Positions 1-32,605 of a stretch of 32,605 bases of DNA are shown one piece after another. Below the pieces are notes generated by a model, which made no database searches, was not told the DNA's origin, and saw only the letters and a program-made list of their open reading frames with translations. This stretch comes from Omnitrophica WOR_2 bacterium RIFCSPHIGHO2_02_FULL_50_17 (GTDB lineage: Bacteria > Omnitrophota > Gorgyraeia > Zapsychrales > Zapsychraceae). The translations under genes and the position numbers were made by a program. Within the stretch, counting starts at the first letter, position 1; every line of letters begins with the position of its first letter. The stretch spans positions 1-32,605 of the forward strand of contig MHGQ01000022.1 in the NCBI GenBank assembly GCA_001805645.1. Direction: 5' to 3'.

Positions 1-199
1 ATAAATTGTAGTATCCTGCGCATAACTGAATAAATTTTAACACAGCCTTAAGATCGCCTCAAGGGAATTACCTAAAATTTGTAACTACTCAGCTCTTCCT
101 CCCCCTCAATGGAGGTGAGGCCTAACCCCTCCCATCCGAGGGAGGGGAACTGAGTAATTACTAAAATTTTATGAAAATTTGCCGTGTAAAAGGCGTATT
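1..199. repeat. Noncoding edge with imperfect inverted repeat
   Basis: No gene is seen here. The arms at about 72-106 and 137-172 are imperfect reverse complements: both carry an AAAATTT block, then an ACTCAG block, then a CCTCCC-rich block. Inside lies a perfect 8-bp stem, CCCCTCCC at 126-133 and GGGAGGGG at 140-147, with a 6-nt loop. The structure sits just downstream of the malQ stop, so it may help end that transcript, but no clean U-tract follows it on the minus strand. It may equally be a dispersed palindromic repeat of the genome. Confidence 0.5.
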
Positions 200-1699
200 T
201 TAGATGCGGCGGGACCCTTTGGTAAGACGGGAAAGCCTCTGAATGATCGTCTGATCAACCGAATCTGAGGAAAGCCGCCACTGCCAGTTGCCGCTTAAAG
301 TGGCCGGAGTGTTCATGCGGGCTTCTTCTCCTAACCCGAGCACATCCTGCATCGGAAATATAACAGTATCTGCCTTCGAGGTCATCGCCATCTCAATAAA
401 TTTCCAATGGACGTCTTGAACCGCGACGTTCTTGCCGACGTAATCGAAAAAATTCTTCTTCTCCGTGGCCGTTGCCTCACTTTGGAACCATCCCTGAACC
501 GTATTATTGTCATGCGTCCCCGTGTAGGTAACACAGTTCGGCTCGTAATTATGCGGCAAGTAAGGATGCTTTTCCAAATCGCCGCCGAAGGCAAAAAGCA
601 GGATCTTCATCCCTGGGAAACCCTGCCGGCGCATGACCTCGCGGACATCGTCCGTGATAATCCCTAGATCCTCGGCGATAAGGGGAATCGGCCCAAAGCG
701 TCTTTTCAGCGCATCGAAGAAATCCTGGGTGGAGACATCCGCCCACCGGCCGTGCGTTGCCAGCGGCTTGTCATAAGGGATCTCCCAGTATTGAACAAAT
801 CCCCGGAAGTGGTCGATCCGCACGATATCGAAAAGCCGCAGGTTATTCTTGAGCCGATCAATCCACCAGGCATATCCCGTTTCTTTCAGCCGTTTCCAAT
901 CGTAGACGGGATTCCCCCATCTCTGCCCCGTTTTACTGAAATAATCCGGGGGAACCCCGGCGACCGCAAGCGGCCGGCCGTCTTTATCCAGACGGAAAAT
1001 GCCGGGATGCCTCCAGACATCCGCGCTGTCTTCGTTGACGTAGATGGGGATATCCCCTATAAGCTGGACGCCGTTTTGGTGACAATAAGATTTGAATTTG
1101 TCCCACTGCCGGAAAAAAATGTACTGCAGGAATTCAACCCCCCCTATCTGATTCCCAAAACGCTTTTCAATATCCTCTAACGCCTTCTGATCGCCCTTTT
1201 TAAGTCCGTCGGGCCAGGTTGTCCAGATAACCCTATTCAGGGAATCTTTTATGACCGTAAACAGGGCGTAATCCTTCAGCCAAAAAGCGTTCTTTTCCCG
1301 GAAAGCGGCGAACTCTTTCAAAAGCGCCTTGTGATCTTTAAGGCGGCTATGAGCTTTCTGAAAAAGCCTTTCTTTATAGACGCTAACCGCCTCGTAGTGC
1401 ACTTTCCCCTCGGGGAAGAGCGGCTTGTCTTCCAAATCTTTTTGAGTCAAAAGGCCGTCTTCAACCAAGAGGGCAGGGCTGATCAGAAGCGTATTGGCCG
1501 CAAAGGCCGACGGACTGCTGTAGGGAGAATTACCGCAAATAGGATCCGTCGGATTTAACGGCAAGACCTGCCAGAGGCTCTGCTGGGTCTCTTTCAGGAA
1601 ATCAACGAACCGGCAAGCCTCCGGCCCTAAATCGCCTATCCCGAATTGCGACGGCAACGAACTGATATGGAGGAGTATACCGCTTTTTCTCAAGTCCAT
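200..1699 (-). CDS. malQ: 4-alpha-glucanotransferase (amylomaltase, GH77)
   Basis: A cytoplasmic enzyme that transfers 4-alpha-glucan segments between maltodextrins, working with glycogen phosphorylase in storage-glucan turnover. It has 499 residues, the usual size of the compact bacterial GH77 type. It opens with the family signature RKSGILLHISSLPS and the GIGDLG block. The three catalytic acids are visible: nucleophile D296 in VRIDHFRGF, acid/base E343 in IAEDLG, and D397 in GTHDNNT. The ATG lies only 3 bp after the stop of the upstream permease gene, with no free Shine-Dalgarno, so translation is probably coupled. It is the last gene of the glgP-thyA-folA-permease-malQ run. The separation from glgP by folate and metal genes is unusual, but both glucan genes lie in the same run. 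Confidence 0.97.
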   Translation of the reverse strand: MDLRKSGILLHISSLPSQFGIGDLGPEACRFVDFLKETQQSLWQVLPLNPTDPICGNSPYSSPSAFAANTLLISPALLVEDGLLTQKDLEDKPLFPEGKVHYEAVSVYKERLFQKAHSRLKDHKALLKEFAAFREKNAFWLKDYALFTVIKDSLNRVIWTTWPDGLKKGDQKALEDIEKRFGNQIGGVEFLQYIFFRQWDKFKSYCHQNGVQLIGDIPIYVNEDSADVWRHPGIFRLDKDGRPLAVAGVPPDYFSKTGQRWGNPVYDWKRLKETGYAWWIDRLKNNLRLFDIVRIDHFRGFVQYWEIPYDKPLATHGRWADVSTQDFFDALKRRFGPIPLIAEDLGIITDDVREVMRRQGFPGMKILLFAFGGDLEKHPYLPHNYEPNCVTYTGTHDNNTVQGWFQSEATATEKKNFFDYVGKNVAVQDVHWKFIEMAMTSKADTVIFPMQDVLGLGEEARMNTPATLSGNWQWRLSSDSVDQTIIQRLSRLTKGSRRI

Positions 1700-1702
1700 C
1701 CC

Positions 1703-2602
1703 TCAGATAAAGATATCGTAAATAATCCCGAACAAGAGAGACAAGATACTGATAACACCCAGATAAATCCAAAGGATGCGTCTGCCGAAATCTTTTTTAA
1801 TAACAAGAAGCGCGCCGTAACTGGTGATAGGCCCCACCAACAGATAACACAGCGCCTGGCCGGGACTCATCCCGCTTTTGATAAGGGCGTCCGCCATGGG
1901 GACACTGGCGGTGGAGCACACATACGTCAACAGACCGACGATTAAAATGAAGATATAACCGAGAGGGCCGGTCAGATACCCTTGTATAAATTTTTGAATC
2001 GGCTCAAAGGTGACAATAAGACTGGCCAGGGCGATACCTAATAATATTTCCTTTCCGATCTCCTGAGGCAAGGTGATGTAGGCATACCTCAGCGCATCTT
2101 TCATTTTTGCCGTGAAGGTGCGGTGTTCGGGATGGGAGCAGCCATTCCCGCAGCAGTCCTTTGTATCAGACGAAGATATCTTCTGTGTCTGAATCTCGAC
2201 GCCGTTGCAGACAACTCCCATCACCAGAGCCATCACAATGACTACGAAAAATATATAGACCGTAAAGACAAAACCCAGCAGCTTCCAGCACACGATAAGG
2301 GCGGGAACAGACGTCGCGGGGGTGGCCACCAGAAAAGCCATGACCGCGCCGAGGCTGGCACCTTTTTTCCTGAAAGTAATCGCTATGGGAAGAGACCCGA
2401 AACAACAGACAGGAAGGATTGCGCCGACAACGGAAGAAATCAGAATGGGCCTTAAGCCCTTTCCGCCTAAATGCTCTTCAACAATACGGCTGGGGACAAA
2501 CTGGTGGATAATGCCGCTTATCAAAAACCCCGCGGCCAGGATAAGCCACAGCTCCTGGCAGTAATGGATAAAGACATGTCCAAATTGTTCTAGGAAATTC
2601 AT
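1703..2602 (-). CDS. DUF318/ArsP-like permease, SO_0444-type metal efflux
   Basis: A 299-residue polytopic inner-membrane protein with about eight hydrophobic segments. Features of the YraQ/DUF318 (ArsP-like) permease superfamily are the paired cysteines at 66-67 (LPVCCFGSLP), the PATSVPA segment near 93-101 and CSTASVP at 229-235. A cytosolic-type loop carries CCGNGC at 150-155 followed by HPEH at 157-160, a probable soft-metal site. This resembles the SO_0444 group of putative Cu/Zn efflux permeases. The substrate cannot be read from the sequence; arsenite or organoarsenical export is the alternative. An AAGGAAGG ribosome-binding site precedes the ATG. The gene sits 48 bp after folA and 3 bp before malQ, and neither neighbour explains a metal role. 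Confidence 0.85.
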   Translation of the reverse strand: MNFLEQFGHVFIHYCQELWLILAAGFLISGIIHQFVPSRIVEEHLGGKGLRPILISSVVGAILPVCCFGSLPIAITFRKKGASLGAVMAFLVATPATSVPALIVCWKLLGFVFTVYIFFVVIVMALVMGVVCNGVEIQTQKISSSDTKDCCGNGCSHPEHRTFTAKMKDALRYAYITLPQEIGKEILLGIALASLIVTFEPIQKFIQGYLTGPLGYIFILIVGLLTYVCSTASVPMADALIKSGMSPGQALCYLLVGPITSYGALLVIKKDFGRRILWIYLGVISILSLLFGIIYDIFI

Positions 2603-2650
2603 CCGTTGCCTTCCTTAGGCCATAACGTATTTTCTTGAACTCATAAGCAC

Positions 2651-3196
2651 TTAACACATGTCGCTGCGCACATACTCTGCAAAATGGTAGGAAACCGCCC
2701 CTTCCGAAAGAAATGGGGAAACACTCCTTTCTCTAAAGTTGCGCTCAAAGTCTGGGAAAAAGGTATCGCACTGGAAAGACCCGCGGATTCGGGTCACATA
2801 AATCCTCTGGCATTGAGGATGACGCAGGGCCTGTTGATAGATTTCCCCTCCGCCAATCACATAAACAGCGCCTAAGACATCCTTAACTTCCTCATGCCCG
2901 CACAAGGCAAGGGCGTGTTCCAAACCATCCGCTGGAAAAACACCCTCGGGCAACTGCAAATTCTTATCCCGCGTTATAACGACATTCACACGGCCCGGCA
3001 GAGGCCGGAATTTCTCCGGCAGAGAATCCCACGTCTTTCTTCCCATGATCACGATATTTCTTGTGCCGGGTTCCTGCGTTGCGGTTGTGACCTCCTTAAA
3101 GTGCCGCAAATCCCCTTTTAAATGCCAGGGGATCCTCCCCTTTCTGCCGATTCCCCTCTCTTCATCCATCGCCACAATAATATTAAATGGAGTCAT
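2651..3196 (-). CDS. folA: Dihydrofolate reductase
   Basis: Reduces dihydrofolate to tetrahydrofolate with NADPH in the cytosol and so regenerates the cofactor that ThyA oxidises. It has 181 residues, slightly longer than the E. coli enzyme (159). Visible landmarks are the N-terminal [16 protein letters not shown] loop, [13 protein letters not shown] with W24 and the catalytic acid D29, the NADPH-binding [10 protein letters not shown] at 51-60, and [12 protein letters not shown] near 113-124. The ATG overlaps the thyA stop in a 4-bp ATGA junction, so the two are translationally coupled in the classical thyA-folA order. Confidence 0.97.
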
Positions 3197-4008
3197 ACCG
3201 CTATGGGAAATTTAATAAACGCATCGTGCTGATAGTTAATGAGCTCAATGTCCTCAAAGGCGACTTCTAAAACGGGCCTGGGAGCGATTTTTAGTTGAGG
3301 CAGCGGCTTCGGCGTCCTTTGGATCTGCTCTTTTAGCCCGTCGACATGATTAGCATAAATATGGGCATCGCCGAGCGTATGAACAAAAATCCCCGGGGTA
3401 AGGCCGCATTCCTGGGCGATCATGGACAGAAGAAGGGCGTAACTGACGATATTAAAAGGCACCCCCAGCGCCACATCCGCGGATCTTTGATAAAGCTGGC
3501 AATCGAGCCTCCCATGGACAACATAAAACTGAAAAAAGGCATGGCACGGCGGGAGCGCCATCCTGTCCAGATCCGCCACATTCCAGGCGCTGACAATGAT
3601 GCGTCTGGAATCAGGTTCATGCTTGATCATATCCACCGCCTTCTGAATCTGATCGATAGGCTCTTTACGGTAACCGCCCGTCTCCTCATCCCGGACAAAC
3701 CGCTCCCAGCGCCTCCATTGATAACCATAAACGGGCCCCAGATCCCCTTTCTCATCGGCCCAGGCATTCCAAATCGGCGTGTATTGCTTCAACCCGTCAT
3801 TGATATTGGTCGAGCCTCTCAGGAACCATAGCAGTTCCCTCACCACCGCATCAAACAAAATTTTTTTCGTCGTTAAAATCGGAAAACCCTCGCGCAAGTC
3901 ATACTTTGTCTGATAACCGAAAACAGAAATAGTCCCTGTCCCGGTGCGGTCTTTCTTCATCTCACCGTGATCTAAAATATACTTTACAAGCTCCAAATAC
4001 TGCTTCAT
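3193..4008 (-). CDS. thyA: Thymidylate synthase
   Basis: Methylates dUMP to dTMP using methylene-tetrahydrofolate and yields dihydrofolate for FolA. From the ATG at 4008 the protein has 271 residues and begins [15 protein letters not shown], matching the conserved ThyA N-terminus. A GAAGGA ribosome-binding site lies about 10 nt upstream. The reading frame is open to 4065, but that longer form would overlap the end of glgP and add a nonconserved tail, so 4008 is preferred. The catalytic cysteine is C155 in [10 protein letters not shown], followed by the nucleotide-binding [13 protein letters not shown] block at 174-186. The start is 22 bp after the glgP stop, and the stop overlaps folA. Confidence 0.97.
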
Positions 4009-4030
4009 CTCTTTAAGATCCTTCGTCTTC

Positions 4031-6043
4031 TCAAGGCGTCCGCCCTTGATCCCACATTTGGGCACGATACTCCTGAACCATGCGATGCGTATTGAAGAAG
4101 GCGCTTTGACTGATACAGGTAATCATCTTGTCAATCCACGGACTCTCGACATCGACGCCGTCTTTCTTATACGTCCGATAATACAATTCGACAACATCCC
4201 TCAGCGTATCGTAAAGGGCGCGTGAATCCTCATCCAGCCTCAATTGTTTTTCATCGCCGATATCCATGCCCGTATGCCGATAACCGAATATCCAGCCGAT
4301 GTCCCTCTGGGCGGCCTCCCCAATCCAGCCGTCCAGGGTGCTCACCTGAACAACACCGTTGAGGATGGCCTTCATCCCGCTTGTCCCCGAGGCCTCAAAG
4401 GGCGGCAGGGGATTATTCAGCCAGACATCGACGGAATTCGTCAAAAGCTTGCCGAAATACGTATCGTAATTCTCCAGAATCATGACCCGCACAACGCGCT
4501 TGTGCTCATTCAACTGATCGATATGATCCAGGATTTCATCGATATGGGCGGAACCGATATCATCGTTGGGATGGGCCTTGCCGGCCAGGATAATCTGCAA
4601 AGGGCCCGCTTCATAAGCTAATTTAAGAATGCGCTTCGTATCATGGAAAATCAGGGCCGGGCGCTTGTAGCCGGCAATGCGTCTCGCCCAGCCGATGGTC
4701 AGGATATTCTCCTTCAGTTTCCATCGCCTTAAGGTCTCAATCAAATGCCTCTTGTTCGCCTGATGGGCATCGAAGACCTCCCTGCGAAACAGGACATCCC
4801 CCCGCAGATCAGACACCCTGGAGAGATTTTCAGGGGTCCTTCGCCAATCGCCCAATGTCTTTTGATGCCGGTCAAAAAGCTGCTCAAAACTTTCCGAAAT
4901 CCACGTCGGGATATGAATGCCGTTCGTAATGGCCCGCACCTTGGAGGCAAAGTGAGGAAACTGCAGACGCGTAATCTCCCCGTGCTTCTTGGAAACCGCA
5001 TTGACCCGCTGGCAGGTATTGAGACACATAAGCGTCAGATTGATTTGATGAGCCTCCGGCGCCTCTTTCCCGAACAACTGGCAGGCCTCTATGTAATGCT
5101 CGGGGAGTATCTTCGCCACATCCTCGATACGAAACCGGTCATGGCCCGCGGCAACCGGCGTATGACAGGTGTAAATAAAACTCTGCTGAAGCTCCGGCAT
5201 TTTGCTTTTATCGCCGAGGGCAATGGATCTCTCCGCCAGGGCAAATGCCGCATGCCCTTCGTTGAGATGATACTGTGCGATGGTGTATCCCAGCGCCTCC
5301 AGGGCCTTCATGCCCCCTATCCCTAAGATGACCCTTTGGAATATCTTCCACCAGACCTCGTCGCTGCGGTAAAGCTGATCGGTCAATTTACGGAACTTCG
5401 GGTCATTTTTCTTGAAATTCGAATCCAAGAGAATGATCGGACAGGCCCGTTTCTTATCGTAACTGTACACATAATACTTCCAGAGGCGGAGATGCAAATC
5501 TCCTTGTTGGGTATGAATAGTCACGACTTTATTAAGCAGAATAAGGCCGGGATAACTGTGCGGGTCCCATGTCAATTCCTCCGGAATTTGGCCGTGTTTA
5601 TACCAAAACTTCTGTTTGAAATACCCTTTATTCCAGAGGATGCCTACCCCCACGATGGGCAGGCCTTGATCGGCAACGCTTTTCATCGTATCGCCGGCGA
5701 GAACCCCCAGACCGCCCCCGTAAATCGGGATATCCAGCATCTTGTCGGTGTGAACCTTAAACAAATAATCGCACAACCAGTAATTCGAGAAGACCTCATG
5801 GGTAAAAAATTGATTTTTCACGGACATCGGCTTCTTCTGCCGGAAGGAATTATAGATGCTGGGCGCAATGCCGAACTCCATGGAAAAATAGGCAATGTTC
5901 TCTGGGTTTGCGGAAAGCAAGGAGCCCTCTACCTCCAGGACAGCCTCGAGGGGAAACCCAAAGTAATGCTGAGGCGTAATCTCCGTTGCGTAATCCTCCT
6001 CAAAACGGTCAATAGAGGAGAGAAAATCTTTAAACCTCTGCAC
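4031..6043 (-). CDS. glgP: Alpha-glucan (glycogen) phosphorylase
   Basis: Phosphorolytic, PLP-dependent release of glucose-1-phosphate from alpha-1,4-glucan. It has 670 residues, fitting the shorter bacterial alpha-glucan phosphorylase group rather than the roughly 800-residue muscle/E. coli type. Motifs in order are YFSMEFG at 52-58, [11 protein letters not shown] at 108-118, NEGHAAF at 261-267, and the PLP site EASGTSGMK with the expected Schiff-base lysine at K558. The start is GTG at 6043, with an AAGGAG ribosome-binding site about 6 nt upstream. A 137-bp gap separates it from apbE, so a promoter is likely there. It heads the run that continues into thyA, folA, the permease and malQ. Confidence 0.95.
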
Positions 6044-6180
6044 AGCCGACTCCTTTGTTTATTCTTATGGCACAAGAAATATTCTTATAAGGGGAGATTA
6101 TTATATCAAAATTCCTCTATTTTCCGCTAAAATTCAAAGTTATAACCACCCCGCTTTGGGCGGACGGAGAGTAGAGGGTT
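6044..6180 (-). promoter_or_regulatory. Gap upstream of glgP, possible -10 element
   Basis: A 137-bp gap between apbE and glgP, AT-rich near glgP. A perfect TATAAT on the minus strand lies at 6100-6105, but no convincing -35 is found at 16-18 bp spacing. A short GC-rich imperfect inverted repeat (CCGCCC ... GCGGGG) near 6149-6165 follows the apbE stop and could end the upstream transcript weakly. This is the most likely place for a promoter for the glgP run. Confidence 0.3.
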
Positions 6181-7200
6181 TCATTTCACTTGAGCGCGAA
6201 ATTCCGGATATCCCCGGCTCATAACGGGACGAATCTCTCCCGTCTCTTCTCGGACAATCATGACACTGGCATAACCCTGAGGCAGGGCATTGACAAAATC
6301 CGTCCCTAGGCGTGTCCCCAAAACGCATAACGCCGTTGCCAGGGCATCCGCCTCAATGGCCGTCGGGGCAATCATCGTGGCGCTGACCACCTCTTGCTGC
6401 GGATATCCCGTGAGGGGATTCAGGATATGCGAGAGGCGCTTCCCTTGAATCTTATAATAGTGCTCATAATTGCCGGAGGTCGTGACAGAGGCATTACTGA
6501 GCACGATAACGTCGAACATCTTTTCCCTGTCCCGGGGATCGCCGATACCAACGCGCCAGGGCCGCCGCTCACAGTTATAGCCGCCGGCGTAAATATCCCC
6601 CCCGTCATCAATAAAAAAATTGGTTATCCCGTTTTCGCGCAGGATTCTCGCCGCCTCATCAACGGCATACCCTCCGGCAATACCGCCCAGGTCAATTTGG
6701 ACAGCCTCCTGCAGCATCTGCACCCGGTTGTCCCCCAGCAGACGAATTTTGTCGGATCCGACGTTTTTCTTCGCTTCAATAACCTGAGCCGGCGTCGGGA
6801 AGGCATTGCTCTCTTCGCTGTGCTTCCACAATTGAATCAGAGGCCGGACCGTGATATCAAAGGCGCCTTGGGTCCAATGGGTATAATCCACAGCCTTTCG
6901 CAATACCTCATAAGTATCTGCACCCACCGCAACAGCATTCAGACCGGCCTTATTGATACGGGCCGCATCGCTTCGCTCGTCAAAGACGTTCATCCGCCAG
7001 GAAATGTCCTCCAACCGCTCCCAGACCTGCTGATAGGCCAGCTTAATTTCCCCTGCGTTCGATGCCTCAACACAGACATCCACGTGAACGGTTGTCCCCA
7101 TCAAGAAGCGGCTCTCCCGATACCTCTCTAACTCTTCTGGGGATCCCCCGGCACATCCCGACACAAAAAAAACGACTGATATAAACGCTGATATCCGCAT
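6181..7200 (-). CDS. apbE: FAD:protein FMN transferase, lipoprotein
   Basis: Covalently attaches FMN from FAD to Thr/Ser of target flavoproteins such as NqrB/NqrC or RnfG/RnfD subunits, outside the inner membrane. It has 339 residues. A short hydrophobic signal ends in the lipobox VSGC with lipidated C16. Family motifs are ISWRMNVFDERSD near 66-78, DLGGIAGGYAVD at 170-181, DDGGDIYAGG at 198-207, TSGNYEHYY at 241-249, HILNPLTGYP at 258-267 and the metal-binding ADALATALCVLG at 284-295. The ATG follows moaC by 12 bp with only a weak ribosome-binding site. No Rnf or Nqr target is present in this window. Confidence 0.95.
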   Translation of the reverse strand: MRISAFISVVFFVSGCAGGSPEELERYRESRFLMGTTVHVDVCVEASNAGEIKLAYQQVWERLEDISWRMNVFDERSDAARINKAGLNAVAVGADTYEVLRKAVDYTHWTQGAFDITVRPLIQLWKHSEESNAFPTPAQVIEAKKNVGSDKIRLLGDNRVQMLQEAVQIDLGGIAGGYAVDEAARILRENGITNFFIDDGGDIYAGGYNCERRPWRVGIGDPRDREKMFDVIVLSNASVTTSGNYEHYYKIQGKRLSHILNPLTGYPQQEVVSATMIAPTAIEADALATALCVLGTRLGTDFVNALPQGYASVMIVREETGEIRPVMSRGYPEFRAQVK

Positions 7201-7212
7201 ACGTGTTAATCT

Positions 7213-7707
7213 TCAGGCACGATTCTTCCGAATGAATGTCCCGCTCTTGCCCCCGCTTTTATAGAGGAGCTTCACCTCAGAGACAACCATTTCCCGGTCA
7301 GCCCATTTCATCATATCGTATACCGTCAGGGCCGCCATAGCGCAGGCCGTCAAGGCCTCCATCTCAACGCCTGTCCGCCCCAGGCAGACCACCTCCGAGG
7401 TCACACCAACGGCATGACGTTTTTTGTCTACATCAAAACGGATGCCCACTTTGCTAATACCTAAGGGATGACACATCGGGATAAGAAACGGAGTAGATTT
7501 AGCCGCCAAGATGCCGGCAACCTTCGCCGTCTCCCAGACATCGCCCTTGGGAGAGCCTCTCTCGACAAGAATCTGAAAGGTTTTAGGATTCATGGAAAGC
7601 CGTGCCGACGCCCTGGCTACGCGGCGCGTCACATCCTTTCCACTCACATCAATCATGCCGTTACCCCTCGTAACCACCGGGTTAATCTTTTTTTTCGTTA
7701 GACTCAT
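7213..7707 (-). CDS. moaC: Cyclic pyranopterin monophosphate synthase
   Basis: Second step of molybdenum-cofactor biosynthesis: converts the MoaA product 3',8-cyclo-7,8-dihydro-GTP to cyclic pyranopterin monophosphate. It has 164 residues, the normal length. Visible signatures are MIDVSGKDVTRRVARA at 18-33, PMCHPL at 77-82, GVEMEALTACAMAALTVYDM starting at 113, and D131 with K134 of the catalytic D-x-x-K segment. AAGGGGA precedes the ATG. It lies 16 bp after the TPR membrane protein and one gene away from a MOT1-type molybdate transporter. The other moa/moe genes are not in this window. Confidence 0.97.
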   Translation of the reverse strand: MSLTKKKINPVVTRGNGMIDVSGKDVTRRVARASARLSMNPKTFQILVERGSPKGDVWETAKVAGILAAKSTPFLIPMCHPLGISKVGIRFDVDKKRHAVGVTSEVVCLGRTGVEMEALTACAMAALTVYDMMKWADREMVVSEVKLLYKSGGKSGTFIRKNRA

Positions 7708-7723
7708 TTAAATTCCCCTTTCT

Positions 7724-9433
7724 CTAAAAATCCCTGTCTTTGAAACGAATCGAATATTCCGCCTTAACCCTATTGATCTGCGCGCGGCTGGATTCGAGGC
7801 ATCTCCCCTGTCGGATATTATCTTCAAGGGTTCTCATAACCTGGACATACATCCTCTCATTGTCACGACTGACCGCCATGGCCTTATCCAAATACCAAAG
7901 ACCCTCTCCGCACCGGCCTTCTTCGCTGTATATCTCGCCTAACTGATGGTAAGCCTCGAAGTGTTCAGGGTCAAACTCTACCGCCCTTTTAAGGTCAGCC
8001 TCGGCAAAAGAAGGCCTTCCCAGCCGTTTGTGCAAATTCCCCCGGTTGAAATAAACGTTGGCGTAATCCGGTTTTATTTGAAGGGCGATATCAAAATATC
8101 GGATGGCCTTTGCAACCGCCGGCTGGTCATCACGCAGATTCGCCTGCTGGGCATAGGCCTGGGCAAGTTTATTGTATGTTAACGCCGTGGCCGCTTTCTC
8201 CTGTGTCTTAAGCTGATGTTCCCACAGAGTAACCCCATTATACCAGACCTGACATTGCTGAGAAGTCTTATACGATAAGACCCCTAAAAGCGCCAGCCCC
8301 AAAAAGATTAGACAATACTGAAGATACTTCTTCCCTCGAAGGGAAATGAGGATTCTGTCATAACCAGCCCCCAGCCCAATACACAGCCCGACCATGGGAA
8401 GATACATAAAGCGATCAGCGACGACATTGAGATCCGCCTTCGCGTCGAATCTCAACAAAAAAAATATGGACAACAGATAATAAAAAAAGGCGAAAAGAAA
8501 CATGCGGTTCTTTCTCCAAATGAGCCAACCGACAAGAAGGATACAAACCCCAAAGACGGATAAAAAATATTCAGGATTGGCCATCGAGACAGGCTGAGGG
8601 AGTTTATAAATGAGCGTGAGATAGTCCGGATAGAAAAATTTCCTTAGATGAAACACAAAAGACCATGCCCATATTAAAAGGGATTGAGGAAGATGATTGT
8701 CCTGGATGCGCATCTGCAAAAAATACGTTGCCCAGATAATCGGCAAAATACACAAAAAACAATAAATTTTCTCAAGGACAAGACGCGGGGAAAATTTCCG
8801 CCGGACATACCAGTCACACAGGAATAAAATTAAAGGAAGGCTTAAGGCCATGGGTTTCGCAAGGACGCTGAGCGTCCCCAGGACAACGACAAAGATAAAG
8901 AAACAATGCGCCTTGGATACCGACGGGGAAATAACGGTCTTAAGGTATTTGCCGTAACAGAGTAACGCTGCCATATAAAAAAAGGCATAAAGGACATCCT
9001 TGCGCTCCGTCACCCACGCCACGGATTCGACATGCAAAGGGTGAAGTCCAAAAATGAGCGCTGCGATACCGGCGGCAAGACTGGAACACCCCATCTGCAA
9101 GGCAAACACAAGGACCATAACCGTCGCCGCAAGATGCAGCATGACATTATCGAAATGATAAATGAAGGCGCTTGTTTTAAAAAAGTGGTATTCGAGCGCA
9201 AAGGAAAGAGAGGTCAGGGGAATGTAGACTTTGTTGACTGTCGCCGAGAAAATATCGCGCAGGCCTCTCGCATCCAAAGATCGGATAAAAGGATTGCTGA
9301 GGAGATGCACATCATCGTCCCAGTTGACGAACTGATTCTTTAAAGAGGGGCTGTAAACAAGGAAAACGATCAAAAGGATTCCAACGAGTGCCCCCCACGT
9401 ATATCTTTTACGATTCCTTTGCATGAACGTCAC
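7724..9433 (-). CDS. GT-C-like membrane protein with C-terminal TPRs
   Basis: A 569-residue polytopic membrane protein with a soluble tail. After a first membrane helix (about 14-32) comes NWDDDVH, with acidic residues D39-D41 placed like the catalytic acids in the first extracytoplasmic loop of GT-C glycosyltransferases. The block HPLHVESVAWVTERKDVLYAFFYMA follows, then about ten hydrophobic helices. Residues from about 415 form roughly three TPR units, one reading ANVYFNRGNLHKRLGRPSFA. It is a paralogue of the 816-codon protein at 23701-26148. A TMTC-like O-glycosyltransferase role is plausible but unproven. The GTG at 9433 is preferred over the ATG at 9424 because AAGGGG sits about 7 nt upstream. 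The gene overlaps the end of the transporter gene by 26 bp. Confidence 0.8.
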   Translation of the reverse strand: MTFMQRNRKRYTWGALVGILLIVFLVYSPSLKNQFVNWDDDVHLLSNPFIRSLDARGLRDIFSATVNKVYIPLTSLSFALEYHFFKTSAFIYHFDNVMLHLAATVMVLVFALQMGCSSLAAGIAALIFGLHPLHVESVAWVTERKDVLYAFFYMAALLCYGKYLKTVISPSVSKAHCFFIFVVVLGTLSVLAKPMALSLPLILFLCDWYVRRKFSPRLVLEKIYCFLCILPIIWATYFLQMRIQDNHLPQSLLIWAWSFVFHLRKFFYPDYLTLIYKLPQPVSMANPEYFLSVFGVCILLVGWLIWRKNRMFLFAFFYYLLSIFFLLRFDAKADLNVVADRFMYLPMVGLCIGLGAGYDRILISLRGKKYLQYCLIFLGLALLGVLSYKTSQQCQVWYNGVTLWEHQLKTQEKAATALTYNKLAQAYAQQANLRDDQPAVAKAIRYFDIALQIKPDYANVYFNRGNLHKRLGRPSFAEADLKRAVEFDPEHFEAYHQLGEIYSEEGRCGEGLWYLDKAMAVSRDNERMYVQVMRTLEDNIRQGRCLESSRAQINRVKAEYSIRFKDRDF

Positions 9434-10574
9434 GGCATTTCCCCTTTTCCCGCATCCTGACCAGGGAGGAAAAAAGACTACCGGCCATAAATCCTGTCAA
9501 CGCATTGACCGCCACAATAGAAAAAGCCGTGACCAGGCAAATCGCGGCCCCCCCTCTATCCCTGCGCTGGCAGACATCCCCGCAGGCCTTGGCCAATTCG
9601 ATGCCGGCAAAAATCAACATAGGCCCCAAGATAGCCGACGGATAAGTCTCCAATAACTCGAGCAAAGTGTGTCCTAACAGAAGTCCTACCAGAATTTTCA
9701 TCAATCCCAGCATGATGACGCTCGCCCCTGTCCGGGCGCCGAAGCGGTACTGCGCCGCTAAGCCTCCCGAACCATGGCACATCGGGATCCCTCCGAAAGG
9801 AATACACAAAAGGTTCATCCATCCGACACTCATGGCCATTTTCTTCGGCGGGATTCCTCTTCCCGGAAAATAATCCGCGCTTAAAGCGCACACAGCAACG
9901 ACAGAATTCAGTAACGTCAACGGCAACTGCGGCAAAGCGCCTCTAAAGAATCCTGTTATCCACGCCGGACCGGAAGGCCAATGAAAATCAAACTGAGGAA
10001 GCATCACGGTGACGGATGAAAAGACCTCGGGCGACTGCCTGTATTGAACGAAAAATCCGAAGAGAAAGACGTACAGCAACACCGGCTGCCGTCGGCCCAA
10101 AAAAATGAACAAAAAACAGATAACCCCGACGGCCGTCCCAAGGCTGTCCCAGCCCCCGATGGGTAACTTGCCCAGACCCTGAAACGCCGTCAGGGCCAAT
10201 TTTAATCCTATCCCTAGCTGAATGCCGCGGACAACTGCCTTAGGGACAAGACGGGTAATCTTGTCTATAAAAAAAGACAAGACAATGAGGAGGATGCCCA
10301 TTCCCATGCCGGCCGCAAACAACTCGTCTTGGGTCATGCCCTCGGCGATGACGACCGCGGCCATGGCCTTCATAGGCTGGACAGGAATCGGCTGCCGGAA
10401 AATATACCCCGTCGCAACATTCATAAGACCTGCCCAAACAAGGACCGCGCCCAAGTTCAGGCCGCACGCAACCGTCATGCCGACGACCAAGGGAATAAAA
10501 AGCCCCAAATCCCCCAGTGAACCGGAGAATTCCATCCACGTGAAACGAAATCTGTCGGTCATAATCTGACGCAT
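9408..10574 (-). CDS. MOT1-type molybdate/sulfate transporter
   Basis: A 388-residue inner-membrane protein with about 10-12 hydrophobic segments, belonging to the MOT1 branch related to SulP anion carriers. Landmarks are the N-terminal FTWMEFSGSLGDLGLFIPLV, the first consensus block PIPVQPMKAMAAVVIAEGM near 62-80, the second block LPQLPLTLLNSVVAVCALSADYFPG near 214-237, and GGIPMCHGSGGLAAQYRFGARTG near 261-283. No STAS domain is present, as expected for MOT1. AAGGA lies about 7 nt before the ATG at 10574. Molybdate is the favoured substrate because moaC is two genes downstream, but sulfate cannot be excluded. Confidence 0.88.
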   Translation of the reverse strand: MRQIMTDRFRFTWMEFSGSLGDLGLFIPLVVGMTVACGLNLGAVLVWAGLMNVATGYIFRQPIPVQPMKAMAAVVIAEGMTQDELFAAGMGMGILLIVLSFFIDKITRLVPKAVVRGIQLGIGLKLALTAFQGLGKLPIGGWDSLGTAVGVICFLFIFLGRRQPVLLYVFLFGFFVQYRQSPEVFSSVTVMLPQFDFHWPSGPAWITGFFRGALPQLPLTLLNSVVAVCALSADYFPGRGIPPKKMAMSVGWMNLLCIPFGGIPMCHGSGGLAAQYRFGARTGASVIMLGLMKILVGLLLGHTLLELLETYPSAILGPMLIFAGIELAKACGDVCQRRDRGGAAICLVTAFSIVAVNALTGFMAGSLFSSLVRMREKGKCRDVHAKES

Positions 10575-10592
10575 CGGCTTATCCTTCTTTCC

Positions 10593-10994
10593 TTACTCTA
10601 AATCCCGGCCGCGCACCTTCCGCCGCAGACTCTTCTTCGCGGAATGATAACGTTTCTCTTCTAAAATTTCTTCTTTTAAGGCCTGAGGACGCCGCCGTCT
10701 GCGCCTTCTCTCCCGCTCTTTTTCCCGGAGGATCCTCAATTCGCTTGCCTCGCGGATTTTCTCAATCCTTTCCACAAGCAGCCACCGCGCCTGCAGACGG
10801 TTCAACCGTTGTGAACGCTCCGTTTGACATTTGACTTGAGTGCCCGTAGGGACATGGCGCAAAACAACACATGTCGATGTCTTATTCACATTCTGTCCAC
10901 CGGGACCGGATGAGCGCACGAATGTCTCACAGAGGTCTTCTTCCAAGACCTTTAAGCGCCGCATCCGTTCCTTCAACTGTCTTTCGTTGAACAT
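10593..10994 (-). CDS. Release-factor-like GGQ protein (RF-1 domain only)
   Basis: A 133-residue protein holding only the peptidyl-tRNA hydrolysis domain of class I release factors: [17 protein letters not shown] with GGQ at 32-34. The codon-recognition domain is absent. The C-terminus from about 84 is strongly basic, with a run of arginines at about 96-102. This is the layout of rescue-type factors such as ArfB/YaeJ and mitochondrial C12orf65 (mtRF-R), which free stalled ribosomes or split 50S-peptidyl-tRNA. The exact subgroup is not resolved. It starts 3 bp after the prmA-like gene, so the two are coupled and both act on the large ribosomal subunit. Confidence 0.88.
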
Positions 10995-10997
10995 CTC

Positions 10998-11900
10998 TCA
11001 CCGCCCTCGAATGCGAGCAGAATCATTTTTCTTGAATAAAAATGCCGCCCACTCTTTCCCCTTGATAACCTTAAGGCACCGCAGCGGATATTTTCTAAAT
11101 GACTCGCGAAAATGACGAAAATTTTCCAGCGAAACCCCGGAGACGGCGAGATATTGCCCGGGCTTTACACGACAGACAAGAGTCCTCCCCGCCTTGACAA
11201 GATTATGCGTGACCAGATTGGCCGCAACGAAATCATATTGCCTTTTCTCTGGATAATGGTGGATGTCTCCCGCGGCCAATCCTCTGGCCTTATAGCTGTT
11301 TATCCTGAAATTGTCTCTTGCCACTTTAATGCAATCCGGATTAAAATCAATCGCCCGCACTTTACGAGCACCGCAGCAGAGGGCCACCAGCGACAAAATT
11401 CCCGTCCCTGTCCCAATATCGAAAAAACTCTCGAAACGCCCGCGGCAGCGTTCAATCAATGCGGCCATAAAACGCGTGGTTTCATGCAGGCCGCTGCCGA
11501 AGGCCATACTCGTATTGATATAAAGCGGATGCTGGCGCTGGGGAGGCCTGTATCGCCCCTTAAGCCACGACGGGACAACCCGCAATGACCTTGTGAGAGA
11601 AAACGGTTTGAAACGGATTTCAGAGGCGTTCAGCCAGTCTTTTTTTAGAAGCCGCCGTATTTTGACAGCGACATATTTTAACTTGAGCCTCATCAACCGG
11701 CGGGCAAGGCTTTTAGAGGCGCGGTAAGACTTGAAATAAACCGCCAGGCAGGGCTTTGTCTTTTGTGTGGACTCCACGATATCTTCCGGCCGGACCCCCA
11801 GAGAAATGAGAAACCCTTCTAATATCTCGCCAACGCCAATTCCGCGAGAACCTATATTCAGACGGACCTCATAAAGGACATTGTCTCTTCCTTTGCCCAT
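10998..11900 (-). CDS. prmA: PrmA-like ribosomal protein L11 methyltransferase
   Basis: An SAM-dependent methyltransferase of the PrmA type, expected to trimethylate ribosomal protein L11 in the cytosol. It has 300 residues, the normal size. The PrmA signature MAFGSGLHETTRFM (near 132-145) precedes the SAM motif I DIGTGTGILS at 161-170, an acidic motif II AIDFNP, and AANLV near 226-230 where PrmA proteins usually have ANIL. The N-terminal 100 residues are divergent and basic, so the substrate could differ from L11. No clear ribosome-binding site precedes the ATG; it lies 8 bp after the GT39 stop, suggesting coupling. Confidence 0.85.
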   Translation of the reverse strand: MGKGRDNVLYEVRLNIGSRGIGVGEILEGFLISLGVRPEDIVESTQKTKPCLAVYFKSYRASKSLARRLMRLKLKYVAVKIRRLLKKDWLNASEIRFKPFSLTRSLRVVPSWLKGRYRPPQRQHPLYINTSMAFGSGLHETTRFMAALIERCRGRFESFFDIGTGTGILSLVALCCGARKVRAIDFNPDCIKVARDNFRINSYKARGLAAGDIHHYPEKRQYDFVAANLVTHNLVKAGRTLVCRVKPGQYLAVSGVSLENFRHFRESFRKYPLRCLKVIKGKEWAAFLFKKNDSARIRGR

Positions 11901-11908
11901 AGGGGGAA

Positions 11909-13630
11909 TTAAATTTTTTCTATCCTGATGATATACTTCCCTGCGCTGCCCCCCAACTCCTCCAGCCGGTAGGGATGCCCTCGCGTAATACGCTTGAGGT
12001 CATGAACGTTGCCCTTTTTGACAATAGCATACGTCACGGGCTGGGAGGCCAACATGGCCAGGACTTTTTCATCCGTATTCAAAAACGCTACGGGATGAGG
12101 GCTGAAAAAACCTTTGCCGTTAATATCAATCACGGCCGTCTTGCGGTCCGTATAAAAACGGATCCCGCGGACATAAAATTTGCTGGTCATGACAACCGAA
12201 TCGGAGTGATCCATCGTCTTGAAAAGATCGCTCACATCCTTGCAGGAGACCCACGGCTCGATATAAGGTTTGGCCAAAAACGCTGTGACAAGAAGCAGGA
12301 CGGTGATGCCCGCGCACGAAAAAAGCATCTGAATGTAGTGTCTCTTAAGGTTAAAGACAAAAACAAGAACGGCCAATAAAAGCGAGAGAGCGGAAAAAAT
12401 AAAGACAGGCCTTAAATTAATGAGGATGTCCATGTATATCTTCCCGGCGACAAGGGCGGCGGCAGAAACGCCTGCGAGAAATACGCAAAAAATATAGCCG
12501 CACACCGCCAAGACCTTCGACGCCTTCTTTGCCTGCAGATCTTCCATGTCCTCATCTAGATACGATGCGATAAGGATGGCAACAGCCGGGAAAACGGGGA
12601 ACACATAACTAGCCAATTTGGAGTGGGCCGGCTGGACAAAGGCAAAGATACCGACTATCCATGCCAACAGGAAAAAGATTTGATCCCGCCGGTCCCTCTT
12701 CTTAGCCCAAGGCGGGGCCACAGGCGGGTCAGCCTCAGGCTTCTGCATCAGCTTCTTATACGCCGAGACAGCCGCCGGAATCCAGAAAAAACTCCAGGGC
12801 AGGATACCGAAGAATATCAGCCCCGGATAAAAATACCAGTTGTCCAGTTTAAGATGCTCGGCGACAAGAAGCCTGCGGATATGGACATTGTAAAAATACT
12901 CGCGGATAAAAGTATCACCGTATTGTTGATACATGGAAATATGCCACGGCAGGGCAATCACCAGAAAAAGAAAAACCCCCGCCGCCGTCCCTTTGTTCTT
13001 CAAAAAGGCCAAATCTTTCTTGTAAACAAGGAAAACCAAGACCACCGCTGCCGGAAAGACAAAGCCTAAAATTCCCTTCGTCAAGACAGCTATCGCCGAT
13101 GCGGCAAAGCTAAGGATCACGCCTCTGGTCTTACGTCGAGGGAATTTGTATCCCCAATAAAAAAAGGCAATCGAGGCCGTTACCCAGATGCTGAAGACCA
13201 TATCGGTTAATACGGCCCTGGACAAGGCGAGATAAATAAAGCTGCTCATAAGGATAAACCCGGATAAGAAGGCCGTCCTCTTGCGCTCAAAGAGCATCCA
13301 TGCCATGGCATACGTCGCACCAACCCCCAGTATCCCGAAAAAGGCCGGCCAGAAGCGGGCAACGAAAGGTGAGAGGCCGAAGACTTTTATCCCCAGGGTA
13401 AGCAGCCAGAAAAAGAATATCGGCTTTTCAAAATGCGGCTCATCAAAAATCACCGGCGTCCACCAACTGCGGCGGGCGAGCATCTCTTTGGCGCTTTGCA
13501 CATAAAAGACCTCATCCGGGTGAGTTAGGCTGACGATGCCGTTGCCGAACATCAAAAAGAAATACGCCAGCACGCCCAAAAGAAGCACAAGTCTCCCATG
13601 ACTCATCTCTTGAAAAAAATCCCTATCCAT
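11909..13630 (-). CDS. GT39/ArnT-like glycosyltransferase
   Basis: A 573-residue integral membrane GT-C glycosyltransferase of the dolichyl-phosphate-mannose mannosyltransferase/ArnT family, which moves a sugar from a polyprenyl phosphate to an acceptor on the outer face of the inner membrane. The first loop has LTHPDEVFYVQSAKEML with the catalytic-type acids D39-E40. FEKPIFFFWL follows, matching the ArnT/PMT 'KPP' region in position. About twelve hydrophobic helices are visible, followed by a C-terminal soluble segment from about 455 that includes CKDVSDLFKTMDHSDSVVMTS. The start overlaps the deacetylase stop by 8 bp, so the two genes probably act together on an envelope glycan or lipid. Confidence 0.88.
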   Translation of the reverse strand: MDRDFFQEMSHGRLVLLLGVLAYFFLMFGNGIVSLTHPDEVFYVQSAKEMLARRSWWTPVIFDEPHFEKPIFFFWLLTLGIKVFGLSPFVARFWPAFFGILGVGATYAMAWMLFERKRTAFLSGFILMSSFIYLALSRAVLTDMVFSIWVTASIAFFYWGYKFPRRKTRGVILSFAASAIAVLTKGILGFVFPAAVVLVFLVYKKDLAFLKNKGTAAGVFLFLVIALPWHISMYQQYGDTFIREYFYNVHIRRLLVAEHLKLDNWYFYPGLIFFGILPWSFFWIPAAVSAYKKLMQKPEADPPVAPPWAKKRDRRDQIFFLLAWIVGIFAFVQPAHSKLASYVFPVFPAVAILIASYLDEDMEDLQAKKASKVLAVCGYIFCVFLAGVSAAALVAGKIYMDILINLRPVFIFSALSLLLAVLVFVFNLKRHYIQMLFSCAGITVLLLVTAFLAKPYIEPWVSCKDVSDLFKTMDHSDSVVMTSKFYVRGIRFYTDRKTAVIDINGKGFFSPHPVAFLNTDEKVLAMLASQPVTYAIVKKGNVHDLKRITRGHPYRLEELGGSAGKYIIRIEKI

Positions 13631-14336
13631 ACATCAATTCCTCGACAGAAACAAATTCGAAACCCTTTTCTCTGAGAGTCCGCGCCAAAAGCGATATGGC
13701 CTTGACGGTCTGGTTGCGGCTGCCCCCTTCGGTCGTGAGGACATCGCCGCTGTCATGAAAAAGCAGGATGTCTCCGTTTCTGACCCTTCGGACCAGGTAA
13801 CGGACGATATGTTTATGATTAAACGACACCCAGTCTTTGGAATTTAACGACCACAAGATAATGTCGTATCCCATCGCTTTAATCTTTTTTTTGATGGATC
13901 TGGAAAGCCACGCCTTGGGCGGGCGGAAGATCCTGGTTGTGCACCCCGTAGTCTCCCGAATCACGTATTCGGTATATTTGATTTCCTCTTCGATCTCGGG
14001 AAGGGTATAGTAAAGAAGGACGCTGTGCGCATAGCCGTGATTGCCTAGGGTGTGCCCTTCCTGAGCCACGCGTCTTGCCACCTCAGGGTATTTCTGCACG
14101 TGATGGCCGATCATAAAAAACGTCGCCTTGATATCGGCCTTCTTCAGCTCGTCCAAAATCTTCGGCGTCCACACAGGTGAGGGCCCGTCATCAAAGGTCA
14201 GGGCCACCCTCTTTCTGTCCGTCTTCACCCTGTAAATCGTCCCCCGCCTGGTTAAAACGGCCTGATCGAAAAAGACACAAAACCCCCCGGCGATGACAAT
14301 AAAACCTCCCAGGATAAATACGAGATTGATAAGCAT
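13623..14336 (-). CDS. Membrane-anchored polysaccharide deacetylase (NodB)
   Basis: A 237-residue CE4-family deacetylase acting on N-acetylated glycans or undecaprenyl-linked sugars in the periplasm. One N-terminal membrane anchor (about 4-24) precedes the NodB domain. The five motifs are visible: LTFDDGPSP with D49-D50, HTLGNHGYAHS with metal ligands H100 and H104, FRPPKAW near 137-143, NSKDW near 165-169, and LLFHDSGD with H194. It lies 9 bp after gpmI and overlaps the GT39 gene. The pairing recalls the deformylase/deacetylase and ArnT-type pair of lipid modification pathways, though the sugar itself is unknown. Confidence 0.92.
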   Translation of the reverse strand: MLINLVFILGGFIVIAGGFCVFFDQAVLTRRGTIYRVKTDRKRVALTFDDGPSPVWTPKILDELKKADIKATFFMIGHHVQKYPEVARRVAQEGHTLGNHGYAHSVLLYYTLPEIEEEIKYTEYVIRETTGCTTRIFRPPKAWLSRSIKKKIKAMGYDIILWSLNSKDWVSFNHKHIVRYLVRRVRNGDILLFHDSGDVLTTEGGSRNQTVKAISLLARTLREKGFEFVSVEELMYG

Positions 14337-14345
14337 TATGATGTC

Positions 14346-15983
14346 TTAGGCAAACTGAATCAGTGAGGGGTCATAATCTTCAGGTTTCTCAAACCCCAGC
14401 AGGTTTAAAAGGGTTGCGGCAACATTGGACAAACCCTTTTGGGGAAGATCCGCCATTTTATATTCCCCGCGGTAGCCGCTGTCGACAATAGCGAAGGGAA
14501 CAGGATTCAGCGAATGGGCAGTGCTCACGAGTCTCTGGCCGTTCTTGACGGTAAACATCTCGTCGGCGTTGCCGTGATCCGCCAGCACAACTGCAATGCC
14601 TTTAAGTTCTTGAACGACCCCTATCAGCTTGGCCATACATTCATCTACGGTCTCGACCGCCGTAATAATCGCCTGCGGCACCCCTGTATGACCGACCATG
14701 TCGCCGTTGGCGAAATTAAGCCGTCCGAACTTGTAGGAACCGCTGTGCAGCAACTCGATCGATCTCTGCGTAATCTCGAAGGCCTTCATCCTAGGAGCTT
14801 TGTCAAACTGGATGCGATCGGAAGGAATCTCGACGTATGTCTCCAATTTTTTATCCACATAGCCGGAGTTGTTGCCGTTCCAGAAATACGTGACATGGCC
14901 GTATTTCTGCGTCTCGGAGACGGCAAACATCCTGATTCCCTCGGCGCACAGATAATGGCTCAATGTCCTTTCTATCTTGGGCGGTTCAACGAGGTAATTC
15001 TTAGGGATATGCAAATCGCCGTCATATTCCATCATGCCGGCAAACAGGACATCCGGCACACGCCGCCGGTCAAAGCGGTCAAACCCTTCTTTTTGATCAA
15101 AAGCCGTGGCAAGTTCAATAGCCCGATCCCCGCGAAAATTAAAAAACACAACCGAATCGCCGTCTTCTATGGTTCCGATGGGCCGTCCGGACTCGGCGAC
15201 AACGAAGGAGTTCAGATACTGATCCGTGATTCGGGGGTCTTCCCGATAATAGGTCTCTACGGCCTCTGAGGCCGAGCCAAACATACGCCCCTTTCCCAGG
15301 ACATGGGCCTCCCAGCCGCGCTTGACGATATCCCAGTCCGCATTGTAGCGATCCATCGTGGTGACCATCCGCCCGCCGCCTGAGGCGATGCGATAGTCCA
15401 CGCCGTATTGTCCTTTCAACTCAACAAGGACTTTTTCGGTCCGTCGGATATACTCCAGGGCGGATTTCTCATGAACGTCGCGGCCGTCCATTAAGGCGTG
15501 AATCCGCACGCCTTTGACTCCTTCAAGCGCACATTGCCGCAGCATGGCATAGAGATGATCCGTATGCGCATGGACATTCCCGTCGGACAGCAATCCGATA
15601 AAATGAAATGTCCGCCCCTTCCCTTGGGCCGCCGCCACCAATTTTTTCCATAAAGGCGTCCGAAAAATTCGTCCCTCCTGGATGGATTGGAACACCAATT
15701 TGGCGCCCTGATCAAAGACGCGGCCAGCCCCGAGGGCGTTGTGCCCGACCTCGCTATTGCCCATATCAGCGTCGGAGGGCATCCCTACCGCTGTCCCATG
15801 GGCGTGGAGCGTTGTATAGAGCGTGCTTTTCATGAGAGTATCCAGGCCAGGGGTCCTCGCCACAAATACGCCGTCGCTTTCATCGCGCCTGCCGATACCG
15901 ATCCCATCCAGGATAACAAGCAAAAGCGGCCCGGGCCGCCCCTGAAATCCTTTGATTCTCTTTAATTGCAGTTTATCCGGCAT
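14346..15983 (-). CDS. gpmI: 2,3-BPG-independent phosphoglycerate mutase
   Basis: Interconverts 3- and 2-phosphoglycerate through a phosphoserine intermediate, using two metal ions. From the ATG at 15983 it has 545 residues, somewhat longer than the usual 510-515. AAGGA lies about 9 nt upstream of that ATG, so the longer reading frame to 16010 is not used. Visible motifs are LLVILDGIGIG with metal ligand D26, the catalytic serine S77 in GNSEVGHNALGAGR, and the metal-binding segments VVFFNFRGDRA, GDMVGHTG and VLADHGNADEM. It lies 51 bp after the REC-kinase gene and is the first enzyme of a long tightly packed run. Confidence 0.97.
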   Translation of the reverse strand: MPDKLQLKRIKGFQGRPGPLLLVILDGIGIGRRDESDGVFVARTPGLDTLMKSTLYTTLHAHGTAVGMPSDADMGNSEVGHNALGAGRVFDQGAKLVFQSIQEGRIFRTPLWKKLVAAAQGKGRTFHFIGLLSDGNVHAHTDHLYAMLRQCALEGVKGVRIHALMDGRDVHEKSALEYIRRTEKVLVELKGQYGVDYRIASGGGRMVTTMDRYNADWDIVKRGWEAHVLGKGRMFGSASEAVETYYREDPRITDQYLNSFVVAESGRPIGTIEDGDSVVFFNFRGDRAIELATAFDQKEGFDRFDRRRVPDVLFAGMMEYDGDLHIPKNYLVEPPKIERTLSHYLCAEGIRMFAVSETQKYGHVTYFWNGNNSGYVDKKLETYVEIPSDRIQFDKAPRMKAFEITQRSIELLHSGSYKFGRLNFANGDMVGHTGVPQAIITAVETVDECMAKLIGVVQELKGIAVVLADHGNADEMFTVKNGQRLVSTAHSLNPVPFAIVDSGYRGEYKMADLPQKGLSNVAATLLNLLGFEKPEDYDPSLIQFA

Positions 15984-16034
15984 ACGAATTCCTTCCCTCA
16001 ATAATAGCAAAGCGACACAACAGGTGAGATCTGA

Positions 16035-17246
16035 TTAAAGGCTGGCAGCATCCGAAGGAAAAATAATACGGGCACGCGCACCGCCGGACGATCTATTTTC
16101 AATGAAAATAGTCCCATCGTGGCTTTCCATGATGCTTTTGGACACGGATAACCCCAACCCGACGCCGCCCATATCATGCTTGGTCGTAAAAAACGGATCG
16201 AATACCTTGCTTAAAGAGTCCGCGGGGATTCCCGTACCATTGTCTTCGATATCACAGACAACCACAGTCTGACCGGCCTTAAATTTTCTTTTATCCAAAA
16301 AGGAAAAATCCCCCGGCGCGCCGGAAAGCGCATGACTATAGGTCTTAAACTCCAGCTTCCCGCCTTCCCCAGCGGCCTGAACGGCATTCAACATCAAATT
16401 GATCAAAACCTGTTCAATCCTGTTTCTATCGATTGTTATCATGGGGATGGCCTGATCCAGTTTTTTGAAGACCTCAATATGCTTTTTCTCAATCTCATGG
16501 TGAATCAAAGACAGGCTTTTCTCGATAAGGGCGTTGAGGTCTTCCAATTTCCTGTCCAACTGAGGCGTGCTGGCGAAATTCAAGAGGTCATTGACCGTGC
16601 CGTTGGCCCTGTCGATAGCCTCTTTCATATTGGCCAACGCAGCCAGCACTTTATCGTCGGCCGGATTAAGCTGTTGGCGAAGGTAAGTCACGCCGTAAAG
16701 AATCGTAGCCAGGGGATTTTTGACCTCATGAGCAATCCCGCTCGCCAAGGCGCCAACGACCTTCATCTTTTCCATCTGCAAAAGCTGTGCCTGGGTCTCC
16801 TTGATCCTTTCATAAGCCTTCGTCAGCTCCCTCTCAAGGCGTTTGCGCTCCAAGGCATAATGAAGCGCCTTGTTGAGAACGTAAGCGGTGTATTTACCTT
16901 TGACAAGGAAGTCCTGGGCGCCGTAACTTAAGGTATGCAGACCCATCTCGTCTTCATAGGCGCCTGTATTGATGACGATGGCGACCTCAGGGTATTTGCT
17001 GCTTAAACGCACCAGTGTATCCTCGCCTTCACTGTCGGGAAGATTCATGTCCAGGACAACGATATCAAACTCATATTCATCGAGAAGTTTTATGGCGCCT
17101 TGAAGCGTATCCGTGCTTTTGCGTAAGGAAACGGCGCTGGAGGACTCCGAGAGCATGGATTCCAGCATCCTGCGGTCAATCTGATTATCCTCGACAATCA
17201 AGACCCTTAAGGGTTGGGTAAATGCTGCTGATGTCTTTTCGGCCAT
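16035..17246 (-). CDS. REC-histidine kinase hybrid (receiver first)
   Basis: A 403-residue cytosolic signalling protein with no membrane segment. The receiver domain comes first (about 12-130), with phospho-acceptor D66 in VVLDMNLPDSEG and the downstream conserved lysine K116. A coiled coil (about 132-160) follows, then a HisKA domain with H173 in GIAHEVKNPLA and a HATPase_c domain with the N box NLMLNAVQAA, DNGTGIP near 335-341 and GVGLGLSVSK near 361-370. The kinase would be controlled by phosphorylation of its own receiver, as in REC-PAS-HK phosphorelay middle proteins. No DNA-binding partner is in the window. There is no clear ribosome-binding site before the ATG. Confidence 0.93.
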   Translation of the reverse strand: MAEKTSAAFTQPLRVLIVEDNQIDRRMLESMLSESSSAVSLRKSTDTLQGAIKLLDEYEFDIVVLDMNLPDSEGEDTLVRLSSKYPEVAIVINTGAYEDEMGLHTLSYGAQDFLVKGKYTAYVLNKALHYALERKRLERELTKAYERIKETQAQLLQMEKMKVVGALASGIAHEVKNPLATILYGVTYLRQQLNPADDKVLAALANMKEAIDRANGTVNDLLNFASTPQLDRKLEDLNALIEKSLSLIHHEIEKKHIEVFKKLDQAIPMITIDRNRIEQVLINLMLNAVQAAGEGGKLEFKTYSHALSGAPGDFSFLDKRKFKAGQTVVVCDIEDNGTGIPADSLSKVFDPFFTTKHDMGGVGLGLSVSKSIMESHDGTIFIENRSSGGARARIIFPSDAASL

Positions 17247-17290
17247 ATATTGAAGAAAATGATACTATAAATCCCGACGATTGTCAAACA

Positions 17291-17305
17291 AGACCACGGG
17301 GCATG
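17291..17305. repeat. Left copy of 15-bp direct repeat
   Basis: AGACCACGGGGCATG at this position matches AGACCTCGGGGCATG at 18815-18829 in 14 of 15 bases. Both copies are preceded by GTCAA a few bases earlier. The two copies bracket the second ParA gene and its partner, and could be target-site or attachment-site duplications. Confidence 0.6.
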
Positions 17306-17307
17306 GG

Positions 17308-17343
17308 GCTACGGGTGCTACGGGTGCTACGGGTGCTACGGTT
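17308..17343. repeat. 9-bp tandem repeat (GCTACGGGT) overlapping a stop codon
   Basis: Three exact copies of GCTACGGGT (17308-17334) are followed by a partial fourth. The partial unit contains the stop codon of the neighbouring minus-strand gene. Read on that strand each unit is TAG CAC CCG, so the gene has tandem in-frame TAG stops whatever the copy number. It is a likely length-variable locus. Confidence 0.8.
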
Positions 17344-17830
17344 TCTCAGGAGATATGTCAGGATTAGTTTTTTCGATGTCTTGTTGGTTGTTTATTCTTT
17401 CGCGAAGGTTTGAAGTCGAAAGCATCATACTTTCACTGATCCGTCCTAACACACCGTTAAGGAGCACCTTTCTAGATGGTTTATTCTTCCCCACAGGCAC
17501 CCCCAACTCTCGAGAAAGAAAAGCCAGATCAGGCAAGCCCATAGTTTCTAATCGACGCTGCACTTCATCTTTCCTGCCTTCCTTGGCCATTTTGACAAGT
17601 TCATCATATATATTCAGAGCCTCTTGCGATGAAATCGTTGGGGGATTATTTATTTTAGGTACCGAAGTCCGGACACCTTGAGATGGCAAGCTTGGAAAAG
17701 CAGTAGGAAAAACTCGTTTGACGCGGCCTTCAATCTGTCCCAATTTTCTAGAAATTTCGCGAAGGATATCCTTCAATTCGCGAATCTCTTTCGCAAGTTC
17801 TCGTGTCTCTTCTTCAGGCGTACGAAACAT
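17336..17830 (-). CDS. Coiled-coil protein with Rho_N/SAP-like segment, ParA partner
   Basis: A 164-residue protein I do not recognise as a named family. Residues 5-37 are a charged heptad-like coiled coil. A Pro/Ser-rich linker spans about 41-66 and a helical stretch about 67-96. Then comes GLPDLAFLSRELGVPVGKNKPSRKVLL, which has the spacing of Rho_N/SAP-type helix-extended-loop nucleic-acid-binding motifs ('LxxLAxELGVxxxxKxxLL'). The tail is polar and ends inside a 9-bp tandem repeat. The start is well supported by GGAG 7 nt upstream, 11 bp after the ParA stop. It may be the DNA-binding or adaptor partner of that ParA; this is inference. Its base composition looks more AT-rich than the surroundings. 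Confidence 0.7.
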   Translation of the reverse strand: MFRTPEEETRELAKEIRELKDILREISRKLGQIEGRVKRVFPTAFPSLPSQGVRTSVPKINNPPTISSQEALNIYDELVKMAKEGRKDEVQRRLETMGLPDLAFLSRELGVPVGKNKPSRKVLLNGVLGRISESMMLSTSNLRERINNQQDIEKTNPDISPEKP

Positions 17831-17841
17831 CTAAATTCTCC

Positions 17842-18723
17842 TCATCCAAGAAATTCCACACATTCACGCCAGAGGTCCTGAAAATCTGAAATCATCTCTG
17901 GGGGCACTCCACCACCCGTGATGGCTCGTTTGATTCCTACACGTTCCCGTATATACGATTTGAAAAATCTAGCATCAATAGCCTGACTTTTGGCAGCCTC
18001 GTCACATACCTTCTGAACTTCACGCATATAAAACTGAACCTCTTTCGTGGGTGAATTCCCCCAGGTCTTGGCTTTATTCATAAAAATACCGATTTTAGGT
18101 AACGGATGTGGTTCAATCCGCAATCGTAAGGAATTAAGGATAAGCGCCACACCTCTAGATGCAAAGAAATCTGGGTTAACAGGAATGAGCACCAAATCGC
18201 AACAACTGAGCACGCTGTATGAAAGCAATGTAAAAGATGGGGGGCAATCGAAAAGCACAAAATCGTAAGGCGGTATTTGCCTGTTGTTGGAAATTTTTCC
18301 AAGCAGTCGCCCGATGAAACCCCTCACGCCATCACGGTCAAACACCTCAAGTTCCTGCCAATACAAGTCTTCGACGGACGGAATAAAATGAAAATTTTTG
18401 GTTATCTGATAAATGAAATCAAATCCTACTGGGAAATCGAAATGTGGCATAGGTTTCGTGAAGGCATCTAATGCATCAAAAATTGTCTTCTTTCGTTGAC
18501 GTGCTGTCTCGTACCACTTGCCGAAGCGTTCTTGTAAGAATCCCGTAGCTTCATTTAACGCAATAGCTTGCGTTAGGGACATCTGAGCATCCAGATCAAA
18601 CATTAATCCACGCATATTTGATGTCGAGGACAAAACATCCCCTAAGCACCAGGTGACAGTCGTTTTGCCGACACCCCCCTTGAAGTTAATCGTCGCAATT
18701 GTCTTGGGACTCTTATCGGGCAA
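17842..18723 (-). CDS. ParA/MinD-family ATPase of a repeat-flanked module
   Basis: A 293-residue deviant-Walker P-loop ATPase. The Walker A INFKGGVGKTT has signature lysine K15 and catalytic K20. Switch I is FDLDAQMSL near 42-50 and Walker B is FVLFDCPPS near 155-163, followed by LIPVNPDFFASRGVALIL. It is a two-domain-free ParA/Soj-type core, with no N-terminal HTH. The best start is TTG at 18723, with AAGGGGG 7 nt upstream; the first in-frame ATG lies after Walker A and would destroy the active site. It is followed by the 164-residue coiled-coil partner rather than a ParB. A 17-bp palindrome lies just upstream. It is not closely similar to the ParA-CBM48 at 19685-20923. Confidence 0.9.
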   Translation of the reverse strand: MPDKSPKTIATINFKGGVGKTTVTWCLGDVLSSTSNMRGLMFDLDAQMSLTQAIALNEATGFLQERFGKWYETARQRKKTIFDALDAFTKPMPHFDFPVGFDFIYQITKNFHFIPSVEDLYWQELEVFDRDGVRGFIGRLLGKISNNRQIPPYDFVLFDCPPSFTLLSYSVLSCCDLVLIPVNPDFFASRGVALILNSLRLRIEPHPLPKIGIFMNKAKTWGNSPTKEVQFYMREVQKVCDEAAKSQAIDARFFKSYIRERVGIKRAITGGGVPPEMISDFQDLWRECVEFLG

Positions 18724-18739
18724 CCTCGTACCCCCTTCT

Positions 18740-18756
18740 GCCTACGCTCCGTAGGC
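18740..18756. repeat. 17-bp palindrome upstream of ParA
   Basis: GCCTACG and CGTAGGC form perfect 7-bp arms with a CTC spacer, 17-33 bp before the TTG start of the ParA gene at 17842-18723. It could be an autoregulatory operator, a centromere-like site or a dispersed palindromic repeat. It does not resemble the Bacillus parS consensus. Confidence 0.55.
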
Positions 18757-18814
18757 CAACATTCTATTGCAAACCATTTTTATTTTAGCCGATAGGTGCG
18801 GAGAGTCAATGAAA

Positions 18815-18829
18815 AGACCTCGGGGCATG
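18815..18829. repeat. Right copy of 15-bp direct repeat
   Basis: AGACCTCGGGGCATG, one mismatch from the copy at 17291-17305. It sits 1 bp beyond the stop of the EF-Tu-domain-2-like gene, i.e. in the intergenic space that would have preceded the REC-kinase gene if the ParA module were absent. Confidence 0.6.
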
Positions 18830-18830
18830 T

Positions 18831-19352
18831 TTAGGGTAATTTGTAAACTTTATCCCCCACCCTGGCCTCTTGTTCCACCTTCAATCCTATGATCTGACCC
18901 TTACGGACCACCTTGACATCCACGCTCTCAATCTGCATCGAACGGACAGGCTGCGTGAAATCGGTTGTCTTGCCCTTGATCCGGACGCGGTCCCCCATCC
19001 GCATAGACCCTTTAAGCATCTTCACCACCACCACCTGAATCCTCGGAAAAAAATGAGTGATCTCCCCGACGACCTGATCCGAACGGACACCTTCCGAAAA
19101 AATTTCTTTCGATGGAACGGCCTGTTTCCTTGATTTGGGAAGGGAGGGTTTCCGCTTCAAAGAAGGCTTCTTGCCTGCACGTCTGGAGATTTTCTTCTTC
19201 CCGGCAACGGCCGCGGTTTTTTTCCGTCTTTGAACTGTTCTGCGGCGGGAAACCGCCCCTGTGACTTTCTTCCGGCCTTTTCGTCCTGACGCCTTCTTCT
19301 TAAACTTAAACAATCTCTTAAGGGAGGTTAAAATCTTCTTCAATGCGGCCAT
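18831..19352 (-). CDS. EF-Tu domain-2-like protein with basic N-terminal tail
   Basis: A 173-residue protein in two parts. Residues 1-82 are dominated by Lys and Arg with Ala, Ser and Pro, resembling histone-H1-like or ribosomal-protein tails. Residues about 90-173 form a beta-barrel of the translation-factor domain 2 type: QVVGEITHFFPRIQVVVV, GDRVRIKGKTTDFTQPVRSMQIE, then KGQIIGLKVEQEARVGDKVYKL. Small stand-alone proteins of this kind are annotated as 'translation elongation factor-like'. No G domain is present, so it is not a GTPase. The basic tail suggests binding to RNA, DNA or the ribosome. The ATG lacks a clear ribosome-binding site. Confidence 0.75.
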   Translation of the reverse strand: MAALKKILTSLKRLFKFKKKASGRKGRKKVTGAVSRRRTVQRRKKTAAVAGKKKISRRAGKKPSLKRKPSLPKSRKQAVPSKEIFSEGVRSDQVVGEITHFFPRIQVVVVKMLKGSMRMGDRVRIKGKTTDFTQPVRSMQIESVDVKVVRKGQIIGLKVEQEARVGDKVYKLP

Positions 19353-19386
19353 AAATCTTGTCTGGTGAGGGTCGTCTCACGAGTGA

Positions 19387-19707
19387 TTACAGGGTTATCT
19401 TGTCGGCGATATCGGCAATCCCAGGCAGCTTCACGTAACGCCCCCTTAAGACAGCGATAATCCCCAGGAAAGAAAAGATGCCGAAGACGAATATCCCCAG
19501 CCGGAATATCCACGGGCCCAGGATAATGTGGACGATAAAGACGGCCACCTCGCCTAAAAAGATCACAAGCCCCTGCTTGCCGTGCTGGAGGACAAAGGCA
19601 TTTTCCTTCTTAAAAAGCAACGGAAGGATGCACAGAATAGAAAGGTAAGACAAGAGGGCGAATATTTTGCCTTCCAGGATTTCTTCACTGCGCCGCGGGC
19701 TGGTCAT
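19387..19707 (-). CDS. Tic20-like/DUF4870 membrane protein
   Basis: A 106-residue membrane protein with about three hydrophobic segments (about 13-32, 43-64 and 66-86). The opening EGKIFALLSYLSILCILPLL and the FVLQHGKQGLVIFLGEV segment are typical of the DUF4870/Tic20-like family, whose function in bacteria is unknown. The ATG lies 23 bp inside the 3' end of the ParA-CBM48 gene, with GAGG about 9 nt upstream, so expression is coupled to it. It is a candidate membrane anchor for that protein. Confidence 0.8.
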   Translation of the reverse strand: MTSPRRSEEILEGKIFALLSYLSILCILPLLFKKENAFVLQHGKQGLVIFLGEVAVFIVHIILGPWIFRLGIFVFGIFSFLGIIAVLRGRYVKLPGIADIADKITL

Positions 19708-20923
19708 CGGATTTTACCTCAAGGAGCGAATTGATATCGCCGAAGGAATTGCGCTCTCTTCTTTTGTTCTTCGGATCCTCTCTCCAGACGCCGTCGACAA
19801 TGAACTGATATTTATAAAGCCCCGGTTTTAGAGGAATAACGGTCTCCCATCTGCCGTCAACGGCCTTCAGACGACAGCTATCGTCTAGAGACCAATCGTT
19901 GAAACTGCCCGTGACAAAGACGGATTTGGCATCCGGCGCCTCGTACGTAAAGCGGGTGAAGAAAACCTCTTTGACCTGCCTGGCCTCTTCCTGGATGATT
20001 TCCTGCATCTTGTCCGAGAAGGGGCGGGCAGTCTGCTCCTGTGCCGCCTGCTCCTTTTGAGAGAGGGCTTGTGCGTCGGCTGTTTCTCCCCCCTCCCCCG
20101 CGGCCTCGAGGGCTGTTTCCTCTTGGGTTGCTGCCTGCGGCGGCTCAATGGCATCCGGCGAGGGATGGCCCTCGGCCCACATAATCTCCTTGGATAACGT
20201 AAAATAATCCTTGGCCCCCCGGCTGTATTTATCGTAAAGGGCCACGGTCTGCCCCATCACGGCGGACTCCTTCAATTTGACATTGACATGGACGATCGTA
20301 TCAAAAAGCAGTTCCCCGAAGCGCTCCCTAAACGTCTCCAGCATGGCAAAGGAATGCCGCAGGCGCGAATCGAACATGGTGATCAGCACGCGGCAGGCGA
20401 TTGTATGGCCGAGGCGGTCTTTGACCAGATGGACGATATCCAAAAGGTGTTCCACCCCCTGGATGGAAAAGCGGCTTGTCTCGACGGGAATAATCAATTC
20501 CGTGCTCGCCCGAAGGGCATTGACCGTCAAGATGCCTAGGCTCGGGGCGCAGTCAATCAGGACATAATCATACCTGTCCTTAAGCGATGCCATCACCTCC
20601 AAGAGCTTGAGCTCGCGGCCTATTTCATCGGCCAGCTCCTGCTCCAGGGTGCCGACGAGGATATTGGACGGCACGATGTCAAAGCTGCCCTCCACGCGCT
20701 TGATGATATTCTCGATCCTTAACTTGCGCGGGGTCAGCTTGGAAATAACATTGTAGATGCTGTCCTGACCTTCGATATTCAACCCTAAGGAGGCGTGCGC
20801 CTGAGGATCCAGATCAATCAAAAGAACCCTGCGTCCGCCTTTGCCCAGGGCCGAGGCCAGGTTGATAGCGGTGGTCGTCTTGCCGCAGCCCCCCTTCTGA
20901 TTGCCGATGGAAATTATTCTCAT
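19685..20923 (-). CDS. ParA-family ATPase fused to CBM48 glycogen-binding domain
   Basis: A 412-residue fusion. Residues 1-250 are a complete ParA/Soj ATPase: Walker A GNQKGGCGKTTTA with signature K10 and catalytic K15, LIDLDPQAHASLG near 35-47, and Walker B YVLIDCAPSLG near 120-130. It closes with the ParA-typical FDTIVHVNVKLKESAVMGQTVALY. A flexible Ala/Glu/Gln-rich linker runs about 251-305. Residues about 320-402 are an AMPK/CBM48-type E-set glycogen-binding domain: KSVFVTGSFNDWS, GRWETVIPLKPGLYKYQFIVDGVWREDP, with aromatic residues W344, W359 and W380 suited to glucan binding. Neighbours are two small membrane proteins, one on each side. Glucan-tethered positioning, for example of glycogen granules, is a reasonable hypothesis. 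No ParB is adjacent. Confidence 0.93.
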   Translation of the reverse strand: MRIISIGNQKGGCGKTTTAINLASALGKGGRRVLLIDLDPQAHASLGLNIEGQDSIYNVISKLTPRKLRIENIIKRVEGSFDIVPSNILVGTLEQELADEIGRELKLLEVMASLKDRYDYVLIDCAPSLGILTVNALRASTELIIPVETSRFSIQGVEHLLDIVHLVKDRLGHTIACRVLITMFDSRLRHSFAMLETFRERFGELLFDTIVHVNVKLKESAVMGQTVALYDKYSRGAKDYFTLSKEIMWAEGHPSPDAIEPPQAATQEETALEAAGEGGETADAQALSQKEQAAQEQTARPFSDKMQEIIQEEARQVKEVFFTRFTYEAPDAKSVFVTGSFNDWSLDDSCRLKAVDGRWETVIPLKPGLYKYQFIVDGVWREDPKNKRRERNSFGDINSLLEVKSDDQPAAQ

Positions 20924-20944
20924 CTCCTTTAAGCTCCCTTCTCT

Positions 20945-21517
20945 CTAACTAGAGAAACAGATGTTATCAATCAAGATAACGCCTTTTTTCTGTTCCACGT
21001 TCCATGACTCCAGGACAAATGAAATATCTCTTAAATGGGTCCAATCCGTAATCTGCCTGAATTCCTCCAAAGGGATGCTGTATTCCTGCCACGACGCATC
21101 CATCCCCTGGATGTAATAGGACGCCGTTTCCCCTTTCTGGTTGACTAAAACAATTTTAATGATGCCCGGCGTCCCGCCGTCTTTGGCGCGGATGGCAAAC
21201 TGAACATTCTTATAGCGCGAGGCATCCATCCGGGGGATGGACAAGGCGAAGCTCTTGACCGGCGAAAAATCCTGGTTAAAATCATAATCCATGCGCACAA
21301 GCTCGTTATGCAGAGAAAAGATAATACGGCTCTGCCAGGGACTCTGCTTCGTCAGAAAGGCCGTCAGACCGTAAAAGGCGCCGGCAAAAATAATGACCGT
21401 AATCAATATATTATTTAAAAGCCACGCGTTCCACCGGCGCTTTCCCTGCAGATCGGCTTCTTGGCGTTTGCCCAGATACACACGGGCTAAATGATCATAA
21501 ATCTCATCACGCGTCAT
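20945..21517 (-). CDS. Single-pass membrane protein with predicted jelly-roll domain
   Basis: A 190-residue protein without a name I can assign. Residues 1-32 are charged and cytosolic, one membrane helix covers about 34-55 (NNILITVIIFAGAFYGLTAFL), and the rest is a beta-rich extracytoplasmic domain. The segment SWQEYSIPLEEFRQITDWTHLRDISFVLE followed by GVILIDNICF is the typical end of galactose-binding-like/CBM11 or CIA30-type jelly rolls, in which 'IDNI.F' forms the last strand. A carbohydrate or protein ligand is plausible. GGAGG precedes the ATG. It stands first in the operon, 21 bp before the ParA-CBM48 gene. Confidence 0.75.
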   Translation of the reverse strand: MTRDEIYDHLARVYLGKRQEADLQGKRRWNAWLLNNILITVIIFAGAFYGLTAFLTKQSPWQSRIIFSLHNELVRMDYDFNQDFSPVKSFALSIPRMDASRYKNVQFAIRAKDGGTPGIIKIVLVNQKGETASYYIQGMDASWQEYSIPLEEFRQITDWTHLRDISFVLESWNVEQKKGVILIDNICFSS

Positions 21518-21538
21518 TACTTGCCTCCATTTAAAATT

Positions 21539-21544
21539 ATCATA
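21539..21544 (-). promoter_or_regulatory. Possible -10 element for the ParA-CBM48 operon
   Basis: TATGAT on the minus strand, 22 bp before the ATG of the membrane protein at 21517, within an AT-rich stretch. The -35 is poor (TTTTTA at 17-bp spacing). A promoter is expected somewhere in 21518-21635, because a strong terminator closes the preceding transcript, but this exact site is uncertain. Confidence 0.25.
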
Positions 21545-21599
21545 ACAAAGATAGGGGAAATTAAAAATATATTTTAAATTATTTTTACTCCGACACCAG

Positions 21600-21618
21600 T
21601 CCCGACGTTACGTCGGGA
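21600..21618. repeat. Short palindrome (TCCCGACG ... CGTCGGGA)
   Basis: Eight-base arms TCCCGACG and CGTCGGGA around a TTA spacer, between the porin terminator and the next operon. The CCGAC/GTCGG core recurs in the palindromic cluster near the tRNA at 23511-23591, so it may belong to the same dispersed repeat family. Confidence 0.55.
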
Positions 21619-21635
21619 TGGGTCGGATAAAAAAC

Positions 21636-21673
21636 GAAACCCCCGCTGCCTCATAAGAAGCAGCGGGGGTTTC
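21636..21673 (-). terminator. Strong rho-independent terminator of the porin gene
   Basis: A perfect 14-bp stem (21636-21649 with 21660-21673; core AAACCCCCGCTGC) and a 10-nt loop. On the minus strand the stem is followed by GTTTTTTATCC, a proper U-tract. It lies 28 bp after the porin stop codon. The plus-strand side has no T-run, so it acts on minus-strand transcription. Confidence 0.92.
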
Positions 21674-21701
21674 TAAAAAACAGGCAATCCAAACCTCTTT
21701 G

Positions 21702-23117
21702 TTAGAAGGTTACATTACCATGCACAATGGCCTGCGAGGCGACGTCGTTGTTGGCTGTTGTAAAAACATCGCCGGGCACATACCAGCCAAAACTGGCGCC
21801 GAGTTGAACGTCCTCAGTATAATCATAGACAGTATCCCAATCGATTTCATAACCGAGGTCTTCATCACCGGCGTTAAACGCGACGCTGGCCGTGGTAGTA
21901 TCCGGCTGAAGGAGGGCAAACGGTGTCTGGGTGCTGTTGCGCAGTTCCTTATCCAACCAGAGGCCTGTCCAGGTAACTTTTGTCGTGACATCCTCGATGG
22001 GGTTTCCCTGAAGACTGATGACATGGACATGGACGCCGGACAAGTTGTAGAGCGTGTTGTAGATAGTCCCACCGCTCACGTTCTCATACATCGGATCCCA
22101 GCCGGTAAAGACATTCCGGGAGGCCTCAGTTGACGCCGCCCTGTCACCCGAATTGCTGTCGCCGGAGACATAAATGTACACATACTGCGCCACCGGTTTA
22201 TACTCTTCAAGGACAGGAACCTGGTAATTGGCGATAAACTGAGCGCCCAAGGCCTCACGTTTTTCATTATTGGCCGCTCCGTTTGTCTGAGCCGTCGTGG
22301 CAACTCTGTTGCCTCTCTGCCAGGCAATCTCAGCCTGCACGTTCAGGCCTTCGATGGGCTTGGTGCTGGCTCTCAAACCAGGCACGTACACCGTGTCTGA
22401 TTTATCACCATCGTTAGGATTGCCATCGGGACTCTTGTCAACCTTGGCAAAGAAGTAAGCCTCGACCTGGGTGTTGAAGCTGTCGCCAAGCTCATAACCG
22501 GCATTGATGCCGTAGAGATCGACGTCATCGCTGTCATCGGCTGCCAATGCGTTGGTGTTTGAGTCGATCTTGGAAAACAGCAGTTCCAGGCTCAAGGGCT
22601 CGTAATCAAAGATGAGCCGGATGGCATCCTGGGCTGTCTGCTTGGTGAGATCACCAGCGATCGTATCGATACCGGAATCCGTTGGTGCCGAGTTGTTGGT
22701 TCCACTGGAGTCCACAATAAAGCTGTTGCCATAGTGGAACGCCTGGCGGCCGACCACGACCGTCAACGGAGAATAAAGCATCTCCCTTAACGTCACATAG
22801 GCCAGATGAATATCAACGTCTGAATCATCATTATCATTTGCGGCATCGGAATCCTTCTGATCCCAAGCCCTTTCGTTGATCAAGCACACGGATGTCGACA
22901 CATTATCGGTCAGGTCGGCATCGACCGTAAGCATGGTCTGGGTGATGAAGAGATTCTGGGTCTCATCACCGATGATATTCGCGCCCAGATCGAAGTTTTC
23001 CCTGTAAAGCCAGGTGGAATCAATGCTTCCCCCTACCTTTACATTCTGAACGCTTGCCAATGCCGGCATGGCCGCAAAAGCCATAACGAGCATTGCTAAA
23101 GCAATTAATTTTCTCAT
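21702..23117 (-). CDS. Outer-membrane porin-like beta-barrel protein
   Basis: A 471-residue protein from the ATG at 23117, which has a strong GAGGAGG 5 nt upstream; the frame extends to 23180, but that tail lacks a ribosome-binding site and would bury the signal peptide. The signal peptide ends at ALA-SVQ (cleavage after residue 21). The mature chain alternates hydrophobic and polar residues, is rich in Asp, Asn, Thr and aromatic residues, has acidic loops such as DSDAANDNDDSDVD, and ends in NVTF, the terminal Phe expected of BAM-inserted barrels. It resembles alginate-export-type porins, but the substrate is unknown. It is monocistronic with its own promoter and terminator, and the strong signals suggest high expression. 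Confidence 0.85.
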   Translation of the reverse strand: MRKLIALAMLVMAFAAMPALASVQNVKVGGSIDSTWLYRENFDLGANIIGDETQNLFITQTMLTVDADLTDNVSTSVCLINERAWDQKDSDAANDNDDSDVDIHLAYVTLREMLYSPLTVVVGRQAFHYGNSFIVDSSGTNNSAPTDSGIDTIAGDLTKQTAQDAIRLIFDYEPLSLELLFSKIDSNTNALAADDSDDVDLYGINAGYELGDSFNTQVEAYFFAKVDKSPDGNPNDGDKSDTVYVPGLRASTKPIEGLNVQAEIAWQRGNRVATTAQTNGAANNEKREALGAQFIANYQVPVLEEYKPVAQYVYIYVSGDSNSGDRAASTEASRNVFTGWDPMYENVSGGTIYNTLYNLSGVHVHVISLQGNPIEDVTTKVTWTGLWLDKELRNSTQTPFALLQPDTTTASVAFNAGDEDLGYEIDWDTVYDYTEDVQLGASFGWYVPGDVFTTANNDVASQAIVHGNVTF

Positions 23118-23193
23118 TTTTCTCCTCCTCAAATAATTACTTATAAACGAGTCAGCGGTTCCAACCCGTTTCTCTATCATATATAACTAGGTC

Positions 23194-23262
23194 TTATCTT
23201 GGCCTAGATATTTTCTCCCAATAGACCAGTGTTTTGATGACTCCAGACCAACTAGGTATCAT
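23194..23262 (-). CDS. Possible 22-codon leader ORF before the porin
   Basis: An ATG at 23262 opens a 22-codon frame, MIPSWSGVIKTLVYWEKISRPR, ending with TAA at 23194. AAAGGAGG lies directly in front, but only one base separates it from the ATG, which is too close for a normal site. It lies in the long porin leader and could be a regulatory peptide or chance. Confidence 0.15.
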   Translation of the reverse strand: MIPSWSGVIKTLVYWEKISRPR

Positions 23263-23312
23263 CCCTCCTTTCCCGGTCAGATTAAAATCATCACTGGGTT
23301 AAGAATAGAACG

Positions 23313-23347
23313 GTGTGTATTCTCACACACAGGTATGGGGGTGTCAA
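23313..23347 (-). promoter_or_regulatory. Porin promoter with overlapping palindromic operator
   Basis: On the minus strand TTGACA (23342-23347) is followed after 17 bp by GAGAAT (23319-23324), a good sigma-70 pair. A perfect inverted repeat, GTGTGT and ACACAC (23313-23318 and 23325-23330), brackets the -10 hexamer, just where a repressor would block RNA polymerase. Transcription would begin near 23312, leaving a leader of about 195 nt before the porin ATG. Confidence 0.55.
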
Positions 23348-23379
23348 TAATAATTTTTAGATTTTTTTATTCCTTCAAA

Positions 23380-23403
23380 GCGCCAACGTGAGAACATTGG
23401 CGC
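23380..23403 (-). terminator. Hairpin downstream of tRNA-Arg
   Basis: GCGCCAA and TTGGCGC form a 7-bp stem with a 10-nt loop, 11 bp after the tRNA 3' end. Only a short CUUUG follows on the minus strand, so it may be a weak terminator or a processing stop for the tRNA transcript. Confidence 0.4.
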
Positions 23404-23413
23404 GAAGAAGAAG

Positions 23414-23487
23414 TGCGCCTGGGCCGATTCGAACGGCCTACGCCGGCCTTAGGAGAGCCGCGCTCTATCCAAGTGAGCTACAGGCGC
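23414..23487 (-). tRNA. tRNA-Arg (anticodon CCT)
   Basis: The 74-nt minus-strand sequence folds as a cloverleaf. Acceptor GCGCCTG pairs with CAGGCGC. The D arm is GCTC...GAGC. The anticodon arm is CGGCT-CTCCTAA-GGCCG with anticodon CCT, reading AGG. The T arm is GGCCG-TTCGAAT-CGGCC. The discriminator is A, and the 3' CCA is not encoded. A strong promoter lies about 130 bp upstream with a broken tRNA-like start between. Confidence 0.95.
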
Positions 23488-23510
23488 AAATCTATAATAC
23501 TTTTCTATTC

Positions 23511-23591
23511 CCGACGCTCCGACTGCAACAGTCTCATTCTAAAACGTCGGAGGTCGGGATTCCGACTTCCGCCACAGGCGGAACGTCGGAA
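23511..23591. repeat. Nested palindromic repeat in the tRNA locus
   Basis: TTCCGCC-ACA-GGCGGAA (23567-23583) is nested inside TTCCGAC (23560-23566) and GTCGGAA (23585-23591), giving a stem of about 14 bp with one bulge. Further CCGAC/GTCGG copies extend to 23511. The element begins exactly where similarity to a tRNA D-loop stops, so it looks inserted. Confidence 0.7.
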
Positions 23592-23611
23592 CCAAAGTGA
23601 GCTACGGGCGC
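23592..23611 (-). pseudogene. Truncated tRNA 5' fragment
   Basis: GCGCCCGTAGCTCACTTTGG on the minus strand matches the first 20 nt of the intact tRNA-Arg nearby apart from small differences in the acceptor and D loop. GCGCCCG would need CGGGCGC to pair, which is absent, so it derives from a different arginine-type tRNA. The fragment ends in the D loop, where the palindromic element begins. Confidence 0.65.
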
Positions 23612-23620
23612 ATGGATGCG

Positions 23621-23649
23621 ATTAAACCATCATTCACCCGAAATGTCAA
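23621..23649 (-). promoter_or_regulatory. Promoter of the tRNA locus
   Basis: On the minus strand TTGACA (23644-23649) is followed after exactly 17 bp by TTTAAT (23621-23626). The expected start at about 23614 lies just before the truncated tRNA start, as for a tRNA promoter. The intact tRNA-Arg would be transcribed through the palindromic element. Confidence 0.65.
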
Positions 23650-23700
23650 TCCAATCCTTTAATCCTCTACCCCTCTAATCCTTTATCCCTTCAATCCCCT
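23650..23700. repeat. Degenerate pyrimidine/purine tract
   Basis: The plus strand shows irregular repeats related to AATCCTTTA and CCCCTCT, i.e. a nearly pure purine run on the minus strand just after the TPR gene stop. No gene or clear terminator is seen in it. Confidence 0.4.
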
Positions 23701-26148
23701 TCACCTCTTCCCAGACTTCCGATAGGGCGCGAGGGCCCGCAGATACCCTTCCGGGGCCTCATATCCTGAGAGAACCGCCTCATCACAGTACTTGACCGCG
23801 TTCACGAAGTCCTTCTTCTTAAAAGATATTATAGACAGATTGACCCAGGCGTCCATATGTTTCGGATCCTTTTGAACCGCCTGGAGATAGGAAAAAATAG
23901 CCTTGTCCTCCATCTTAAGCTTGGTGTAAGCATTCCCTAAATTATAATGAATCTGCGCGTTCTTCGAGTTCAGATGAACCGCCTTCTGATAGAACTCGAC
24001 AGCCTCTCTTAGATGCCCCGTCTTTTCGCTGATATAACCTAAGTTAAAATACGCCTTGGCATTAGCCGGATCCGCCTGGATGGCTTTTTGATAATAATCC
24101 TTTGCCTTGGAATAATCGCCTCTCTGGCCTTGAATAATCCCGATATTTAAAAGGGCATCCGTCTTTCTTGGACCTCCTGCCTGAACCGCCCTCTCATACA
24201 TCATAAGCGCCTCGTCAAAACGCCTTAATTCCCTGTAGGCGTTGCCAAGATTATATAACGCATGGGCATGCCGTGGGTTAAGCTCAAGCACCCTCCGGTA
24301 GGCCAAAATAGCATTAGAAAAATCGCCCATCTCTCCATAAACAAATCCGAGATTGAAAAAAGACGTTGCCCGTTGGGGCTGTCTCGCTGAAACCAGGCGG
24401 ATGAGACGGTCAAGGGTCTGTTGCCGCGCCTCTTGATATGCCGCGTTCCCCGGCTCATTTTTCAGGGCATTATTATAATCCAAAATGACATTGATATAAA
24501 CATCCTCTTCATCAGGGTGGCTGGCAATCGTCTGCTCGTAGGCGTAAATGGCCTGCTTATAATCCCCGATTTCCTGATACAAACTCCCGAGGTTGAAATG
24601 GGCATCCTTGTAACCTGGATCAAGGCTCAATGTTTTGATATAAGCCTTAACGGCCTCTGTCACCATGCCGATATTCGAATAAAGGTTAGCAAGGTTATAG
24701 TGGGCATCCACATACTCAGGGGCAATCTCGATGACTTTTTTATATAACTCAATGAGATAGCTAACCTTTCTTATGGCCGCCACCGCTTCTACCGAGTAGC
24801 GGATGTCAAGGCCTTCTGACTTTATTTCCCTAATTTTACGGTATTCCTCTTGAGCTTTTTTGTACTCTTCTTCTCGATACAAGGCCGTTGCCAAGTTATT
24901 CAAGGCCAGATACTCTTGGGGGAAGAATTTCAACTGATGTTCCCATAAAGAAACACTGTCTTTCCAAACCCGGCATTGGGCGGACGTCCTGAAAGAAAAA
25001 ACAAGAACGAGCGCAAGACAGGCTGTCAGGCCCAGCGCCTTCCACACCCCCACTCTGCTGTCACGCGAGAGCCCCCAAAGCCTCTCCAGCCCAAGTCCCA
25101 TCAAGAGGCAAAACCCCAGGCTGGGGAGATACATGAACCTGTCCGCCACGATATTCGTGTCCTTCACTTCATCAAATCGCAGGAGAAAGAATATGGAGAG
25201 AAACCAAAACAAAAAGGCAAAAAGGAACCATTGGTTCCGGCGCCCGTCCCGCCAATGGCGGGACCAACGGATAACCGCATAAACTATCAAGACAAACGCG
25301 GCGACCGACAGGAGATACTCGAGATTGGACAACGCGATGGGCTTAGGCAGGCGGTAAATCGGCACCGAAAAGAAAGGAAAAACAAACTGCCTCAAGTAAA
25401 AGACAAACGTCCACGGCCAGATTAAAATACTCTTAACGACACTTTCCACCGGCATACGCGCGTTGGCAGAATAGGTAACCCAGGCGATGGCGCAGATAAG
25501 GATAAAGAGCGGTATCTTTTCGACGACGGCACGGCGGCTCATTGTTCTTCCATGAAACCAATCCAAAAGAAAGAGAATCAAGGGAAGACTCAAGGCCATG
25601 GGTTTGGCCAGCATGCTTAAAACACCCAGCACCGTCGTCACTGCCAGAAAAAAATAGCCTCCTTTGCTCAAATAGCGCCCATAGCTCAAAACGGCCGCCA
25701 TATAAAAAAAGGCATAGAGAACGTCTTTGCGCTCGGTGGCCCACGCCACAGACTCCACGTGCATCGGATGAATGCCGAAAAGAAGCGCTGCTGCAGCCGC
25801 TCCCAAGCGGGATAATCCCATCTGCCGGGCAAAGACAAAAACAAAGGCCGTGACAAATAAGTGCAGCAGCACATTGTCCAGATGATAAATGAAGGGATTG
25901 TAGCCAAAATAATGGTGTTCGACGGCGAAGGAAAGGCTTGTTAAGGGGATATAAATCTTGCTGACCGTCGATGTGAACATCTCCTGCAGATGCTCACGGT
26001 CAAGCCCGCGAATCGTGATGTTATCCAGAATATGGACATCGTCGTCCCAGAGGACAAAATCACTTTTTAAGGCCGGCAGGTAAGAAATGAAAACAACGGC
26101 AAGAACAGCCGCGAGAATAATGAAGGTGCGGACTCGGAGAAAAAGCAT
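23701..26148 (-). CDS. Large GT-C-like membrane protein with TPR tail
   Basis: An approximately 815-residue polytopic membrane protein with a long TPR tail. The first loop has LWDDDVHILDN with acids near 34-37, placed like GT-C catalytic residues. The block HPMHVESVAWATERKDVLYAFFYMA follows, with about ten hydrophobic helices up to about residue 390. From about 415 to 800 there are roughly ten TPR units, one of them DAHFNLGSLYQEIGDYKQAIYAYEQTI. It is a paralogue of the 569-residue protein at 7724-9433 but has far more TPRs and a seven-residue insertion around 293-300 encoded by a palindrome. A TMTC-like glycosyltransferase role is inferred. The ATG at 26148 forms a TGATG junction with the apt stop and is preferred over the TTG at 26151. 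Confidence 0.82.
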   Translation of the reverse strand: MLFLRVRTFIILAAVLAVVFISYLPALKSDFVLWDDDVHILDNITIRGLDREHLQEMFTSTVSKIYIPLTSLSFAVEHHYFGYNPFIYHLDNVLLHLFVTAFVFVFARQMGLSRLGAAAAALLFGIHPMHVESVAWATERKDVLYAFFYMAAVLSYGRYLSKGGYFFLAVTTVLGVLSMLAKPMALSLPLILFLLDWFHGRTMSRRAVVEKIPLFILICAIAWVTYSANARMPVESVVKSILIWPWTFVFYLRQFVFPFFSVPIYRLPKPIALSNLEYLLSVAAFVLIVYAVIRWSRHWRDGRRNQWFLFAFLFWFLSIFFLLRFDEVKDTNIVADRFMYLPSLGFCLLMGLGLERLWGLSRDSRVGVWKALGLTACLALVLVFSFRTSAQCRVWKDSVSLWEHQLKFFPQEYLALNNLATALYREEEYKKAQEEYRKIREIKSEGLDIRYSVEAVAAIRKVSYLIELYKKVIEIAPEYVDAHYNLANLYSNIGMVTEAVKAYIKTLSLDPGYKDAHFNLGSLYQEIGDYKQAIYAYEQTIASHPDEEDVYINVILDYNNALKNEPGNAAYQEARQQTLDRLIRLVSARQPQRATSFFNLGFVYGEMGDFSNAILAYRRVLELNPRHAHALYNLGNAYRELRRFDEALMMYERAVQAGGPRKTDALLNIGIIQGQRGDYSKAKDYYQKAIQADPANAKAYFNLGYISEKTGHLREAVEFYQKAVHLNSKNAQIHYNLGNAYTKLKMEDKAIFSYLQAVQKDPKHMDAWVNLSIISFKKKDFVNAVKYCDEAVLSGYEAPEGYLRALAPYRKSGKR
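25224..25264. repeat. Two palindromes inside coding sequence
   Basis: GGAACCA-T-TGGTTCC (25224-25238) and GTCCCGCCA-A-TGGCGGGAC (25246-25264) are perfect palindromes with one-base centres, 7 bp apart, inside the large TPR gene. They encode the segment WSRHWRDGRRNQWF, where the paralogue is seven residues shorter. The CCGCC...GGCGG core resembles the palindrome in the tRNA locus. Confidence 0.7.
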
Positions 26149-26687
26149 CAATATTTAATGACGGAATAAACGGGCAGGTCTTTTAATTTATCTTTCCCTT
26201 TAAGAAATCCTAATTCGACTAAGAACGCCACCCCGGCGATGACGGCCCCTTCACTTTTGACCAGTTCAGAGACCGCCTTCACCGTTCCGCCGGTCGCCAA
26301 AAGGTCATCGACGATAAGAACACGCGCCCCGGGCCGAATCGCATCCTCATGAATCTCCAGGACGTCTGTCCCGTATTCCAGTTGGTACTGGACACTCTTA
26401 GTCTTCGCCGGAAGCTTCCCTTTTTTGCGCACAGGGACAAAACCGGCGCCGAGTTTATACGCCAGGGCCGCGCCAAAGATAAAGCCTCTGGCCTCCACGC
26501 CGACAACAAGCTCAATTCCCTCTGTGCGGAATTTTGCGGCCAAAAGATTGACGGACTTCTTAAAAGCCTCTTTATCTTTCAAGAGGGTTGTGATGTCTTT
26601 AAAGATAATCCCCTCTTTGGGAAAATCCGGGATATCGCGGATACGATTTTTGAGATCGTTTTTAGTCAGCGTCTTCACCTTGGGCAT
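26148..26687 (-). CDS. apt: Adenine phosphoribosyltransferase
   Basis: Salvages adenine to AMP using PRPP in the cytosol. It has 179 residues, the usual length. Visible features are IRDIPDFPKEGIIFKDITTLL near 16-36, the flexible-loop region VEARGFIFGAALAYKLGAGFVPVRKKGKLP near 65-93, and the PRPP-binding motif VLIVDDLLATGGT at 123-135. A GGAAAAGAG segment precedes the ATG. The stop overlaps the start of the large TPR gene in a TGATG junction. It lies 30 bp after the LacI-type sensor gene, whose family often binds purines or sugars. Confidence 0.96.
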   Translation of the reverse strand: MPKVKTLTKNDLKNRIRDIPDFPKEGIIFKDITTLLKDKEAFKKSVNLLAAKFRTEGIELVVGVEARGFIFGAALAYKLGAGFVPVRKKGKLPAKTKSVQYQLEYGTDVLEIHEDAIRPGARVLIVDDLLATGGTVKAVSELVKSEGAVIAGVAFLVELGFLKGKDKLKDLPVYSVIKY

Positions 26688-26717
26688 CTCTTTTCCCTCA
26701 TCAACTTTTTCTTTAAG

Positions 26718-27572
26718 TTAGTTGAGCTTTACCGCCGAATCGCGTCTAATCAACTGCGTCGGCAGCACAATCTTTAAAGGCAGCCGCGCCTTGCCCCGGC
26801 TGATCAGGCTTAAATGCTCCGCCCCCAGCCGTCCCATCTCCACCAACGGCTGGGCGACCGTGGATAATTTCACAGAGCTCGTGCAATTGAAAGGGTTGTC
26901 GTCAAAACCCACCACCGAGAGCTCTTCGGGGACGCGGATGTTTAGGGATTTGGCCACATCCATCAACTCCAGGGCCATGACATCCGAGGCGGCAAAGACG
27001 GCGGTGGGGCGGCTCTTGGACTTAAGCAATTTCTGGGCCGCCAGATGCGCCGGCGTCCTTAAGAATTCCCCGAAGGTAATATAATGCCGCGGCGTGTGAA
27101 TGTTGTGTTTCAAGAGGGACTCCCGATACCCTTCCAGACGCTTGAGACCGGCCTGGGTGGAGACATCGCCGGCAATGGTGGCGATATGCGTATGCCCGAG
27201 GGCAATCAAAAACTCCACCACCGCCATCGCGGCCTGTTTGTTGTCCACCGAGATATAATTAATCGGTTCATCCAGAATATTGTTGAGAACCACGCACGGC
27301 ATGCCCCAGCGGATCGCCTTTTTGACGATGTCCACATCGTTATCAATGTCCGCAAAGATAATCCCGTCGATATACTTGGTATCCAAGAGGGTCGAATCCA
27401 GCCATCCCGCATGATTGGAGCGGTCCGTGATATGAATGAGGAAATCCGCATTCAGACGGCTCGCGGAGAGACTCACCCCCCGGATGATCTCACCGGCATA
27501 AAAGGAATGAAAGATATCCTCAAACCGCGGGATAACCAGGACAAACGTGGCTTTTCTTTTTTTACTGATCAT
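26718..27572 (-). CDS. LacI-type sensor protein lacking the HTH domain
   Basis: A 284-residue protein matching the periplasmic-binding-protein-like sensor core of LacI/PurR regulators. It opens with [30 protein letters not shown] where normal members have already spent about 60 residues on the HTH and hinge. Later blocks are [45 protein letters not shown], and [23 protein letters not shown], all typical of the family. There is no room for a DNA-binding head: its ATG lies 11 bp inside the end of the sigma-factor gene. It may act through another protein, or be a ligand sensor working with the sigma factor or apt; the ligand is unknown. No good ribosome-binding site is seen, so translation is probably coupled to the sigma gene. 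Confidence 0.85.
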
Positions 27573-28389
27573 CTTTTCCGTGAGGCCTCTCCCGCCTCAT
27601 AATGTCTCTGATTTTCTGGAGGGTGGCGACCTCGATCTGGCGGATACGCTCCCGCGAGACCCCCAGCTCCTTGGCGATTTCAGCGAGCGTGTGGCTCTCG
27701 CCGTCGCTCAACCCGTAACGCAGCTCCATGATGCGCCGCTCGCGGTCGTCCAACATATCCAGAAAGCTGACGGCGCGCTCCTTGGTAAAAAATTTTTCTA
27801 GATCAGTATCGGGGCCGGCAGCGCTTTCGTCCTCGATAATATCCATGACCAAGCCGTCGCCCTCATCCCCGATGGGGGCATCCAGGCTCAACATGCGGGC
27901 GATAGAATTATCCAATTCCCTGACCCGATCTGCCGTTGTCCGCATACGCTTGGCAATCTCGGCAAAACCGGGTTTTCTGTTTAATTTATGAGTCAATTTC
28001 TCGACGGTCTTTTTATACTTCAGGATTTCCTCGTTCATATAGACGGGCACACGGATCATCTTGCCCTGATCGATGATGGCCCGCGAAATCCCCTGCTTGA
28101 TCCACCAAGCCGCATACGTAGAGAACCGATACCCCCTTCTGGGATCGAACTTCTCCACCCCGCGCATGAGACCGATATTGCCTTCCTCGATAAGATCGCC
28201 TAACGGTACTCCTAAGTTCATGTAACGTTTGGCAATACTGATAACCAAACGCAGATTGGCCCTAATCATGCGATCCCGTGCCTCCTTATCCCCTTTCTGC
28301 ACCCTTCTGGCCAGTCCAACCTCTTCTTCCGGCGTAAGAAGGGGAATCGGACGAATGTCTTTTAAATAGGCTCTAATGGAATCGGTCAT
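27562..28389 (-). CDS. RNA polymerase sigma-70 factor (RpoD/RpoS-like)
   Basis: A 275-residue sigma factor of the primary or group 2 type without region 1.1. Region 1.2 is [22 protein letters not shown]. Region 2 runs about 41-110 and includes [54 protein letters not shown] and ISRAIIDQ. Region 3 covers about 118-190, and region 4 ends in [27 protein letters not shown]. The conserved [12 protein letters not shown] of region 2.3-2.4 implies recognition of a normal -10 element. It could be the housekeeping factor or a stress/stationary one; the window does not decide. AAGGA precedes the ATG. It follows ppdK by 10 bp and overlaps the headless LacI gene. Confidence 0.93.
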
Positions 28390-28399
28390 GTGTCCTTAT

Positions 28400-31156
28400 T
28401 CATTTTTTCGCCTTGGCTTTTTTCCCGCCATTTTCAAGCTTCAGGGCGGCCTGCGCTGCGGCCAGACGGGCAATGGGGACACGATACGGCGAGCAGCTCA
28501 CATAATCCATCCCAACCCGCTGACAAAATTCGATTGAGGCAGGGTCTCCGCCGTGCTCCCCGCAGATACCTACCTTCAAGTTAGGACGGCTTCTTCGCCC
28601 CAAGCTCACCCCCGTCTCAATCAACTTTCCAACCCCGTCGGTGTCAATGCTCTGAAAGGGATCCCCCGGCAGAATGCCCTTGGAGAGATAATCCGAGAGA
28701 AATCCGCCGATATCGTCGCGGGAGAATCCGAAACTCATCTGCGTAAGATCGTTGGTGCCGAAGGAAAAGAACTCGGCAACCTCCGAGATCTGATCCGCCG
28801 TCAAGGCCGCCCGCGGCACCTCAATCATCGTGCCGTACTGATAGGGAATCTTCTTGACGTTATATTTCTTGCAGACCTCCCCATAGACCCGCTGGACGAT
28901 TTTCTTCTGGTCTTCGAGCTCTTTGACCGTTCCCAAGACAGGAACCATAATCTCAGGGCTCACCTTCTTGCCGGCCTGTATAAGCTCGACGGCCGCCTCA
29001 AAGATCGCACGAATCTGCATCTCGGTGATCTCAGGGTAAGTGACCCCCAGACGCACCCCGCGATGGCCCATCATGGGATTGGTCTCGTGCAGAGACGCGG
29101 CCCGCTTTTCCAGATTCTCGATGGAAATCCCGAGGCTGTTGGCCAGATTCTGCAGGGCCTCCCTGTTGTGCGGGACAAATTCATGCAAAGGCGGATCCAG
29201 AAGACGGACGGTGACCGGATACCCGCTCATGGCCTCCAGCGTCTGCTTGATATCCTTTTTAACATGCGGGAACAATTCATCCAGGGCGCGGCGCCTTTCC
29301 TGGGCATCCTTGGAGACAATCATTTTCCTCAATTTGAACAAAGGCTCTTCGGAGTTCTCGCCGTAAAACATATGCTCCGTGCGAAACAGCCCGATTCCCT
29401 CAGCGCCGAAGGCGCGGGCCTTGGCCGCATCTTCGGGAGTATCGGCATTGGTGCGAACTTTTAAGATACGAACCGTATCGCAGATTTTTAAAAATTCATT
29501 CATATACTTATTTTCCTGCGCGGCATCAATCATGGCCAGGCGTTTTTCATAAATGGCCCCTTGGGTGCCGTTTAAGGTGACCCAATCGCCTTCTTTCAGC
29601 GTCTTGCCGCCGATGGTCATCGTCTTTGAGGCAAGGTCAATCTCAACATCCGAACAGCCGACGATACAGCATTTGCCCCACCCGCGGGCAACAAGAGCGG
29701 CATGCGAGGTCATCCCGCCTCTGGCCGTCAAGATCGCCTGGGCCGCCCGCATCCCTTCCACATCCTCGGGGTTTGTCTCCTCGCGGACCAAAATGACCTT
29801 CTTCCCGTCTTTAGCCCACAAAACGGCATCATCCGCCGTAAAGACAACCTGTCCGCTGGCCCCGCCGGGTCCGGCCGGCAATCCCTTGCCTAACAACGCC
29901 GCCTTCTTTTCTTCCTCGGGATCAATCACCGGATGCAGCAATTCGTCTAACTGCGATGGGCTAACCCTTTGCACGGCCTCCTTCTTGGTGATTAATCTTT
30001 CTTTAACCATATCCACAGCCATGCGCACCGCCGCCGGGCCGTTTCTTTTCCCCACGCGGCACTGCAGCATATAAAGGTTTCCATCTTCGACGGTAAACTC
30101 AATATCCTGCATATCGCGGTAATGTCTCTCCAGCCGCCGGCGGATATCCTCAATCTGCTTGTAGACTTTGGAAGACATCTTTTCGAGGGTTTCTAAATGC
30201 TGATTATATTCGCTCTGCGAATAGGCATTGATAGGCGCAGGCGTGCGGATGCCGGCCACCACGTCTTCACCCTGGGCATTGACAAGATATTCGCCGTAGA
30301 AGTTGTTCTCGCCGTTGCCGGGATTGCGCGTAAAGGCAACGCCGGTCGATGAATTATTGCCGGTATTGCCGAAGACCATGCTCTGAACGTTGACCGCGGT
30401 CCCCCACTCATGGGGGATACCTTCAATACGGCGGTAGGCCACGGCCCTTTTACCGCTCCACGAATGAAAGACGGCTCCAATCCCGCCCCAAAGCTGCTGA
30501 ACGGGATCATCCGGGAATTCTTTTCCCAGAACTTCTTTAATTTTTGCCTTATAAAGGGCGCACAATTGTTTTAAATCTTCAGCCTCCAGCTCGGAGTCAG
30601 ACTGAATGCCTTTTCTCTTTTTTGTCTCGTGCAAAATACGGTCAAGCTGCTGGCGGATTCCTTTGCCTTCCGACGGCTCGATGCCGGCGGCCTTTTCCAT
30701 CACCACATCCGCATACATAGTGATTAACCGTCGGTAGGCGTCATAAGCAAACCGCTCGCTGCCAAATTTCTTGGCAAGGCCGGGAAGGGTCTTTTCCGTT
30801 AACCCGATATTGAGAACCGTCTCCATCATCCCCGGCATGGAGCGCCGGGCGCCGGAGCGCACCGACACAAGCAGCGGATGGACAGGGTCGCCGAATTTTC
30901 TGCCGAGCAGTTTCTCCACGCGTTTTAAGGCCGCCATAACCTCTTCCTTGAGTCCTGACGGATACTTCTTGCCGTTTTGATAAAAATAGGTGCATACCTC
31001 TGTTGTGATGGTAAATCCCGGCGGAACCGGCAGGCGCAAGTCCTTGTGTCCGGCCATCTCGGCCAAATTGGCCCCTTTGCCGCCCAACAGATTTTTCATC
31101 TCCGCTTTTCCTTCGGCCTTGCCGCCCCCAAATGAATAAACATACTTCTTCGCCAT
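28400..31156 (-). CDS. ppdK: Pyruvate, phosphate dikinase
   Basis: Reversibly converts PEP, AMP and PPi to pyruvate, ATP and Pi in the cytosol, giving pyrophosphate-linked glycolysis or gluconeogenesis. It has 918 residues, within the usual range. The N-terminal ATP-grasp part includes GGKGANLAEMA, VSVRSGARRSMPGMMETVLN and FGNTGNNSSTGVAFTRNP. The swivelling domain has catalytic H485 in ILTARGGMTSHAALVARGWG. The PEP-binding barrel has EGIGLFRTEHMFY, NPMMGHRGVRLG, FSFGTNDLTQMSFGFSRDD and the C-terminal CGEHGGDP with the catalytic-type cysteine. AGGAAG precedes the ATG, 18 bp after glyS. It pairs functionally with gpmI elsewhere in the window. Confidence 0.98.
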   Translation of the reverse strand: MAKKYVYSFGGGKAEGKAEMKNLLGGKGANLAEMAGHKDLRLPVPPGFTITTEVCTYFYQNGKKYPSGLKEEVMAALKRVEKLLGRKFGDPVHPLLVSVRSGARRSMPGMMETVLNIGLTEKTLPGLAKKFGSERFAYDAYRRLITMYADVVMEKAAGIEPSEGKGIRQQLDRILHETKKRKGIQSDSELEAEDLKQLCALYKAKIKEVLGKEFPDDPVQQLWGGIGAVFHSWSGKRAVAYRRIEGIPHEWGTAVNVQSMVFGNTGNNSSTGVAFTRNPGNGENNFYGEYLVNAQGEDVVAGIRTPAPINAYSQSEYNQHLETLEKMSSKVYKQIEDIRRRLERHYRDMQDIEFTVEDGNLYMLQCRVGKRNGPAAVRMAVDMVKERLITKKEAVQRVSPSQLDELLHPVIDPEEEKKAALLGKGLPAGPGGASGQVVFTADDAVLWAKDGKKVILVREETNPEDVEGMRAAQAILTARGGMTSHAALVARGWGKCCIVGCSDVEIDLASKTMTIGGKTLKEGDWVTLNGTQGAIYEKRLAMIDAAQENKYMNEFLKICDTVRILKVRTNADTPEDAAKARAFGAEGIGLFRTEHMFYGENSEEPLFKLRKMIVSKDAQERRRALDELFPHVKKDIKQTLEAMSGYPVTVRLLDPPLHEFVPHNREALQNLANSLGISIENLEKRAASLHETNPMMGHRGVRLGVTYPEITEMQIRAIFEAAVELIQAGKKVSPEIMVPVLGTVKELEDQKKIVQRVYGEVCKKYNVKKIPYQYGTMIEVPRAALTADQISEVAEFFSFGTNDLTQMSFGFSRDDIGGFLSDYLSKGILPGDPFQSIDTDGVGKLIETGVSLGRRSRPNLKVGICGEHGGDPASIEFCQRVGMDYVSCSPYRVPIARLAAAQAALKLENGGKKAKAKK

Positions 31157-31174
31157 TTCTTCCTGCCCTTTCGT

Positions 31175-32605
31175 TTAGTTCAACAATTTCTCCAATAAAT
31201 ATTTCTTTAAATTCTCGGCGGGAATACGCTCCTGACGCATAGAATCCCTTTCCCTCACCGTCACCTGTTTGTCCTCAAGAGACTGGACATCCACCGTAAT
31301 ACAAAAAAACGTCCCGACCTCATCCTGCCGCCGGTACAGCCTGCCGATAGCAGCCGTATCATCGTAAGCGCATACCATTCCTTTCTGCAAATCTTTTTTA
31401 ATCGCCTTAGCCAAAGTCACGATGCCGCTATTTTTCTTCAAAAGCGGCAGCACCGCCGCCTTGATGGGAGCCAGCTGTTTGCTGAATTTCAAAACGACGC
31501 GGGTGCGCCCTTCCACAACCTCCTCATGGTAGGCATCAATTAAGAAGGCCAGAGTGGCGCGGTCTACCCCGCCGGAGGGTTCGATCACGTAAGGATAAAA
31601 CTGTTCGTTCGTTACCGGATCCTTATAGCGTAAATCCGCACCGGAAAACTGGGCGTGCTGTTTCAAATCAAAGTCGGTGCGATTGGCGATGCCTTCCAAT
31701 TCCGACCAGCCGAAGGGGAAATTGTATTCAATGTCGCTGCAGGCCCTGGCGTAATGCGCCAGTTCATCCGCCGCGTGGGGACGGATCCTTAAATTCTCCC
31801 TGCGAACCCCTAAATCCTGATACCACTGCATCCTGTCTCCCATCCAGCGGCTATAGCATTCATCCGCCTCGTTCGGTCCCGTAAAATACTCTATCTCCAT
31901 CTGCTCAAACTCACGCATGCGAAATACAAAATTGCCCGTTGTGACTTCATTGCGGAAGGCCTTGCCGATCTGCGCGATTCCAAAAGGGAGGCGGCGGTGA
32001 GTGGTATCCAAGACATTGCGGAAATTGACGAATATCCCTTGAGCGGTTTCCGGACGCAGATAGACTTTCTCGGCCGTCTCTTCAACTGGCCCTAAAAATG
32101 TTTTGAGCATTAAATTGGCTGCGACACCTTCTTTGGGAAGGGCTTCCCCGCACTGCGGACACGGCGTTTGGGCAACACCACTTTGACGCGCAGCAATCCG
32201 GCCGACAAAATTTTTGAAATCCAAGCTTAATTCACCGAAAGATGTAAAAGAATCAACCATCCAGGAAAAAGTTACTTCGGGCTCTTTCACCAAAGCCAAA
32301 TTGGGGGCAAGTTTCTTCCCTTCTTTTTCGGCCCAACGCAAAAGATAAGAGCTGTCCTTATTGCCCACGATTGCTTCATAAAGGGAGGTAAACCATGGGC
32401 ATACCCGAATCTCATCCCAAATCTTGTCTAACCGAAAATGCCTTTGACAGGACGGACATTTAACGAATGGATCGGAGAAACTATTGACATGCCCTGAGGC
32501 CTCCCAGACCTTGGGATGCATCAAGATACTGGCGTCGAGGCCGACCATGTCCTCGCGGTTATGCACCACCGCCTTCCACCAGGCCGCTTTGACATTGGCC
32601 TTGAG
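31175..32605 (-). CDS. glyS: Glycyl-tRNA synthetase, class II (5' end missing)
   Basis: Charges tRNA-Gly in the cytosol. Of this dimeric eukaryote/Thermus-type enzyme about 477 residues are visible; the reading frame is open to the window edge and the first roughly 35-45 residues lie outside. The visible start LKANVKAAWWKAVVHNREDMVG aligns with an internal part of the family, so the GTG at 32569 is not the true start. Zinc-ribbon-like CPSCQRHF and CPQCGEAL flank an insertion, as in bacterial GlyRS. Motif 2 is FRNEVTTGNFVFRMREFEQMEIEYF, and motif 3 is near EPSGGVDRATLAFL. The C-terminal anticodon-binding domain has LAPIKAAVLPLLKKN. It leads the operon into ppdK. Confidence 0.97.
   Translation of the reverse strand, partial: LKANVKAAWWKAVVHNREDMVGLDASILMHPKVWEASGHVNSFSDPFVKCPSCQRHFRLDKIWDEIRVCPWFTSLYEAIVGNKDSSYLLRWAEKEGKKLAPNLALVKEPEVTFSWMVDSFTSFGELSLDFKNFVGRIAARQSGVAQTPCPQCGEALPKEGVAANLMLKTFLGPVEETAEKVYLRPETAQGIFVNFRNVLDTTHRRLPFGIAQIGKAFRNEVTTGNFVFRMREFEQMEIEYFTGPNEADECYSRWMGDRMQWYQDLGVRRENLRIRPHAADELAHYARACSDIEYNFPFGWSELEGIANRTDFDLKQHAQFSGADLRYKDPVTNEQFYPYVIEPSGGVDRATLAFLIDAYHEEVVEGRTRVVLKFSKQLAPIKAAVLPLLKKNSGIVTLAKAIKKDLQKGMVCAYDDTAAIGRLYRRQDEVGTFFCITVDVQSLEDKQVTVRERDSMRQERIPAENLKKYLLEKLLN

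Follow-up and report, generated by a model that had tools for sequence, protein, structure and literature searches.

ParA-type ATPases are known movers of DNA and organelles. In the stretch of DNA analysed here (hereafter the window, 32,605 nucleotides of an Omnitrophica WOR_2 bacterium), a gene for such an ATPase and a gene for a small coiled-coil protein lie between two resident genes and are bracketed by a short direct repeat. How did this pair of genes come to its place, and what could it do there? An earlier note on this DNA had seen in it the insertion of a small mobile or cassette-like module. The genes concerned are the following:

16035–17246, minus strand: resident flanking gene, REC domain and histidine kinase; adjoins the EF-Tu-domain-2-like gene in relatives
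17336–17830, minus strand: partner protein of the pair, 164 aa, with a coiled coil and a compact helical region
17842–18723, minus strand: ParA-type deviant Walker A ATPase, first gene of the pair, 293 aa, TTG start, KGGVGKTT and FDCPPS motifs
18831–19352, minus strand: resident flanking gene, EF-Tu-domain-2-like, weak Pfam match; present in 46 of 55 genomes

The product of the first gene is a member of the ParA/MinD-type ATPase superfamily. It matches the Pfam AAA_31 (3.9e-28) and PHROG ParA (1.4e-36) profiles, and the best Foldseek matches of its structural model are McdA and Soj (E about 1e-11), with McdA 6non on top. The ParA motifs, among them the deviant Walker A (KGGVGKTT) and Walker B, are invariant in all 11 members of the family described below, and the ParA fold is present as well. 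The AF2 model of the partner (pLDDT 81) has an N-terminal helix at about residues 5–40, which corresponds to the coiled coil, followed by a disordered linker, a compact region at about 68–137 with three helices and a long C-terminal helix. Residues 99–132 or so resemble SAP/Rho_N motifs, and the helices of the model fit the motif. The SAP and Rho_N profile matches are weak; each is found in 2 of the 11 partner members (best E 0.007 and 0.01, respectively). A fold search with the partner gave no significant match, and its PDB matches were rejected as generic coiled coils or chance similarity. No structured RNA from Rfam was found at the locus.

Related genomes show what the locus looks like when the pair is missing. 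According to the earlier note, removal of the module would leave the EF-Tu-domain-2-like gene directly upstream of the REC-kinase gene, and exactly this arrangement is present in four relatives (L014, L015, L016 and L021), where the two genes are separated by a spacer of about 50–95 bp. These relatives belong to the same family and to a different genus; there was no same-genus genome among those searched. The promoter of the kinase gene (TTTGACA...TATTAT/TATCAT) has the same position in the relatives as in the window. Because both this promoter and the gene order are kept, the insertion point can be placed between the stop codon of the EF-Tu-domain-2-like gene and the −35 box of the kinase gene. 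Both copies of the repeat sit exactly at the insertion junctions. The intergenic spacers of the four relatives, which are of another genus, do not contain the 15-mer; the comparison with relatives proposed earlier has given the empty arrangement, but an empty site with one repeat copy was not seen among them. Relatives that carry the pair at the same place without the repeats, which would have spoken against an insertion, do not occur. None of the 80 other genomes of the order that were searched has the ParA of the pair, and no further member of the pair was found in 364 genomes of the same class. A search for the partner in 384 genomes of the phylum gave two weak matches only, both inside longer open frames (908 and 447 aa).

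The composition of the pair differs from that of its surroundings. Its GC content is 0.44 as compared to 0.48–0.55 in ten flanking genes, GC3 is 0.39 and 0.44 in the two genes as compared to 0.58–0.70, and with the window genes as the only codon-usage reference, these two genes alone have negative scores against their neighbours. The impression that the pair is more AT-rich than the genes around it is thus borne out by GC content and GC3. The pair was inserted as a clean unit of about 1.5 kb between two resident genes, and the empty relatives, the absence in the order and the alien composition support this.

The resident neighbours deserve a separate remark. Close to the insertion site, at 19685–20923 on the minus strand, the window has another ParA-type ATPase, which ends in a fused AMPK1_CBM glycogen-binding domain at the C terminus. 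Five relatives were confirmed to have the same fusion, and no description of it came up in a search of papers; such a protein could position glycogen granules. The ATPase gene adjoins the EF-Tu-domain-2-like gene in most relatives. The latter gene (18831–19352, minus strand) encodes a stand-alone EF-Tu-domain-2-like protein whose N-terminal region is long and basic.

The edges of the insertion contain several short elements:

17259–17287, minus strand: promoter-like site of the REC-kinase gene, TTGACA-17-TATCAT; conserved in relatives, on the host side of the junction
17291–17305, plus strand: repeat copy AGACCACGGGGCATG, REC-kinase side of the insertion
17308–17341, plus strand: perfect 9-bp tandem array of GCTACGGGT, 3.8 copies; holds the partner stop codon
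18740–18756, minus strand: perfect hairpin GCCTACG-GAG-CGTAGGC within the ParA leader; occurs once in the genome
18782–18809, minus strand: promoter-like site of the pair, TTGACT-16-TAAAAT, a consensus match only; immediately inside the repeat
18815–18829, plus strand: repeat copy AGACCTCGGGGCATG, EF-Tu-domain-2 side of the insertion

Both 15-mers are located where the earlier note had put them. On the coding strand the copies read CATGCCCCGAGGTCTT and CATGCCCCGTGGTCTT, matching over 16 bp with one mismatch, and their consensus is CATGCCCCG(A/T)GGTCTT. In 3000 simulations with intergenic segments as long as the observed ones this match score was never reached, hence the repeat is above chance. 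The GTCAA seen beside each copy is present and corresponds, on the opposite strand, to the −35 hexamer of a promoter-like site. In the 1.92-Mb genome the exact copies are those at 17291 and 18815 only, so the 15-mer is not common throughout the genome, which would have spoken against an insertion. Six further sites have two mismatches and none has fewer; together with the two repeat copies this makes 8 sites at up to two mismatches, about as many as the 6.5 that chance would give. The array, on which the earlier note was silent, reads CCGTAGCAC 3.8 times on the coding strand and ends beside the right-hand repeat copy (17291–17305). Since its unit contains the stop codon of the partner gene, the end of the partner is embedded in a slippage-prone repeat. 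The hexamer CTACGG is common to the array and the leader hairpin. The sole near match to the array elsewhere in the genome is an unrelated sequence on another contig. A dispersed repeat family was rejected, since neither the 15-mer, the hairpin nor the array has another exact copy in the genome.

Outside the phylum the pair has relatives. A scan of about 85,000 genomes revealed ten ParA orthologues that are 45–76% identical to the window protein, while nearly all other ParA matches in that scan had about 35% identity or lower. The orthologous loci come from Terriglobia (L073), Desulfobacterales (L074), Bradyrhizobium (L075), Proteobacteria (L076), Beijerinckiaceae (L077), Binatia (L078), Rokuibacteriota (L079), KSB1 (L080), Nitrospinota (L081) and Dehalococcoidia (L082), that is from about eight phyla (Acidobacteriota, Thermodesulfobacteriota, Pseudomonadota, Binatota, Rokuibacteriota, KSB1, Nitrospinota and Chloroflexota). 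A homologue of the partner lies directly downstream of ParA in all 11 loci, the window included, often with a 4-bp overlap, and it is far less conserved than ParA (17–41% identity). None of the more distant ParA loci examined (L083–L119) has it. Since the partner accompanies every orthologous ParA and none of the more distant ones, the two genes are a co-inherited unit. In the tree the neighbour of the window protein is, at modest support, the acidobacterial member; the two alphaproteobacterial members group together. GC content of the pair is below that of the flanks in 11 of 11 loci (sign test p 0.0005), and the pair is a single copy in the host and in all seven homologue genomes tested. Together with the scattered and very rare distribution, this indicates horizontal transfer. 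Shown by the analysis are the conservation of the operon across distant phyla, its insertion in the window, its alien composition and the enrichment for defence genes described next. We regard the pair as a true operon family of its own, rare and spread by horizontal transfer.

Regarding the neighbours of the pair, genes of defence systems are found at several of these loci. In Bradyrhizobium a GmrSD-family gene that scores as NsnA/PD-T4-2_A and a HEPN gene are located next to the pair. The proteobacterial locus has DndB and a PC4-like gene upstream (L076:1-725) and a type IIG restriction enzyme (E 2.5e-298) 24 bp downstream. IetAS is the neighbour in Beijerinckiaceae, and in Terriglobia these are a DUF1156-type DNA methylase and an Mrr_N protein. 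The Rokuibacteriota locus has PDC-S11 upstream and, by reading of the translation only, a DNA-methylase-like fragment downstream. This fragment (L079:6442-6648), which immediately follows the pair, resembles the C-terminal part of an N6/N4 DNA methylase (DPFMGSGTT motif), and no N-terminal part is seen on this short contig. A sixth locus, that of KSB1, has a toxin–antitoxin pair, BrnT with a CopG antitoxin. GmrSD/HEPN in Bradyrhizobium, type IIG in the proteobacterium and BrnT in KSB1 follow the pair immediately and are encoded on its strand. When PADLOC matches at E below 1e-15 are counted, 5 of the 10 homologous loci and 7 of their 49 ORFs score, as compared to one of 20 control regions and one of 116 ORFs, the latter encoding a UvrD-like helicase. 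Fisher tests gave p 0.009 for the loci and p 0.0009 for the ORFs, in a small sample whose control regions were drawn from three of the same contigs (three genomes only). The window and four other loci (L074, L078, L081 and L082) have no defence neighbour and are surrounded by housekeeping or unassigned genes only. Because the neighbouring defence genes differ in kind, the pair may merely share island hot spots with them.

Similar combinations of proteins have been described. McdA–McdB, which positions carboxysomes, also consists of a ParA-type ATPase and a small partner; however, there are no carboxysome genes near the pair and no sequence relation between the partners was detected. In ICEclc, ParA and a small partner, Shi, act by growth arrest and not by partition, and ParB is not needed (PMC6812849). 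Like our pair, ParA–Shi combines a ParA with a small partner whose gene overlaps, and it is located on DNA that moves horizontally, but Shi, the product of a 258-bp ORF, is HicA-like, parB follows, and the system is part of an ICE (PMC6812849). With the defence systems of PADLOC (IetAS, PD-T4-2, NsnA and others) the pair has in common its neighbourhoods and a patchy horizontal distribution, whereas no PADLOC model covers its ParA or its partner at a meaningful score. A search of openly licensed papers did not reveal a ParA defence pair.

Several explanations can be considered for the repeat and for the pair itself. The two 15-mers could be no trace of an insertion but a regulatory site that two promoters have in common, either an operator or a weak terminator ahead of them. 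There is indeed a −35 hexamer 2–4 bp downstream of each copy, and the right copy resembles a terminator, but the spacing to the −35 hexamer differs by 2 bp between the copies, the motif is missing from the REC-kinase promoters of the relatives and no exact copy exists anywhere else in the genome, which makes this reading very improbable. Hardly more probable is a small mobile or cassette-like element. Its recombinase would have acted in trans, and the 15/16-bp repeat would be its target duplication or its attachment sites. The above-chance repeat exactly at both junctions and the clean insertion, about 1.5 kb long, would fit such an element. Against it, none of the ten other loci has a flanking direct repeat above chance or a terminal sequence common to the family, no recombinase is found with the pair, and the pair is a single copy in the tested genomes. 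A target duplication common to the family was rejected, as the repeat occurs only at the window locus. In Bradyrhizobium the pair travels inside a larger block of 3.3 kb (L075:5857-9159; ParA, partner, GmrSD-like and HEPN genes), which sits between thiC and a uracil-DNA-glycosylase gene and is carried by a single strain. This interval is a variable spot where related species hold other sequence, and the pair is in none of 29 close loci examined there. Single copies and the lack of shared ends, of a recombinase and of the repeat elsewhere thus point to a horizontally transferred pair and do not show a self-mobile cassette: own or shared ends and a consistent target duplication at several copies were not found. 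Of the earlier proposal, then, the insertion is supported and the mobile or cassette nature is not, given the lack of family-wide repeats, ends and extra copies. The repeat may have arisen as a target duplication, as an attachment site or in a single microhomology event.

Another explanation is a stranded plasmid-type partition module, i.e. ParA with a ParB-like adaptor left behind after integration of a plasmid or island, the array and the hairpin being the remnant of its centromere. The pair has in common with ParA/Soj and with the plasmid ParA proteins that work with ParB the ATPase fold, the deviant Walker A and Walker B motifs and the two-gene operon; the nearest relatives of its ParA are ATPases that segregate plasmids and chromosomes, and iterated 9-bp repeats flank the pair, with CTACGG recurring in the leader hairpin. 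Yet the array is unique to the window member (0 of 10 other loci), and a centromere common to the family was rejected for this reason; nor is there a consistent parS. The partner, a coiled coil with a weakly SAP/Rho_N-like region, is unlike any known ParB, and no ParB, HTH or RHH family was among the matches listed for the partner members. The genes seen beside the pair include none for replication or mobilisation. Among 72,556 plasmid and 50,697 phage records there was no orthologue-level ParA match (about 25–33% identity only) and in viral contigs no match at all, so a viral or plasmid origin of the orthologues is unsupported. Such low-identity matches, and their absence from viral contigs, argue against replicon partition, and we regard this explanation as unlikely. 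Somewhat better, if still on the unlikely side, are the prospects of an ordinary horizontal transfer by illegitimate or microhomology-mediated recombination, with the repeat as a one-off and the pair as a generic McdAB-like positioning system of unknown cargo with no role in defence. The repeat being unique to the window locus, McdA as the top fold match, and the small partners typical of ParA positioning systems in the literature all agree with it, but it leaves the excess of defence neighbours unexplained and no common cargo gene adjoins the pair.

The reading that we put forward, as an even call, is that the pair is a ParA-type ATPase with its adaptor that serves as a defence-associated accessory or stand-alone module against invading DNA and not in replicon partition. 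We infer the defence role from the neighbourhood, from the patchy distribution and from the fact that plasmids and phages carry no close relatives. The pair entered by a single insertion between the EF-Tu-domain-2-like and REC-kinase genes, at a point shortly before the promoter of the kinase gene. If it works like other ParA systems, ATP-bound ParA dimers may coat the nucleoid, the partner, dimerised via its coiled coil, would contact ParA and lead to ATP hydrolysis, and its SAP/Rho_N-like C-terminal region could bind DNA or a cargo. The module might then act by positioning, or by growth arrest like ParA–Shi of ICEclc. In the host of the window the pair has no adjacent effector. It is rather doubtful, although conceivable, that the pair is an undescribed anti-invader system in which a ParA patrols the nucleoid and its coiled-coil, SAP-like partner senses foreign DNA or its replication. 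Such a system would act alone in some hosts, while in others it would be the front end of exchangeable effectors, namely the GmrSD/HEPN, type IIG and BrnT genes that follow the pair in Bradyrhizobium, the proteobacterium and KSB1.

What is new here is a conserved, horizontally spread ParA–partner operon and its link to defence loci. The pair is compact (1.4 kb) and may be a little-known travelling defence-linked module. If our reading is true, a self-contained, phylum-crossing ParA–partner operon among restriction and toxin genes would tie the ParA machinery to immunity or genome conflict.
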